Shown in pieces: positions 1-64,000 of a stretch of 64,000 nt of DNA; position 1 is the stretch's first letter, and the number at the start of each line of letters is the position of its first letter. This stretch comes from Synechococcus sp. NB0720_010. Lineage in GTDB: Bacteria; Cyanobacteriota; Cyanobacteriia; PCC-6307; Cyanobiaceae. The notes below the pieces were generated by a model. The model did not search any database and was not told the DNA's origin. It saw only the letters and a list, made by a program, of their open reading frames with translations. The DNA is taken from NCBI RefSeq assembly GCF_023078835.1, contig NZ_CP090898.1, forward strand, positions 2,048,045 through 2,112,044, in the 5' to 3' direction. The translations under genes and the position numbers were made by a program.

Positions 1-121
1 GCTGTTCAGCGAACCAGCTTTCATAGGGCACCCACTTGGTGAAGAAGGTGTTCTGCAGCTCGCGCTGGGAACGGGTCTTCTCCGGGCAGGGAATGCAAGC
101 TGTGATTTTGAAGAGGCGCAT
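1..121 (-). CDS. apcC: Allophycocyanin core small linker ApcC (3' part missing)
   Basis: Only the first 40 codons lie in the window; the gene runs off the left edge. The translation begins MRLFKITACIP and continues with QRELQNTFFTKWVPYESWF, which matches the 7.8-kDa core linker that caps allophycocyanin trimers in the phycobilisome core. It follows apcB on the same strand after a 32-base gap, so it is the last gene of an apcA-apcB-apcC unit. The ATG start at 121 is the family start. Family assignment is secure; the C-terminus cannot be judged. Confidence 0.93.
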   Translation of the reverse strand, partial: MRLFKITACIPCPEKTRSQRELQNTFFTKWVPYESWFAEQ

Positions 122-153
122 GGATTGATCCGCAGGTTTGCCGAAGGCAGGGA

Positions 154-642
154 TCAGTTACCCAGGCCGGAGCTGATGTAGTCGAAGTACACGCCCATTT
201 CACGGCCTGCGTCAGGACCCACCAGGGAAGCGGTCACTTCCTTCATGGCCTGGATGGACTGAACGGTGGCGCCGATGGGCACACCCAGGGAGTTGTAGGT
301 CTCCTTGAGGCCGTTCAGAACGCGCTCGTCGAGGATCGAGGTGTCACCGGCCAGCATGGCGTAGGTGGCGTAGCGCAGGTAGTAGTCGAGGTCGCGGATG
401 CAGGCTGCATAGCGACGGCAGGTGTACATGTTGCCGCCGGGACGGGTGATGTCCGAGTACAGCAGCGACTTGGCCACAGCTTCCTTGATGATCGCGGAAG
501 CGTTGGCGCTGATGGTTGCAGCGGCACGAACGCGCAGCTCACCGCTGGCGAAGTACTGCTCCAGGCGCCCCATGGAGGAGCTGTCCAGGTACAGACCCTG
601 AACGTCGGCCTGGTTGATGACGTTGGTGATTGCGTCTTGCAT
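154..642 (-). CDS. apcB: Allophycocyanin beta subunit
   Basis: 162-residue phycobiliprotein, the usual length. It forms alpha-beta heterodimers with ApcA and carries one phycocyanobilin in the phycobilisome core. The chromophore cysteine is C81, in the context [17 protein letters not shown]71, in GGNMYT, is the asparagine that is gamma-methylated in this family. An extra cysteine, C75, sits between them where threonine is usual in the ApcB sequences I recall. It lies between apcA (41-base gap) and apcC on the minus strand. Confidence 0.97.
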
Positions 643-683
643 GGAACCTGTTCGAAGAGGCGGGGATCAGAGAGAGAGCAACC

Positions 684-1169
684 TCAGGAGAGGGCGCCGA
701 CGACGTAGTCGAAGTAGAAGCCAGCCTCTTCGGCATCAGCACCGGTGAGCAGGCCCATGGCGGCGTTCTTCATCTCGCGCACGGCTTCAGCCATGGCTTC
801 GAGGGGAGTGCCGAGGGAGCGATACATCTCCTTGGCGCCGATGATGCCGATCTCCTCGATCGGGGTGACATCGCCGGCGATGATCCCGTAGGTCACCAGG
901 CGCAGGTAGTAGTCCATGTCCCGCAGGCAGGAGGCGGTCATCTCTTCGCCATAGGCGTTGCCGCCGGGGGAGATGACGTCGGGACGCTTCTGGAAGAGGG
1001 CGCCGCCAGCGGTCTTGACGATGCGCTCACGGCTCTCGCTCAGGACCTGGGCGACGCGAAGACGGCGCTGACCGCCGCTCACGAAAGCCTTGATCTGGTC
1101 GAGTTCGCCAGGGCTGAGGTAGCGGGCTTCGGCGTCCGCGTTGATGATCGAGTTGGAGACGATGCTCAT
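684..1169 (-). CDS. apcA: Allophycocyanin alpha subunit
   Basis: 161-residue phycobiliprotein starting [20 protein letters not shown], the standard ApcA N-terminus, so the ATG at 1169 is preferred over in-frame upstream codons. The bilin-binding cysteine is C81, in the context [12 protein letters not shown]. It pairs with ApcB in the allophycocyanin trimers of the phycobilisome core, which pass energy to chlorophyll. First gene of the apcABC unit; its promoter must lie in the roughly 400 bases between it and apcE. Confidence 0.97.
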
Positions 1170-1581
1170 GCAGTTCTGCCTCGAAACAAGCGGTCGCCTG
1201 AACGGTGACCGATATCCGGTGGGTAAGGGGGAGTCTCCAGCCTTGAGCGATGCAGTGACCTGCGTCGACGCGAGCTGAAGGAGCGACAGCTGAGCTGTGC
1301 GCCGAATCATTCTGTGGCAACGCCCCGCGCCGTCCTGAGTCCCGGTAACAGTTCTTCACGGCGATTATTTTTGCTTGAAACCCTTGCCGGCACTGGGTTT
1401 CTCTTGATCGAAGACTACGTTCAGGCTGCGGCGGTTGCTAACAGTCAGATTTGCTTCATGGCTCCACTGAATATTTATCTTTGTCTCAATCTTTTTCGCT
1501 TCATTGTTAAGAATGCCCATTAAAAAGCCGGCTCGTTAGAGCCGGCGAGGTGGACAGGGTCTGGATCTGAGGCTGGACTTC
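1170..1581. other. apcA-apcE intergenic region
   Basis: About 410 bases with no convincing gene. It is more A+T-rich than its surroundings, mainly at about 1340-1525. It contains the apcE terminator hairpin (1521-1546) and, by position, the promoter and leader of apcABC. A 69-codon plus-strand reading frame at 1314-1523 has no recognisable features and I do not treat it as a gene. Confidence 0.6.
1521..1546 (-). terminator. Rho-independent terminator of apcE
   Basis: Perfect 8-bp stem GCCGGCTC / GAGCCGGC (1527-1534 and 1539-1546) with a GTTA loop. On the minus strand it is followed by a T run (A run at 1522-1526 on plus). It lies 36 bases past the apcE stop and separates apcE from apcABC. 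Confidence 0.88.
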
Positions 1582-4500
1582 TCAGCGCCCCACTGGATTG
1601 AGTGCGGCATTGCCGCCATAGAGGGCGGCCGTGCGGTTGACCGTGCTCAGGGGGATCCCGTTGCTGGTGCCCATGCCCTTGAGGTAGGGAACGGTGTCGC
1701 GACCGAAGTTCTCGGCGTAGGCAGGATTGTTCAGAACGCCGTCGATGGCGGTGCGCATGCCCTCAACACAACGGGTGTTGAGGAAGGCGCTCGTTTCATC
1801 GGCCTGCGCTGCCCGACCCAACAGGGCGATATGGGCGGCGGCGGCGGCCTTGAACGGGGCCATCCGGTTCAGTCGGCTGACGAACAGGTCACAGCCTGCA
1901 ACCCGAGCGACAAACTCGGCGACGCACAGGCGACCTTGACGGAGCTGGGATTCGGCATCCCCCAGTTGTTCTGACGCCAGGGGCTGGCGACCGAGCAGCT
2001 GGCGATAGACCGCCTCGATCACCTGCGTGACTTCAGCGCTGCTGGGATCCATGGAGAGCTTCACGGCGGTGCCGAGGCTCTTGCGCTTTCCGAAACCTTG
2101 CAGGGTTCCAGGCTTCAGGGCCCTGGCCATGGCAGCCCGGGGCTGCTCGGCGTTAGCGCCAGCTCCGCCAGTCGACACAGCGGCGTTCCAACCACTGCCG
2201 AAGCTGCTGCGGGCGGGGACCGCCGCGGCTGCAGAGGGGGCCGGGGCAAAGCTGGTGATCCCTGCCGCGCTCCAGGTGGGAGCTGCGCCGCCACCGGGTT
2301 GCCAGCGGGGAGCGCTCCACTTGCGCTCGGGCGAGGGCTTGGTCTGGACGGAATCGGGGCCGGAGCGCTTGGACGGTGCTGGAGCCAGCTGCTCTCCACC
2401 GGTCAGGGTGGCGCTCCAGCCGCCACGCACGACGCTGGTGCGGCCCTTGAGGTTGCGGGGGGTCAGCGAACTGCTGTCGCGGAAATCGCTTGGGGGGGTG
2501 ACCTCAGGGCGAATCCGTGGGGTGATGTCGGCGTAAGCCGCTGCGTTGAAGGCGCGCTTCAGCGAGGGCACGCGACGGGTGTTGAGGTCGTTCGGGGTAA
2601 TGAACCGCTCATAGGGAACGGTGTCTTCGCCGAAGGTCTCGCTGTACTCGCTGCTGTTGAGCATGGCGTCCACCACGCCGTAGAAGCCCTTGCGGGCAGC
2701 CACGTCGAAGTAGCTGTCAATTTCCCAGCGGCCAAAGGTGGGGCGGCCCAGCAGGCGGCGGTGCATGACCTCGATGGCCTTACAGATGTAGAGGCCACTC
2801 CAATAGCGACGGCGGAAGGCCTCGCTTCGTGCCACCTGGCGAATGAATTCACGCAGGCTCAGGTCACCGTTCTCGAGCTTGATTTCCTCGACGGTGTTGT
2901 GCTCGCCGGCGTAGCCGGTGTTGCCCAGGACCTGGACATAGACGGCGCGAATCACAGCCTGCGTGCTGGATTCGGTGTTGCGGATGCTGGGTTGACCGCC
3001 GCGACGGGGAACGGAGTTGCCGCCGGTGGCGATCTGCTGAAGCCTCACCAGCTTCGGCCCTGCCTTGCGGGGGGTCGATGCCCGGAACTGCGGGCTGTTC
3101 ATCTGGCCCGGCTGGCGCATGCCATTGCCCACCAGGATGCGGCGGGTGTCGTAGCTCAGCGGTGCCGGACGGGTCGACACATTGGCGGTACCCGAGGGGA
3201 AGATCGCGCCGTAGTTCAGGCCCAGAGGATCGTTGCCGCCGCCATAGGGGTGCTGATCGGCGTAGGGCTGGCGGTAGCTGGCGTAGAGGGTGACGTATTG
3301 GGGAGCGCCTTCAAAGGGAGCGCTGAAGCGGAACAGCTTGCGGTTGGATCCCCAGCCGGCGCTTTCCTGTGCTTCCTCGCCGATGTCCCGCAGGTAGGGA
3401 ACGGTCTCCTCGCCGAACACCTGGGCGTACTCCATGGTGTTGATCAGCGAATCCACGAGGCCCTTGAGGCCCTGGGCGCTGACGATGTCGAAGTAGCGGG
3501 TGAATTCCTCGCGGGAGCTGATGCCCCGGCCCAGGAAGTGGCGGAAGGCCAGCTCAACGGCACGGCTATTGGAGAAGCGGCCGTAGAACTGCTGTTGGTA
3601 TTCCTTGCTGTGGCCGAGGGAGCGGATGAACTCCCGCATGGAGATGTCGCCCTGGCGCACCTGGGTGGCTTCCACGGGGCAGGGCACCTGGCTGTAGGCC
3701 TTGGCGATGTCCCGCTCGAAGATCTGGCGGTAGGCCGCCCGCACCACTTCTGCTTTCTGGCCGCCACTCATGGCGGGCCTCATGATGAAGCGCTGGGCCT
3801 TGCCTTGGGCCGCCAGGGCGTAGATCGCAGGCAGCTGCAGGCCCTGGTTTTCGGGGCTGCCCAGGCGCTGGCGGGCCGAGGGGGTTGGCACGGCCAGCTC
3901 TTCGAGCAGGACGTTGAAGCTCTCGATCAGGAGTTGACGGGCTTCGGGCAGGTCCTTCAGCAGTTCAGCGGCACCGGCACGCATTTCCTGCAGGGCCACG
4001 TTGGTGGCGGCCAGGGAACAACCCTTCTCCAGGACATCGCGGAGACCACGGGTGTTGACCCGCAGGATGCTGGGATCGCCAGCCACGACGGCGTAACCGA
4101 CGTAGCGCAGGAACCAGGCCAGGTCGCGGATGGACTTTTTCATCCGCTCGGTGCCATAGATGGCCACCGAGATCGGGTTGAAGCCCGTGGGCAGAACCAC
4201 GCGGACATCCGCGTCACCGCCGGCTCCCTCCAGGAGGCGGGTGAAGGCATTGCCGCGCTTGGTGCTGCCGCTGGCGCCAGCGAAGGTCTGCACGGAGCGC
4301 TGGAACGCGGCTTGGTCGGCCGCCAGTGGGGTCTGGGACCCGGCCGCCACTGGGTTCAGAGGCGCATCGAGATAGGAGAGCGGGGTGCCGCCCGCAAAGA
4401 TCCGGTTGGCCGCCCGAGCGACGATGGCTTCGGCATTGGCCGAGACGCGACGGGCCGCCTCAACCCGGAGCTGGCCGCTCTGGAAGAAGTTCGTGAGGTT

Positions 4501-4623
4501 GCTGAGCTCGCCCCCATCCGGGAAGCGGTCCTGCTGCTCCGCCTGACGGACGCTGGAGAGCGGCAGGGTGTCGTAGCGCTGAGGAGCAACCCTGCTGCTG
4601 CCGCTGCTGGCGGTCACAGTCAT
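1582..4623 (-). CDS. apcE: Phycobilisome core-membrane linker ApcE (terminal emitter)
   Basis: 1013 residues from the ATG at 4623 (MTVTASSGSSR). Residues 1-240 are the phycobiliprotein-like domain, split by a loop insertion; C202 in the context GCSLAATNVALQEM is the likely bilin attachment cysteine. Three linker repeats follow at about 288-415, 553-675 and 862-990, each ending in a TVPY motif. They are joined by Pro/Ala/Ser-rich arms, the longest about 690-860. Three repeats are the number linked to tricylindrical cores in other cyanobacteria. The protein organises the core, anchors the phycobilisome to the thylakoid and is a terminal energy acceptor. It is transcribed toward apcA but ended by its own terminator. 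Confidence 0.97.
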   Translation of the reverse strand: MTVTASSGSSRVAPQRYDTLPLSSVRQAEQQDRFPDGGELSNLTNFFQSGQLRVEAARRVSANAEAIVARAANRIFAGGTPLSYLDAPLNPVAAGSQTPLAADQAAFQRSVQTFAGASGSTKRGNAFTRLLEGAGGDADVRVVLPTGFNPISVAIYGTERMKKSIRDLAWFLRYVGYAVVAGDPSILRVNTRGLRDVLEKGCSLAATNVALQEMRAGAAELLKDLPEARQLLIESFNVLLEELAVPTPSARQRLGSPENQGLQLPAIYALAAQGKAQRFIMRPAMSGGQKAEVVRAAYRQIFERDIAKAYSQVPCPVEATQVRQGDISMREFIRSLGHSKEYQQQFYGRFSNSRAVELAFRHFLGRGISSREEFTRYFDIVSAQGLKGLVDSLINTMEYAQVFGEETVPYLRDIGEEAQESAGWGSNRKLFRFSAPFEGAPQYVTLYASYRQPYADQHPYGGGNDPLGLNYGAIFPSGTANVSTRPAPLSYDTRRILVGNGMRQPGQMNSPQFRASTPRKAGPKLVRLQQIATGGNSVPRRGGQPSIRNTESSTQAVIRAVYVQVLGNTGYAGEHNTVEEIKLENGDLSLREFIRQVARSEAFRRRYWSGLYICKAIEVMHRRLLGRPTFGRWEIDSYFDVAARKGFYGVVDAMLNSSEYSETFGEDTVPYERFITPNDLNTRRVPSLKRAFNAAAYADITPRIRPEVTPPSDFRDSSSLTPRNLKGRTSVVRGGWSATLTGGEQLAPAPSKRSGPDSVQTKPSPERKWSAPRWQPGGGAAPTWSAAGITSFAPAPSAAAAVPARSSFGSGWNAAVSTGGAGANAEQPRAAMARALKPGTLQGFGKRKSLGTAVKLSMDPSSAEVTQVIEAVYRQLLGRQPLASEQLGDAESQLRQGRLCVAEFVARVAGCDLFVSRLNRMAPFKAAAAAHIALLGRAAQADETSAFLNTRCVEGMRTAIDGVLNNPAYAENFGRDTVPYLKGMGTSNGIPLSTVNRTAALYGGNAALNPVGR

Positions 4624-4786
4624 GGACGAAAGCGAACCTGGCCTGGGCACGTTACGGCTGGCCCTCTGGCCTCCTGGCAGGCCATGAACAAATGTTTGCA
4701 GCCCGTTGTGGGTTTGCTCGAGCGGCAAGGCCGGGACATGAAATGCTCGGCCTCAGCGGATCCACCTTCTGACCCGCTTCCAGCCC

Positions 4787-6007
4787 ATGACTCAGGCCCC
4801 TGCTGATGCCGCCACCCCGGTGGTGAGCGACTTTTACGACCGCTTCCCCTATCCCGGGGATCCCCTCCAAGACGGCCCACCGCCCGGATACAACTGGCGC
4901 TGGTGCGTTGACGCTGCCTACTCGGCCAGCACCGGTGCCTTGCCTGCGGCCCGTTCGAGCGCTGAGCCCCTCAGGATTCTTGATGCGGGCTGCGGGACGG
5001 GGGTCAGCACGGACTACCTCGCCCATCTCAACCCGGGGGCAGAGATCCTCGCGGTCGATATTTCGCCGGGGACCTTGGAGGTGGCGCGAGAGCGCTGCCG
5101 GCGCTCCGGTGCCCTGGACCGAGCCCAGGTCCGGATCGAAAACAGGAGCCTGCTTGAGCTGGCAGGAGAGGGGCCGTTCGACTACATCAATTCCGTCGGG
5201 GTCTTGCACCATCTCCGGCAACCGGAGGCCGGGCTGAAGGCCCTGGCTGCGTTGCTGAAGCCCGGTGCCTTGCTGCATCTCTTCCTCTATGCCGACGGTG
5301 GCCGCTGGGAGATTCACCGCACCCAGCGGGCGCTCACGGCGATGGGCGTGGGGACCGGAGCGGATGGACTGCGGTTGGGGCGTCAGCTCTTCACGGAGCT
5401 TCCTGAGCACAACAGGTTGAGGCGCCATCACGAGCAGCGCTGGGCGATCGACTGCGCCGCCGACGCGAACTTCGCGGACATGTATCTCCACCCGCAGGAG
5501 ACCAGTTACAACCTCGAGCGCCTGATGGCGTTTGTGGCGTCCGCAGACCTGGACTTTGCCGGCTTTTCCAACCCGGAGGTCTGGGACCCCGCGCGGCTGC
5601 TCAAGGGTGAATTGCTGGAGCGGGCTCAGGCTCTTCCACCCGAAGCGCAGTGGCGTTTGGTGGAGGACCTGGATCCCGACATCAGCCACTTCGAGTTTTT
5701 CTTGAGCAAGGGTCCGGTTCAGAAGCAGCGCTGGGATGAGGACAGGGATCTACTGGCGGCCCTGGGCTGCCGAAACCCATGTCTCTGGGGCTGGCCAGGT
5801 CGCGCCCTGTTGGATTCCGACATGGCACCTCTGGACCTGAGTGCCGAGGGCTTCAGCCTGTTGCAAGCGCTCGAGCAAGCACCGGCAGATACTCCGCTGG
5901 GTCAGCTCCCATTGGACTGGTCAACGGCTCAGATCGCTTCTGTCGCAAGGGAACTGCAGCTGCAGCGCGTTCTTCTGCTTCGCTCAGGACCAGGCTTCAG
6001 CGCGTGA
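4787..6007 (+). CDS. Class I SAM-dependent methyltransferase
   Basis: 406-residue soluble protein. The SAM-binding motif I is ILDAGCGTGVSTDYLA (about residues 63-78), followed by the acidic strand-2 motif ILAVDIS and a motif FDYINSVGVLHHL typical of small-molecule methyltransferases. The N-terminal segment FYDRFPYPGDPL resembles a cyanobacterial family whose substrate I do not know. The C-terminal 200 residues show no domain I recognise. It is divergent from apcE and overlaps the possible GTG start of atp1 by four bases. Substrate unknown. Confidence 0.8.
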   Translation: MTQAPADAATPVVSDFYDRFPYPGDPLQDGPPPGYNWRWCVDAAYSASTGALPAARSSAEPLRILDAGCGTGVSTDYLAHLNPGAEILAVDISPGTLEVARERCRRSGALDRAQVRIENRSLLELAGEGPFDYINSVGVLHHLRQPEAGLKALAALLKPGALLHLFLYADGGRWEIHRTQRALTAMGVGTGADGLRLGRQLFTELPEHNRLRRHHEQRWAIDCAADANFADMYLHPQETSYNLERLMAFVASADLDFAGFSNPEVWDPARLLKGELLERAQALPPEAQWRLVEDLDPDISHFEFFLSKGPVQKQRWDEDRDLLAALGCRNPCLWGWPGRALLDSDMAPLDLSAEGFSLLQALEQAPADTPLGQLPLDWSTAQIASVARELQLQRVLLLRSGPGFSA

Positions 6008-6549
6008 TAGATTCCGCGCGCCTTTTCAGAGCAAAGGCGCCTTTGTTGGCTGCTTCATCACCCCAGTCAGATCCGGACTCTCACCTCGAGGGGCTGGACG
6101 CACTGGATGACACGGCGAGCCAAGAGACGGTTCCTTCTCCCCCTCTGGAAACAGAGTCCTCTGGGTCCTCTGCTGTCGCTGAAACCGAATCGGTTCCCGC
6201 TGATAGTCCTGACCTGGCTGACTTTCAGAGGCTTCAACGTCGCCTGATCCTCGCCACCTTGCTGGTGTCCGCCATTGCGGTCCCGGCCACGGCCCTGATC
6301 TACGACCTTCACATCGCCAGCAGCTTGCTGGTCGGTGGCCTCGCCGGCGCTCTCTACCTCAGGCTTCTCGCCCGAAGTGTTGCGAAGCTCGGCAACGGTT
6401 CCAAGAAGGTGGGCAAGTTCCAGCTTCTGGTCCCTGTGGTTCTTGTTCTGGCTGCAGCTCGCCTGCCCCAGCTCGAGTTGTTACCAGCTCTGCTTGGTTT
6501 CCTGCTCTACAAGCCCGCGGTGATTCTTCAGGCACTCACAGATCGCTGA
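6004..6549 (+). CDS. atp1: ATP synthase protein I (Atp1)
   Basis: Small membrane protein at the head of the ATP synthase operon. The last 110 residues contain a basic stretch FQRLQRRL and about four hydrophobic segments, as in Atp1/AtpI, which in other bacteria assists c-ring assembly or Mg2+ supply. The start is uncertain. GTG at 6004 overlaps the methyltransferase stop (GTGA) and gives 181 residues with a 70-residue acidic, Ser/Pro-rich extension before the first membrane segment. A shorter start such as TTG at 6043 is possible. It lies 50 bases upstream of atpB. Confidence 0.75.
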
Positions 6550-6599
6550 GCGCCAAAAACCTTTTCAACGTCGCATTTGCGACCCCGAACGTCGACCCG

Positions 6600-7328
6600 A
6601 TGGGTTCCTTGCCACTCGTTCTTCCCTTTGCCGAACTGGAGGTGGGTCAACACCTCTATTGGCAGCTGGGAAATCTCAAGATTCACGGCCAGGTGTTTCT
6701 GAGCTCCTGGGTTGTGATCGGAGCCTTGCTCGCCTTTGTCGTGGTGGGCACGCGCAAGATGGAGCGCGATCCCCGTGGTGTCCAGAACCTTCTGGAGTTC
6801 CTCTGGGATTACATCCGCGACATGGCCCGCGAGCAGATCGGCGAGAAGGCCTATCGCGATTGGCTTCCGTTCATCGGCACCCTCTTCCTGTTCATCTTTG
6901 TGAGCAACTGGGGCGGCGCTCTGGTGCCCTGGAAGCTGATTCATCTGCCCAGTGGCGAGCTTGGTGCTCCGACCGCTGATATCAACACCACCGTTGCCCT
7001 CGCGCTGCTGGTGTCCCTGGCCTACTTCTATGCAGGCCTGAGCCGGAAGGGCTTCCGCTACTTCGAGTACTACGTGGAGCCGACTCCGATCATGCTCCCG
7101 TTCAAGATCGTTGAGGACTTCACCAAGCCCCTCTCGCTCTCCTTCCGTCTGTTCGGAAACATCCTTGCCGACGAACTCGTCGTTGCAGTGCTGGCCTTCC
7201 TCGTGCCTCTCGTGGTGCCCCTGCCTGCGATGTTCCTCGGCCTGTTCACCAGTGCCATTCAGGCGCTGATCTTCGCCACCCTCGCCGCCTACTACATCGG
7301 TGAAGCGGTGCACGAAGAACACCACTGA
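6600..7328 (+). CDS. atpB: ATP synthase subunit a
   Basis: 242-residue integral membrane protein (called AtpI in chloroplast nomenclature). The essential half-channel arginine is R183, in [12 protein letters not shown], which faces the c-ring glutamate during proton transport. Five or six hydrophobic segments are visible, including [18 protein letters not shown]. The C-terminus is histidine/glutamate-rich. Second gene of the operon, in the conserved cyanobacterial order. Confidence 0.97.
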
Positions 7329-7351
7329 TACTCATCAGTCCCCCTGCCTGA

Positions 7352-7747
<396 letters not shown>

Positions 7748-7770
7748 TCGCGCTTGAGGTGACGAGGGAA

Positions 7771-7798
7771 GGGCGGCCTTCAGTTCGCTGAACCGCCC
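7771..7798 (+). promoter_or_regulatory. Stable stem-loop with TTCG tetraloop downstream of atpE
   Basis: GGGCGG (7771-7776) pairs with CCGCCC (7793-7798), enclosing a 2-base bulge and the stem TTCAG-TTCG-CTGAA (7779-7792). There is no T run, so it is unlikely to be a simple terminator. Its place between the c-subunit gene and the b'-subunit gene suggests an RNA-processing or 3'-stabilising element. Confidence 0.65.
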
Positions 7799-7876
7799 AT
7801 CCCCTCAACCTTTGCCTCAGCCTTTCGCTTCCGCCGCCGTTTTGCGGCCCGCTTCAACCGCCCGCACCCCTGCCTC

Positions 7877-8338
7877 ATGACCAGCTGGCTTTTGCTAGGT
7901 GCAACGGAGGGAGGTCTCTTTGACCTCGACGCCACCCTGCCTCTCATGGCAGTTCAGGTGGTTCTCCTCACCTTCATCCTCAATTCCCTGTTCTTCAGCC
8001 CCGTTGGACGGGTCGTGGAAGAGCGGGAGGGTTACGTGACCACCAGCCGTGCGGAGGCCAAGCAGAAGCTGGCCCAAGCCGAACGCTTGGAAGCTGACCT
8101 CAAGGAACAGCTCAAGGACGCACGTCTGTCCGCCTCGAAGCTGATCCAAGAAGCGGAAGCTGATTCCGACAAGCTTTATCGCGAGGCCCTGGCTGCAGCG
8201 ACCGCTGACGCCAACGCCTCCCGTGAGCAGGCACGCCGCGAGATCGATGCCCAGCGCGAGTCGGCCTTGGGCCAACTCAAGACTGACGCCGACAAGCTCG
8301 GTGACCTGATCGTCGACCGTCTGCTGGCCGCCCGATGA
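7877..8338 (+). CDS. atpF2: ATP synthase subunit b'
   Basis: 153 residues: a hydrophobic anchor (about 23-43), then a long charged coiled-coil rich in Glu, Lys and Ala. This is the second, cyanobacterial/plastid type of b subunit that forms the peripheral stalk as a b-b' heterodimer. Its stop overlaps the atpF start (ATGA, 8335-8338), indicating translational coupling. The name atpG is also used for it in plastid nomenclature. Confidence 0.94.
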
Positions 8339-8852
8339 CCATTCCTTCCCTCTTCGCCAGCCACGGTGGCTTTGGTCTGAACCTCAACGTGTTCGAGACC
8401 AACATCGTCAACCTGGCGATCGTGCTCTTCGGCCTCTACAAGTTTCTGCCCAACTTCCTGGGCAGCATCCTTGAGCGCCGCCGCGCGATCATCCTGGCCG
8501 ACCTGAAGGACGCTGAAGAGCGCCTCAGCTCAGCCACCGCCGCCCTCTCTCAAGCCCAGCAGGATCTGGCCGCTGCTCAGCAGAAGGCCGAACAGATTCG
8601 TGTTGACGGCAAGGCTCGCGCTGAAGCGATCCGCCTTGATTCTGAGAAGCGCACCATCGATGAGATGGCTCGTCTCAAGCAAGGTGCTGCCGCTGATCTC
8701 GACGCTGAGGCGTCCCGCGTCAGCAACCAGCTCCGCCGTGAGGCGGCTCGCTTGGCCATTGAGAAGGCTCTCGCCACCCTGCCCGGCAAGCTCAATGCTG
8801 AAGCCCAGGCGCAGTTGGTGGATCAGTCCATCAAAACGTTGGGGAACGCCTG

Positions 8853-8853
<1 letters not shown>
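8335..8853 (+). CDS. atpF: ATP synthase subunit b
   Basis: 172 residues. After a short N-terminal segment, a membrane helix [15 protein letters not shown] is followed by the family motif ILERRRAII and a long Ala/Glu/Arg-rich coiled-coil (about 50-160). It forms the peripheral stalk with b'. It overlaps atpF2 by four bases and atpH by one base (TGATG). Confidence 0.95.
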
Positions 8854-10971
<2,118 letters not shown>

Positions 10972-11002
10972 TCCCTGACGGTTACCCCGGAGAGTCCAAT
11001 CC

Positions 11003-11956
11003 ATGGCCAACCTGAAGGAGATCCGCGACAGGATCAGTTCCGTTAAAAACACCCGGAAGATCACCGAGGCCATGCGCCTCGTGGCAGCCGCCAAGGTCCG
11101 CCGGGCACAGGAACAGGTTCTGCGCAGCCGTCCGTTTGCTGATCGTCTTGCCCGCGTTCTGGAGAATCTCCAGACCCGGATGCAGTTCGAGACCGCTGAC
11201 GCGCCGCTGCTCGAGAACCGCGACGTCCGCACCATCACCCTGCTCGCCGTGACCGGCGACCGAGGTCTGTGCGGTGGCTACAACGCCAACATCATCAAGC
11301 GCACGGAACAGCGTCACGCTGAGCTGAAGTCTCAGGGTTATGACGTGGATCTGGTGTTGATCGGCCGCAAGGTCGCCACCTACTTCCAGAACCGCGCCAG
11401 CCAGTACACGATTCGCGCCACCTTCATGGGGCTCGAGCAGGTCCCCAGCGCTGCTGAGGCCGGCAAGATCGCCGACGAGGTGCTCGCCGAGTTCCTCTCC
11501 GGCACCACCGATCGTGTCGAGATCATCTTCACCAAGTTCATCAACCTGGTGAGCTCGAAGCCTGTTTCCCAGACCCTGCTGCCCCTGGATCCCCAGGGCA
11601 TTGCCAGCGCGGACGACGAGATTTTCCGTCTCACCACCCGCGACGGTCAGCTGGGCGTTGAAACAGGAACGGTCAACAACGACCAGCCTTCTCTGCCTTC
11701 TGATCTGGTGTTCGAGCAGAGCCCCGATCAGCTGCTGAATGCACTGCTGCCTCTGTATCTGCAGAACCAGCTGCTGCGTTCCCTGCAGGAGGCGGCCGCT
11801 TCCGAGCTCGCCAGCCGGATGACCGCCATGAACAACGCCAGCGACAACGCCAAGGCGCTCGCGAAGTCCCTGACCCTGGACTACAACAAGGCCCGCCAGG
11901 CCGCCATTACCCAGGAGATCCTGGAAGTGGTCGGCGGTGCTTCTGCCATGGCCTGA
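11003..11956 (+). CDS. atpG: ATP synthase subunit gamma
   Basis: 317 residues with the conserved N-terminus [27 protein letters not shown] split into recognisable blocks, the [10 protein letters not shown] motif, and a C-terminal helix ending in the [12 protein letters not shown] motif. It is longer than the E. coli protein because of the central insertion typical of cyanobacterial and plastid gamma subunits. The regulatory dithiol cysteines of the plant protein are absent from that insertion, as is normal in cyanobacteria. Last gene of the operon; a strong terminator follows 19 bases on. Confidence 0.97.
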
Positions 11957-11975
11957 GCACGTTGCTCAGACGCCC

Positions 11976-12004
11976 AAAGCCCTCCCGTGTGGAGGGCTTT
12001 TTTT
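11976..12004 (+). terminator. Terminator of the main ATP synthase operon
   Basis: Stem AAAGCCCTCC / GGAGGGCTTT with a CGTGT loop, followed by an uninterrupted T run. It lies 20 bases downstream of the atpG stop. Confidence 0.95.
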
Positions 12005-12041
12005 GTGCCTTGTTCCAGGATGAGGGAAGCGCCGGCGCCCC

Positions 12042-12755
12042 ATGACGCTTTCCCTGCAACCGCTCTTCCCTTTGGCCCTGGGCACCGCAGATCTGGCCCT
12101 GGATCCGATGGATGCGGTGTTACTGCTCCAGGATGTCCTGGCTCTGCGGGGCGAGGACAGCGGCAACCCCCATCCCGGTTGCGCCTGGACCGGCGACATC
12201 AACGGTGTCTGGCGGGTTCACCAGCTTCCGGCTTTTGCGGCCATTAGCGATCAGGTGCGCCGGCATGCCTGGGCGTACCTGGAGCAACTGGGCTTCCACT
12301 GCGACCAGGTGGCCCTGCACATTCAGCGGTCCTGGCCGGTGGTGAGTGAACCGGGCCAGGCGGTGGGCCGTCATCACCATCCCAATGCCCATCTGAGCGC
12401 CATCGTCTACCTCAATGGCGATGGCTCCGGCCGCAGTGGTTGCCTTCGGCTTTACCCCGCCCGGCAGAGCAATGAGCTGGTGCCAGGCTTATCCGTGGGC
12501 CATGGCGGTCCCCTCGAGGGGGCCCTGCACTGGAATGCCCCCCACTTCGATTTGGCCCCACGGGCTGGGTTGCTGGTGCTCTTTCCCGCACAGATCGACC
12601 ACGCCGTCACGGCCAATGAGGACGAGGGCGATCTGCGGGTGTCCCTGGCCTTTGATCTGGCCTTGAGTGCACCGCTCTATGAGCAGCCTGGGCTGGCCCC
12701 ACCGGAATACCTGGCTCCGCACCCGCAGCAGTGGGGCGTCCTGCCCGGGCCGTGA
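12042..12755 (+). CDS. Putative 2OG-Fe(II) oxygenase family protein
   Basis: 237 residues. The motif GRHHHPNAHLSAIVYLNG (about 108-125) and the later LLVLFPAQIDHAV followed by LRVSLAFDLAL resemble the family of putative 2-oxoglutarate/iron oxygenases (TIGR02466-like), where a His, a second metal ligand, a distal His and an Arg form the active site. Substrate unknown. It starts 37 bases after the ATP synthase terminator and precedes a ferredoxin gene on the same strand by 41 bases. Function is by motif only. Confidence 0.68.
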   Translation: MTLSLQPLFPLALGTADLALDPMDAVLLLQDVLALRGEDSGNPHPGCAWTGDINGVWRVHQLPAFAAISDQVRRHAWAYLEQLGFHCDQVALHIQRSWPVVSEPGQAVGRHHHPNAHLSAIVYLNGDGSGRSGCLRLYPARQSNELVPGLSVGHGGPLEGALHWNAPHFDLAPRAGLLVLFPAQIDHAVTANEDEGDLRVSLAFDLALSAPLYEQPGLAPPEYLAPHPQQWGVLPGP

Positions 12756-12796
12756 TCCTGGACAATGGGGAGCTTCTGGACTGAGCTGCTCCCTCC

Positions 12797-13120
12797 ATGG
12801 GCGAGACCTACACCGTTGTCTGTGAACTCGACGGCACCAGCCACAGCTTCAGCTGCGCTGCCGATCAGACCGTTCTCGCTGCTGCGGAAGCCGCCGGTGT
12901 GGCTGTCCCCAGCTCCTGCTGCTCCGGTGTCTGCACCACCTGCGCTGCCGTGGTGAAAGAGGGATCTGTTCATCAGCCCGACGCCATGGGCGTCAAGGCT
13001 GAGCTGCGGGATCAGGGTTTTGCGCTGCTCTGTGTGGCCTATCCCCGCAGCGACCTCAAGGTGCTCGCCGGCCAAGAAGACGCGCTCTATGAGGCGCAGT
13101 TCGGTCAATACCAAAAGTGA
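12797..13120 (+). CDS. 2Fe-2S ferredoxin, divergent from PetF
   Basis: 107 residues. The plant-type cluster ligands are C41, C46, C49 and C79 (CCSGVCTTC, then LLCVAYP), with an extra cysteine at 42. The N- and C-terminal tails differ from the PetF-like protein at 52649, and this protein is longer. It is a soluble one-electron carrier for an unknown partner. Its stop overlaps the GTG start of the next gene (GTGA), so it heads a translationally coupled set with the 67-aa protein, the DUF3326 gene and the YchJ-like gene. Confidence 0.88.
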   Translation: MGETYTVVCELDGTSHSFSCAADQTVLAAAEAAGVAVPSSCCSGVCTTCAAVVKEGSVHQPDAMGVKAELRDQGFALLCVAYPRSDLKVLAGQEDALYEAQFGQYQK

Positions 13121-13320
13121 GTCCAGGGCTCTCTGGCTTTCGATCCCTGGCGCTCACCCTGGTGGCGCAGCCTGGTCCGCTGCTGCCGCAGATTGACGCT
13201 GAACTGCGTCAGTACGGGGTGCCGTTGCGCTGGGCGATCACCCAGGCGGTCTGGCGGCCCGATGGTGGCCGCCAGCTGACCCTGGAAGCGATGGTGCACC
13301 AGCCCGCCCTGCTCGTATGA
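13117..13320 (+). CDS. Small conserved-looking hypothetical protein (67 aa)
   Basis: 67 residues from a GTG at 13117 that overlaps the ferredoxin stop (GTGA). Its own stop overlaps the next ATG (ATGA at 13317-13320). This double coupling argues that it is a real gene rather than a chance frame. The sequence, which includes FRSLALTLVAQPGP, LRWAIT and LTLEAMV, looks like a small alpha/beta domain. No cysteines and no membrane segment. I do not recognise the family. Confidence 0.68.
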   Translation: MSPGLSGFRSLALTLVAQPGPLLPQIDAELRQYGVPLRWAITQAVWRPDGGRQLTLEAMVHQPALLV

Positions 13321-14363
13321 CCCGCCCTGGCGCCCCCTTGCCCACCGTGATGGTGGTGCCCACGGGCATCGGCTGTGAGGTGGGCGGCTATGCGGGTGAT
13401 GCGGTGCCCGCGGCGCGCTTGTTGGCGGCCGCCAGTGGCTGCTTGATCACCCATCCCAATGTGATGAATGGGGCCTCGCTCTATTGGAGTGACCCCCGCA
13501 TTCACTACGTCGAGGGATCAAGCCTCGATCGTTTCGCTGCCGCTGAACTGGCGCTCCAGCCGGTTCGTTCTCAGCGCATTGGTCTGCTGCTGGATGCCGG
13601 TATCGAGGAGGAGCTGCGGCTGCGGCACCTGCAGGTGGCCGACGGTTGCCGGGCCAGCCTCGGGCTGAGCCTGGGTCCGGTGGAAACCACTACGGCTCCG
13701 ATCGGCGTCAGCCTGAGCCAGGGGAAGAGCGGTGCCAGCTGGGGTCAGCTGGCGCGTCCCGACGTCTTGCTGGAGGCTGGGGAGCGCCTGCGCGATGCCG
13801 GTGCCACGGCCATCGCCGTGATCGCCCGCTTTCCGGATGACCCCGATAGCGAGGCCCTGACGGCCTACCGCCAGGGGGGCGGCGTTGATGCCCTGGCTGG
13901 TGCCGAGGCGGTGATCAGCCACTGGCTGAGCCGTCAGCTGAATCTGCCCTGTGCCCATGCGCCGGCGCTGAGCCCCCTGGAGATCGATCCCCAGTTGGAT
14001 CCCCGGGCGGCGGGCGAGGAGCTGGGTTACACCTTCCTGCCCTGCGTGCTGGTGGGTCTGAGCCGCGCTCCAGCCCTCTGGCCAGCGGACCAGGCCCCCG
14101 CCGAATCGATTCGCGCGGAACAGATCGGTGCTGTGGTGGCCCCGGCTGGAGCCCTGGGGGGCGCGGCGGTCCTGGCCTGCGCTGAGCGCGGCATTCCGGT
14201 GATCGCCGTGGAGAACCCCTGCGTTCTGTCGGTGACGGCCGAGGCCTTGGGGATCGAGGTGCTCCGGGCTAAGAGCTACAGCGAGGCCGCTGGGCTGCTG
14301 CTGGCCCTGCGGGAGGGCATCAGTCCCGAGGCGCTGCAGCGTCCGCTGCGGCGGCTGGTCTGA
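13317..14363 (+). CDS. DUF3326 family protein
   Basis: 348 residues beginning with the characteristic VMVVPTGIGCEVGGYAGDA segment and THPNVMNGASLYW, which I associate with the cyanobacterial/plant DUF3326 family. The function of that family is not known to me. Glycine-rich stretches (GAVVAPAGALGGAAVLACAE) suggest a nucleotide- or metabolite-binding alpha/beta fold. Linked by a 4-base overlap upstream and a 1-base overlap (TGATG) downstream, so it is co-translated with its neighbours. Confidence 0.8.
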   Translation: MTRPGAPLPTVMVVPTGIGCEVGGYAGDAVPAARLLAAASGCLITHPNVMNGASLYWSDPRIHYVEGSSLDRFAAAELALQPVRSQRIGLLLDAGIEEELRLRHLQVADGCRASLGLSLGPVETTTAPIGVSLSQGKSGASWGQLARPDVLLEAGERLRDAGATAIAVIARFPDDPDSEALTAYRQGGGVDALAGAEAVISHWLSRQLNLPCAHAPALSPLEIDPQLDPRAAGEELGYTFLPCVLVGLSRAPALWPADQAPAESIRAEQIGAVVAPAGALGGAAVLACAERGIPVIAVENPCVLSVTAEALGIEVLRAKSYSEAAGLLLALREGISPEALQRPLRRLV

Positions 14364-14782
14364 TGGCGGGCTTTGGCGTGCGCAAGGACCCCTGCCCCTG
14401 CGGCGGCGGGGTCTACGCCGACTGTTGTGAGCCGTTCCACCTGGGCCAGTCCCTGCCGGCCACGGCTGAGCAGTTGATGCGCTCGCGCTACAGCGCCTTC
14501 AGCCGCAACCTGATCAACTACTTGATCGAGACCCACCCCTCCCCTGAGCCCGTGGCCGAGCGGCGTCAAGCCCTCATGGCCAGCAACCGCGGCGTGCGCT
14601 GGACCCAACTGCGGATCAGCGCACGGGAGGCCGGAGGCGAGGCTGACCTCAGCGGCCGGGTGAGCTTCGAGGCCCACTACCGCCAGGCGGGGCAGACCCA
14701 TCTGCTGCGGGAGTGCTCCCGCTTTGGTCGCGAGGGTGGGGTGCTCGAGGGGCGTTGGCTCTATCTCGACGGCAAGGCCTAG
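14363..14782 (+). CDS. YchJ-like (UPF0225) zinc-binding protein
   Basis: 139 residues. The N-terminal SEC-C-like cysteine motif CPCGGGVYADCC (C11, C13, C21, C22) is followed by the family signature LMRSRYSAF and a C-terminal NTF2-like part with the conserved FEAHYR and RECSRF blocks. Molecular function of the family is not established. It ends the ferredoxin/DUF3326 set and its TAG stop shares the palindromic CTAG with the convergent alanine dehydrogenase stop. Confidence 0.85.
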   Translation: MAGFGVRKDPCPCGGGVYADCCEPFHLGQSLPATAEQLMRSRYSAFSRNLINYLIETHPSPEPVAERRQALMASNRGVRWTQLRISAREAGGEADLSGRVSFEAHYRQAGQTHLLRECSRFGREGGVLEGRWLYLDGKA

Positions 14783-15912
14783 TTCAGGCAGGCCATCGGG
14801 TGACGATTGCCCACCCCCAGCGCTTTGGCCACGCCGGGATGGCAGACGGAGCCGCCGACGGTATTCAGGCCTGAGACCAGTTCGGGCCGGTCGGTGACCG
14901 CCTCGATCAGGCCCCGACCGGCGATCGCCAGGATGTAGGGCAGGGTGACGCTGACCAGGGCCTCGGTGGAGGTGTAGGGCACGGCGCCGGGCATGTTGCC
15001 GACGGCGTAGTGCTGCACGCCATGGATGGTCACCACCGGATCGGTGTGGGTCGTCTCCCGGCTGGTGGCGATGCAGCCCCCCTGGTCGATGGCGACATCG
15101 ACGATCACCGAACCCGGTTGCATCTGTTTGACGAGGTCCTCGCTCACGAGGGTCGGGGCGCGATCGCCCGGACGCAGCACCGCGCCGATGACCAGGTCGG
15201 CGCTCGGGATCAATCGCTCCAGGCGGCCAACGCTGCTGACCAGGCTCACCATCCGCCCTTGGCGTGCCGGCTCCAGTTGCCGCAGTCTCTCGGGGGAGAG
15301 ATCCAGCAGCAGCACCTCCGCATCCATCGCGGCGGCGACCCGGGCGGCGTTCCAGCCGACACTGCCGGCCCCCAGGACCACCACTCGGGCCGGCCGCACC
15401 CCGGTGCAGCCGCCCATGAGAACGCCGCGCCCGCCGTGGGGTTTCTCCAGCAGGTGCGCGCCCACCTGGGCGGCGAGCCGGCCGGCGATCTCGCTCATGG
15501 GCGCCAGCAGCGGCAGGCTGCCGTCGGAGAGCTGAACCGTCTCGTAGGCGATGGCGGTGGTGCCGGCCTCGATCAGGGCCTCGCCGACGGCGGGGTAGGC
15601 GGCGAGGTGCAGGTAGGTGAAGAGCACCTGATCGGCGCGCAGGAAGGGGAATTCCTCTGTCTGGGGTTCCTTGACCTTGACCACCAGGTGCGCGCCCCAG
15701 GCCTCCTCGCGGCTGACCAGTTCCGCCCCGGCGGCGACATAGGCCGCGTCCTCAATTCCGGCGCCGGCGCCGGCCTGGTGCTCCACCCGCACCGAGAGGC
15801 CATGGCTCACCAGCTCGCGCACGGCATCGGGCGTCAGCGCGACCCGCTGCTCATCGGGCTTGATTTCCCGTGGCACGCCGATGCTGGCGATCGGTGCGAT
15901 GGAGCCGGCCAT
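14779..15912 (-). CDS. ald: Alanine dehydrogenase
   Basis: 377 residues, close to the usual size. It begins with GVPREIKPDEQRVALTP, the substrate-binding signature of the alanine dehydrogenase/PNT family, and has the Rossmann motif VVVLGAGSVGWNAARVA and the C-terminal catalytic region SVTLPYILAIAGRG. It interconverts L-alanine plus NAD+ and pyruvate plus ammonia plus NADH. Transcribed away from nadE's stop side as a single gene; its stop overlaps the YchJ-like stop. Confidence 0.95.
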   Translation of the reverse strand: MAGSIAPIASIGVPREIKPDEQRVALTPDAVRELVSHGLSVRVEHQAGAGAGIEDAAYVAAGAELVSREEAWGAHLVVKVKEPQTEEFPFLRADQVLFTYLHLAAYPAVGEALIEAGTTAIAYETVQLSDGSLPLLAPMSEIAGRLAAQVGAHLLEKPHGGRGVLMGGCTGVRPARVVVLGAGSVGWNAARVAAAMDAEVLLLDLSPERLRQLEPARQGRMVSLVSSVGRLERLIPSADLVIGAVLRPGDRAPTLVSEDLVKQMQPGSVIVDVAIDQGGCIATSRETTHTDPVVTIHGVQHYAVGNMPGAVPYTSTEALVSVTLPYILAIAGRGLIEAVTDRPELVSGLNTVGGSVCHPGVAKALGVGNRHPMACLN

Positions 15913-15959
15913 GGCAGACCTTCGATCACCTCCAAGATGGCGAGCTCAGGCTCCTCTGG

Positions 15960-17645
15960 CTACTGCGCCGCAGCTGCGATGGGCATTCGCCAACCGCTGC
16001 CGAAGGCCCGCTGGCTGAGCTTGAGCACCGGCGGGGCCTGGCGTCGCTTGAACTCCGCCCGGCGCAGCAGCCCCATCACCCGCTCGGCCAGGGCTGGGTC
16101 GGTTCCCTGCTGGGCCAACTCCTCGGGGCTTTGGTGCTCCTCCAGCAGGGCCTTCAGCAGCGGATCCAGCACGGCGTAATCCGGCAGGGAGTCGCTGTCT
16201 TTTTGATCGGGGCGCAACTCGGCACTGGGGGGTTTGGTGCGAATGGCGGAGCCGATCAATTCCCCCTCCGCCGGTAGGCCCAGCTCCTGGCGCACCGCTT
16301 GTGCAGCCTCGGAATCAATCCAGTCGCAGAGATGAAACACGGTTGATTTGTAGAGGTCGCCGATCACCGCTAGGCCACCATTCATGTCGCCGTAGAGGGT
16401 GCAGTAGCCCACGGCCAGCTCGCTCTTGTTGCCCGTGGTGAGCAGAAGCTGTCCCTGTTGGTTGGCCACCGCCATCAACAGGGTGCCCCGGATGCGGGAT
16501 TGCAGGTTTTCCGCCGTCACCCCCGCCGGCGTCCCCCCCAAGGGAGCGATCAAGGCGGCATCGAATCCACCCATCAAGCCCTCGATCGGCACCGTCTGGG
16601 TGCCGATCCCCAGGCGATTGGCGAGCTCCAAGGAGTCGTTGATGGAGCCCTCTGAACTCCAGGGCGAGGGCATCAACAGCGCCTGCACCTGCTTGGCGCC
16701 CAGGGCCGCCGCCGCCAGCACCGCCACCAGGGCCGAATCGATGCCACCGCTCAGTCCAAGCAGCGCTTTGCCGAAGCCGCATTTGCGCGCGTAGTCCCGT
16801 ACCCCCAGAACTAGGGCCCTCAGCAGCAGTTCTTCGTCGCAGGGGATCGGCGCTGCAGCGGAGGCGTCGCCGAGTGTCCAGCAGGCCAGATCCGCTTTTC
16901 CAAAGGCCAGCTGAGCGGCCACCTCACCGTTCGCGGTTGCGGCGAAGCTGCCGCCATCAAAGATCAGCTCGTCATTGCCTCCCGCCTGGTTGACGTAGAG
17001 CACGGGGGCGCCCAGGCGCTGGGCGGCGCTCTTGGCGAGCTGTTGCCGCAGTTGGGGTTTGCCCTGGCCGAAGGGGGAGGCCGAGAGATTGATCAGCAGG
17101 TCAGGCTTCAGCGCCGCCAAGTCCCCCACCGGATCGCCCCCCAGGAGCCGTTGGCTGTGGAGCTGCTCCTCCACCCAGAGGTCCTCGCAGATGGTCAGGC
17201 CCAGGCGCCAGCGGCGCCCCCCCCGCTCGAGCTCCAGCAGGCAAGGCTCTTCGGCCGGGCGGAAGTAACGCCGTTCATCGAAGACGTCGTAGCTGGGGAG
17301 CAGACGTTTGCGGGCCACGATCCGCCAGACGCCCTTCTCCACCAGGGCCACGCTGTTGAACAGATCGGGCTGCTGACCATCGCTGACCGTCTCACTCACC
17401 CCCAGCAAGAGGCTCTGGCCGGTTGGCAGGTCACGGGCTAGCCCGTCCAGCACCGCGTCTTGTTTGTGCCGCAGGGACGGGCGCAGCAGCAGGTCCCGCG
17501 GGGGGTAGCCCCAGAGCGCCAGTTCTGATGAGACCACCAGGTCGGCACCGCCCTCTGCGGCGTGGCGGCAGGCCTCAAGCAGTTGAGCCCCGTTGCCGCT
17601 CAGGTCCCCCACCAGGGGATTGATCTGGGCCAGGGCGACGCGCAT
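15960..17645 (-). CDS. nadE: Glutamine-dependent NAD+ synthetase
   Basis: 561 residues from the ATG at 17645 (MRVALAQINPLVGDL). The N-terminal nitrilase-type glutaminase has the catalytic triad E41, K113 and C153 (TICEDLW). The C-terminal synthetase has the PP-loop LLGLSGGIDSALV and the later TGNKSELAVGYCT block. It amidates nicotinate adenine dinucleotide to NAD+. The start overlaps the nadD TAA stop by one base, completing a two-step NAD pathway in one operon. Confidence 0.96.
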   Translation of the reverse strand: MRVALAQINPLVGDLSGNGAQLLEACRHAAEGGADLVVSSELALWGYPPRDLLLRPSLRHKQDAVLDGLARDLPTGQSLLLGVSETVSDGQQPDLFNSVALVEKGVWRIVARKRLLPSYDVFDERRYFRPAEEPCLLELERGGRRWRLGLTICEDLWVEEQLHSQRLLGGDPVGDLAALKPDLLINLSASPFGQGKPQLRQQLAKSAAQRLGAPVLYVNQAGGNDELIFDGGSFAATANGEVAAQLAFGKADLACWTLGDASAAAPIPCDEELLLRALVLGVRDYARKCGFGKALLGLSGGIDSALVAVLAAAALGAKQVQALLMPSPWSSEGSINDSLELANRLGIGTQTVPIEGLMGGFDAALIAPLGGTPAGVTAENLQSRIRGTLLMAVANQQGQLLLTTGNKSELAVGYCTLYGDMNGGLAVIGDLYKSTVFHLCDWIDSEAAQAVRQELGLPAEGELIGSAIRTKPPSAELRPDQKDSDSLPDYAVLDPLLKALLEEHQSPEELAQQGTDPALAERVMGLLRRAEFKRRQAPPVLKLSQRAFGSGWRMPIAAAAQ

Positions 17646-18229
17646 TAGGGGGCGAGCTTGGAGGTGAGGCCATAGAGATTGTGCTTGAGCAGTTCGGGCC
17701 AGAGCACTTCGGGAATCGAGCTGTTCTCTTGCCCGCCGCGAATGGCCGAGCTGGCGGTTGCTGGCACAGGCAGCTCCAGCAGCTCCACTTGGGCCCCCAG
17801 ATCCCGCAGCTTCTCCAGGGCGCCTGTCGCCATCGGGTGGCCCTGGCGCGGCACCACGGTGAGGCGGCAGCGCTGCAGCAGATCTGCCGCCCGATACCAA
17901 CTGGGGATTTGAGCGGCGAGATCGCCCCCGACGACAAACACCAGCTGCCGATCCGGCCAGCGGCGGGCGGCGCGATCGAGGGTCTCGATCGCTTTTGGAC
18001 TGCTGAGGTCCTGCGCCAGCTGCACCTGGTCGTTGCCCAGGCTCTCGATCAAGGTCCCCAGGAGCTGGGCGCGGAGCTCCAGCGGTGCCCCGTGCTGCTT
18101 GAAGGGGTTGTCGCTGGCCCAGGCCGCCACCTGGCCGTAGCGCTCGGCCAGGCCGAGCAGCAGGGCCTGATGCCCTTCGGTCGGGGGATCGGCGCTGGTG
18201 CCGAACAGGGCCAGTTCGCGGCTGCTCAC
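17645..18229 (-). CDS. nadD: Nicotinate-nucleotide adenylyltransferase
   Basis: 194 residues from a GTG at 18229, chosen because it overlaps the stop of the upstream GTPase gene (GTGA) and puts the nucleotidyltransferase motif LFGTSADPPTEGH near the N-terminus. The loop FVVGGDLAAQIPSWYRA matches the NadD family, and a C-terminal SSxIR motif is present as TASSAIRGG. It makes nicotinate adenine dinucleotide, the substrate of the next enzyme, NadE. Confidence 0.9.
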   Translation of the reverse strand: MSSRELALFGTSADPPTEGHQALLLGLAERYGQVAAWASDNPFKQHGAPLELRAQLLGTLIESLGNDQVQLAQDLSSPKAIETLDRAARRWPDRQLVFVVGGDLAAQIPSWYRAADLLQRCRLTVVPRQGHPMATGALEKLRDLGAQVELLELPVPATASSAIRGGQENSSIPEVLWPELLKHNLYGLTSKLAP

Positions 18230-19584
18230 GGCAACAGCTGGCCCGAGGGGATGGGGCCTCCACCCATGCGCTGCCACTGCTGCAGCCAATCGCGCACCTG
18301 GGGGTCTTGGCCGGCCAGGCGCCGCAGTAGCGAGGCGGGCCGAAAGCGCCCCCGCTGGGCGCTCCGCAGGAGCTCCGCCGCCGCCAGGCGTCCAGTCAGG
18401 CGGGTGCTGTAGACCGCCAGGGCCGCCTGGGCCATGGCCACCGGAGCCGCCGGTGCCAGGCTCAAGCCGCCACTCAGGGGGGCGGCCAGCAGCAACACCT
18501 GCCGCAGTCCCCCCAGCAGCAGTTGGATGCCCAATTGGGTTCCCCCCAGCAGGGCGTTTTGCGCCGAGAGCCGTGTCAACAGGGCCCGGGCGCCGCTGCT
18601 GCTCATCTCCAGGTCGTAGAGCTTGCAGAGCTGCAGCACCAGGGCGGTGTCGATCGCAAAGCCGCCGGCGAGATCCAGCAGTAGCAGCGGATTGGCGGCG
18701 ACCCCGGTGGCTTTCATCGCCGCATAGCGGCCGATTAGCCCTTGGGCGGCGGCCTTGCCGCGTTTCAGGCGCCAAGCATGCAGGCTTTGGCTGAAACGAT
18801 CCGCCGCCCGCAGTCCATTGAGGCCCAGCAGCAGGGAGCCCTGGTCCTGGAGTAGCTCCAGCAGGGCCCTGCGCAGGGGTGCGATCTGCGCTGGCTGGGG
18901 TTCGCTGCGCACGCGGCCCCCCTCCAGCAGCACCGCCCGCCGCGGGGCGGCGGCCACCGGCAGGATCTCCAGGTGCTGCGCCTGGCGGGGGAGGCGCGAG
19001 CGGATGCTCTCGATCAGCGCCGAGCGCTCGCCGCTCGGCCAGTTGTCGATGCGATTGAGCACCAGCAGCAGCGGTTTGCCGGCGCCCAGTAGCTGCTCGA
19101 TCGCCTCGGCCTCCGGGGTCGTCAGGTCGCTGTCGAGCACCAGCAGGACCAGGTCGGCCCCCAGGGCGACCCGGGCCGCCAGGCGATGGCGGGCCCGGGC
19201 GGCAATCTCATCAATGCCCGGGGTGTCGACCAGCTCGATCTGGCTGAGATCGGGCACCTGGACCCCCCAGGTCTCGCGCTGCTGCTTGCGGGTGCAGCCG
19301 TGGGCCACGTCCGTGGCGAAGGCCGGCTTCTCCAGCAGGGCATTCAGCAGGCTGGATTTGCCCACGCCCACCCGGCCAAAGACCGCCACCCGCAGCCGCC
19401 GCTGCTTCAGCGCCAGCAACTGTTGATCCAGGGTGCGCAGCTCCGGCTCCAGCACCGAGCGCTCCCGATCGCTCAGGCGCAGGTCTCCCCGCCATTGCGA
19501 GAGCAACAGGGCGCAGCGTTCAGCGGTGGAGGGCTGAGGCAAGGGCAGGGGCCTGGTCGCCACGTATTGAAGCGGTTGTGCCAT
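18226..19584 (-). CDS. GTPase with C-terminal DUF697 domain
   Basis: About 452 residues from ATG 19584 (an in-frame start at 19599 is possible). Small-GTPase motifs: P-loop GRVGVGKSS (70-78), G3 VDTPGID (119-125) and G4 NRID. The C-terminal half is a hydrophobic DUF697-type region with several membrane-associating helices, including LLLLDLAGGFAID and GIQLLLGGLRQVLLLAAPL. Role unknown; related proteins are described as membrane-linked GTPases. It is co-transcribed with nadD-nadE and starts only 26 bases from the divergent pepP. Confidence 0.88.
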   Translation of the reverse strand: MAQPLQYVATRPLPLPQPSTAERCALLLSQWRGDLRLSDRERSVLEPELRTLDQQLLALKQRRLRVAVFGRVGVGKSSLLNALLEKPAFATDVAHGCTRKQQRETWGVQVPDLSQIELVDTPGIDEIAARARHRLAARVALGADLVLLVLDSDLTTPEAEAIEQLLGAGKPLLLVLNRIDNWPSGERSALIESIRSRLPRQAQHLEILPVAAAPRRAVLLEGGRVRSEPQPAQIAPLRRALLELLQDQGSLLLGLNGLRAADRFSQSLHAWRLKRGKAAAQGLIGRYAAMKATGVAANPLLLLDLAGGFAIDTALVLQLCKLYDLEMSSSGARALLTRLSAQNALLGGTQLGIQLLLGGLRQVLLLAAPLSGGLSLAPAAPVAMAQAALAVYSTRLTGRLAAAELLRSAQRGRFRPASLLRRLAGQDPQVRDWLQQWQRMGGGPIPSGQLLP

Positions 19585-19610
19585 CGTCGCGCTCAGCACC
19601 GCTCGCTTCC

Positions 19611-20933
19611 ATGTCGCTCGCTCCGGACGTCTTTGCCCAGCGCCGTGCTCGTTTCTTTCAGGCCCTTGGCGGCGCTGCTGCGGTGATTCCCGCGGCTCCG
19701 CTGGTGACGCATCACGCCGACTGCGAGTGGCCTTTTCGCCAGAACAGCGACTTCTGGTACCTGACGGGTTTCGATGAGCCCGACGCGGTTGCGTTGTTTC
19801 TGCCCCATCGGCCCGAGGGGGAGCGGTTTGTTCTCTTTGTGCAGCCCAAGGAACCCAGCGCCGAGGTCTGGATGGGCTTCCGGTGGGGCTGTGAGGGGGC
19901 CGTGGAGCGCTTTGGCGCAGACCTGGCCCACCCCCGCGAGGAGCTGGCGGAACGGTTGGCCGATTATTTGCGCGGTGCCGAAGGCATCGCCTTTCGGGTG
20001 GGCAAGCACCCCGAGGTGGAGCCCCACGTGCTGCAGGCCTGGGCTGGTCAGCTCGACCGTGCCCCCCGCAGCGGTACGGCGGCCCTGGGCCTGGTGGCGC
20101 CCTGTCCGCTCCTGCATGCCCTGCGGCTGCGCAAGAGCCCCGAAGAAATCGCGCGGATGCGCGAGGCGGCCCGCATCTCCGCCGAGGCCCATGAACTGGC
20201 CCGCCAGGTGGCTCGCCCAGGGCTGAACGAGCGCCAGGTTCAGGGGGTGATCGAGCAGCACTTCCTCGAGCAGGGGGCCCGCGGCCCGGCCTACGGCTCG
20301 ATCGTCGCTGGTGGGGACAACGCCTGCGTGCTGCACTACACGGCGAACAATGCAGTGCTGAAAGACGGCGATCTGCTCTTGATCGACGCCGGTTGTTCTC
20401 TGAACGACTACTACAACGGAGACATCACTCGCACCTTCCCAATCAACGGCCGCTTCAGCGCCGAGCAGCGCGCCCTCTATGACCTCGTGCTCGCGGCCCA
20501 GGAGGCGGCCGTGGCCGTCGTTGCTCCTGGGCAGACGGCTGAAGGCGTCCATGACACCGCCGTGCGCGTGCTGGTGGAGGGCTTGGTGGACTTGGGTCTG
20601 CTGCGGGGCGAGGTGGACGGGATCATCGAGCAGGGGGCCTACCGGCACCTCTACATGCATCGCACCGGCCATTGGTTGGGCCTGGACGTCCATGACGTCG
20701 GTGCCTATCGCCTGGGTGAGCACCATGTGGCCCTGGAGACCGGCATGGTGCTGACGGTTGAGCCAGGTCTCTACGTCAGCGATCGCCTGCCGGTCCCTGA
20801 GGGGCAGCCTGAGATCGAGGCACGCTGGAAGGGGATTGGCATTCGGATTGAGGACGACGTGGCGGTGACCGACCACGGCCACGAGAACCTCACCGCCGCC
20901 GCCCTCAAGGCTCCGGCGGCCTTGGAGCGCTAG
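19611..20933 (+). CDS. pepP: Xaa-Pro aminopeptidase (aminopeptidase P)
   Basis: 440 residues from ATG 19611. The pita-bread metallopeptidase domain has the two-metal ligands in LLIDAGCSLNDYYNGDITRTFP (two Asp), the histidine in HRTGHWLGLDVHDVG, and the glutamates in LTVEPGLYV and IRIEDDV. The N-terminal half is the aminopeptidase P dimerisation domain. It removes N-terminal residues before proline. Its TAG stop shares CTAG with the stop of the convergent HAD gene. Confidence 0.93.
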   Translation: MSLAPDVFAQRRARFFQALGGAAAVIPAAPLVTHHADCEWPFRQNSDFWYLTGFDEPDAVALFLPHRPEGERFVLFVQPKEPSAEVWMGFRWGCEGAVERFGADLAHPREELAERLADYLRGAEGIAFRVGKHPEVEPHVLQAWAGQLDRAPRSGTAALGLVAPCPLLHALRLRKSPEEIARMREAARISAEAHELARQVARPGLNERQVQGVIEQHFLEQGARGPAYGSIVAGGDNACVLHYTANNAVLKDGDLLLIDAGCSLNDYYNGDITRTFPINGRFSAEQRALYDLVLAAQEAAVAVVAPGQTAEGVHDTAVRVLVEGLVDLGLLRGEVDGIIEQGAYRHLYMHRTGHWLGLDVHDVGAYRLGEHHVALETGMVLTVEPGLYVSDRLPVPEGQPEIEARWKGIGIRIEDDVAVTDHGHENLTAAALKAPAALER

Positions 20934-21682
20934 GCGATCGCCTGCTCCAACGCCGCCAACACAGCGCTGGTGTTGGCGATGACCGCATCAGCACCGGCGG
21001 CCCGCAGCTGCTCCTCATAGGCCCCGCGGCGCGGGCTGTTCTGGAGGTGCGGCGGGGCCACCGCCAGGCTGATGAAGCGTTGAGCGGGGCGCTCTTGGCG
21101 TGCCCGCACCACGGTGGTGACGTCAGCCACGGTGTCCCCCAGGTAGGCCACCGGCACGGTTGCCGCTGCCAGAGCGTCCGCCAGCCGCAGGAAGCCGCTG
21201 GGGTCCGGTTTGTCGGGGGCCTCCCCCATGGCGATGAGCGGCGGTTGCCTCAGGCCAAGGCGGGTCTCCAGCACGAAGCGGGCCGAGGGGGGCTCGGCGC
21301 CACTGACAAATCCCCAGGCCACATCCGCCGCCGAGAGAGAGGCAAAGAACGTGGGATCCACCAGCAACGGCTCGTTGCGGATGAAGCCCGCCCAAGCCGC
21401 TGGGTCACCCTCTGGATCACCACCGAAATAGAAGCTGTTGAAGACCTCTACCAGTGCCTCAAAGGCCGGGAGGTCTTGCTGACCCTGCCGGCGCAGCAAC
21501 TCCAGGGAGGCCTCCCAGTCGTTGTTCCAGCACCCCTCGGCCTTCAGGGCATCGATGCTCTCGGGGGTGGGCCGCTGGCCGCTGTAGTGATGCACCGTCT
21601 CCACGATGGCCTTGCGGTAGCTGCCTCCCACATCGCGGATCACGCCGTCGATGTCGAACAGGAGAACAGCGCGCGGGCTCAG
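20930..21682 (-). CDS. HAD-superfamily hydrolase (TIGR01548-like), non-canonical start
   Basis: The catalytic HAD motif DIDGVIRDVGG lies at the extreme N-terminus, but its first half (RAVLLFDIDG) is upstream of the first ATG/GTG/TTG-type start, a GTG at 21643. No ATG, GTG or TTG exists in frame upstream for at least 30 codons. CTG codons at 21661, 21682 and 21697 are the only near-cognate candidates; 21682 gives 250 residues and is my choice. Later motifs include MGEAPDKPDPSGF and LGDTVADV. Phosphatase of unknown substrate. Convergent with pepP and divergent from the PSRP-3 gene. Confidence 0.75.
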   Translation of the reverse strand: MSPRAVLLFDIDGVIRDVGGSYRKAIVETVHHYSGQRPTPESIDALKAEGCWNNDWEASLELLRRQGQQDLPAFEALVEVFNSFYFGGDPEGDPAAWAGFIRNEPLLVDPTFFASLSAADVAWGFVSGAEPPSARFVLETRLGLRQPPLIAMGEAPDKPDPSGFLRLADALAAATVPVAYLGDTVADVTTVVRARQERPAQRFISLAVAPPHLQNSPRRGAYEEQLRAAGADAVIANTSAVLAALEQAIA

Positions 21683-21726
21683 GGGACTGGAGAACAGCGG
21701 CTGGTAGGTTAGTTGTTTGTCATTAA

Positions 21727-22221
<495 letters not shown>

Positions 22222-22244
22222 TTTGCGCTTACCCCGTGTCCTTG

Positions 22245-22269
22245 GCCCCCGCAGAGCGGGGGCTTTTTT
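22245..22269 (+). terminator. Terminator of the PSRP-3 gene
   Basis: Stem GCCCCCGC / GCGGGGGC with an AGA loop, followed by six T residues, 23 bases after the stop. Confidence 0.95.
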
Positions 22270-22277
22270 GTGCCTGC

Positions 22278-23192
22278 TCAGCGGCGCGGGCTGACCACTT
22301 GATCAAAGCTGCTGGCGGTGATCAGTCCCGGTTGGCTGGCGGTGTCCACGGTGAAGGAGCGAGATTCCGCCTGGCTGGTGCCATCCGGATAGACGAAGGT
22401 CACGACCCCCTGCAGGGTGACCTTGCTGCCATCGCGGCTGACTTCCTGGAGGTTGTCGACGGCCACCCGTTGGAACTGGCTGAAGAAGGCGGGATCGAAC
22501 TGATCGGCGGCTTGGGGGCTGAAGAGTTGCTTGGCGGCAGCGGTGTTCCCTAGGGAGATGTCGTCGTACAGCTGGCGGACGGTCTCAATGGCCTGGTTCA
22601 ACTGCAGTTGGGCTGGATCCAACTTGGGTTCGCTGGTGGCCGGCTCCGGTTCGGTTTGGGTGGGTTTGGGCTCGCTCACCAGGGCCGGCGCTGGGGCCGT
22701 GGAGGGCGTCATGGAGCGGTTGAGCAGCACCAGCCAGGTGAGGGCACCAACAACGCCCACCACCAGCACGCCAGCGATGAAGCTCAGCACTGCGACGACA
22801 CCGCTGTTGGAGTGAACGGGGGTATCCACCCCGGCGGTGGGCTCGTCCTGGAGGTCGCTGGGGATGGCCTGGCCATCGGGGGCCAGGCCCAGCAGGCCCC
22901 GCAGGACGTCGGCCATCCGCAGGCACAGGGCCGGGGCGAAGAGAGCGTCGAGCTCCTGCTGCAGCCGCAGGTTGAGTTGGGTTTCGCTGGGTAGGGGCGG
23001 CCGCTCGGCCACGGCCTCCTGGAAGGCGGCGGTTTGCACCAGGTGCTTCAGGGCCGGCAGCAGCAGCAGTTCGTTGTCTCCGCAAAAATCGCTGAGCAGC
23101 GCCTGGTAGCGGCGCGCATCACTGCTGATCCCCCGCTCAAAGTCCGCCAGGATTTGGCGCCGCAGCTTCACGCCGAGCTGGTAGTCGTTCAT
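22278..23192 (-). CDS. Single-pass membrane protein with NTF2-like C-terminal region
   Basis: 304 residues from ATG 23192, which overlaps the PP2C stop (ATGA). Residues 1-110 are a helical cytoplasmic domain (RYQALLSDFCGDNELLLLP at 29-47). Residues 131-157 form one membrane helix, 160-195 a Pro/Thr/Glu-rich spacer, and 200-304 a probable NTF2-like domain (LNQAIETVRQLYDDISLGN, then strands). That layout resembles the extracytoplasmic sensor part of some bacterial kinases, but no kinase domain is fused here. Last gene of the kinase/phosphatase operon. No family name recognised. Confidence 0.72.
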   Translation of the reverse strand: MNDYQLGVKLRRQILADFERGISSDARRYQALLSDFCGDNELLLLPALKHLVQTAAFQEAVAERPPLPSETQLNLRLQQELDALFAPALCLRMADVLRGLLGLAPDGQAIPSDLQDEPTAGVDTPVHSNSGVVAVLSFIAGVLVVGVVGALTWLVLLNRSMTPSTAPAPALVSEPKPTQTEPEPATSEPKLDPAQLQLNQAIETVRQLYDDISLGNTAAAKQLFSPQAADQFDPAFFSQFQRVAVDNLQEVSRDGSKVTLQGVVTFVYPDGTSQAESRSFTVDTASQPGLITASSFDQVVSPRR

Positions 23193-24343
23193 GGTCGCGC
23201 CGGGGCGCGGGATGGCTCTTGAGTCTCGCTCGCCGCCTCCCATTGCGCCCGCAGGGCTTGCTCCAGGGCTGGGCAGATCTTCGGCTCCGCCTTGGCACCA
23301 GGCGCGTTGCTGGCAATCAGGGCGCCTAGGGGATCTCGCTCGGGGTGATCCAGCAGCGCCTGGGCTTGGGCGGGACTGCTCTTGAAGGCCAGGAATTGCT
23401 GGCGCCGTTGCTTGAGGCTGGCCTCAATCCGCTCGGGGTGCTGGCAGAGCTGTTGGATCTCGAGGGCCAGCGGATCAGGGGTCTTGGGCCACCACCAGAG
23501 GGCCCCCGCGATCAGGGCTGCGGCAGCGCCCAGGGCGGTGAGGACCCCCGCCTTCCCGCGCCGGGCTGGTTCGCTGCGCTGGGCGATGGCAACGGAGACA
23601 TCGTCACCGCTGCCTTGGGCCGTGATTTCCTCCAATCCCTGGACCAAGGCCTCCCCCTGGATCTCCAGCATCTGCTGGCAGAGCTGCAGGAAGTCCCCAT
23701 CTGTGGCGCAGGACTTGCGCACCCCATCGGTGCAGAGCACCAGGGCGGTTCTGGGGAGGGCGGACTGGAGTTGGACCCGCGTGGACCAGGCATCCAGGGC
23801 TTCGCTTTGGCAGAGGCTCAAGGTGGCCTCTCCTGTGGCGTTGCTCAGTTGCTCCTGGTTCACCAGACGGGCATCCCCATCGGCGTGGATCTCCACGAGG
23901 TCCCAATCGCCGATGCCGGTGCAGCCCCACCAGTCGGGGCTCAGCAGGACCAATCCCAGGGTGCAGCCGTAGAGCGCGCTGGAGAAGGCTTCGTCCGCTG
24001 AAGCGGCCTGGCTGCTCCAGTGCTCCTCGATCGCCCGGAGCCAGCGCTGCTGAATCGCGTTGGGCAGCTCCTGCGCGAGCAGCCGGCGCCAGCCGTCTTG
24101 ATCCTGAAGGGAGAGTGTCCTGGCCAGCGCCGCGACCGACTCCTCTGCCGCAGCGCAGGCCAGCTGGCTACCCACATCGCTGAGGCGATAGCGGCTGCCG
24201 CCATGGCCATCGGAGACCAGAAGCAGTTGCAGCTCAGGGCCGACTTGGCAGACCCGGGAGGCGTCTTGGCAGGGTTTGCCCTGCCGCCGGTGGGCGGCGC
24301 CGATCACGCTGCAATGGCGTGCGCCAGTCCAGGCGGGTCTCAC
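23189..24343 (-). CDS. PP2C-type Ser/Thr protein phosphatase, membrane-anchored
   Basis: About 384 residues. PP2C motifs: LVSDGHGGSRY near residue 45 (metal-binding Asp), GIGDWDLVEI, LVLCTDGVR and GSGDDVSVAI. A single membrane helix follows (AGVLTALGAAAALIAGAL, about 266-285), then a charged tail of about 95 residues. The phosphatase domain would be cytoplasmic. I place the start at GTG 24343, which overlaps the vWA stop as GTGA; the GTG one codon earlier (24346) is equally readable. It is the natural antagonist of the kinase encoded two genes upstream. Confidence 0.88.
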   Translation of the reverse strand: MRPAWTGARHCSVIGAAHRRQGKPCQDASRVCQVGPELQLLLVSDGHGGSRYRLSDVGSQLACAAAEESVAALARTLSLQDQDGWRRLLAQELPNAIQQRWLRAIEEHWSSQAASADEAFSSALYGCTLGLVLLSPDWWGCTGIGDWDLVEIHADGDARLVNQEQLSNATGEATLSLCQSEALDAWSTRVQLQSALPRTALVLCTDGVRKSCATDGDFLQLCQQMLEIQGEALVQGLEEITAQGSGDDVSVAIAQRSEPARRGKAGVLTALGAAAALIAGALWWWPKTPDPLALEIQQLCQHPERIEASLKQRRQQFLAFKSSPAQAQALLDHPERDPLGALIASNAPGAKAEPKICPALEQALRAQWEAASETQEPSRAPARP

Positions 24344-25071
24344 CACACCAGTGGACCGACGTCGTCGACGGGGTCCAGCAGGGTCGGCGGCAGATCCGGC
24401 AGGGGAATGTTGCCTGCATCCTGCGGCGTGTCATCCAACCGGCTGGCGGGCATGGAGGCCGCTCCGACCACGGCGGTGGAGGCCCATTGGATGTACTGCG
24501 CCAGGGTCGTGGCATTGCTGGCCTGCAGCGGTCGCCGCGGCGACTTGCCGCCACCGCTGGGCTCAGGACCAATGAACTGCTGCAGCACCTCGAGGTCGGC
24601 GTCATGGCCCATGGCAATCGCCAGGCGCACGGCCTTCTGGGCCCAAGGCTGACGCATCAGCTGGCTTAGCCCCGCATCGAAGTCGTCGGTGGGTTGGCCG
24701 TCGGAGATCAGCACCAAGACCGGGGGGAGAGCCCGCTCCTCCATCGGCGGGGACTGCAGCACGCCGGCCACCAGCTCCAGCGCTTCCCCCATGGCGGTGA
24801 TGCCACCGGCCTCAAGATCACGCCACTGCAGCTCCTGCACCGGTGTGGGCTCGGCCAGATGCCAGGCGGCGCCATCGGCAAAACGCACGGCCCGCACCAG
24901 CACCCGGGCTTCAGGGTTTTGCTCGGCAACCTCCGCCATGCCCGGCAGGGACTGCCGGATCGACTGATTCAGGGCTTGCATCTTGCCCTGGGCGGCCATG
25001 GAGCCGGAGCAATCGCAGAGGTAAATGAAGTGCAGTGGGCGGTTGCTGAGGCGAACGTTGGGGAAGGGCAT
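24340..25071 (-). CDS. TerY-like von Willebrand factor A domain protein
   Basis: 243 residues. A complete MIDAS motif is visible: CDCSGSM (D19-S21-S23 region), the threonine of GGITAMGEAL and the aspartate of LISDGQPTDD. The protein is almost all vWA domain, with a Pro-rich tail that ends in DDVGPLVW. TerY-like vWA proteins are known as partners of a kinase and a PP2C phosphatase in TerY-P systems. It starts 3 bases after the kinase stop and overlaps the phosphatase start. Confidence 0.88.
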   Translation of the reverse strand: MPFPNVRLSNRPLHFIYLCDCSGSMAAQGKMQALNQSIRQSLPGMAEVAEQNPEARVLVRAVRFADGAAWHLAEPTPVQELQWRDLEAGGITAMGEALELVAGVLQSPPMEERALPPVLVLISDGQPTDDFDAGLSQLMRQPWAQKAVRLAIAMGHDADLEVLQQFIGPEPSGGGKSPRRPLQASNATTLAQYIQWASTAVVGAASMPASRLDDTPQDAGNIPLPDLPPTLLDPVDDVGPLVW

Positions 25072-25074
25072 GGC

Positions 25075-26397
25075 TTATCTGCGGATCGGGGTGATCGGCC
25101 CGGCCTGGGTGCTGAGTTGCTGCAGGGCCGCGACATTACAGGTTTTGCCCGGCTCCACCTCCAGCAGCTGGCCGTTGCTCAACTGGCCTTGCCAGGCCGT
25201 TGCTCCGAGGTTCCTGAGACCGACAACGCTTGGGTCCGTGGGGTGGCCGACCAGCTGCGCCAGGGGCTGATCGAGCCGCTCGCTGTCGCGTCCATCGAAG
25301 TGATGGGGGTAGAGGTCATTGCCTGGGCAGGCGGCCACCTGTCCTCGGGGGAGCTGCAGTTGCAGGACTGCCGGGTTGGTGTGACCGCAGCTCCAGCAGG
25401 GTCCGCTGTGGAAGAGTTCTTCGCCGCAGTGCTGACAGAGGTGGCGTTGGTCCAGGCAGCGCGCGAGCACCTGCTTCCACTGCCCGGTCAGGGGGCGTAT
25501 GCCGGGTTGCCGAAGCCCCGCGCCAAAGCTCGTCTCAAACAGCTGCTGCAAGCTCCGCGGGTAGATCGGCCAGGTCAGCAAGGCCGCGGCGTGTTCCTCT
25601 GAATCAGGCCGGTTCGCGGGGTTCTCTGGATCAAAGATGAACAGGGCCTCCTCGCCGTAGAGCCGGCGCCGGGCCGGTTCATCGAGGCAGCGGATCGCCA
25701 GTTCCTGTCGCCCGCGGAAGGGGTCGTGGCGGGTGAGCAGCCGAAAGAGCAGCACGGCCAGGCTGAATTGATCCGTGCTGGCACTGGGTTTGGCTGCCCC
25801 CAGCAGCACCTCCGGGGCCATGAATCCTGGGGTGCCGAGCACGCTGCCGGCGCCCTGGCCGTCGATCGCGACGTTGTCGTTGTCGCAGATCAGGATCGCG
25901 CCATCGCCTGGCCTGAGGAAGAGGTTCCCCAGGGAGATGTCCTTGTAACAGAGCCCCTTGAGGTGGAGTTCGTGGAAGGCATCGGCCAGATGAAAGCAGG
26001 CCCGCAGGATGTTCTGCAGGCTGATCTCCATCCGCCCGCCGGCATGGAGATGGGCCCCCTGGAAACCACTGGGACGCAGGGGCATCAAGTAGCCAAAGCC
26101 TGGCTCTTGGCAGCGGATCAGGGGCCGACTCTCGGCGCTGGGCTCCAGCAGTGCCATGGGCCAGAGAAAGGCGCCGTTGGGAGCCCCCAGGCGAATGCTT
26201 TGCTGCAGGCGCTGCCGCAGTAGTGGGTCGCGGGCGATGCAACTGGGGAAGTACCACTTCAGGGCGAGCTCCTCCGCACCGCAGCGCACGGCGTAGACCT
26301 GCCCTTGGGTTCCGCCCCCCAGGAGGCGCGTGAGTTCAAGGGGTTGATCGAGGCCGTCGAACGGCAGGTGTGTCCCCAGCGGCAGCAGGCTGTTCAT
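25075..26397 (-). CDS. Divergent Ser/Thr protein kinase with C-terminal zinc ribbon
   Basis: 440 residues from ATG 26397, which overlaps the FHA gene stop (ATGA). Kinase motifs: glycine loop GGGTQGQV (27-34), K47 in LALKWY, catalytic loop CYKDISLGN (D153, N158) replacing HRDxxxxN, metal-binding DND (172-174) replacing DFG, and MAPE (193-196). Lys, catalytic Asp, Asn and the first metal Asp are all kept, so activity is plausible. A C4 zinc ribbon follows at C321, C324, C334 and C337. Soluble. Matches the kinase member of TerY-P triads in its neighbours and its zinc ribbon. Confidence 0.85.
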   Translation of the reverse strand: MNSLLPLGTHLPFDGLDQPLELTRLLGGGTQGQVYAVRCGAEELALKWYFPSCIARDPLLRQRLQQSIRLGAPNGAFLWPMALLEPSAESRPLIRCQEPGFGYLMPLRPSGFQGAHLHAGGRMEISLQNILRACFHLADAFHELHLKGLCYKDISLGNLFLRPGDGAILICDNDNVAIDGQGAGSVLGTPGFMAPEVLLGAAKPSASTDQFSLAVLLFRLLTRHDPFRGRQELAIRCLDEPARRRLYGEEALFIFDPENPANRPDSEEHAAALLTWPIYPRSLQQLFETSFGAGLRQPGIRPLTGQWKQVLARCLDQRHLCQHCGEELFHSGPCWSCGHTNPAVLQLQLPRGQVAACPGNDLYPHHFDGRDSERLDQPLAQLVGHPTDPSVVGLRNLGATAWQGQLSNGQLLEVEPGKTCNVAALQQLSTQAGPITPIRR

Positions 26398-27071
26398 CGG
26401 CCCTGGCTGGCGAGGGCCTTGCGGATGCCGTTGCGATGGGCCAGGGCCGTGCGGCGGTTGGCAAAGCCATGGCGTAGGGCACGGCCATCCCGTAGCACCA
26501 CCACCAGGCTGTGGTCCTTGCGGGAGCCCAGCACGATCCAGCCGCCCAGGGCGCCGATTTCTAGAGGCCAGAAGATCAGCGGGAAGGGCAGCAACAGCAG
26601 CCCCCCGAGGCAGAACAGCAACCACCAGCTGAAGACGTGGGGGTGGCGGGGCAGGCTCTGCACTCCCGCCGAGAGGATCTCGGCCAGCTCCACCGCTTCC
26701 CCATCCACATCGATTCGGCGGGGCGCGGCTGGTTTGGGCGCTGGCTTGGTCGCAGTGGTGGTGATCAGCTCAAACTGCAGCAGGGGGCCCTGGAGTCCCA
26801 GCCGGATCTCATCGCCGTCCTCGAGCTGGCGGCACTGTTGAATCCGTTGCCCTTCGAGGAAGGTGCCGTCGTTGCTCTGCCACTCGCAGATCAACCAGCC
26901 CTGGGTTTGCGAGAACCGGACGACGGCGTGGTGATCGGAAACCCCGGTTTGGCTGGCGAGGCAGAGCCGATTGCTCGGAGCCTTGCCGATCGTCAGGGGC
27001 TGTTTGGGATCGAGGGGCGCGGCTTTGCTGGGATCGCTGGCGAGCAGCAAGCGGGCTTTGGGGGCGCTCAT
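26394..27071 (-). CDS. FHA-domain membrane protein
   Basis: 225 residues from ATG 27071. The FHA domain (about 8-103) has the phosphothreonine-binding signature: LTIGK (28-30), SDHH (S45, H48) and SNDGTFLEG (N67, G69, T70). A Lys/Pro/Ala spacer leads to two hydrophobic helices (148-170 and 173-183) and a basic tail. The FHA domain would be cytoplasmic, and a likely reader of phosphothreonine made by the adjacent kinase. ATGA overlaps join it to both neighbours. Confidence 0.87.
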   Translation of the reverse strand: MSAPKARLLLASDPSKAAPLDPKQPLTIGKAPSNRLCLASQTGVSDHHAVVRFSQTQGWLICEWQSNDGTFLEGQRIQQCRQLEDGDEIRLGLQGPLLQFELITTTATKPAPKPAAPRRIDVDGEAVELAEILSAGVQSLPRHPHVFSWWLLFCLGGLLLLPFPLIFWPLEIGALGGWIVLGSRKDHSLVVVLRDGRALRHGFANRRTALAHRNGIRKALASQGR

Positions 27072-27394
27072 CGCTCTCCTCGCCGGCGCGCCCACCAGAG
27101 TCTCCAGTCATCGCGCAGGTCGTTCCAGAGGCCGCCATCCCCCTCGCGATAGGGCACGACACGACCGGGGAAGAGGACCGCTTTGCTGGCCAGCGCCAGC
27201 GCCACGAGCACCATCAACAGCAGGATCCAGCCCGGGATCGCACCCACCCAGGTGAAGGCAAAGAAGGCCCGCAGGGCATAGAGCCCGATCGTGATCGCCA
27301 ACCAGAGGCGGAAGGGCTCCCAGGGGTCCCGTTGACGCTGCACCGAAGGGGGGCGGAGGTGGGCTGGTCTTAGCCTATGGCTGGACTGCAACAC
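27068..27394 (-). CDS. Small membrane protein at the head of the FHA/kinase operon
   Basis: 108 residues if GTG 27394 is the start; other in-frame starts upstream would run into the divergent penicillin-binding protein gene. Two hydrophobic helices (about 31-47 and 50-70) are flanked by Arg-rich termini, and the C-terminus is Trp/Arg-rich (NDLRDDWRLWWARRRGER). Its stop overlaps the FHA gene start (ATGA), which supports it as a real gene. Function unknown. Confidence 0.65.
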   Translation of the reverse strand: MLQSSHRLRPAHLRPPSVQRQRDPWEPFRLWLAITIGLYALRAFFAFTWVGAIPGWILLLMVLVALALASKAVLFPGRVVPYREGDGGLWNDLRDDWRLWWARRRGER

Positions 27395-27416
27395 CCGCCT
27401 GAGCACTTCCTCTCGC

Positions 27417-29666
27417 TTGGATCGTCTTGCCTCACCGGCCGTTCGGGAGGCTTGGAAAGACTTTGCCCGTGCAGCCCTTCGCGGACCTTGGCGAGAGCGG
27501 CTCGAGGCGGTGCGGAGCACCCTGCCTGCATTGCTGGAACACCAGGCGCGCCTGGAGCTCTGGGGGAAGGACGGGAAGATCCAGGAGCTCAAGCTTGAGC
27601 CCAGGCGTTATCGCCTGGGCCGTGATCCGGCCTGCGAGCTGCCGTTGAGCGATCCGAGTCTCAGCCGGGTGCACGCGATCCTTGAGAAGGAGCGTCCCAG
27701 CGACCGGGACTTTGCATTGGAGGACTTTGGTTCCTCCAATGGCCTGTTCCATCGGGATCGTCGGATCCGCTGGATTCAGCTGCGGGATGGGGATGCGGTG
27801 CAGCTGGGCTCGCCCCTCAAGGGCCAGGCGCCTGAGCTGCGCTACGTCCACCCCCGCAGCCCCCTGGAGCAGGCGATTCGCCTGGTGGGCATCACGGCCT
27901 TGGCAGGCTCAGCCCTGTTGGTGAGTGGCATGCTGCTGGCCGCCAGCATTGGCGGCGGCTCCCGGATCCGCAGCATCGACGGTCCGGTCAAGATCTTTGC
28001 GGCCGATGGTCAGCAGGTGGATGCCAAGGAGGGGGCCTCCACGGCGCTGCCGTCCTTACGGTCCTATCCGCTGCATCTGCGCCAGGCCCTGCTGGCCTCC
28101 GAGGAGGCCCGCTTTGGTTGGAACAGCGGCATCGACCTGTTCGGCACCCTGCGCTCCGCTGTGTTGGGGAGCGGCGGCGGCAGCGGCCTCACCCAACAGG
28201 TGGCGCGCATGGTCTACCCGGAGGTGGGGCGCGACCTGAGCCTGACCCGCAAGCTGCGCGAGCTATGGGTGGCCCTACAGCTGGAGGTGGGCTTCAGCAA
28301 GAACCAGATCCTCAAGCTCTATCTCGATCGCGCCTACCTGGGCCTGGGGACCGAAGGCTTTGAGCAGGCGGCCCAGCTCTACTTCCGCAAGTCCGCCAGC
28401 GATCTGGACGTCGGCCAGTCGGCCTTTTTGGTGGGACTGCTCCCCAGCCCGAACGGCTACAGCCCCTGCAACCTCGAGGACCCAGGTGCGGGCCTGGAGC
28501 GCCGCAACCTGGTGCTGAAGTTGATGCACGAGCAGGGTTGGTTGAGCGATCAGGGCCTGATCGATGCCCAGCGGCGGCCCCTGAACATCGATCCCTCGGC
28601 CTGCCGGGAGTCGAGCTTCAGCAGTTACCCCTTCTTCAGCGACTACGTCATTGGTGAGCTCGAGGGCACCCGCTTTGGTTTGAACCTCAGGGGCGGTGAT
28701 GGGGCTGGCAATTACGCGGTGGAGAGCACGATCAACCCCAAGCTGCAGCAGTTGGCCCAGGAGCAGCTGAAGCGTTTTTTGGAGGGGCCCGCGGCCGCGG
28801 CGGGGCTGACCCAGGGGGCGCTGATCAGCCTGAATACCGAGACCGGCGACATCCTGGCCTACGTCGGCGGTGGCGATTACAGCCGCTCGAGTTTTGATCG
28901 GGTTCAGGCCCTGCGCCAGCCCGGCTCGACCTTCAAGTTGTTCCCCTTCCTGGCGGCCTTGGCCGCCGGCGTCTCACCGTCCGAGTCCATCTCCTGTGCC
29001 CCACTGGACTATGTGGGGGGCTGCCGTCAGTCCGCCGGAGCGATCAGCGTGGCCGCGGGTCTGGCGGGTTCGGAGAATGTCGTGGCCCTGCGGCTGGCGG
29101 AGCGGGCGGGGTTCTCCCAGGTGCTCAAGCTGGCGCGACGGCTGGGCATTTCGACGCCGCTGGACGCGGACTACAACACCATGCTGGGCGGCCGGGAGAC
29201 CTATCTCTACGAGATGGCCCGGGCCTATGCCGTGGTCGCGAACGGGGGGAGATCGGTGCCCGTGCACGGGGTCAGCCGCATCTATGACCTGGGCATCTGC
29301 CGATCGCTGAAAAGCCTGGACCGCTGTCCGGCCAGGGGTGTGACGACCCCGATTGGAGAGCGATCTCGCCAGTTGATCCGGCCGGAGGTGGCTGCGGCGA
29401 TGGATCAGATGTTGGCTGGGGTGGTCCAGGGCGGAACGGGCAGAGCGGCGGCGGTGGTCCCGGATGCCCGCGGCAAGACCGGCACCACCAACAACGGCGT
29501 GGATGCCCTGTTCATCGGCTACTCCCCCTCGCTGAAGGTTCTGACGGCGATTTGGATGGGGAACGACGACAACCGTCCCGCCTCCGGAGCGAGCGGTGGC
29601 TTGGTGGCGCAGCTTTGGGGGCGCTACATGCAGCAGGCCGCTAGAGCCCTGCCTGCAGCCGGCTGA
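27417..29666 (+). CDS. Class A penicillin-binding protein with N-terminal FHA domain
   Basis: 749 residues from a TTG at 27417 (no better start in frame). The FHA domain is at about 45-145: GRD (68-70), SRVH (83-86), SSNG (106-109). One membrane helix is at about 153-176. The GT51 glycosyltransferase has SEEARF (E229) and GSGLTQQ. The transpeptidase has STFK (S504, K507), SEN (552-554) and KTG (687-689). The enzyme polymerises and crosslinks peptidoglycan outside the membrane with the FHA inside. Divergent from the kinase operon by 22 bases; its 3' end overlaps the convergent rhomboid-like gene by 26 bases. Confidence 0.92.
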   Translation: MDRLASPAVREAWKDFARAALRGPWRERLEAVRSTLPALLEHQARLELWGKDGKIQELKLEPRRYRLGRDPACELPLSDPSLSRVHAILEKERPSDRDFALEDFGSSNGLFHRDRRIRWIQLRDGDAVQLGSPLKGQAPELRYVHPRSPLEQAIRLVGITALAGSALLVSGMLLAASIGGGSRIRSIDGPVKIFAADGQQVDAKEGASTALPSLRSYPLHLRQALLASEEARFGWNSGIDLFGTLRSAVLGSGGGSGLTQQVARMVYPEVGRDLSLTRKLRELWVALQLEVGFSKNQILKLYLDRAYLGLGTEGFEQAAQLYFRKSASDLDVGQSAFLVGLLPSPNGYSPCNLEDPGAGLERRNLVLKLMHEQGWLSDQGLIDAQRRPLNIDPSACRESSFSSYPFFSDYVIGELEGTRFGLNLRGGDGAGNYAVESTINPKLQQLAQEQLKRFLEGPAAAAGLTQGALISLNTETGDILAYVGGGDYSRSSFDRVQALRQPGSTFKLFPFLAALAAGVSPSESISCAPLDYVGGCRQSAGAISVAAGLAGSENVVALRLAERAGFSQVLKLARRLGISTPLDADYNTMLGGRETYLYEMARAYAVVANGGRSVPVHGVSRIYDLGICRSLKSLDRCPARGVTTPIGERSRQLIRPEVAAAMDQMLAGVVQGGTGRAAAVVPDARGKTGTTNNGVDALFIGYSPSLKVLTAIWMGNDDNRPASGASGGLVAQLWGRYMQQAARALPAAG

Positions 29667-30708
29667 TCAGGGCCCAGACCAGACCCAGGATCAGTCCCCA
29701 ACTGCAGCTGGAGGCCAGCAGGCGTTGCAGGGCCGTGCTGCGTTCCTCGGGTTGCTGGCGGGGGAGCTGCCAGCCCAGTTGCAGGGCCCCCACCAACAGC
29801 AGCAGTACCCAAGCCGGGATGCTCAGCCCCAGGGGGCGAAAGACCAAGAGCTTCCACTGCAGCAGGCTGGAGCCGGCCGCTAGGCCGATCAAGGCACAGA
29901 CCGGCCCGGCCGATCCGCTCCAGGTTCGTTGGACGCTCCAGCGTTTGGCGCAGAGTGCGGCCAGGCCCAGGCAGGCCAGGGCCGTCAGGCTGTAGCGCAG
30001 GATCACCTGGCCGAGGGGCAGGGGCGAGTTCCCCAGGATGATCAGCAGCACGGCCACGTTCACCGCGGCTTCGAGACCGCTGCCATGGACCCAGGGGGAA
30101 CTGATCCAGCGCCAGACCTGCCGCGGTTGTGAGGCCTGCTCGCTGCTCAGACTCCAGCGTCGCCTCAGGCTGCTGCGCCACGGTCCGACGGCCAGGCCGG
30201 CCAGGCTTATCACCAGCACCAGACCCCCGCTCCAGCCCCAGCCATCAAAGATCAGCCGGTCCAGTTCCTGGCCGAACCAGCTCAGCACCAAGGCGCCGCA
30301 GGCTGAGAGGGCCAGCCCTGGGGCGAGTGGTTCCAAACCCTTGAGGGCCGTTGCGGCAGGAGCGGCCGCAACGCTCTGGCGCGGTGGGACGGCCGCAGGC
30401 TCGGGCTTGCTTGTCCCGCAGGCGGCGTCGAGCAGATCCTGAAGCTCGCTTTGGACCTCGGCGGAGTAGGTCTGTCGAATGTGTGCCCCCAGGCTGGCGC
30501 GGGCACTGGTTTGGCTGGCGCCGCTGCCATGGAGCAGCTGCAGCAGCAGGGGTTGGTTGGCAAGGTCGCGAATGGGACCCCTCAGCGCGTCCTCCGCGCC
30601 GAGGGCATCGACGAGGCGATTGGCGATCGCCCGTCCGCTTTGCAGCGCCTCAGGGTTCTGGATCTGCCATTGGCGCAGCTGCCTGCCGAGAGTCGTGCCG
30701 AGGCCCAT
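29641..30708 (-). CDS. Rhomboid-like membrane protein lacking the catalytic serine
   Basis: 355 residues. An N-terminal helical domain (1-98) precedes a Pro/Ala linker and about six or seven hydrophobic helices (from about 128). The rhomboid landmarks are recognisable: SPWVHGSGLEAAVN (H208 and N217 kept, the second His replaced by E213) and SGSAGPVCALIG, where A267 stands at the catalytic serine position. The last-helix histidine is also missing. It is therefore probably a pseudoprotease. Convergent with the FHA-penicillin-binding protein gene. Confidence 0.68.
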   Translation of the reverse strand: MGLGTTLGRQLRQWQIQNPEALQSGRAIANRLVDALGAEDALRGPIRDLANQPLLLQLLHGSGASQTSARASLGAHIRQTYSAEVQSELQDLLDAACGTSKPEPAAVPPRQSVAAAPAATALKGLEPLAPGLALSACGALVLSWFGQELDRLIFDGWGWSGGLVLVISLAGLAVGPWRSSLRRRWSLSSEQASQPRQVWRWISSPWVHGSGLEAAVNVAVLLIILGNSPLPLGQVILRYSLTALACLGLAALCAKRWSVQRTWSGSAGPVCALIGLAAGSSLLQWKLLVFRPLGLSIPAWVLLLLVGALQLGWQLPRQQPEERSTALQRLLASSCSWGLILGLVWALISRLQAGL

Positions 30709-30733
30709 GGCTTGGGATCTGTGGGCTGAGCAT

Positions 30734-30758
30734 AAAAAAGCGCCCCATTTGGGGCGCT
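30734..30758 (-). terminator. Terminator of atpD-atpC
   Basis: Stem AGCGCCCC / GGGGCGCT (30739-30746, 30751-30758) with an ATTT loop. On the minus strand it is followed by a T run (A run at 30734-30739). It lies 24 bases past the atpC stop. Confidence 0.93.
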
Positions 30759-30782
30759 GGTGCGTGCAACTGAAGGCAGCGC

Positions 30783-31193
30783 TCAGTTGTTCAGGGTTGC
30801 CGCTTGAACCCGAGCGCGGGCACGGGAGACGGCTTGTTGGGCCTTGAGCTTCTCGGTGCTGGCGGCCTGACCTTCGAACTGGTTGGCAGCAGCGGTGGCG
30901 GCTTCCAGTTCTTTGTTGGCTTCGTCAGCGTTGATAGCGCTACCAAGCTCAGCGGTGTTCACCAGGACGGTGACTTCATCCGCTTCGATCTCGGCAAAAC
31001 CACCCTGGAGGGCGATGGCTTTCCAGTCGTTGTTCTCGCGCACACGCAGCACCCCGTAGTCGAGGGCGGTGAGCAGGGAGACGTGACCGGGAAGAATGCC
31101 CAGTTGGCCCGTGGTGGAGGGAAGGATCACTTCGTCGGCAGGGCCGTCGAAGACGCTCTGGTCTGGAGCCAGAACGCGGAGGGTGAGAGACAT
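30783..31193 (-). CDS. atpC: ATP synthase subunit epsilon
   Basis: 136 residues (AtpE in plastid nomenclature). It begins MSLTLRVLAPDQSVFDG and has the family blocks EVILPSTTGQLGILPGH and ALQGGFAEIEADEV. The C-terminal helical hairpin is Ala/Glu-rich. It is part of the F1 rotor and inhibits ATP hydrolysis. It follows atpD after 16 bases, in the separate beta-epsilon operon usual for cyanobacteria. Confidence 0.96.
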   Translation of the reverse strand: MSLTLRVLAPDQSVFDGPADEVILPSTTGQLGILPGHVSLLTALDYGVLRVRENNDWKAIALQGGFAEIEADEVTVLVNTAELGSAINADEANKELEAATAAANQFEGQAASTEKLKAQQAVSRARARVQAATLNN

Positions 31194-31209
31194 CAGCTAA
31201 CGCTCCGGA

Positions 31210-32670
<1,461 letters not shown>

Positions 32671-32824
32671 TTAAAGGAGAAGTCGCAGGACGCACAGCGG
32701 GACGCAGCCCGCCTGAAGCGGCGCAAACATACCACCGCGCCCCTGCACCCCGTCACCCCTCCCCTGCCCTGTTCGGTCACCCGCCCCGCGGGGTGGTTGT
32801 GGAGTCGGGAAGCGCGCCCATAAC

Positions 32825-32851
32825 TTGGCACTCAGGGGATGTGAGTGCTAA
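32825..32851 (+). promoter_or_regulatory. CIRCE operator of groESL
   Basis: TTGGCACTC, 9 bases, GAGTGCTAA: the HrcA repressor-binding inverted repeat. Only one base differs from the consensus left arm (TTAGCACTC). It ends 88 bases upstream of the groES start, in the atpD-groES intergenic region. Confidence 0.93.
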
Positions 32852-32939
32852 CTCGCGTTCCCAGGCGTTTTACGCCGCGACCCTGGCAGCGTCTCTGGCG
32901 CCATGCCAATGGTTTCGCCAACCAACCCGAATTCCATCC

Positions 32940-33251
32940 ATGGCTGCTGTTTCCCTCAGCGTTTCCACCGTCAAGCCCCTGGGCGATCGCATCTTCATCA
33001 AGGTCTCTGAGTCCGAAGAGAAGACCGCCGGTGGCATCCTTCTGCCCGACACCGCCAAAGAAAAGCCCCAGGTGGGCGAGGTGGTTCAGGTGGGCCCCGG
33101 CAAGCGCAACGACGACGGTTCCCGTCAGGCTCCTGAAGTGAGCGTTGGCGACAAGGTGCTCTACAGCAAGTACGCCGGCACCGACATCAAGCTCGGCAGC
33201 GACGAGTACGTGCTCCTCTCCGAGAAGGACATCCTGGCTGTCGTCAACTGA
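32940..33251 (+). CDS. groES: Co-chaperonin GroES
   Basis: 103 residues from ATG 32940 ([18 protein letters not shown]). It carries the GroES signature, the mobile loop [19 protein letters not shown] and the C-terminal KDILAVV. It caps the GroEL ring in protein folding. First gene of a groES-groEL operon under the CIRCE element. Confidence 0.98.
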
Positions 33252-33271
33252 GCCTCAACACCGTCTTCTAA

Positions 33272-34933
<1,662 letters not shown>

Positions 34934-34940
34934 GGCCGGT

Positions 34941-34964
34941 CGGGGAGAGGGTGACCCCTCCCCG
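34941..34964 (+). terminator. GC-rich hairpin after groEL
   Basis: CGGGGAG (34941-34947) pairs with CTCCCCG (34958-34964), extended by GGG/CCC inside. No T run follows, so it may act as a 3'-stabilising hairpin ahead of the true terminator 28 bases on. Confidence 0.5.
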
Positions 34965-34992
34965 ATGAACCTTCAGTCATTGCAATGCATCT

Positions 34993-35016
34993 GGGGCACA
35001 TTCGTGCCCCTTTTTT
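34993..35016 (+). terminator. Terminator of groESL
   Basis: Stem GGGGCAC / GTGCCCC (34993-34999, 35004-35010) with an ATTC loop and six T residues. Confidence 0.92.
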
Positions 35017-35050
35017 GTGCCTATCGCTCGGCGTCGATCAGGGCGACCCC

Positions 35051-35089
35051 AGTCCTGCCAGGACTATTTGTCTAGGCGCTGCAATGCAG
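35051..35089. promoter_or_regulatory. Two short inverted repeats upstream of the coiled-coil gene
   Basis: AGTCCT-GCC-AGGACT (35051-35065) and CTGCA-A-TGCAG (35079-35089) are perfect dyads 14 bases apart. They lie in the roughly 195 bases between the groESL terminator and the start at 35212. They could be operator half-sites; there is no T run after them. Confidence 0.35.
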
Positions 35090-35211
35090 AGCTATGCCAG
35101 AGGGCCGCTTTTCTCTTGCCGCGAGGGCGAGCTGGTGCGGGTGCAAATGCTCGCCATTGAGCAGGGGAATGGGCGTGAAGAGGCGGACGTATTGTTTCGG
35201 CTATATGAGTC

Positions 35212-35577
35212 TTGGCTGTGCCGCGTCCTGGTGCCTTTGCTGCGAACTTCAGGCCTGAGGTTCTCGATCGCTTTCGGGATCTTTGCCGGCGGCAGGGCAG
35301 GCAGTACACCAAGGTTCTTGAGCGCCTTGCGGAGGTGTATCTAGAGACTGAGGGTGCTGTTCTAGATGGAGCGGTCTCCGCTGGACCGGCGGACCCCGAT
35401 CGGAAGAAGCGGCTGGTCCAGGTGGAGTCACTTCAGAACAAGCTGCTGGAGGACCTCTTGAAGCGAGTGGAGCTTCTCGAGAAGCAGAAGGTGAAGACGG
35501 ACTATGAGATCGAGCGTGTTCAGAAGAGCGTTGCTTTTCTGCGCTCCGGTCTTCAAGAGCCCGACTCCAAGGGCTGA
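35212..35577 (+). CDS. Hypothetical protein with ribbon-helix-helix-like N-terminus and coiled-coil
   Basis: 121 residues from TTG 35212 (GTG 35218 is the alternative; an in-frame TGA at 35206 excludes anything longer). Residues 13-48 (ANFRPEVLDRFRDLCRRQG, then YTKVLERLAEVYLET) have the strand-helix-helix pattern of small DNA-binding proteins. Residues 67-110 form a charged Leu/Lys/Glu coiled-coil. Family not recognised; a DNA-binding role is inferred only from the pattern. Confidence 0.62.
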   Translation: MAVPRPGAFAANFRPEVLDRFRDLCRRQGRQYTKVLERLAEVYLETEGAVLDGAVSAGPADPDRKKRLVQVESLQNKLLEDLLKRVELLEKQKVKTDYEIERVQKSVAFLRSGLQEPDSKG

Positions 35578-35636
35578 AGACTTAGGGGCTTTGAGTCACC
35601 CGTGTTCGAATGAAGGCCTGCTTTCCCAGGTCTTTC

Positions 35637-36002
35637 ATGCTCGCTTTTCGTCGCTGGTTGAAGGAATTCACGGAGTTCTTCTTTCAGAAGGGCAATGCCC
35701 TGAACCTGGCCATTGCGGTGGTGGTGGGCACCCAGTTTCAGCAGATCGTCGATGCGCTCACGAAAGACCTGTTGATGCCATTGGTGAATCCCCTGATTCG
35801 CAATGGCGGCTGGGAAAAGTGGGAGATTCCCTATGCCGGTGGGCAGCTCCTGATTGGACAGGCTCTGAATGTGCTGCTCAATTCCTTGATTGTGGGCTGG
35901 GTGCTGTTCTTCATTGTTAAGGCGATCAACCGGTCCCAGCGCATGGCCTCGGCGGGGATGGATCGCCTGCGTGCTGCCCAGGGCGGGGAAGCCGAGGTCT
36001 GA
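35637..36002 (+). CDS. mscL: Large-conductance mechanosensitive channel MscL
   Basis: 121 residues from ATG 35637; ATG 35610 would add nine. The first helix has the MscL signature GNALNLAIAVVVGTQFQQIVD, a periplasmic loop with IPYAGGQLLIG follows, and the second helix is LNVLLNSLIVGWVLFFIVKAIN, split by its own motif. It releases osmolytes on hypo-osmotic shock. Single gene between the coiled-coil gene and amt. Confidence 0.9.
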   Translation: MLAFRRWLKEFTEFFFQKGNALNLAIAVVVGTQFQQIVDALTKDLLMPLVNPLIRNGGWEKWEIPYAGGQLLIGQALNVLLNSLIVGWVLFFIVKAINRSQRMASAGMDRLRAAQGGEAEV

Positions 36003-36033
36003 GCGGACACGGATCACCTAGAGCCCGTCAAAT

Positions 36034-36048
36034 TGTTCGCAGCGAACA
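36034..36048. promoter_or_regulatory. Perfect 7-1-7 inverted repeat upstream of the ammonium transporter
   Basis: TGTTCGC-A-GCGAACA, a perfect 15-base dyad, centred 61 bases before the transporter start. The one-base spacer makes an RNA hairpin unlikely, so a protein-binding operator is more plausible. It does not match the NtcA consensus (GTA-N8-TAC). Confidence 0.45.
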
Positions 36049-36101
36049 GTCCATCTCCTGCGTTGTCTGAAACGGTAGCCGTCATCACCGAATGAGTTCG
36101 C

Positions 36102-37454
36102 GTGCCGTTTCTTTCGCGACAGCGCCGATTGCTGATCGCTCTCCTCACCGTTCCTGCGCTGCAGTTCCTGCTGGGTGCGTTCTTGCCAGCCCAGGCGGCA
36201 GAAGCCTCGCTGGATAGCTCCGACAACACCCTGCTGCTGATCTCAGCGGCGATGGTGCTCTTGATGACCCCTGGTCTGGCCTTCTTCTACGGCGGCTTTG
36301 TTCAGGGGCGCAACGTGCTCAACACGATGGCGATGAGCTTCGTGATGATGGGCATCGCCACCTTGGTCTGGGCCAGCTTTGGTTTCAGCTTGGCCTTCGC
36401 CGATGGCGGCGCCGCCCAGGCGGTAGTGGGGAACCCCTTCACCTTTGCCCTGCTCGAGCGTCTGCCTGAGGTTTGGGATGGTCTGGCGGTTCCCGGCCTG
36501 ACCTTTGCCCTGTTCCAGGGCATGTTCGCGATCATCACGCCGGCCCTGATCTCCGGTGCCCTGGTGGAGCGCATCAGCTTCCGCTTCTGGTGCCTGTTCA
36601 CGCCGATCTGGCTGTTGCTGGTCTATTCCCCGCTGGCCCACATGGTCTGGGGCGGCGGCTTCCTGGGCAAAGATCTCGATTTCGCCGGTGGCACCGTCGT
36701 GCACATCAGCTCCGGCGTGACCGCACTGGTGCTGGCCGGTCTGATCGGTGCGCGCCGTCAGTGGCCCAAGGCGATCCGTCCTCCCCATGACGTGACCCAG
36801 ATCCTGCTGGGTACCGGGTTGCTCTGGTTTGGTTGGTTCGGCTTCAACGGCGGCAGCCAGCTGGCTGTTGGCGGCGCCGAGATTCCCTTCACCACCACCC
36901 ACGTCGCTGCTGCTGCGGGTCTGGTGGCTTGGTCGGTGGTGGAGACCTGGCGCGACGGCAAGCCCACCGCCGTTGGCATGGCCACCGGGGCTGTGGCTGG
37001 CTTGGTGGGCGTGACCCCCGCCGCTGGTTTTGTGACCATCGGCTCGGGCATGGCCATCGGTGCGATCACCGCCGTCCTCTGCTACATCTCGGTCCAGGTC
37101 AAGGTGAAGTTGCGCTTTGACGATTCCCTCGACACCTATGCCGTCCATGGCGTCGGCGGTACCGCGGGTGCCCTGCTCACCGGCGTCTTTGCCAACGCTG
37201 AGTTGATCTCTTCCCATCCCGCCGGCCAGATCCTGGCCGAACAGGGCCGTGGAGCTCTGGTGCTGGGTCAGCTGCAGGCGGTGCTGGTGGCCTATGGCCT
37301 GGCTGCCCTTGGCACCTTCTTGATTGCCGGTGTCTTGCGCGGTCTTGGTGTTCAGTTCCGTGTCGGCGAAAACGCTGAAAACCTCGGCGTTGATGTGGCT
37401 GAACACGGCGAAGAGGCCTACGCCGAGCGCGTCGGTTCGCCTCAGCTGTTCTGA
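36102..37454 (+). CDS. amt: Ammonium transporter (Amt family)
   Basis: 450 residues from GTG 36102. A cleavable signal peptide is likely (LPAQAAEASLD, cut near residue 33), followed by about 11 membrane helices. Amt landmarks include GLAFFYGGFVQGRNVLN, DFAGGTVVHISSG (first pore histidine region) and DTYAVHGVGGTAGALLTG (second pore histidine). It takes up ammonium across the plasma membrane. Nitrogen control is likely but I see no consensus NtcA site in the 99-base upstream gap. Confidence 0.95.
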   Translation: MPFLSRQRRLLIALLTVPALQFLLGAFLPAQAAEASLDSSDNTLLLISAAMVLLMTPGLAFFYGGFVQGRNVLNTMAMSFVMMGIATLVWASFGFSLAFADGGAAQAVVGNPFTFALLERLPEVWDGLAVPGLTFALFQGMFAIITPALISGALVERISFRFWCLFTPIWLLLVYSPLAHMVWGGGFLGKDLDFAGGTVVHISSGVTALVLAGLIGARRQWPKAIRPPHDVTQILLGTGLLWFGWFGFNGGSQLAVGGAEIPFTTTHVAAAAGLVAWSVVETWRDGKPTAVGMATGAVAGLVGVTPAAGFVTIGSGMAIGAITAVLCYISVQVKVKLRFDDSLDTYAVHGVGGTAGALLTGVFANAELISSHPAGQILAEQGRGALVLGQLQAVLVAYGLAALGTFLIAGVLRGLGVQFRVGENAENLGVDVAEHGEEAYAERVGSPQLF

Positions 37455-37471
37455 GCACAAGCTCAATAAGC

Positions 37472-37503
37472 AAGCCCGGGGTGCAGCGCATCCCGGGCTT
37501 TTT
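37472..37503 (+). terminator. Terminator of the ammonium transporter gene
   Basis: Stem AAGCCCGGG / CCCGGGCTT (37472-37480, 37492-37500) with an 11-base loop and five Ts. The stem flanks the end of the convergent msrB gene. Confidence 0.9.
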
Positions 37504-37514
37504 GCTGTCTTGTT

Positions 37515-37985
37515 TTAGGCGTTGGGCGTAAAGGTCAACGCAACTCCGTTGTTGCAGTAGCGCTTGCCGGTCGGGCGAGGGCCGTCACCGAAGACGTGAC
37601 CTTGATGGCCGCCGCAGCGGCGGCAGTGGTATTCGGTCCGGGGGACGATCAATTTGAAGTCCACCTTGGTCTCGATCGCATGGGCCAGGGGCTCCCAGAA
37701 GCTGGGCCAGCCGGTGCCGCTGTCGTACTTCGCCTTGGAGCTGAACAGCGGTAGATCACAACCGGCGCAGTGGAAGATGCCGGCGCGTTTCTCGTTGTTC
37801 AGGGGGCTGGAGAAAGGACGCTCGGTCCCCTCCTGACGCAGGACCTGGTACGCCGCTGGAGACAGGCGTGCCTTCCACTGGGCATCCGTGAGTTGCCACT
37901 GAGGATCAGCTGCCTTGCTGGCAGCATCCGCCGATTTGCCGCCTACCAGCAGGGCCAAGGAGGCGAGCAATCCCCGTCGTGTCAT
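37515..37985 (-). CDS. msrB: Peptide-methionine (R)-S-oxide reductase, exported
   Basis: 156 residues. The N-terminus MTRRGLLASLALLVGG with an RR pair is a signal peptide, possibly Tat-type. Zinc cysteines are C73, C76, C121 and C124; the catalytic cysteine is C144 in RYCNNGVAL. The GTGWPSFW motif is intact. It repairs oxidised methionine, here probably outside the cytoplasm. It follows secG after 4 bases, and gpmI, on the minus strand. Confidence 0.94.
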   Translation of the reverse strand: MTRRGLLASLALLVGGKSADAASKAADPQWQLTDAQWKARLSPAAYQVLRQEGTERPFSSPLNNEKRAGIFHCAGCDLPLFSSKAKYDSGTGWPSFWEPLAHAIETKVDFKLIVPRTEYHCRRCGGHQGHVFGDGPRPTGKRYCNNGVALTFTPNA

Positions 37986-37989
37986 CGCG

Positions 37990-38226
37990 TTAGAGACCTT
38001 TGAACCAGCCGGCGCTGAGGGCCGTGGCCAGTCCCATGAAGATGGCGAGCAGGGTCCAGGTGATGCGGTTCAGGGTCGCTTCAGCGCTGCGGGCGCTGCT
38101 GAACATCGAGCTGCCGCTGGAGGCGATGCCACCCATGCCATCCCCCTTGGGGCTGTGCAGGAGAACGGTGATCACCAGCAGTGCACCACTGCTGAGCCAG
38201 ATCCAGGTGAGGGTGGTTTGAATCAT
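37990..38226 (-). CDS. secG: Protein translocase subunit SecG
   Basis: 78 residues: two membrane helices (about 7-24 and 53-72) joined by the loop SPKGDGMGGIASSGSSMF, the SecG signature. It belongs to the SecYEG translocon. It follows gpmI after 20 bases, a pairing I recall from other cyanobacteria. Confidence 0.93.
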   Translation of the reverse strand: MIQTTLTWIWLSSGALLVITVLLHSPKGDGMGGIASSGSSMFSSARSAEATLNRITWTLLAIFMGLATALSAGWFKGL

Positions 38227-38246
38227 CGATGCAGCCTAGGCAGTGA

Positions 38247-39914
38247 CTAGACGCCGAGGGTCTGGGGGATGCGGCTGGGTTGGCTTGGGCTGCCCAGGGG
38301 CGTGATCAGGGAGGTGCCAGTCATGCGGCTCGGCTGCTCCAGGCCCAGGATCTCCAGCAGGGTCGGGGCCACATCCGCCAGGCCACCACCACTGCGCAGT
38401 TCGACGGCGGTGCCGTGACCGGGGATCTTGCGCTTTTCGCCCTCCACCAGGATCAGGGGGACGGGGTTGGTGGTGTGGGCGGTCCAGGGCAGGCCATCGG
38501 GGCCTTCCATCAATTCGGCGTTGCCGTGGTCGGCGGTGACGATCAGGGTGCCGCCCATGCGGTTGGTGGCCTCCAGCAGGCGGCCCACGCTCCGGTCGAC
38601 TGCGCCGATGGCTTCAACGGTGGCTTCCATCGCCCCGGTGTGGCCCACCATGTCGGGGTTGGCGTAGTTGATCACCACCAGGGAATAGATCCCCTTGTTG
38701 ACCGCGGAGATGCAGTTGTCGGTCAGCTGCTCGGCGGACATCGCTGGAGCCTGGTCGTAGGTGGCGACGCGAGGGGAGGGGACCAGGTGACGGTCCTCGC
38801 CGGGGTAGGGCTGCTCGATGCCCCCATTCATGAAGTAGGTGACGTGGGGGTACTTCTCGGTTTCTGCCGTGCGGAACTGCCGCAGCCCGGCTTCGGAGAC
38901 CACCTGACCCAGGAGTCCATCGAGGGACTCAGGGGGGAAAGCCACGCTCACCGGCAGGCCGGCTTCGTATTGGGTGAAGGTAACGACGTTGAGGTCGGGG
39001 ATGAACGTCCGCTCAAAGCCATCGAAGCCTTCCACCACCAGCGCTTTGACCAGCTGGCGGACGCGGTCAGGGCGGAAGTTGAAGAGCACCACACCGTCCC
39101 CGGATTCGATCGCGCCGGGAGCCAGTCGGGTGGGCTCGAGGAATTCGTCGTAGATCTCCTCGCCGTAGGACGCCTTCAGGACCTCCTGGGGCGAGAGTTC
39201 GCTGATCGTTCCCTCTTCGGTGAGCAGGCGGTAGGCCTTTTCGGTGCGCTCCCAGCGGTTATCACGATCCATCGCCCAGTAGCGCCCGCAGAGGGTGCTG
39301 ATCCGGCCGATTCCTGCCTTCTCGATCTGGGCTTCGATCGTGTTGAGGAAAGGCTCGGCGCTTTGCGGCGGGGTGTCACGGCCATCGGTGATGGCGTGGA
39401 TGCAGACCTCCTTGAGGCCGCGGGCCTTGGCCCATTGCAGCAGGCCCCCCAGGTGGTCGATGTGGCTATGGACGCCACCGTCGGAGCAGAGGCCGATCAG
39501 ATGCAGCGTCTTGCCACTAGCCCGGAGTTGATCGGCCAGGGCGTTGAGTTCTGCGTTCTCAGCGATGCTGCCGTCGCGCACGGCCTGGCTGATGCGCACC
39601 AGTTCCTGGCGAATGATGCGGCCGGCGCCGATGGTCAGGTGACCGACTTCCGAGTTGCCCATCTGATCGTCCGGGAGGCCGACATCGGCGCCGCTGGCTT
39701 CGATCAGGGTGTGGGGATAGGCATGCCAAAGGGCATCCATCACCGGGGTTTGGGCCGCCCGGATGGCGTTATGGCTGTCGTCGTGGCGGTAGCCCCATCC
39801 ATCCAGGATGCAGAGCACAACAGGCGCAATCGCTCCGTTCTGGGAGGACTGCGAAGGACCTGCTGCGGTCCCCGCGTTGTGCGAGCTCGATTCGGTGGAC
39901 GGTATGGCTGTCAC
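38247..39914 (-). CDS. gpmI: 2,3-bisphosphoglycerate-independent phosphoglycerate mutase
   Basis: About 555 residues from GTG 39914; GTG 39941 is an alternative. The alkaline-phosphatase-like metal site is visible in CILDGWGYR, the phospho-serine in [11 protein letters not shown], and further ligands in [11 protein letters not shown] and VTADHGNAE. It interconverts 3- and 2-phosphoglycerate using two Mn2+ ions. First gene of gpmI-secG-msrB. Confidence 0.96.
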
Positions 39915-40057
39915 CCGATAAAACCCCGCCTTTCCCTGCACAACCAGATGGGTCCAACCTACCTCTTGCCTTGCGCTGAGCCAGTCCTCAGCATGGTTGC
40001 GTCAGCTTTTGGCTACACCATGGGTTCCCACGCCCATCGCGCTCCCTTCTGAGACCC

Positions 40058-40600
40058 ATGGCCGTTGATCGCGTTGAAATCCTGTCAGCGGTTGAGTTGG
40101 GACGGACCCTGAACCGCTTGGCCTCCCAGGTGCTGGAGAGCATCGATGACAGCCGCGATCTGGTCTTGCTGGGTATCCCAACCCGAGGGGTTGCCTTGGC
40201 CGAGGTTTTGGCTCAGTTGCTTGAGCAGCTCTCGGGGCATCCGGTGGACTGCGGCAGCGTCGATCCCACCTTTCACCGCGATGACCTGGATCGCGTCGGT
40301 ACACGCCTGGTGACGCCGACCTCCTTGCCGTCGAGCCTCGATGGCAAGGAGGTGGTTCTGGTGGATGACGTGATTTTCACGGGGCGCACCGTGCGCGCTG
40401 CTCTTGAGGCTCTGCAGGCCTGGGGCCGTCCCAAGCGGGTTTCGCTGCTGGCGATGGTGGACCGCGGCCACCGGGAGCTGCCGATTCAGCCGGACTTCTG
40501 TGGTCGCGTGGTGCCAACGAACCGCCAGGAGCTGATCGCCCTCTGCCTCAAGGGGATCGACGGCGAAGAGGGGGTGTTCCTCTTAAAAGGTGAGCCCTAG
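40058..40600 (+). CDS. pyrR: PyrR-type uracil phosphoribosyltransferase / pyrimidine regulator
   Basis: 180 residues. The PRPP-binding loop VVLVDDVIFTGRT is at 99-111, with VLLGIPTRGVALA and the PyrR block FHRDDLDRVG. In Gram-positive bacteria PyrR attenuates pyr mRNA; in cyanobacteria it may act mainly as an enzyme. Single gene, divergent from gpmI. Confidence 0.92.
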   Translation: MAVDRVEILSAVELGRTLNRLASQVLESIDDSRDLVLLGIPTRGVALAEVLAQLLEQLSGHPVDCGSVDPTFHRDDLDRVGTRLVTPTSLPSSLDGKEVVLVDDVIFTGRTVRAALEALQAWGRPKRVSLLAMVDRGHRELPIQPDFCGRVVPTNRQELIALCLKGIDGEEGVFLLKGEP

Positions 40601-40609
40601 GGCTGGCCC

Positions 40610-40831
40610 TCAGGCCACCGCCTCAAGTTCATCGGCGCGGAAGTGGGCGCGGAACTTTCCGAAGGCCACGATCACCGGCATGGTCGGGCTGATGGTGCGG
40701 CCCTTGTAGTCGTTCAGGACCTGGAAGACCTCCCCCTGCTGGCCCTTGAGATCGAAGGCCTGGCCGCGGTGCTGCGGGTGGTGGAAGACCACAACGCTCT
40801 GGCTGACCGTGACTTGATCTCCCGCCTGCAT
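40610..40831 (-). CDS. ftrV: Ferredoxin-thioredoxin reductase variable chain
   Basis: 73 residues from ATG 40831 (MQAGDQVTVSQSVVVFHHP); ATG 40858 would add nine. It is an SH3-like beta-barrel with FDLKGQQGEV and FRAHFRADELE. It is the non-catalytic subunit of the reductase that passes electrons from ferredoxin to thioredoxin. The catalytic subunit gene is not in this window. It lies convergent with pyrR (9-base gap). Confidence 0.92.
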   Translation of the reverse strand: MQAGDQVTVSQSVVVFHHPQHRGQAFDLKGQQGEVFQVLNDYKGRTISPTMPVIVAFGKFRAHFRADELEAVA

Positions 40832-40872
40832 GAAGGATCGCCCTGAAGTGGTGGCCATCCTGTCACGCGTGA

Positions 40873-41703
40873 TTAACGCCTGCAGGCTGTCTCGGGCCCA
40901 TCCTCGATGACCTGTCCCCCCAGTTCGGCGCAGGCTTGGCTGAAGGCTTGCCAGTCATCCAGCCCTTGGCTGAGCTTCTGGCTGACGAGTCGGCTGAGCT
41001 GGGCCTCGGGGACGTTGGAGCCCAGGCCTCCATGGGAGTCGTGCTCGCCGTGGTCGCGCTTGCGCAGCCCCTCGATTCCCCCCTCGACCTGTTGGCGTAG
41101 GGCTTGGGTGTGTTGTTTCCACCAGGGATGTTCGATGCGATTGAGGGCATCGAGGGCTTCCCACCAGCGCTCTTGGGGGATCAGCCGGGCAGCGCGCTCC
41201 TTTTGAAACCGGTTTCGGCTCCAGTCCTCACGGAGTTGATCGCCCAGGGCAGTGCCTTGGGGGTTTTGGTCGGCATTCAGGCTCTTGAGCACCGCCAAGG
41301 CCCGATCCAGTTGTCCGCGGCGGTAGAGGGACAGGGCTTCGGTCTCCAGTTGCTGTTGCCAAGTCAGCAGGCGCTGTTGGTCCTCCGGGGTGCTGTTGCC
41401 GGAGTTGACGAGCAGACGCTGCAGTTGCAGAGCCTGGGCTGGTTGTTGGGCCAGCCAGAGCTGTTCGGCTTTCAGCCGGCGGCAGCGGCTGAGTTCCAAG
41501 GGGGCTTGGCCCCCGAGCCAGCGCAGGGCTGAGAGCTGTTCGCCAAAGAGCAGGCAGTCATCCAGTCGCCCGGCTTTGGCCGCTTGATCGAGCCGAGTGG
41601 GAAGTTGTTTCTCCCACCAGTAGGCCGCGCCAACCCCCGATGCCACCAAGCCCAAGGTGAGCACCAGCCAAAAACGCGGAAGCCGGTGTCGGCGGATGGC
41701 CAA
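40873..41703 (-). CDS. Membrane-anchored helical protein next to an Hsp70-like gene
   Basis: 276 residues. One N-terminal membrane helix (about 10-30) is followed by a long helical region with TPR-like spacing (repeated ALxxxxxLL and WLAQQPAQALQLQRLL units). The end is His/Asp/Gly-rich (KRDHGEHDSHGGLGSN), then a helical tail. Family not recognised. It lies 80 bases downstream of the Hsp70-like gene on the same strand, so it may be its membrane partner. Confidence 0.72.
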   Translation of the reverse strand: MAIRRHRLPRFWLVLTLGLVASGVGAAYWWEKQLPTRLDQAAKAGRLDDCLLFGEQLSALRWLGGQAPLELSRCRRLKAEQLWLAQQPAQALQLQRLLVNSGNSTPEDQQRLLTWQQQLETEALSLYRRGQLDRALAVLKSLNADQNPQGTALGDQLREDWSRNRFQKERAARLIPQERWWEALDALNRIEHPWWKQHTQALRQQVEGGIEGLRKRDHGEHDSHGGLGSNVPEAQLSRLVSQKLSQGLDDWQAFSQACAELGGQVIEDGPETACRR

Positions 41704-41783
41704 GTGGCGGGTCTGGAGTCCAGCTCCGTTCTATGCAGCGACCTTCCAGTGATCACGCGGCCAGGGGCAGAGTTCGAGCCGGC

Positions 41784-43337
41784 CTAGCGGACCGCCCCCA
41801 AATCGATCGTGCTTTGGCGGATTTGGGTCTGTAGATCCAAAGGCTCAACCTGCAGGTGGCAGGCCGAATCGATCCAAAACCGCAGCTCGATGCGGTCCTC
41901 GCCGGGACTGCCGCAGGGGCTCAGGGGAATCTGGACAGGAGCCTGCGGCCAGGCCTGGACTCGTGCGGATCCGGTGCTGTTGCGGCGCAGGACCGGCAGG
42001 CCATCGACAAAGACGACTTCGCTGCGTTCCTCGGCTTGTGGTTCGCCAAGCACCAGTTCCAAGGCGCTCTGTTCGGCCTGGCTGCAGGACAGGCGGATGG
42101 TCAGGGGTTGCTCGATCGGCCAGCTCTGGCCCGCCATGAACAGCGGATGCCAGCGATGTTCAGCGCTGCGCTGATCCCAGCAACGCAGGGAGACCCCTTG
42201 GCTGAGCACATCTTTGATGCGAACACCGGGGGTCAGGCTCAAGGCGCCCAGGGCCACGGCTTCCACGGGGCGGCTCCCCCGCAGGGGGATGCCCGGGAGC
42301 CGTTGCTGGAGCCATTCGCGAATCAAGGGGATCTGGGCGCTTCCCCCCACGGGCAGAACCGCATCAATGTCCTCGGCTTGCACGCCCGCGGCCCGCGCTG
42401 CCGCCAGAACGGTCTCCAGCAAGTCGTCCAACAGGCTCAGCAGCCCCCGCTCCTCGAGCAGGTGCTGGAGCTCATCCCGCTGCAGCCGCAGCGGGATGGC
42501 GCTGGCGTCCTGGGGCGTCCAGAGCGCTAGCGCCTCCTCTGTTTCGCTCAATTCGCACTTGAGGCGTTCGCAGACCTCGAGCAGTCCCCGCGGTGGGCTG
42601 GTCCAATCCGGGCAGAGATGGGCCGCGATCCAGCGGTCGAGATCGCGGCCGCCGATGGCCAGTCCGGCCTTCCCCAGGACCTCGGCGGTCCGCAGGGTTT
42701 GCTGACTGTTGTTGAGGGTCCGGCCGCCAAAGCGCAGCAGTTGGGCGATGGGTGCTGCCCGGCCCTCGCCGCCCGGGAGCGCCACCAGCGACAGGTCGGT
42801 GGTTCCCCCGCCCACGTCGACCACCAACACACGGCTGCCCGGGGGGAGGCCTGCGCCGATGGCCGCAGCGGTGGGCTCATCCACCAGGGCCACATCAGGG
42901 ACGTCCATGGCTTCGACGGCCTCCAGCAGCCACTGGCGGTAGCCCCGGTAGCCATCGATCGGTGCGGTCAGCACCAGGCGATCCGGTGCGAGGGCCTCCG
43001 GTAGATGGGACCAGATCTGCTCCAGCAGCAGGCGCCCGCTTTGCTCTGGGCTCAGCCAGCTGGCACTGGTCTCGCGGCTGGGTTGACCGATCAGACGTTT
43101 GAAGTCCCGCTGCAGCTGGGGCCCGTCCTGCTCCAGGAGTCCCCCTTCGACGACCTGCCGTCCAATCAGCGGTTGGCGGGTCTCCCGATCCCCCAGCCAG
43201 ATCAGGCTGGGGATGACGACAGGATCGGCACTGCTGAAGGGCGGCAGCGGCAGCAGGCAGGCGCTCTGATCGCCGGCGCCTTGATGGGCCACCACCGTGG
43301 TGGTGCTGCCGAGGTCAATGGCAAGGGTGCCGGCCAT
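41784..43337 (-). CDS. Hsp70-family ATPase (DnaK-like)
   Basis: 517 residues. The actin-like ATPase domain has phosphate-1 AIDLGSTTTVV at the N-terminus, connect and phosphate-2 VVDVGGGTTDLSLV, and the adenosine motif VLPVGGSAQIPLI. The ATPase is followed by a short beta domain (about 390-517) that resembles the substrate-binding sandwich without the long helical lid of DnaK. It is shorter than DnaK (about 630 residues). Clients unknown. Confidence 0.87.
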   Translation of the reverse strand: MAGTLAIDLGSTTTVVAHQGAGDQSACLLPLPPFSSADPVVIPSLIWLGDRETRQPLIGRQVVEGGLLEQDGPQLQRDFKRLIGQPSRETSASWLSPEQSGRLLLEQIWSHLPEALAPDRLVLTAPIDGYRGYRQWLLEAVEAMDVPDVALVDEPTAAAIGAGLPPGSRVLVVDVGGGTTDLSLVALPGGEGRAAPIAQLLRFGGRTLNNSQQTLRTAEVLGKAGLAIGGRDLDRWIAAHLCPDWTSPPRGLLEVCERLKCELSETEEALALWTPQDASAIPLRLQRDELQHLLEERGLLSLLDDLLETVLAAARAAGVQAEDIDAVLPVGGSAQIPLIREWLQQRLPGIPLRGSRPVEAVALGALSLTPGVRIKDVLSQGVSLRCWDQRSAEHRWHPLFMAGQSWPIEQPLTIRLSCSQAEQSALELVLGEPQAEERSEVVFVDGLPVLRRNSTGSARVQAWPQAPVQIPLSPCGSPGEDRIELRFWIDSACHLQVEPLDLQTQIRQSTIDLGAVR

Positions 43338-43423
43338 TGGCCAAAGCTGAAGGGAAACTGCCGTCTAAGAGGGTGACGCAAAACCAGACTTCATGGTGAG
43401 ACAAGCGGGACTTGTCTTGGGTC

Positions 43424-43729
43424 ATGGAGCGGGTTGCTGTTGCCCTGTGGTCGTTCTATCGGGAGGATCCCGAGCAGGCGCGTCGCCTGGATCCTCTCCT
43501 GGCCGCGCGGCTGTCCCGCGGTTGGGGGTCCTTGCGGATCGAGTGCAGGGATCTCGCCCACCGCGCCATGGTCTGTGGTGTGATCGATCTACTGAGGCCA
43601 CCGCTGGAGGCGCTTCAGCTGGCCCGCGAGATTCGTCTGGTGGTGGCTGGTGAGGAGCCGATGGTCTTCCCCGTCAGCGTTCCCTTATCCAGCAGTCTTC
43701 TGACCTACGATGAATCGATCGGCGAATAG
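43424..43729 (+). CDS. Hypothetical protein upstream of rpoZ
   Basis: 101 residues from ATG 43424. A soluble helical/beta protein with RLSRGWGSLRIECRDLAHR and a Ser-rich end. No motif recognised. It ends 3 bases before rpoZ, so the two are probably co-transcribed and translationally linked. Confidence 0.68.
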   Translation: MERVAVALWSFYREDPEQARRLDPLLAARLSRGWGSLRIECRDLAHRAMVCGVIDLLRPPLEALQLAREIRLVVAGEEPMVFPVSVPLSSSLLTYDESIGE

Positions 43730-43732
43730 TGC

Positions 43733-43963
43733 ATGTATCTCGGCGTCAACGTCAGCCCCAAAGAGCTCGCGCAGCGCGCTGAGAATCTCGTTCGGCAGTC
43801 CAGCAACCGCTACCTGACCACCGTCCGCATCGCATTCCGCGCCAAGCAGCGTCGTTTCGATGACTTCGATGGTCTGCTGGAGGATTCGATGGTGAAGCCC
43901 GTGCAGCGCGCCATCATCGAGCTGAGCGACGAGCAGGACCAGCCCGATCTGCTTCCTGGTTGA
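43733..43963 (+). CDS. rpoZ: RNA polymerase omega subunit
   Basis: 76 residues. The block [20 protein letters not shown] and the tail [23 protein letters not shown] (in two parts) match the cyanobacterial omega subunit, which aids RNA polymerase assembly. It is followed by the DUF1818 gene after 27 bases. Confidence 0.95.
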
Positions 43964-43990
43964 GCCTTAACGGATGCGGTTCGCTCCCGG

Positions 43991-44368
43991 GTGACCGTGA
44001 TTGAACGCGAAGGAGAAGGGTGGCGGTTGGCATGGGATGCCGGCCGTCACCCTTTTTCCGTGTTGATCGGGGGGGATGGCTGGGCGGTGGAGCTCAGTGA
44101 GGCCGAGGCCTGCAGCCTCCGCGATGGCCTGGGCGCGCTCATCGACCAGCACCGTCAGCTGATCGATCAACTGATGGCCGAAGAAGCGATCGAGCTTGAG
44201 CTCGAACGGGAGTGCTGGTGGATGGCCCTCGATGGCGATCGCCAGGGCTGGGCGTTGCGGGTGATGCTCACCCCTGGGCCGGGGCAGCGGGCGATCGAGG
44301 GCAGCTGGAGCCGGGAGGCAGCCGCTGGCTTTACCGCGGCGCTCTCGCAGCTCCATGGCCAGCCGTGA
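43991..44368 (+). CDS. DUF1818 family protein
   Basis: 125 residues from GTG 43991. Predicted soluble alpha/beta protein with GWRLAWDAGRHPFSVLIGG and ECWWMALDGD, which I associate with the cyanobacterial DUF1818 family of unknown function. It overlaps the 3' end of the convergent dehydrogenase gene by 38 bases. Confidence 0.8.
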   Translation: MTVIEREGEGWRLAWDAGRHPFSVLIGGDGWAVELSEAEACSLRDGLGALIDQHRQLIDQLMAEEAIELELERECWWMALDGDRQGWALRVMLTPGPGQRAIEGSWSREAAAGFTAALSQLHGQP

Positions 44369-45209
44369 GGGCGTGCAGGGCGCAGTAATCCAGCCCATCG
44401 AGGCCTGCTGCAGTGGATCCTTGCAGCAGGTGCAGGAGTCCTTCGAGCCCGTCGCCATTCAGTCCTGCGGCTTGCGAGGCCTGGAGGAAGAGGGCGAGGT
44501 CCTTGCGCAGGTGGGCCGTGGGGAAGTTTGGGTTGCCGTAGTCGCCCGCGAGTTCCCGCTCCAGTTTCTTGTCGAAGGTGGGGGCGTAGAGGGCACTTCC
44601 GCGCAGGATCTCCATGAAGGCCTCTACCTCCACCCCGCTGCGCTGCACCAGATGCAGCGAGAGGCTGAAGGCATGGGTGAGGCTGGCGATGAGCTGGTTG
44701 AGGGCCAGCTTGCAGGCCATGGCGCTGCCCACGGCCCCAAGCCGCCTGGGGGCTTCGCTGAGTTGGGTCAGGATCGGTTGGGCCGCGGCAAAGACCGCAG
44801 GCTCGCCTCCCGCCATCAGTTGCAGCCGGCCCAGGAGGGCTTCCGGTTTGCTGCCCAGGACCGGAGCTTCCAGGTAGCGCCCTCCGCGCGCTGCCACACC
44901 ATCGGCCAGGGCCTGGCTTTCCTCGGCGCCGATCGTGGCGATTTGGATCACGGTGCGGCCGTCGAGCTGCTGATCCAGGTCCCCGAGAAGCAGTGCCGAG
45001 GTGCTGGGTCCATCGCTCAGCACGGTGATCAGCCAGTCCGCCTGCTCGGCCACCTCCCGGGCCGTGGCGGCGCTGCGGGCTCCCGCCTGGATCAAGTCTT
45101 GGCAGCGCTCCGGCGAGCGGTTCCAGACCCAGAGTTCCTGCTCACCCTCGAGGAGCCGCCGGGCGATCGCACCCCCTAGCAGGCCGGTTCCAAACAGGGC
45201 GATGGCCAT
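44331..45209 (-). CDS. NAD(P)-dependent beta-hydroxyacid dehydrogenase family protein
   Basis: 292 residues from ATG 45209 (MAIALFGTGLLGGAIARRL), where the Rossmann GxGxxG begins at residue 7. Further family motifs are EAPVLGSKPEALLGRLQLMAGG and KLALNQLIASL, with the catalytic lysine in KLALNQ. It resembles 3-hydroxyisobutyrate or tartronate semialdehyde/succinic semialdehyde reductases. Specific substrate cannot be told from sequence. Confidence 0.87.
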   Translation of the reverse strand: MAIALFGTGLLGGAIARRLLEGEQELWVWNRSPERCQDLIQAGARSAATAREVAEQADWLITVLSDGPSTSALLLGDLDQQLDGRTVIQIATIGAEESQALADGVAARGGRYLEAPVLGSKPEALLGRLQLMAGGEPAVFAAAQPILTQLSEAPRRLGAVGSAMACKLALNQLIASLTHAFSLSLHLVQRSGVEVEAFMEILRGSALYAPTFDKKLERELAGDYGNPNFPTAHLRKDLALFLQASQAAGLNGDGLEGLLHLLQGSTAAGLDGLDYCALHALTAGHGAARAPR

Positions 45210-45567
45210 GGCGGCAGGGGTGAGATTGCTGATGAGATCATCGCTCTGATCAGGACTGCTGATCTCCGTTTTTCTCCCAGCCGAGCGCGCCTCTTCCCCA
45301 GGGTTTTGCACTGGTTTTCCACAGCCTGAGGGCGCCAGCGGGCAGTCGCCGCGGTCGCCTGGGGAGAACGGCCATCAATTCGGCAAGCCCTGTTGACAAG
45401 CCCTGGGGGCCTGACAGGGGTGCTGGCTCGCTCCCCGCTGTAGGGCGCAAACCCGCTCGGGCTGCTGTGATCTAGCCCTGAGATCCCCTGGGAATGGCTC
45501 GATCAGGGCGGTGTTGACCGTTCCCTCGCGTTGTGGGGAACTAGTGCTCATCGACCGCAGGAACGGC
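45210..45567. other. Intergenic region between the dehydrogenase and the DUF2811 gene
   Basis: About 360 bases with no gene I can support. It must hold two divergent promoters. It contains a DnaA-box-like nonamer TTTTCCACA (45315-45323) and a weaker reverse match near 45532-45540. A 66-codon minus-strand frame here has no recognisable features. Confidence 0.5.
45315..45323 (+). promoter_or_regulatory. DnaA-box-like nonamer
   Basis: TTTTCCACA matches the DnaA-box variant reported for cyanobacteria and has one mismatch to the E. coli box TTATCCACA. A single box is weak evidence; there is no dnaN or box cluster nearby, so this is not proposed as the replication origin. Confidence 0.3.
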
Positions 45568-45795
45568 ATGGAAGCAACTGGCACGGTGAGCATGTGCGCT
45601 GAGGTTCCCGAGCCCCTGCTTCAGTCCATGCAGGGCTTCATTGAGGCCCACCCCAACTGGGACCAATACCGCCTCTTCCAGGCGGCCCTGGCCGGCTTTC
45701 TGGTCCAGAACGGCGTGCAGACCCGTGAGATCACCCGTTGCTATCTGGCGAACCTCTTCCCGCAGCAATCGCGCTTCAGCGAGCCCCTCGCCTGA
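45568..45795 (+). CDS. DUF2811 family small protein
   Basis: 75 residues from ATG 45568 (MEATGTVSM). The core CAEVPEPLLQSMQGFIEAHPN, broken here as CAEVPEPLLQ and SMQGFIEAHP, and WDQYRLFQAALAGFLVQNG match the DUF2811 family of short cyanobacterial proteins. Ribbon-helix-helix-like helices are possible but function is unknown. Its end overlaps the convergent membrane-protein gene by 20 bases. Confidence 0.78.
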   Translation: MEATGTVSMCAEVPEPLLQSMQGFIEAHPNWDQYRLFQAALAGFLVQNGVQTREITRCYLANLFPQQSRFSEPLA

Positions 45796-46537
45796 TCCGG
45801 CGCCATTGGACATAGCTGTTGGTCACGGTCGTGGCCATCAGGCAGAGGGATGGCACCACCACCGCGCAGGTGATCAGCAGGCCCGAGCCATCCCAGAGCA
45901 GTTCACTCAGAAGGCCCAGGATGAAGGGCAGGCCTGTGATGGCCAGCAGCACCGCCGAGAGAGCCAGCAGCCCCGGCCCTTGCTGCTCCAGCAGCACAAA
46001 GCCTGCCCGGAAGGCTTGGGTCGCTCCGAGGCCTTCCGCCACCACTAGGCAGGCGTTGAAGATCTGACTGAGGGCGAGTCCCCCCCCGAGGACGACGCCA
46101 ACCACCAGGGGCAGGGGCGCCAGAGGCTCAGCAATCAGCAGCAGCAGGGACCAGCTCAGGAAGCTCGTCAACACGATCAGGCTGAGGGCGGCGGTGAGTC
46201 GCAGGACCCCCCGGGTGAGGTGCCAGCTGCAGGCACCGTGCCAGCGATAGAGGGCGTCGGCCTTTGGGGCCAGGCCGCGACTGAGATCCAATCCCGCTCG
46301 CGTGAGGCCATCGATCAACCAGATCAGGCTGATGGCATACAGCGCAATCCCGATCAGCCGGATCAGTAGGGAGAGTCCAGCGTTGCTGATGGCTTCCCCC
46401 AGGCCGAACAAGACCCAACCCAACAGATGCAGGCCAAACAGGCTGGCGGTAAAACCAAGAACAATCCGCGGGTGGGCCCTCAGTTGGCTGAGGCTGTCGA
46501 GCAAGGCTCGCCCCGGCTTGATCTGGGCTTGCTTCAA
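45776..46537 (-). CDS. Multi-pass membrane protein of unknown function
   Basis: 253 residues with about six hydrophobic segments (including IVLGFTASLFGLHLLGWVLF and LSLIVLTSFLSWSLLLLIA) and a basic C-terminus RIRRGAR. No enzymatic motif. Its start overlaps the stop of the EVE-domain gene (ATGA), so the two are co-translated. Confidence 0.72.
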   Translation of the reverse strand: MKQAQIKPGRALLDSLSQLRAHPRIVLGFTASLFGLHLLGWVLFGLGEAISNAGLSLLIRLIGIALYAISLIWLIDGLTRAGLDLSRGLAPKADALYRWHGACSWHLTRGVLRLTAALSLIVLTSFLSWSLLLLIAEPLAPLPLVVGVVLGGGLALSQIFNACLVVAEGLGATQAFRAGFVLLEQQGPGLLALSAVLLAITGLPFILGLLSELLWDGSGLLITCAVVVPSLCLMATTVTNSYVQWRRIRRGAR

Positions 46538-46992
46538 AGGGGTCCGAGGAGGGCAAGGAGCCGCTCAGCGCTGGCATCCGGGACCGGCAGGATCGAAAGA
46601 CGATTGCCGTTGCGCACCACCGGCAGCTCCTCGACGCTGAACTGCTCCCGCAGGGCATCAAGGCTCAGCATGGCGCCAAAGGTGCCGACGTACTTCAGGC
46701 GAACACAGTCCCAGCGGGGCGCTTCCGGTTTGGATTTGGAGTCGAAGTATTTGTTCTCTGAATCGAATTGAGAGGGGTCAGTGATCCCGGTCTCGATCAC
46801 TTCCATCATCCCGACAATGCCCGGTGGTTTGGCGTTGGAGTGATAGAAGAAAGCGCGATCGCCGATCGACATCGAGCGCATGAAATTGCGCGCCTGATAG
46901 TTGCGAATGCCATCCCACAGCGTTGTGCCCTCGCGCTGGAGATGCTGGATGCCATAGACATCCGGCTCACTCTTCATCAGCCAGTAGGCCAA
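46534..46992 (-). CDS. EVE-domain protein
   Basis: 152 residues starting MAYWLMKSEPDVYGI, followed by WDGIRNYQARNFMRSM and GDRAFFYHSN, the EVE (PUA-like) signature. EVE domains bind modified bases in nucleic acids; the role here is not known. It is upstream of and overlaps the membrane-protein gene; murD lies upstream on the same strand after a 47-base gap on this side. Confidence 0.9.
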   Translation of the reverse strand: MAYWLMKSEPDVYGIQHLQREGTTLWDGIRNYQARNFMRSMSIGDRAFFYHSNAKPPGIVGMMEVIETGITDPSQFDSENKYFDSKSKPEAPRWDCVRLKYVGTFGAMLSLDALREQFSVEELPVVRNGNRLSILPVPDASAERLLALLGPL

Positions 46993-47039
46993 GGCTGCTC
47001 GTCCCGTTGGCCGCGAGTGTAAGGCGGTTGTTCAGGCCC

Positions 47040-48419
47040 CTAGAGGCCCTCGGTCAGGGAGCGGAAATGCTCGCCTCGCGCTTCAAAGTCGCGGTATTGA
47101 TCGAAGCTGGCGCAGGCCGGTGAGAGCAGGACAGCTCGGCAGTGTTCCCGTTGGCTGAGCTGTCGTGCCGCAGCCACCGCTTCAGGGAGCGCGTCGCAGC
47201 ACTCGATGACGCCGGTGTACCCGCCGGAGAGCAGCAGCTCTTGGAAGTGGGATTGGGCGGCACCGAAGAGCACTACGGCCTTGGCGCTGCGTTGAAGCGC
47301 CGCGATCCAGGCGCTGGCATCGCCCTGCTTGGCCTCCCCGCCGGCCAGGGCCACGAGCGGACCTTCGACGGCCCGCAGGGCTACCTCGGCGGCGTCGTAG
47401 TTGGTGGCTTTGCTGTCGTTGATCCAGTCGACCCCATCGAGGCTGCGGATCAGCTCGAGTCGGTGGGGGACGCCGGGGAAGGACCGCAGGGCCGCTTCCA
47501 TCGCCGAGCCGCTGAGGCCCAGCTCCAATCCCACGGCCAGGGCCATCAGCATGTTCTGGCGGTTATGGGCCCCCGGCATGGCCAGGGCGTTGGCTGGGAG
47601 TAGGGCGCCGCTGCGCTGCATGACCTGATTGCCCTCGATCCAAAGCCAGGGGTCGATTCCTATGGCCAGGGCCGCCTCCCGGGATGCCGCGGTGATCCAG
47701 CGGGCCTTCGGCCAGCTGGCGGCATGGGCGCAGAGGTCAGGGTCATCCCCATTCAGCACCTGGATCGCAGAGCGCTCCAGCAGTCCCCGTTTGATGGCCC
47801 GGTAGTTCTCGAGCGTTCCGTGCCGCTCCAGATGATCCGGAGTCAGCGTGGTCCAGAGGCCGATGGCCGGAGCCAGCTCCGGGGCTGATTCGATTTGATA
47901 GCTGCTCAGTTCCACCACCAGGGCCTGGGGCCGGGTCTGTCCGTCAGAGAAGCGTTCGAGGGCCAACTCCGCGGCGGAGTGGCCGACATTGCCGCACATC
48001 GGCGCGTCGACGCCCCCCTGCTCGAGCAGGTGAGCGACCAGATGGGTGACCGTGGTCTTGCCGTTGGTCCCGGTGATGCCAATCCAAGGGGTCGAACCGC
48101 TGGCTTCCCAGGCGGTGCTGATCTCACCGTTGGTGGGGACTCCTTGCTGCCGCAGCCAGATCAAGGTCGGGTGATCCCAACGGATGCCCGGGCTGACGAT
48201 CACCCGCTCACAGTCCGCCAGGAGCGGCTCAAAGCTCTCTGGTGCCAGGGGCTTACCCAGCTCCACCGCGATCCCTTCGCTGCGGAGCTTCTCGGCCTTG
48301 CGCTGATGCTCAGCCCCCTGGCCGCTTTCCAGCACCAGAACGTTGGCTCCCTGCCGTGCCAGTAACCGTGCGGCCCCAAGACCCGATCGGCCCAGCCCGA
48401 GAACCACGGTCACTGGCAT
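47040..48419 (-). CDS. murD: UDP-N-acetylmuramoylalanine--D-glutamate ligase
   Basis: 459 residues. ATP motif GITGTNGKTTVTHLV, the Rossmann-like N-terminus VVLGLGRSGLGAARLL, and the Mur ligase blocks TPDHLERHGTLENY and INDSKATN. It adds D-glutamate to the UDP-MurNAc-alanine peptidoglycan precursor. Single gene near a tRNA gene. Confidence 0.96.
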   Translation of the reverse strand: MPVTVVLGLGRSGLGAARLLARQGANVLVLESGQGAEHQRKAEKLRSEGIAVELGKPLAPESFEPLLADCERVIVSPGIRWDHPTLIWLRQQGVPTNGEISTAWEASGSTPWIGITGTNGKTTVTHLVAHLLEQGGVDAPMCGNVGHSAAELALERFSDGQTRPQALVVELSSYQIESAPELAPAIGLWTTLTPDHLERHGTLENYRAIKRGLLERSAIQVLNGDDPDLCAHAASWPKARWITAASREAALAIGIDPWLWIEGNQVMQRSGALLPANALAMPGAHNRQNMLMALAVGLELGLSGSAMEAALRSFPGVPHRLELIRSLDGVDWINDSKATNYDAAEVALRAVEGPLVALAGGEAKQGDASAWIAALQRSAKAVVLFGAAQSHFQELLLSGGYTGVIECCDALPEAVAAARQLSQREHCRAVLLSPACASFDQYRDFEARGEHFRSLTEGL

Positions 48420-48449
48420 GGCCTTGATGCTCGGGAGCGAATTAAAAAG

Positions 48450-48521
48450 TGGGCGATACTGGAATCGAACCAGTGACTCCTACCGTGTCAAGGTAGTGCT
48501 CTACCTCTGAGCTAATCGCCC
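48450..48521 (-). tRNA. tRNA-Val (GAC)
   Basis: 72-base cloverleaf on the minus strand: acceptor GGGCGAT pairs with ATCGCCC, D-arm TAGCTCAGAGGTAGAGCA, anticodon stem-loop CTACC-TTGACAC-GGTAG with GAC as anticodon, and T-arm CTGGTTCGATTCCAG. Discriminator A. The 3' CCA is not encoded. It lies 30 bases upstream of murD and 40 bases past the S4-domain gene. Confidence 0.96.
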
Positions 48522-48561
48522 TCAGAAGCCTTTCGGCTTGAGGAACCTAGCAGTCGGTGGA

Positions 48562-49344
48562 TCAGCGTCTTTGCATCACCAGGCGCCAGCGTTCCCGTTT
48601 GGTGGGCTGAATCTCGAGGATCTCCAGCTCCCCTCGGCCATCGAGGCGGACCCGGTCGCCCTGCTTGAGCTCTCGGCTGGGGCTGGTGATGACGGACCAA
48701 TTCACCCGAACGGCCCCCGCCCGGATCCAGTCGGCCATCTTGCTGCGGGACACCCCAAGCCCCGCAGAGGCCACGGCATCCAGGCGCAGTGAGGCTTCGA
48801 CGCTGCTGAGTTGCTTCGGGGTGCGGCTGGCGGGGAGTTGCAGGGCGCTGACGGCCACGGCCTCAGTGCTGATCTCCACGCTGCGCACCTGAGCCGTTCG
48901 TCCCCCCCAGGCCTCTGCGACTTCCTGCCGCAGGATCAGTTGGGCGCCGCGGTCACCCCGCATCCAGATGTCGCCGAGGTCCCCCGCTTGGGCTCCGGCC
49001 TGGATCAGGCCTTGGCGCACATCCAAGGGTTCGGCTGGATCAAACAGGAAGTTCCCCGTGATCACGAGCCCCTGCAGGGGGGCTTCTGGTCGTTCGCCGT
49101 CGCTGATCTCGACGCGCCGCAACAGCAACCTGCGGCGCTCCGCCTGGGGCCATCCGCCGTCGCTGGAGAGGGTCAGCTCGGTCAGGCTGCCGAGCCGCTC
49201 TTGCGCCTCCTCGAGGAGGTCAGCGGCGAGGAAGTCACTCCAAACGGGTTCCCAGGTGCGCAGGGCCTGCTCCGCCAGGCCGATGAGCGCCCCCATGGCC
49301 TCGGGGTTGCTACAGCCCTGCAGCAGTTGATCACGGGGCAGCAT
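48562..49344 (-). CDS. Photosystem II S4 domain protein
   Basis: 260 residues, matching the cyanobacterial/plant 'photosystem II S4' family (TIGR03069-like). The C-terminal S4 RNA-binding domain is at about 180-250, with LDAVASAGLGVSRSKMADWI and GAVRVNW. The N-terminal part resembles YlmH. RNA binding is expected; the photosystem link is known only by family name. Confidence 0.88.
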   Translation of the reverse strand: MLPRDQLLQGCSNPEAMGALIGLAEQALRTWEPVWSDFLAADLLEEAQERLGSLTELTLSSDGGWPQAERRRLLLRRVEISDGERPEAPLQGLVITGNFLFDPAEPLDVRQGLIQAGAQAGDLGDIWMRGDRGAQLILRQEVAEAWGGRTAQVRSVEISTEAVAVSALQLPASRTPKQLSSVEASLRLDAVASAGLGVSRSKMADWIRAGAVRVNWSVITSPSRELKQGDRVRLDGRGELEILEIQPTKRERWRLVMQRR

Positions 49345-49354
49345 CGGCGCGCTC

Positions 49355-49858
49355 CTAGTTGTCGCCGAGCCGCACCACGCTCTGGGGATTGGCCTCCTTG
49401 AGCCGGGTCCAGGGCACCTCGACGCCGGTGGCGGTTTCCAGCAGTAGCAGCCAGTTGCCCTCCTCGAGGCGATTGCGCAGGGCGCGGATGCGGTCGTCGC
49501 TGTCGGAGCTCACGCTGGCCGCCGCGGCGTAGCTCCCCATCAGGCCTGAGCCCAAACCCAGCAGGCCGCCGATCAGATGGGAGCCCACCTCTCCGGCAAA
49601 GGCAAAGGTGTCGAGGTCCGTCATGAAGGTGAAGGTCACGCCGGCGAAGAAACCAAAGGGCATCAGCCAGGTGGCCATCCCTTTTTGGCGCCGTTTGCGG
49701 GCGATCGAGGGGTTCAGCTCATCCACCTCGGCCATGGCGGTTTCTCCAGTCCCCACGGCGACGAGACGCACCGGGGCAGGGCTGAGGGAGGCCAACTGTT
49801 CCTTGAGTTGGTGCAGTCGCTTTCGCGACGAGAGCACCACCACCACGCTGCTGCCCAC
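49355..49858 (-). CDS. Conserved-looking membrane protein
   Basis: 167 residues. Residues 1-45 form a soluble segment (VVVVLSSRKRLHQLKEQL), followed by the motif ARKRRQKGMATWLMPFGFFAGVT (in two parts) and two hydrophobic helices rich in Gly. The C-terminal part (DDRIRALRNRLEEGNWLLLLET) is soluble. It recalls slr1649-type cyanobacterial hypothetical proteins, but I cannot name the family. It ends 10 bases before the S4-domain gene. Confidence 0.7.
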   Translation of the reverse strand: MGSSVVVVLSSRKRLHQLKEQLASLSPAPVRLVAVGTGETAMAEVDELNPSIARKRRQKGMATWLMPFGFFAGVTFTFMTDLDTFAFAGEVGSHLIGGLLGLGSGLMGSYAAAASVSSDSDDRIRALRNRLEEGNWLLLLETATGVEVPWTRLKEANPQSVVRLGDN

Positions 49859-49965
49859 GGAGTCACGCTTCAGACCAGCCGATTCTCCATGGTGCGGCCT
49901 GCCGTTGTGGCGGCTTCAAGGTCCCTCTCTACACTTCACCTCCGGCCGCTCCACCCCGCCGGGTC

Positions 49966-51552
49966 ATGACGAAGGTTCTGGTATCCGATCCCATCGATCA
50001 AACAGGGATCGACATCCTCTCTCAGGTGGCCCAGGTGGATGTCCGAACGGGCCTGCCGCCTGAAGAGCTGAAGTCGATCATTGGCGACTACGACGCCTTG
50101 ATGATTCGTTCGGGCACCACGGTGACCGCGGACATCATCGAGGCCGCCTCCAAGCTGCGGATCATTGGCCGGGCCGGTGTGGGGGTCGACAACGTCGATG
50201 TCCCGGCGGCCACCAAGCGCGGCGTGATCGTCGTGAACTCGCCCGAGGGCAACACCATTGCGGCTGCCGAGCATGCCCTGGCCCTGATGCTCTCGCTCTC
50301 CCGGCACGTGCCCCACGCCCACGGCAGCACCATGGCTGGTGGCTGGGACCGCAAGAAGTACGTCGGAAACGAGCTCTATAAGAAAAAGCTGGGCGTGGTT
50401 GGCCTGGGCAAGATCGGCTCCCACGTTGCCCGGGTCGCCAAGGCGATGGGGATGGACGTGATGGCCTACGACCCCTTCGTCTCGGCGGAGCGGGCCCAGC
50501 AGATGCAGGTGCGTCTGCAGGAGCTGCCGGCCCTGTTCGCTGAAGCCGATTACGTCAGCCTCCACCTGCCCCGCACTCCGGACACCGAAAACCTGGTGAA
50601 TGCGGAACTGCTGCGGACGATGAAGCCCACCGCTCGCATCGTGAACTGCGCCCGGGGCGGAATCATCGATGAAGCGGCCCTGGCTGAGGCGGTCGAGAAC
50701 GGCGTCATCGCCGGTGCAGCACTGGACGTCTACGCCAAGGAGCCCCTGGCCGCCGATAGCCCCCTGCGCAAGGTGAGCGAGCGGCTGATCCTGACCCCCC
50801 ACCTGGGGGCATCCACCGAAGAGGCCCAGGAGAACGTGGCAGTGGATGTGGCGGAGCAGATCCGCGATGTCCTGCTCGGTCTTCCCGCCCGCAGTGCCGT
50901 GAACATCCCCGGCTTGAACGCCGAGGTGATGGAGCGCCTGAAGCCCCACCTGCAGCTGGCCGAGATTTTGGGTCAGCTGGTGAGTCAGCTGGCCGGCGGC
51001 CAGATCAGTGAGTTGGAGGTGCGTCTCCAGGGCGAATTCGCCAATCACCCCGCCCAGCCCCTGGTGATTGCCTCCCAGAAGGGCCTGCTCTCCACCGCCC
51101 TGGGGGATTCGATCAACTTTGTGAATGCCGGCCTGGAGGCCAAGGAGCGCGGCATCCACGTGGTCGAGGTCAAAGATGACGCCGCCCGCGACTTTGCCGG
51201 TGGTTCTCTGCAGCTCACCGCCAAGGGCGCCAACGGCAGCCACGTCGTCACCGGTGCGGTCTTCGCCGATGGCGAGCTGCGGGTGACCACGATCGATGAG
51301 TTCCCGGTGAGCGTGACCCCGAGCAAGCACATGCTCTTCACCCGTCACCGCGACATGCCCGGAATCATTGGCCACATCGGCTCGGTCCTGGGCGAGCACA
51401 ACGTCAACATCGCCTCGATGCAGGTGGGCCGCCGGATCGTGCGCGGTGATGCCGTGATGGTCCTGAGCCTGGATGACCCCCTGCCTGCCGATCTCCTGGC
51501 GGGGATCCATGCCATTGAGGGCATTCAGCAGGCGCACCCCGTCACCCTCTGA
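49966..51552 (+). CDS. serA: D-3-phosphoglycerate dehydrogenase
   Basis: 528 residues, the long SerA type. NAD-binding motif VGLGKIGSHVARVAKAMG (about 140-160), catalytic CARGGIIDE and LTPHLGAST (Arg and His), an intervening allosteric-substrate domain, and a C-terminal ACT domain (HRDMPGIIGHIGSVL, about 455-528) for serine feedback. First step of serine synthesis. prmA follows after 5 bases. Confidence 0.97.
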   Translation: MTKVLVSDPIDQTGIDILSQVAQVDVRTGLPPEELKSIIGDYDALMIRSGTTVTADIIEAASKLRIIGRAGVGVDNVDVPAATKRGVIVVNSPEGNTIAAAEHALALMLSLSRHVPHAHGSTMAGGWDRKKYVGNELYKKKLGVVGLGKIGSHVARVAKAMGMDVMAYDPFVSAERAQQMQVRLQELPALFAEADYVSLHLPRTPDTENLVNAELLRTMKPTARIVNCARGGIIDEAALAEAVENGVIAGAALDVYAKEPLAADSPLRKVSERLILTPHLGASTEEAQENVAVDVAEQIRDVLLGLPARSAVNIPGLNAEVMERLKPHLQLAEILGQLVSQLAGGQISELEVRLQGEFANHPAQPLVIASQKGLLSTALGDSINFVNAGLEAKERGIHVVEVKDDAARDFAGGSLQLTAKGANGSHVVTGAVFADGELRVTTIDEFPVSVTPSKHMLFTRHRDMPGIIGHIGSVLGEHNVNIASMQVGRRIVRGDAVMVLSLDDPLPADLLAGIHAIEGIQQAHPVTL

Positions 51553-51557
51553 CCCCG

Positions 51558-52469
51558 ATGGCCTTGGCTTGGTGGCGGCTTGAGCTGCTCGCGCTTCCAG
51601 AACTCGAGGAATCGCTGACCTGGAAGCTCAACGCCCTGGGGATTCCCAGGGTGGCTCTGCGCCATAGCCCCGACCAGCCCCAGGACCGGAAGTTGGTGGC
51701 CTGGCTGCCCGCGTCCGATTGGCCGGAGAGTGAACGGCAGCAGCTGGAGCAGGCCCTGCAGCCCCTGGCCGAGACCTTTGGCTTGACCCTGCCGACCATC
51801 CACTGGTTTGAGCAGGACGACGAGGACTGGAGCCTGAGCTGGAAGCAGCACTGGGAACCCGATCCCGTCGGTCAGCGCCTGTTGATCCTTCCCGCCTGGC
51901 TGGAGCTGCCTCCCGAGCACGCCCACCGCCAGGTCATCCGGATGGACCCCGGCAGTGCCTTTGGCACCGGCAGCCATCCCACAACAAGGCTCTGCCTCGA
52001 GGCGATCGAGCAGTTGGCGGATGAGCGCGGCGGAAGCTTGGGGCCCATTCGTGTGGCTGACCTGGGCTGCGGCAGCGGGATCTTGGGCATTGCCTCCCTG
52101 CTCGAGGGCGCAGGCAGCGTGGCTGCAGTCGACACGGACTCCCTGGCGGTGCGCGCCACCCGAGACAACGCCGTGGTGAGTGGGTTTGCCGAGCAGTTCC
52201 AGGTGGACCTGGGCTCGATTGAACGCCTGGCGGAGCTGCTGGAGGGGCGTCCTGCTGACCTGCTGCTCTGCAACATCCTGGCCCCGGTGATCGAGGCCCT
52301 CTGCCCAGCCTTTGACACCGTTCTGGCCCCCGAGGGCCTGGGCCTGCTCAGTGGATTGCTGGTCAGTCAGGCCCCGCGCTTGCAGCAGGTTCTGGCGGAG
52401 CAGGGCTGGAGCGCTGAGCTCAGCGCCCAGCAGAGTCAGTGGGGACTGATGACCATCAGGCGCTCCTGA
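51558..52469 (+). CDS. prmA: Ribosomal protein L11 methyltransferase
   Basis: 303 residues. PrmA blocks: MDPGSAFGTGSHPTTRLCLE, the SAM motif ADLGCGSGILGIASLL, and LLCNILAPVIEAL with the NxLA catalytic signature. It trimethylates ribosomal protein L11. Co-transcribed with serA. Confidence 0.95.
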   Translation: MALAWWRLELLALPELEESLTWKLNALGIPRVALRHSPDQPQDRKLVAWLPASDWPESERQQLEQALQPLAETFGLTLPTIHWFEQDDEDWSLSWKQHWEPDPVGQRLLILPAWLELPPEHAHRQVIRMDPGSAFGTGSHPTTRLCLEAIEQLADERGGSLGPIRVADLGCGSGILGIASLLEGAGSVAAVDTDSLAVRATRDNAVVSGFAEQFQVDLGSIERLAELLEGRPADLLLCNILAPVIEALCPAFDTVLAPEGLGLLSGLLVSQAPRLQQVLAEQGWSAELSAQQSQWGLMTIRRS

Positions 52470-52581
52470 CAAAAATCCGAAACCGTGGCTTGTTGCATAA
52501 GTCACGCTGATGTGTGCCCATGCTTCCCATTGGGCTTCGCCTTGAGATCCCCTCGAAACCCCAGGAACTGCCCTTGTCGGA

Positions 52582-52603
52582 TGTAGGAAGGGTCCGTCCT
52601 ACA
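52582..52603 (+). promoter_or_regulatory. Hairpin-forming dyad in the petF leader
   Basis: TGTAGGA (52582-52588) and TCCTACA (52597-52603) form a 7-bp stem with an 8-base loop, ending 45 bases before the petF ATG. It has no T run, so it is probably not a terminator of prmA. Confidence 0.4.
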
Positions 52604-52648
52604 GGGCCTGGGTGTTTTGTCCAGGAGCCTGTGAGCCCCATTCCTTTC

Positions 52649-52948
52649 ATGGCTTCCTACAAGGTCACCCTCATCAGCGAGGCAGAGGGCCTCAACAAGA
52701 CCATCGAGGTTCCCGACGACCAGTACATCCTCGATGCCGCTGAAGAGCAGGGCATCGATCTCCCCTACTCCTGCCGTGCTGGTGCTTGCAGCACCTGCGC
52801 CGGCAAGATCACCGCTGGCACCGTCGACCAGTCCGACCAGAGCTTCCTCGACGACGACCAGATCGAAGCTGGCTTCGTTCTGACCTGCGTGGCTTACCCC
52901 ACCAGCGACTGCACCATCAAGACCCACGCCGAAGAAGAGCTGTACTGA
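52649..52948 (+). CDS. petF: Plant-type 2Fe-2S ferredoxin
   Basis: 99 residues from ATG 52649 (MASYKVTLI); in-frame upstream codons are ignored because the family starts here. Cluster ligands C42, C47, C50 ([10 protein letters not shown]) and C80. Acidic surface as in PetF, the main electron acceptor of photosystem I that feeds ferredoxin-NADP reductase, nitrite reductase and FTR. Single gene with its own terminators. Confidence 0.97.
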
Positions 52949-52956
52949 GCTCGACC

Positions 52957-53023
52957 CGGGGCGTGCCCATTCACGCCCCGTCTCTTTGTGCTTTTAGAAC
53001 CACCCCCCGGGGTGGTTTTTTTG
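52957..53023 (+). terminator. Two tandem terminator hairpins after petF
   Basis: First hairpin: CGGGGCGTG / CACGCCCCG (52957-52965, 52972-52980), followed by a mixed T/C run. Second hairpin: AACCACCCC / GGGGTGGTT (from 52998), followed by a long T run. Tandem arrangement fits a strongly expressed gene. Confidence 0.88.
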
Positions 53024-53045
53024 TCTTTAGTCCCCGCCTGCCGTT

Positions 53046-53444
53046 GTGACTGCCTCAGCCTCGGCTTCAACCCCTCCTCAGGTGCAAGAGGTTTATGCGC
53101 CAGGTAGCGAGCACACCAGCCCTGGTGCGCAGTACAGCTTTCGGGTGGTTGGCCCCTGCTGCCGGCTGTTTGACCGTGAAGAGCTGCCCTGGCCCTGCTG
53201 CCGGCTCTCCTGGCGCAGCAAGGAGCCCAGCTGGCGTCGTGTGGGCAAGCGCTTCGTCCCTGACCTAGCGGCCCGCCGGTGCCCCTCCTATGCGGTGGAG
53301 CTGCTGCAGCCGGGTTCAAGGCCCACCCAGACCGTGCTGACGCTCTTCTCCCAGCGCCTCAGTGCGCCCCTGCAGGAGTGGTGGTACAGCAAGCAGCCCA
53401 CCTCCTGCGATCCCAGCAACCTCACGCCGCCGGAGGCTGCCTGA
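53046..53444 (+). CDS. Cysteine-rich hypothetical protein with a duplicated PCCRL motif
   Basis: 132 residues from GTG 53046. The motif PCCRL occurs twice, at 37-41 and 50-54, through a 14-base direct repeat 39 bases apart. The protein also has C79 and C120 and an Arg/Trp-rich middle. No family recognised. It starts just after the petF terminators and ends before a hairpin serving the opposite strand. Real coding status is likely but not certain. Confidence 0.55.
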   Translation: MTASASASTPPQVQEVYAPGSEHTSPGAQYSFRVVGPCCRLFDREELPWPCCRLSWRSKEPSWRRVGKRFVPDLAARRCPSYAVELLQPGSRPTQTVLTLFSQRLSAPLQEWWYSKQPTSCDPSNLTPPEAA

Positions 53445-53453
53445 TCTGGGGCA

Positions 53454-53486
53454 TAAAAAAAAGCCCCGCCGTGACGGCGGGGCTTT
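53454..53486 (-). terminator. Terminator of psbV (possibly bidirectional)
   Basis: Stem AAAGCCCCGCCG / CGGCGGGGCTTT with a TGA loop (53460-53471, 53475-53486). Seven A residues on plus (53454-53460) give a T run for minus-strand transcripts. Only TTT follows on plus. Confidence 0.9.
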
Positions 53487-53509
53487 GCAGTCGTTGAGGT
53501 TGAGCGAGA

Positions 53510-54019
53510 TCAGAAGTAGATCTTGCCGCCGCCCCACTGGGGACCAAGCACTTTGGGAGCGGTCAGGATGAAGCCGGCCATCAGGCGCAGGTCTTCGTCG
53601 TTCATGTTCCGCATCTGCACGAAGACGTCGCTGCTGCGGATGCTGGGGTGCACGTCGGCAATGCTGTATTCGCCGTCGTAGCTGGTCGGGTCCTTCATGT
53701 AGTCGACCAGGGCCTCAACGTTGTCACGGGCCGGGGTGGCCAGGGCCAGGGTCTCGGGGTCGAGGCCAACGTTGTGGTTGGTCTTGGTGATGCCGCCGGC
53801 GTGGCAGACGCCGCAGCTGTTGTTGAAGGTCTTACGACCTGCGTTGACTTCCTGCTCGCTGAAGGTCACGGTTGTGCCTGCGGCATCAGCGGGCACGGTG
53901 AGCTGCTCAGCAGTCCACTGGGCGGCCTGGGCAGGGCCGGCAAGACCCACCAGCAGAGCCAGGGGCAGAAGCATCAGCCGGGCCAAGGACCGGAGTGCAG
54001 AGGAGAAAACAGAGGCCAT
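53510..54019 (-). CDS. psbV: Cytochrome c550 (photosystem II, PsbV)
   Basis: 169 residues from ATG 54019 (MASVFSSALRSLARL); in-frame codons upstream are outside the family start. A signal peptide is cut near PAQA-AQW (about 33). Haem motif CGVCH (C69, C72, H73), with the distal histidine in IADVHPS. It is an extrinsic lumenal subunit that stabilises the oxygen-evolving complex. Single gene. Confidence 0.95.
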   Translation of the reverse strand: MASVFSSALRSLARLMLLPLALLVGLAGPAQAAQWTAEQLTVPADAAGTTVTFSEQEVNAGRKTFNNSCGVCHAGGITKTNHNVGLDPETLALATPARDNVEALVDYMKDPTSYDGEYSIADVHPSIRSSDVFVQMRNMNDEDLRLMAGFILTAPKVLGPQWGGGKIYF

Positions 54020-54125
54020 CGAAAAAGCCGGCGACGTGGCGTTTAAAACGCGCCTGAGTCCTTGTATCACGGCTGGCGGGCCCGCTGGTTGACCGCGGCC
54101 AAGGCACTCACGAACTGTTGCAGGC

Positions 54126-55076
54126 CTAGGGCTCCTGGGCGGCGACCTCCAGGGTCAGGAAATCCTTCGCCAGCAGCGTGTTGGGGAAGATCGCCTGGGC
54201 CTCCGCCAAGAGGTCATCTGGGGTGACGGGATTGCCGGGCACGTAGCGCGGGCTGAGGTGGGTCAGGGCGAGCTGCTTGACCCCAGCCGCCAGGGCGGTT
54301 TGGGCGGCCATGGTGCTGGTGGAGTGCTGTTTGGCGAAGGCCATTTCGGCCTCGGCATGGGCGAAGGTGCTCTCGTGGATCAGCAGGTCGGCGCCGGCAG
54401 CCAGTTCCACGGCCGCTTCGCTGAAGACGGTGTCGGTGCAGTAGACGACGCTGCAACCCGGACGGTCGGGGCCGCAGAGGGCCTCCCCGTTGATGATCCG
54501 GCCGTCCTCCAGGGTGACGCTGCGGCCGGCCTTGAGCTCGGCGTAGATCGGCCCAGGGGGGATTCCCAGGGCTTTGGCCTGTTCCACGTCAAAGCGCCCA
54601 GGGCGGGGCTTCTGCTCCACCCGGTAGGCGAAGGCCGGCACCCGGTGGATCAGCGCGGTGCAGCGCACGGTGATGTCGTCGTCATCCAGCAGCAGCGCTC
54701 CAGTGCGGGCTGCCTCTTTGACCCGATGGCTGCGCAGGGGATAGCCAATGCGCATGGAGGAGGTCCGCATCACCCCCTCGAGGTAGTCCCGCAGGGGATC
54801 CGGTCCGTAGAGGTCGATGCCGCTGCAGGTCCCGGCCAGCCCGAGGCTGGCCAGCAGGCCCGGCAGGCCAAAGGTGTGGTCACCGTGCATGTGGGTGATG
54901 AAGACCCGACGCAGCTGGCTGACCCGCAGCTCACTGCGCAGGAACTGATGCTGGGTGCCCTCGCCGCAATCAAACAGCCAGATCTCCGCCCGCTGCGGCA
55001 GGCGCAGGGCCACCGCTGACACATTGCGGGCTCGCGTAGGGACTCCCGAGCTGGTGCCGAGGAAGGTGACCTGCAC
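54126..55076 (-). CDS. rnz: Ribonuclease Z
   Basis: 316 residues from GTG 55076 ([20 protein letters not shown]), the family start. Metallo-beta-lactamase motif [15 protein letters not shown]; further ligands in [18 protein letters not shown] and [10 protein letters not shown]. It removes the 3' trailer of tRNA precursors, which fits a genome whose tRNA-Val lacks an encoded CCA. Confidence 0.94.
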
Positions 55077-55178
55077 GGCCGGTGTTCTCCCCGGTCTCTC
55101 TGGATTGATCGTGCCACGGCGGGGCTGGCAGGGCTCGCCCGGGCTGGTCACAATGGCCTGCCTTTCCTATTGGGGTCG

Positions 55179-56486
55179 ATGCCGCGGCGCACCCATCCCC
55201 AACTCGCCGCCCTGGTTGCGGGGATCTGCATGGCGATGGCCGTGGCCCCATTGCGCGCGGCGGAGCCCTGGTTGCGGGTGTTGGTGCTGGAGGCCCCCAG
55301 CCTGCGCCTTAGGGCCGCTTCACCCTCGGGTGGCCTGCGGGTCCTGGATGAGCGCGGTCAGCAGCTGGGACTGGAGCCGTCCGGGGCTGAGCTGCGTTTT
55401 GAGGCGCAGCGCCAGCAGAAGGAGCTGTGGTTCGAGGCGGTGCCTGAAGCCCAGGGGCCGGATCGTGATCCAGGCCTCTGGCTTGGAGCGCGTCACTACC
55501 GCGGCCGCCTGCAGCTGCGGCGTCAGGGGGGCCAGCTGCAGGTGGTCAACCACGTGCCCGTGGAGACCTATCTCCCCAGCGTGGTCGGCAGTGAGATGCC
55601 AGCCAGTTGGCCCGAGGCGGCCCTGAAGGCCCAGGCGGTGGCAGCCCGCACCTACGCACTGAAGGCGCGCAAGCCGGCTGCGGCCTTCGACCTCAAGGCC
55701 ACCGTGGCCAGCCAGGTCTACAAGGGGGTGGAGGCGGAAACCGCCAGCACCTGGGGGGCGGTCAACCAGACCCGCGGTCTGGTCCTGACCTTTGGCGACG
55801 CCCTGATTGATGCGGTCTTCCACAGCAGCAGCGGTGGAGCAACCGAGAGCAGCGGGGACCTCTGGACCCGCCATCTGCCCTATCTGGTCAGTGTCCCCGA
55901 CTTCGACCATGCCTCGCCGGTGCACCAGTGGAGCAAGCCCCTCGATGGGCCCCTGTTGCGCCGGGCGTTCCCCGAGCTCGATCAGGTCCTGGCGATTGAG
56001 GTCCTGTCCAGAACGCCCACCGGCCGGGTCAAGCAGGCGCGTGCAGTCGGTCGCGCTGGCCAGCAGGTGCTGCTGAGCGGTGCCCAACTCCGGAGCCGCC
56101 TGGGCCTGCGCAGCACCTGGGTTCGCTTTGAGTTGGCCCCGACCAAGACCTCCAGCATTGAGCCGTTCGGCTTGACGGCCAGTCATGCCCCCCTGGGTTG
56201 GCCGGCACCACCGCCGCCGCTGCCTGCCTTCTCCCTGCCCCAGGCCCGTCCACTGCCGGGGGCGGCTGTTCAGCTGGTGGCCGTCGGCCGCGGCTATGGC
56301 CACGGCATCGGCATGAGCCAGTGGGGGGCACTGGCTTTGGCCCAGCGGGGCGAGAGTTTTGAGGCGATCCTGCGCCACTACTACCGCGGCGTGCAGCTGG
56401 AGTCCTATGGGGCCCTGGCGCAACGGGCCAGACCTCAGCCAGGCTTAAAGCCGGAGGCATGGCAGGCGATGGCCCCCCGTTTGTGA
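55179..56486 (+). CDS. SpoIID/LytB-domain protein
   Basis: 435 residues from ATG 55179. Signal peptide (LAALVAGICMAMAVAPLRAA), then the SpoIID domain: VETYLPSVVGSEMPASWPEAALKAQAVAARTYAL (in parts), YKGVEAE and GRGYGHGIGMSQWGA. In sporulating bacteria SpoIID is a lytic transglycosylase; in cyanobacteria it probably acts on peptidoglycan in the periplasm. It overlaps or nearly abuts the next gene. Confidence 0.9.
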   Translation: MPRRTHPQLAALVAGICMAMAVAPLRAAEPWLRVLVLEAPSLRLRAASPSGGLRVLDERGQQLGLEPSGAELRFEAQRQQKELWFEAVPEAQGPDRDPGLWLGARHYRGRLQLRRQGGQLQVVNHVPVETYLPSVVGSEMPASWPEAALKAQAVAARTYALKARKPAAAFDLKATVASQVYKGVEAETASTWGAVNQTRGLVLTFGDALIDAVFHSSSGGATESSGDLWTRHLPYLVSVPDFDHASPVHQWSKPLDGPLLRRAFPELDQVLAIEVLSRTPTGRVKQARAVGRAGQQVLLSGAQLRSRLGLRSTWVRFELAPTKTSSIEPFGLTASHAPLGWPAPPPPLPAFSLPQARPLPGAAVQLVAVGRGYGHGIGMSQWGALALAQRGESFEAILRHYYRGVQLESYGALAQRARPQPGLKPEAWQAMAPRL

Positions 56487-56497
56487 GCACTCAGCTG

Positions 56498-57238
56498 ATG
56501 ACCCTGACGCGGGCTGCCGATGGCGGCGCCGTGGCGGAGTTGGTGGCTAGTCGTCTGCTGGAGGCACTGCGCTCCGGGGGCAACCTGGGCCTGGCCACGG
56601 GCCGGACGATGCGGCCGGTCTACGGCGCTTTCGTGCGGCAGTGGCGCCAGTTACCCGCCGAGGAGCGTCAGCGGCTCTTGGCGGGATGGTGCAGCTTCAA
56701 CCTCGATGAATACGTCGGCCTGGGTGCGCAGGACCCGCGCTCCTTTGCCGCGTTTATGCAGGCTCAGCTGGGGGCACCGCTGCAGCTCCCCCCTGGTGCC
56801 CTGCGGATTCCCAATGGTCTGGCGGCTGATCCGCAGCAGGAGGCCCGGCGATACCGCCAGGAGCTCCAGGGGGCCGGGGGCATTGGGCTGCAACTGCTGG
56901 GCCTCGGCAGCAATGGTCATGTGGGCTTCAACGAGCCCCCCTGCGGCCCAGAGCAGCCCTGCCGGGCCTTGGCCTTGAGCCAGGCCACCCGGGAGCAGAA
57001 CGCCGCGGACTTCGGCGGAGACCCGGGATCCGTCCCCGATCAAGCCATCACCCTGGGGACGGCTGAGATCCTCGGGGCCCGTTCCCTGCTGTTGGTGGTG
57101 ACCGGCGCGGCCAAGGCCGAGATCCTGCGGCGCTCCCTGCAGGAGCCGCCCTGCGAGCAGGTTCCCGCCAGTTGGTTGCAGCGCCATCCCCAGTTGGAGG
57201 TGGTGGCGGACCCGGAGGCGGCCTCTGCCCTCAGCTGA
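56498..57238 (+). CDS. nagB: Glucosamine-6-phosphate deaminase family protein
   Basis: 246 residues from ATG 56498; ATG 56459 would overlap the SpoIID gene. NagB/6-phosphogluconolactonase-fold motifs are [22 protein letters not shown] and [15 protein letters not shown], with the catalytic Asp and His. FNLDEY and GFNEP favour a deaminase over a lactonase. Its place after a SpoIID gene suggests amino-sugar recovery from cell wall. Substrate not proven. Confidence 0.82.
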
Positions 57239-57992
57239 GGGCGGCGTCCATTAGGGCTTCGTCCGCCTCCAGGTTGGAGGTGACTGTCCGTACGTCGTCC
57301 AGCTCTTCGAGGGCATCGAGCAGCTTCAGGCAGCCGGCGAGGGTCTCGGGATCCTCCAGCTGGCAGGGGGTTTGGGCAATCCAACGGTGTTCCCAGCTGC
57401 TCACGGGCAGGCCGGCACTGCGCAGGCTGTCCTGCAGCGATTCCAGTTGTTCAAAGGCGCCGAGGATGTCTGCACCGTCGGCATCAATCTCGTAGCTCAG
57501 CACCGGCTCCTCAAGGTTGAGCAGCTGCTCCAGCAGGTCCTCGTCCTGCAGGCCGGCTTGGCTGAGGCGCACGACGCTGCGGTGCTCAAAGAGGTAGCCG
57601 ACGCAGCCGGTCTCCCCGAGGTTGCCGCCGTTTTTGTTGAAGGCCAGTCGAATCTCCGCGGCCGAGCGGTTGCGGTTGTCCGTGAGGGATTCGATCAGCA
57701 CCGCCACGCCCCCGGGCCCATAGCCCTCGTAGCGCACCTCTTCAAATTGATCGGCCCCGCTTCCCCCCTGCCCGGAGCCCTTGGCGATGGCCCGCTCGAT
57801 GTTGGCGTTGGGCACCCGCGCAGCCTTCGCCTTCTCGATGGCGGTGCGCAGTTGGAAATTGCCCGCCGGGTCCGCGCCGGCCCGGGCCGCCACCATGATT
57901 TCCCGTCCCAGCCGCGTGAAGACCGCTCCGCGCTTGGCATCCACCACGGCCTTGGTGCGTTTGATTTGGGCCCATCGGCTGTGGCCGGCCAT
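57231..57992 (-). CDS. YebC/PmpR family protein
   Basis: 253 residues starting [22 protein letters not shown] (here in part), with the YebC blocks [25 protein letters not shown] (in part), [14 protein letters not shown] and [11 protein letters not shown]. The family is known as a DNA-binding regulator and, in newer work, as a ribosome-associated factor for proline stretches. Its end overlaps nagB by 8 bases, convergent. truB lies upstream on the same strand. Confidence 0.94.
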
Positions 57993-58010
57993 GCGTGATT
58001 TCCGAGTGAA

Positions 58011-58922
58011 CTAGCCCGCGGCGTCGAGCACGAGCTTGGGTTGGAGTTGCCCAGGGGAGGCGACCCGGGCCATGCCCGCCAGGTTGCCATCTGGATTCAC
58101 GACCACAACGGCGTCCTCGACTGCCCAACTGGGGTCACAGTCCTGCAGGCGCCCGCAGCGCCAGCCCGCGAGCCCCTCCTCGTCCAGCCGGTGTAGGGGG
58201 AGGTGGCGCAGGACCTCCAGGGGGTTGAGCAGTGCCGGAGGTTCCCCCTCCAGTTGCTCCAGGGTGACGCTTTGCGCCAGGTCAAAGCCCAGGGCTTGGG
58301 TCCGCCGCAGGCGCGCCAGGCTGCCCCCGCAGCCCAGGGCCTCGCCGAGGTCTCGGGCCAGGGAGCGGATGTAGGTGCCAGAGCTGCAGTGCACCTCCAG
58401 TTCGATCTGCCCTTGGGTTGGATCCCAGCCCAGCAGCTCCAAGCGGTGAATCGTCACCGGGCGGGGGGGCAGCTCAGGGCACTGGCCGGCGCGGGCCAAT
58501 TTGTAGGCGCGCTCTCCATTGACGTGGACCGCTGAGACCGCCGGAGGTCGCTGTTGAATCGCCCCGCGAAATGGCGCGAGAGCCTCGCCGATGGCCTCTG
58601 GGCTGAGGTTGGGCAGGGGGCGCTGCTCCAGGACCTGGCCCTCCAGGTCATCGCTGTCGGTTGTGACCCCCAGTTGGATGACCCCCCGATAGGTCTTGTC
58701 GCTCTCCAGATAGGGGAGTAGCCGGGTGGCGGGCCCCAGGGCAATGGGCAGCACACCGGTGACTGCGGGATCCAGGGTCCCTCCATGCCCCACCCGTTTG
58801 AGCCCGTAGGCCCTGCGAATCCTTGAGACACAGCTGTGGGAGCTCATCCCTGCGGGCTTGTCCAGTACGAGAAAGCCGCAGGTCAACGCTGGATTGAGGC
58901 GAGCACGCCGCAATGGTGCCAC
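58011..58922 (-). CDS. truB: tRNA pseudouridine(55) synthase
   Basis: 303 residues from GTG 58922; the conserved part starts at GFLVLDKPAGMSSHS. The catalytic Asp is in GHGGTLDPAVTGVLPI. It modifies U55 in tRNA. 18 bases separate its stop from the YebC-family start. It begins 25 bases from the divergent queuosine-precursor transporter, so longer in-frame starts would overlap that gene. Confidence 0.92.
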   Translation of the reverse strand: MAPLRRARLNPALTCGFLVLDKPAGMSSHSCVSRIRRAYGLKRVGHGGTLDPAVTGVLPIALGPATRLLPYLESDKTYRGVIQLGVTTDSDDLEGQVLEQRPLPNLSPEAIGEALAPFRGAIQQRPPAVSAVHVNGERAYKLARAGQCPELPPRPVTIHRLELLGWDPTQGQIELEVHCSSGTYIRSLARDLGEALGCGGSLARLRRTQALGFDLAQSVTLEQLEGEPPALLNPLEVLRHLPLHRLDEEGLAGWRCGRLQDCDPSWAVEDAVVVVNPDGNLAGMARVASPGQLQPKLVLDAAG

Positions 58923-58947
58923 CGTGTGGCACAGCTGATGCCCCCCA

Positions 58948-59682
58948 ATGCCCGTGGATGAGGCGCTGCAACAGCGCCGGGAGCTGGCCTTTCTTGTCCT
59001 CTCGGGTCTGTTCCTTGGAACGATGGGGATGTTGAACATCCTTGGCCTGACACGCTTCCTGCAGCTCGGTCAGATCGGCTCATGGCCGGTGGTGGTGGCG
59101 GTTGGAGCCCTCCCCTATCCGGTGACCTTCCTCTGCACGGACCTGATCAGTGAGATCTGGGGCGAGCAGCGGGCCAATCAGTTGGTCTGGGTGGGCTTGC
59201 TGTTGAACGGTTGGATCGTCCTGGTGCTCTGGCTCGGCGGTGTGTTGCCGGGTCTGCCGGGGGCGCCGGAGGAGACGTTTTTTGCCGTTCAGGGCTTGGC
59301 CTTTGGTGCGATCGGAGCGTCGATGGCGGCCTACATGGCGGCCCAGTTCACCGATGTCCGCCTGTTTCATTTCTGGAAGCGGCGCACCGGTGGTCGGGCG
59401 CTTTGGTTGCGCAACAACGGCTCGACCCTGGTCAGCCAGTTGGTGGATACGACGGCGGTGGTGCTGATCAGCCACTACGCCGCCCACGTCCTTCCGGTGC
59501 GCGCGGATCTTCCGGTGGCGCCTCAACTGCTGAGCTTCATTGCCAGTGGCTACCTGTTCAAGGCCCTGGCGGCCTTACTGGACACCCTGCCCTTCTATTG
59601 GCTAACGGCCTGGCTGCGCCGCTGGTTGATGGTTCCCGGGGCTGGGGCGGAGTTGGGACCTGAGCAGCGACCTCTACGGTGA
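58948..59682 (+). CDS. Queuosine precursor transporter (YhhQ/VUT family)
   Basis: 244 residues with about six membrane helices. The family motif is TFLCTDLISEIWGEQRANQLVWVG (in parts), plus FTDVRLFHFWKRRTGGRALWLRNNGSTLVSQLVDT (in parts), which matches the VUT/YhhQ family that imports queuine-pathway precursors. A methyltransferase gene follows after 6 bases. Confidence 0.88.
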   Translation: MPVDEALQQRRELAFLVLSGLFLGTMGMLNILGLTRFLQLGQIGSWPVVVAVGALPYPVTFLCTDLISEIWGEQRANQLVWVGLLLNGWIVLVLWLGGVLPGLPGAPEETFFAVQGLAFGAIGASMAAYMAAQFTDVRLFHFWKRRTGGRALWLRNNGSTLVSQLVDTTAVVLISHYAAHVLPVRADLPVAPQLLSFIASGYLFKALAALLDTLPFYWLTAWLRRWLMVPGAGAELGPEQRPLR

Positions 59683-59688
59683 TCAGCC

Positions 59689-60435
59689 ATGACCGTCACC
59701 GCCGCTCTCTCCCTCGATCACTTTCTCTCCGGGGGATTTGATCTACGCCAGCATCTGGCCTCCCATCTCCAGCTCACGGCAGCGGAGCTGGAGCAGCAGT
59801 TGCCGATGGCGACCGAGGCCCTGGCCGCTGCCCACCCTGGGGCCTTTGATCCCGAGCAGGCGGGGAGCTTCTACGAGAACGAGGTGGGCCATGCCCATCT
59901 GCTGGAGCTCGCGGCTTGGCACCTGAGCAGTGCGGATTACATCGCGGACACCCTGCGCTTGCAGGCCATGTTTGCCAAGGGGCAGGTCCTCGATTTCGGC
60001 GGCGGGATTGGCACCCATGCCCTGGCGGCGGCGGCACTGCCTGAGGTCGAGTTGGTCTGGTTCGTCGACCTCAACCCCGCCAATCGCGCTTTCGTGACGG
60101 AGCGGGCGGAGCGCTTTGGCTTGACCCACAAGCTGCGTTGTTTCCGCGACCTCGGCGACGCCGCCCTGCCCGAGCGGTTTGACACGGTGGTGTGCCTGGA
60201 CGTCCTTGAGCACCTCAACGATCCCTCGGCGCAGCTCGAGCAGTTCGCTCAGCGGATGGGGCCGGAGGCGATCGCCCTCCTGAATTGGTATTTCTTCCAG
60301 GGGTTCAACGGCGAGTATCCCTTCCACTTCGATGATCCGGCCCTGGTGGAGCGCTTCTTCCGCACCCTCCAGGCCCGCTTCCTGGAGGTGTTCCATCCCT
60401 ATCTGATCACCACCCGCGCCTACCGCCTGGCCTGA
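59689..60435 (+). CDS. Class I SAM-dependent methyltransferase
   Basis: 248 residues. SAM motif VLDFGGGIGTHALA, acidic strand VWFVDLNPANRA, and motif DTVVCLDVLEHLNDP. The first 95 residues are helical. Substrate unknown; its 6-base spacing from the queuosine transporter suggests co-transcription but not a shared pathway. Followed by a terminator hairpin that mainly serves the opposite strand. Confidence 0.82.
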   Translation: MTVTAALSLDHFLSGGFDLRQHLASHLQLTAAELEQQLPMATEALAAAHPGAFDPEQAGSFYENEVGHAHLLELAAWHLSSADYIADTLRLQAMFAKGQVLDFGGGIGTHALAAAALPEVELVWFVDLNPANRAFVTERAERFGLTHKLRCFRDLGDAALPERFDTVVCLDVLEHLNDPSAQLEQFAQRMGPEAIALLNWYFFQGFNGEYPFHFDDPALVERFFRTLQARFLEVFHPYLITTRAYRLA

Positions 60436-60445
60436 GGCCGGGCCA

Positions 60446-60473
60446 CAAAAAAGCCGGCACCTGGGTGCCGGCT
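60446..60473 (-). terminator. Terminator of rplU-rpmA
   Basis: Stem AGCCGGCAC / GTGCCGGCT (60452-60460, 60465-60473) with a CTGG loop; A run on plus (60447-60452) gives a T run on minus. It lies 22 bases past rpmA. Confidence 0.9.
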
Positions 60474-60495
60474 CAATCAACCGTGGTGCTGGGCT

Positions 60496-60759
60496 TCAGC
60501 CGAGGGCCACGTTGATGCGCTTGCGGGTGCGCAGACCGCGCTTGATGGTGTCGAAGCTGACCACACCGTCGACCAGGGCGAAGAGGGTGTCGTCAGCACC
60601 GCGGCCGACGTTGTTGCCGGGGAGCACAGAGGTGCCGCGCTGGCGGATCAGGATCGAACCGGCGCTGACGGATTCACCGCCGTAGCGCTTCACGCCAAGA
60701 CGCTTGGCGTTGGAGTCGCGGCCGTTACGGGTTGAGCCGGTGCCTTTCTTGTGGGCCAT
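60496..60759 (-). CDS. rpmA: 50S ribosomal protein L27
   Basis: 87 residues, [20 protein letters not shown], the standard bacterial L27 N-terminus with no cleavable Firmicute-type extension. It lies near the peptidyl-transferase centre. 41 bases downstream of rplU. Confidence 0.98.
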
Positions 60760-60800
60760 GGGGGAGGAAACTCAGGAGTTCAGGTGAAGGATCTGGAGGT

Positions 60801-61154
60801 TCAGGCCAGTGCTTTGCCGCCGACGCTGATGGACTTGACCATCACGCGGGTGAGCTCCTGACGGTGACCGTTCTTACGGCGGGTCTTCTTCTTAGGGCGC
60901 ATCTTGTAGACGATGATCTTCTGGCCGCGGCGGTGAGCCATCACCTGCAGCTCAACGGTGGCCCCTTTGACGTAGGGCTGACCCACGTTGGCGGCCTTGC
61001 CGTCGTTCACCAGCAGCACGTTCTCGAGGGTGAGGGTGCTGTCGACCTCGGCGTGGATCCGGTTGAGGTCGTAGTAGCGGTTGGGCTGAACCCAGACCTG
61101 GGTGCCCGAGGTCTCAACGATGGCGTATGGGCCGGTTTGCGAATCAGTACTCAT
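60801..61154 (-). CDS. rplU: 50S ribosomal protein L21
   Basis: 117 residues from ATG 61154 ([19 protein letters not shown]). It has the L21 blocks [20 protein letters not shown] and the basic tail [19 protein letters not shown]. It binds 23S rRNA. Divergent from kaiA, with about 140 bases between the starts. Confidence 0.97.
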
Positions 61155-61297
61155 GACAGAAGGGGCGTGGTCAGGCTGACGGGAGGACGCCGTCATTGGG
61201 GCCTGCCACGGCAATTGGAAGACAAACAACGAGTTTCACCGCTCGAGGGCACTCCCGTCAACACTGAGGTCACTTGCCAGGGCTCCAACTCAGGGCC

Positions 61298-62143
61298 ATG
61301 ACCCAGCCGGCGCTCACTATTGCTTCGCTGCTGTCGGACCCTCGTCTGGTCAAGGCTGCCACCAGCTGGCTGAAGGGTGAGCGCTACTGCCTGGAGGACC
61401 TGGGCTCCCTTTCCGACCCGATCGCTGAATTGCTCCAGCGGCGGGATGCCTTTGATGTGGTGCTGCTGCAGCAGGGTGTCACGCCCCCAGAGGCCCTCCA
61501 AGGCTTGCGTCAGCAAGGAGTGCTTCTGCCGGCGGTTGTGGTGGGGGAAGTCAACGGCCGCGTCGACTACCACGAGGCGGAGGTGCATCTGCCCCAGGAC
61601 CAGCTTGAACAGGTTGTCTACAGCCTGGATGCAGCGGTTTCGCGCTTCCTGCGCAAGGGACTGTCTGCTCAATCGGAGTCGGGCGGTGAGTCGGCCTCGA
61701 CACCGCTGTCCTGGCGGCTACCCAATCGACTTCAGGGGCGCCTGGGCTACCTGGGGGTCTTCTACAAGCGGGATCCGTCCCTGTTTTTGCGCAATCTCCC
61801 GGAGCCTGACCACGGCGAGTTGCGCCAGTCGTTGCAGCGGGGCTACCGCGACATCCTGATCAGTTACTTCAAGGATCCTGCGGCGGCCAACCAGGCGATC
61901 GAGAGCTTTGTCCACAGCGCCTTCTTTTGCGATCTCCCGGTCAACAGCGTTGTTGAGATCCATGTGGATCTGATGGATTCCTTCTGGAAGCAACTGCGGC
62001 TTGAAGGCCATAAAAACGATTTTCTTCAGGATTACCGCCTTGCGCTTTTGGATGTGATGGCCCATTTGTGTGAGATGTACCGGCGTTCCATTCCCCCGGA
62101 TCTCCCCTTGGCGGAACCACCGCCTGGTGAGGCCGTTGGTTAG
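61298..62143 (+). CDS. kaiA: Circadian clock protein KaiA
   Basis: 281 residues from ATG 61298, close to the 284 of Synechococcus elongatus. The N-terminal pseudo-receiver region (1-135) is followed by a linker and the C-terminal four-helix domain (about 160-275, [28 protein letters not shown] in parts), which dimerises and binds the KaiC tail. KaiA promotes KaiC autophosphorylation. It sits between rplU and kaiB, the interval from which kaiA is missing or shortened in Prochlorococcus. Confidence 0.95.
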
Positions 62144-62166
62144 TTCTTATTCGTTCCATTTGTCTT

Positions 62167-62176
62167 AAGGAGGTGA
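62167..62176 (+). promoter_or_regulatory. Unusually strong Shine-Dalgarno sequence of kaiB
   Basis: AAGGAGGTGA, continuing as TTCC, is nearly a full complement of the 16S rRNA 3' end. It ends 5 bases before the ATG at 62182. No other start in the window has a match this long. Confidence 0.85.
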
Positions 62177-62181
62177 TTCCG

Positions 62182-62529
62182 ATGAGTCCACGCAAGACCT
62201 ACATCCTGAAGCTCTATGTGGCTGGAAACACGCCCAACTCGATGCGCGCATTGAAGACCCTGCGGAATATCCTTGATACGGAATTTCAGGGTGTGTATGC
62301 CCTGAAAGTGATTGATGTTCTGAAAAACCCTCAGCTCGCTGAAGAAGACAAGATCCTGGCGACGCCCACCCTCGCCAAGATCCTTCCGCCACCGGTGCGT
62401 CGAATCATTGGTGATCTCTCAGACCGGGAGAGGGTTTTGATTGGTTTGGATCTCTTGTTTGAGGAGCTCAGCGATGAGGCCTTGTCCGAGTCCTTGTTGG
62501 ACCAGGATGCGGTGGGTGATCTTGTGTGA
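62182..62529 (+). CDS. kaiB: Circadian clock protein KaiB
   Basis: 115 residues from ATG 62182 ([17 protein letters not shown]); the ATT/ATG codons upstream lie inside the ribosome binding site. Thioredoxin-like fold with the cis-proline region [25 protein letters not shown] (in parts), the segment that switches fold when KaiB binds KaiC. It has a longer acidic C-terminal tail than the S. elongatus protein (102 residues). 38 bases after kaiA. Confidence 0.96.
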
Positions 62530-62543
62530 AAACCAACGTTTCC

Positions 62544-62572
62544 TTCACAAGAGCGGCTGTCATAGCCGTGAA
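62544..62572 (+). promoter_or_regulatory. Hairpin between kaiB and kaiC
   Basis: CGGCT / AGCCG (62554-62558, 62564-62568) with a GTCAT loop, extended by TTCA / TGAA at the base across an asymmetric internal loop. There is no T run. It ends 34 bases before the kaiC start. Confidence 0.35.
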
Positions 62573-62606
62573 AACGAACTAGATTTCTGACAGGACCATC
62601 CTCCCC

Positions 62607-64000
62607 ATGCAGGACCCCAGCCCACAGTCCAATCATCTCGCCTCGGTCCAGAAGCTGCCGACGGGGATTGAGGGGTTTGACGACGTTTGCCAGGGCGGTC
62701 TCCCCATTGGTCGCTCCACCCTGATCAGTGGGACATCGGGTACGGGAAAAACCGTGTTCTCGCTGAACTTTCTCTATAACGGCATTCGTCAGTTTGACGA
62801 GCCCGGGATTTTCGTCACCTTTGAAGAGTCGCCGCTCGATATTCTCCGCAATGCGGCCAGCTTTGGCTGGAATCTTCAGGAAATGGTGGAGCAGGACAAG
62901 CTGTTCCTGTTGGATGCCTCCCCTGATCCGGAAGGGCAAGATGTCGCTGGCAGCTTCGATCTGTCAGGTCTGATCGAGCGAATTAACTACGCGATCCGTA
63001 AGTACAAAGCCCGGCGTGTGGCGATCGATTCGATCACGGCCGTTTTTCAGCAGTACGACGCGGTCTCGGTCGTGCGCCGGGAGATCTTCCGCTTGATTGC
63101 CCGCCTGAAGGAGATCGGCGTCACCACGGTGATGACCACCGAGCGGATTGATGAATACGGTCCCATCGCCCGCTACGGGGTGGAGGAATTCGTCAGCGAC
63201 AACGTGGTGATCCTCCGCAATGTCTTGGAGGGGGAGCGCCGCCGGCGGACGGTGGAAATCCTCAAGTTGCGCGGTACCACCCATATGAAGGGGGAGTTCC
63301 CCTTCACCATGGGCTCCCACGGCATCAGCATCTTCCCGCTGGGGGCCATGCGCCTGACCCAGCGCAGCTCCAATGTCCGCGTGAGCTCGGGTGTCCCCCG
63401 CCTCGATGAGATGTGCGGCGGCGGCTTCTTCAAGGATTCGATCATCCTGGCCACCGGTGCGACAGGGACGGGTAAGACCCTGCTGGTCAGCAAGTTTGTG
63501 GAGAACGCCTGCGCCAACAAGGAGCGGGCCATCCTCTTTGCCTATGAGGAGTCCAGGGCCCAGCTGCTGCGCAATGCCACCAGTTGGGGGTTGGATTTCG
63601 AGGAGATGGAGCGCCAGGGACTGCTCAAAATTATTTGTGCCTATCCCGAATCAACGGGCCTAGAGGATCACCTCCAAATCATCAAGACCGAAATCAGCCA
63701 GTTCAAGCCATCGCGGATGGCGATCGACTCCCTCTCGGCCCTGGCGCGGGGCGTGAGTCATAACGCCTTCCGTCAGTTTGTGATCGGCGTGACCGGTTAC
63801 GCCAAGCAGGAAGAAATCGCGGGCTTCTTTACGAATACCTCCGAAGAATTCATGGGGAGTCACTCGATTACTGACTCCCATATCTCGACGATTACCGACA
63901 CGATCCTGCTGCTTCAGTACGTCGAGATCCGTGGTGAGATGGCCCGCGCTCTGAACGTCTTCAAGATGCGCGGTTCCTGGCACGACAAGGGAATCCGTGA
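62607..64000 (+). CDS. kaiC: Circadian clock kinase/ATPase KaiC (3' end outside window)
   Basis: 464 complete codons are visible from ATG 62607 (MQDPSPQSNHLASVQKLP); the frame is open to the right edge, so about the last tenth is missing. Two RecA-like lobes: CI with P-loop GTSGTGKT (42-49) and catalytic E73/E74, CII with GATGTGKT (284-291). The autophosphorylation pair is S427/T428 in SHISTIT, equal to S431/T432 of S. elongatus. It is the core clock ATPase and kinase. 77 bases after kaiB. Confidence 0.97.
   Translation, partial: MQDPSPQSNHLASVQKLPTGIEGFDDVCQGGLPIGRSTLISGTSGTGKTVFSLNFLYNGIRQFDEPGIFVTFEESPLDILRNAASFGWNLQEMVEQDKLFLLDASPDPEGQDVAGSFDLSGLIERINYAIRKYKARRVAIDSITAVFQQYDAVSVVRREIFRLIARLKEIGVTTVMTTERIDEYGPIARYGVEEFVSDNVVILRNVLEGERRRRTVEILKLRGTTHMKGEFPFTMGSHGISIFPLGAMRLTQRSSNVRVSSGVPRLDEMCGGGFFKDSIILATGATGTGKTLLVSKFVENACANKERAILFAYEESRAQLLRNATSWGLDFEEMERQGLLKIICAYPESTGLEDHLQIIKTEISQFKPSRMAIDSLSALARGVSHNAFRQFVIGVTGYAKQEEIAGFFTNTSEEFMGSHSITDSHISTITDTILLLQYVEIRGEMARALNVFKMRGSWHDKGIR

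Follow-up and report, generated by a model that had tools for sequence, protein, structure and literature searches.

In the window, a stretch of 64,000 nucleotides from Synechococcus sp. NB0720_010, we have found a row of six genes on the minus strand and, divergent from it, a class A penicillin-binding protein (PBP) gene on the plus strand (27417..29666). Starting from the end distal to the PBP, the row codes for an accessory single-pass NTF2-like protein (22278..23192), a PP2C phosphatase (23189..24346), a soluble vWA protein (24340..25071), a soluble Ser/Thr kinase with a C4 zinc ribbon (25075..26397), an FHA-domain membrane protein (26394..27071) and a small membrane protein (27068..27394). 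Family searches and coordinates bear out all six genes of the original prediction, which are joined by overlaps of 4, 7, 4 and 4 bases and a single 3-base gap in the window. The same couplings dominate in relatives and are not due to chance. The divergent orientation of the PBP also stands, but the predicted spacing of 22 bases depends on two non-ATG starts (GTG at 27394 and TTG at 27417) and other starts are possible; the small membrane protein has an alternative GTG at 27406. A sigma-70 consensus promoter was not found, an absence that says little for a cyanobacterium. Of the interval first assigned to the cluster, 22278-30708, the seven-gene unit occupies the part up to 29666, but the last 1.1 kb (29641-30708) correspond to a convergent rhomboid-like gene. 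This gene keeps company with atpC/atpD and is absent from six relocated copies of the cluster, and is therefore not part of the unit.

The kinase (PF00069, 2e-14) has an invariant glycine loop, K47, D153, N158 and D172 across 31 aligned kinases, with YKD in place of HRD and DND in place of DFG. Its zinc ribbon (25387..25437, minus strand), already described in the original prediction, is confirmed by four cysteines (C321, C324, C334 and C337) invariant in 31 sequences, but a C-terminal beta domain at residues ~340-440 had been missed. The structural model (pLDDT 83) contains the kinase fold, the zinc ribbon and this domain, and the best Foldseek matches of the kinase fold include PknB; in this whole-kinase search the kinase cores crowded out other matches, so that it is uninformative on the beta domain, which is unannotated. 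By eye and strand count it resembles an FHA, and we considered it as a third one. Profile comparison with two FHA sets and searches of Pfam and PDB sequences found nothing, so it is left unnamed. The phosphatase (PF13672, 9e-32) keeps the metal residues D46-G47, D207-G208 and D248-D249 invariant in relatives, and the membrane anchor attributed to it is recovered by hydropathy as one predicted transmembrane (TM) segment at residues ~266-284. The vWA protein (PF00092, 1.7e-5) has the complete MIDAS that had been proposed, D20-x-S22-x-S24, T92 and D124, all invariant in relatives; against the PADLOC model of TerY it scores 18 bits, in a weak partial match that spans residues 47-141.

The PBP carries an N-terminal cytoplasmic FHA domain (27609..27809, plus strand, from the family search; PF00498, 2e-14), one TM segment, a glycosyltransferase (PF00912, 4.6e-41) and a transpeptidase (PF00905, 1.1e-23), all in one protein of 749 residues. 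By its motifs it is a class A enzyme, with the GT51 catalytic Glu and the transpeptidase SxxK, SxN and KTG: E229, S504xxK507, S552xN554 and K687TG are invariant in 27 sequences. So are the FHA positions G68, R69, S83, H86, N108 and G109, and with its GR, SxxH and NG positions the domain is predicted to bind phosphopeptides. The FHA of the membrane protein (PF00498, 4.5e-14) is more variable. At the key phosphate-contact position R appears in 23/30 sequences and K or C in 5/30, the Asn of NG is found in 14/30, and the 28 sequences without a gap there all have the SxxH His. Our strain has GK where GR is expected and DG where NG is expected. The small membrane protein, with two TM segments predicted from hydropathy, has no family match and is kept in position in 57/58 loci. 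For the NTF2-like protein, the AlphaFold2 model (pLDDT 82) shows helices at residues 3-100, a TM helix at 131-159 and a C-terminal NTF2-like domain for which Foldseek matches NTF2-fold proteins, including weakly enterococcal PBP5. The single pass and the outer domain thus agree with the original prediction, but the helical cytoplasmic domain had escaped it. This domain is related to helical N-terminal domains in several other cyanobacterial triad loci (hhalign E 6e-5, against 0.1-0.9 for 20 column-shuffled controls), located in proteins adjoining the kinase or the vWA protein and joined to RDD, MORN or substrate-binding parts. We have rejected the NTF2-like protein as a core member, as BLAST found its gene in only 28/58 loci and it is missing from the transferred copy described below.

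The new element that our analysis adds lies at the end of the vWA protein (24343..24405, minus strand; PLPDLPPTLLDPVDDVGPLVW). After a variable linker of 18-35 residues comes PLPDLPPT, usually followed by xxDP.DDVGPLVW. The Thr (PPT) is present in 58/58 loci and the Asp at +3 (TxxD) in 55/58, the three remaining loci keeping PPT. The eight-residue core has a mean pairwise identity of 99.6%, vs 31% for the 12 residues that immediately precede it. The candidate phosphosite is T230 (codon 24382-24384) with D233 at +3, the only conserved Thr of the module in such a linker with an Asp at that distance; the other conserved TxxD, at kinase T222, is inside the kinase domain. FHA domains are phosphothreonine-specific and Rad53 FHA1 binds pTxxD, according to PMC3146460 and a reference therein. 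The PLPDLPPT(xxD) tail is thus a candidate FHA ligand, judging from its sequence. Among the loci checked, the core was found where FHA-bearing partners are nearby and was absent from two FHA-less triads (L158 and L159), which do have the C-terminal VW.

Pfam searches of the complete 2.4 Mb genome gave one PF00069 match over the cut-off, the kinase of the block, and one PF13672 (PP2C_2) match, its phosphatase. There were two PF00498 matches, the FHA membrane protein and the PBP, both in the block. The only other weak Pkinase match was an ABC1-type protein, of kinase-like fold. The genome has two class A PBPs, one of them without FHA. As far as these searches go, the block is almost the whole Hanks kinase, PP2C and FHA complement of the genome.

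We have compared 58 loci from genomes of the same order. The succession of PP2C, vWA, kinase, FHA membrane protein and small protein, and then the divergent PBP, is kept in order and orientation in 56 of them, among others in Synechococcus sp. WH 5701, Vulcanococcus limneticus and many Cyanobium. One exception is cut by a contig end; the true one is Prochlorococcus sp. MIT 0701, where only the triad is found, without the FHA membrane protein, the small protein and the PBP. This strain keeps the tail motif, and a two-FHA ABC transporter is located ~5 kb away. Over 399 genomes of the order, the triad kinase is present in 62 and the FHA-PBP orthologue (E < 1e-38, the next best match being 5e-20) in 61, with an overlap of 61, counts that, like our Fisher and rank statistics, treat genomes as independent and ignore phylogenetic relatedness. 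In all triad genomes but MIT 0701 the orthologue is adjacent to the triad, and it appears in no other genome. Six copies lie away from both usual flanks, at sites without the atp and rhomboid genes, which shows that the linkage does not merely follow from conservation of the surrounding chromosome. Besides, the distances of kinase and PBP correlate when controlling for atpC (partial rho 0.56), vs 0.02 for the kinase and a flanking gene.

The best single argument for the membership of the PBP is provided by a transfer. In a concatenated tree one genome of genus g5 (G017) sits inside the g1 clade; no other g5 genome has the triad kinase among the matches listed, and the block of G017 has a GC content of 57% vs 44.5% around it. 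The piece runs from the PP2C to the PBP, without the NTF2-like gene. The block as a whole was transferred into another genus. The co-occurrence and kept gene order that the original prediction proposed to look for in relatives are in this way observed, and independent segregation of triad and PBP, named there as the outcome that would speak against it, was looked for and did not appear: 61/62 triad genomes have them linked and the block was transferred whole.

The presence of an FHA on a PBP is not enough to infer this circuit. A paralogous family of FHA-PBPs (family B), with the same FHA, TM, glycosyltransferase and transpeptidase layout, is not linked to the triad and occurs in genomes without it (e.g., at L169 and L181). 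The weak matches of the PBP FHA probe that we had taken as possible orthologues belong here, the 16 fetched cases being all paralogous unlinked FHA-PBPs. The four family B genomes examined have another kinase, of ~700 residues. Two of these kinases, read over their whole length, show HGD, DFG and an Arg replacing the usual lysine, and that of G044 is a cyclase-kinase fusion. FHA domains on class A PBPs are thus a general picocyanobacterial theme. In the order, 141 genomes have both FHA and Pkinase (E < 1e-10), 5 have FHA without Pkinase and 4 the reverse, counts that again ignore relatedness, and the 146 genomes with any FHA domain are the same 146 matched by the PBP FHA probe. The FHA family search did not find family B in the genome of the window, so that this strain retains solely the operon-linked version. 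Outside the order, two cyanobacterial families have related kinases (E < 1e-112) beside vWA, PP2C and FHA proteins, one of the latter being a PrsW-type protease, and a PBP was not found near them in the stretches read. More distant compact triads without FHA appear in MAGs labelled Verrucomicrobia, Acidobacteria and Bacteroidetes. In the openly licensed literature we found nothing specific on FHA-PBPs or on such a cluster in cyanobacteria.

Phosphorylation controlling peptidoglycan synthesis appears to be the best reading of these genes. Since kinase, phosphatase, adaptor, FHA protein and FHA-PBP are passed on together as a block, the block probably switches the PBP on or off, and we find it reasonably probable that the seven genes make up a dedicated phospho-switch acting on this one class A PBP. 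What we infer is which residue is phosphorylated, that the FHA domains dock, in which direction docking acts and what the signal is. An envelope signal, perhaps through the NTF2-like protein or zinc on the kinase ribbon, would decide how far the soluble kinase or the membrane-anchored PP2C prevails. Thr230 in the flexible vWA tail would then receive a phosphate from the kinase, and the pT-x-x-D tail would be read by the FHA of the PBP and by that of the membrane protein. Docking would tether the vWA-kinase complex to the synthase, so that glycan polymerisation and cross-linking might be either activated or restrained, and the PP2C would reset the switch. Points against such a switch are the MIT 0701 triad without PBP, the unlinked FHA-PBP paralogue, the three loci without the +3 Asp and the non-R position of the FHA membrane protein. 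A wider version is possible but more doubtful than it is probable. The vWA tail (PLPDLPPTxxDP) might be a tag written by the kinase, erased by the phosphatase and read by FHA domains on exchangeable membrane outputs, i.e., the class A PBP in most picocyanobacteria, the two-FHA ABC transporter in MIT 0701 and a PrsW-like protease in another family. If true, the entire Hanks kinase and FHA complement of this genome would act as a single circuit for one cell-wall synthase alone.

The conservation of the tail could also be read in another way. The FHA domains might recognise the autophosphorylated kinase or another protein, the tail being a kinase docking peptide rather than a phospho-ligand. The VW of the FHA-less triads and the loci that lose the Asp while keeping PPT would fit such a peptide, but in the loci checked the PLPDLPPT core follows FHA partners, including the two-FHA transporter of MIT 0701, and is not found in L158 or L159, and we regard this explanation as unlikely. 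It seems quite unlikely as well that the FHA of the PBP is an anchor and not a control input, in which case the PBP would only bring the kinase complex to where the wall grows and the true targets of the kinase would lie elsewhere. In relatives the triad is accompanied by other FHA proteins or lacks them altogether, so that its main function may not depend on the PBP; against this, the kinase, the phosphatase and both FHA domains that Pfam detects in the genome are confined to the block, leaving no other FHA readers. We consider it very improbable that the cluster is a generic TerY-P module for stress or phage defence, with the PBP as a bystander neighbour. Its architecture is that of TerY-P in PMC11090510, and PADLOC models of defence kinases match the kinase domain, but they do so only over the core common to kinases, and the other members have no such matches save the weak TerY; we therefore discard the anti-phage reading. 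The linkage to the PBP also survives relocation and transfer, and no TerD was found in the genome.

Most bacterial kinases are suspected of acting on many targets, which makes it hard to tell cause from effect. In this 2.4 Mb genome we could detect a lone Hanks kinase, a lone PP2C_2 phosphatase and a pair of FHA domains, and every one of them is found next to the same peptidoglycan synthase. As the adaptor tail offers only one candidate phosphosite, this would be a minimal natural system in which to study the steering of a class A PBP by phosphorylation. For TerY-P-like triads it also suggests a hypothesis that can be tested, namely that they are reusable phospho-writers, with the output set by the FHA-carrying membrane protein.

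Similar sets of genes exist in other bacteria. In E. coli YegI, YegK (PphC) and YegL are gene neighbours coding for a kinase, a PP2C and a TerY-type vWA protein, and we know of no FHA or PBP partner for them. In mycobacteria the phosphatase PstP is clustered with the genes of the PknA/PknB wall regulation. In the TerY-P triad (Anantharaman et al., 2012, as summarised in PMC11090510) a TerY-like vWA and a PP2C go together with a Ser/Thr kinase whose C-terminus is a fused zinc ribbon. The block has the same three proteins, with the PP2C gene adjacent, the ribbon fused C-terminally to the kinase and a complete MIDAS in the vWA, an architecture that looks TerY-P-like, its vWA being possibly of the TerY type by a weak, partial match. 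It differs in that match, in the extra beta domain of the kinase and the PLPDLPPT tail, and in being linked to FHA proteins and a PBP, vs ter genes or restriction systems; its neighbours are the PBP and the atp operon. The ter or restriction context is an association of the described TerY-P examples and not part of the triad itself. The link to tellurite or stress in the original prediction finds no support here, with no TerD match in the genome and one borderline TerB far from the block. Family B shares the layout of the PBP and differs in its independence from the triad and its absence from this genome. A functional parallel may be the mycobacterial PknA/PknB-PstP-FHA system, where a Ser/Thr kinase, a PP2C and FHA readers are likewise applied to peptidoglycan enzymes (kinase and FHA regulation of wall synthesis are reviewed in PMC6213207 and PMC2877116). 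However, our kinase is soluble, with no TM segment by hydropathy and no PASTA match in Pfam, and thus does not have the TM and extracellular PASTA repeats of PASTA-type (PknB/StkP) wall kinases; the FHA is fused directly to a class A PBP, and a vWA protein and a zinc ribbon are added. By analogy, the block probably works like a kinase-phosphatase-FHA wall regulator of the mycobacterial Pkn/PstP kind, without being one.

The window kinase ends in a conserved beta domain (residues ~340–440, window 25078–25380) with the pattern GLxNLSxxxW, which it shares with triad kinases of other phyla and for which we found neither a Pfam family nor a PDB sequence match. A rhomboid-like gene (29641–30708), whose constant neighbours are atpC and atpD, overlaps the 3' end of the PBP gene by 26 bases. 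Because sequence comparison places GSAG where many relatives show G[AS]SG, the protein encoded in this strain may have lost its protease activity.

Two of the block copies lying away from the usual flanks adjoin genes for proteins whose N-terminal domain is helical and looks similar (L024, 13128–14303; L065, 13033–14280), the former with trypsin-like protease genes alongside. The cyanobacterial block was also borne by a contig labelled as a Bifidobacterium breve MAG (L133), almost certainly a mislabelled record or a contaminated bin.

A second family of class A PBPs with FHA, unlinked to the triad, was detected in triad-less picocyanobacteria (L166–L181). The genomes examined that carry it also encode another kinase of ~700 residues, with Arg replacing the beta-3 lysine in both sequences read.

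Other membrane proteins encoded near triads carry FHA domains as well. A PrsW-family intramembrane protease fused to FHA (L085, 6691–8196) adjoins a related triad, and in Prochlorococcus sp. MIT 0701 (L056) the triad, here without the PBP and FHA-TM genes, is found near a two-FHA ABC transporter gene (348–2705), the layout of which resembles that of mycobacterial Rv1747.
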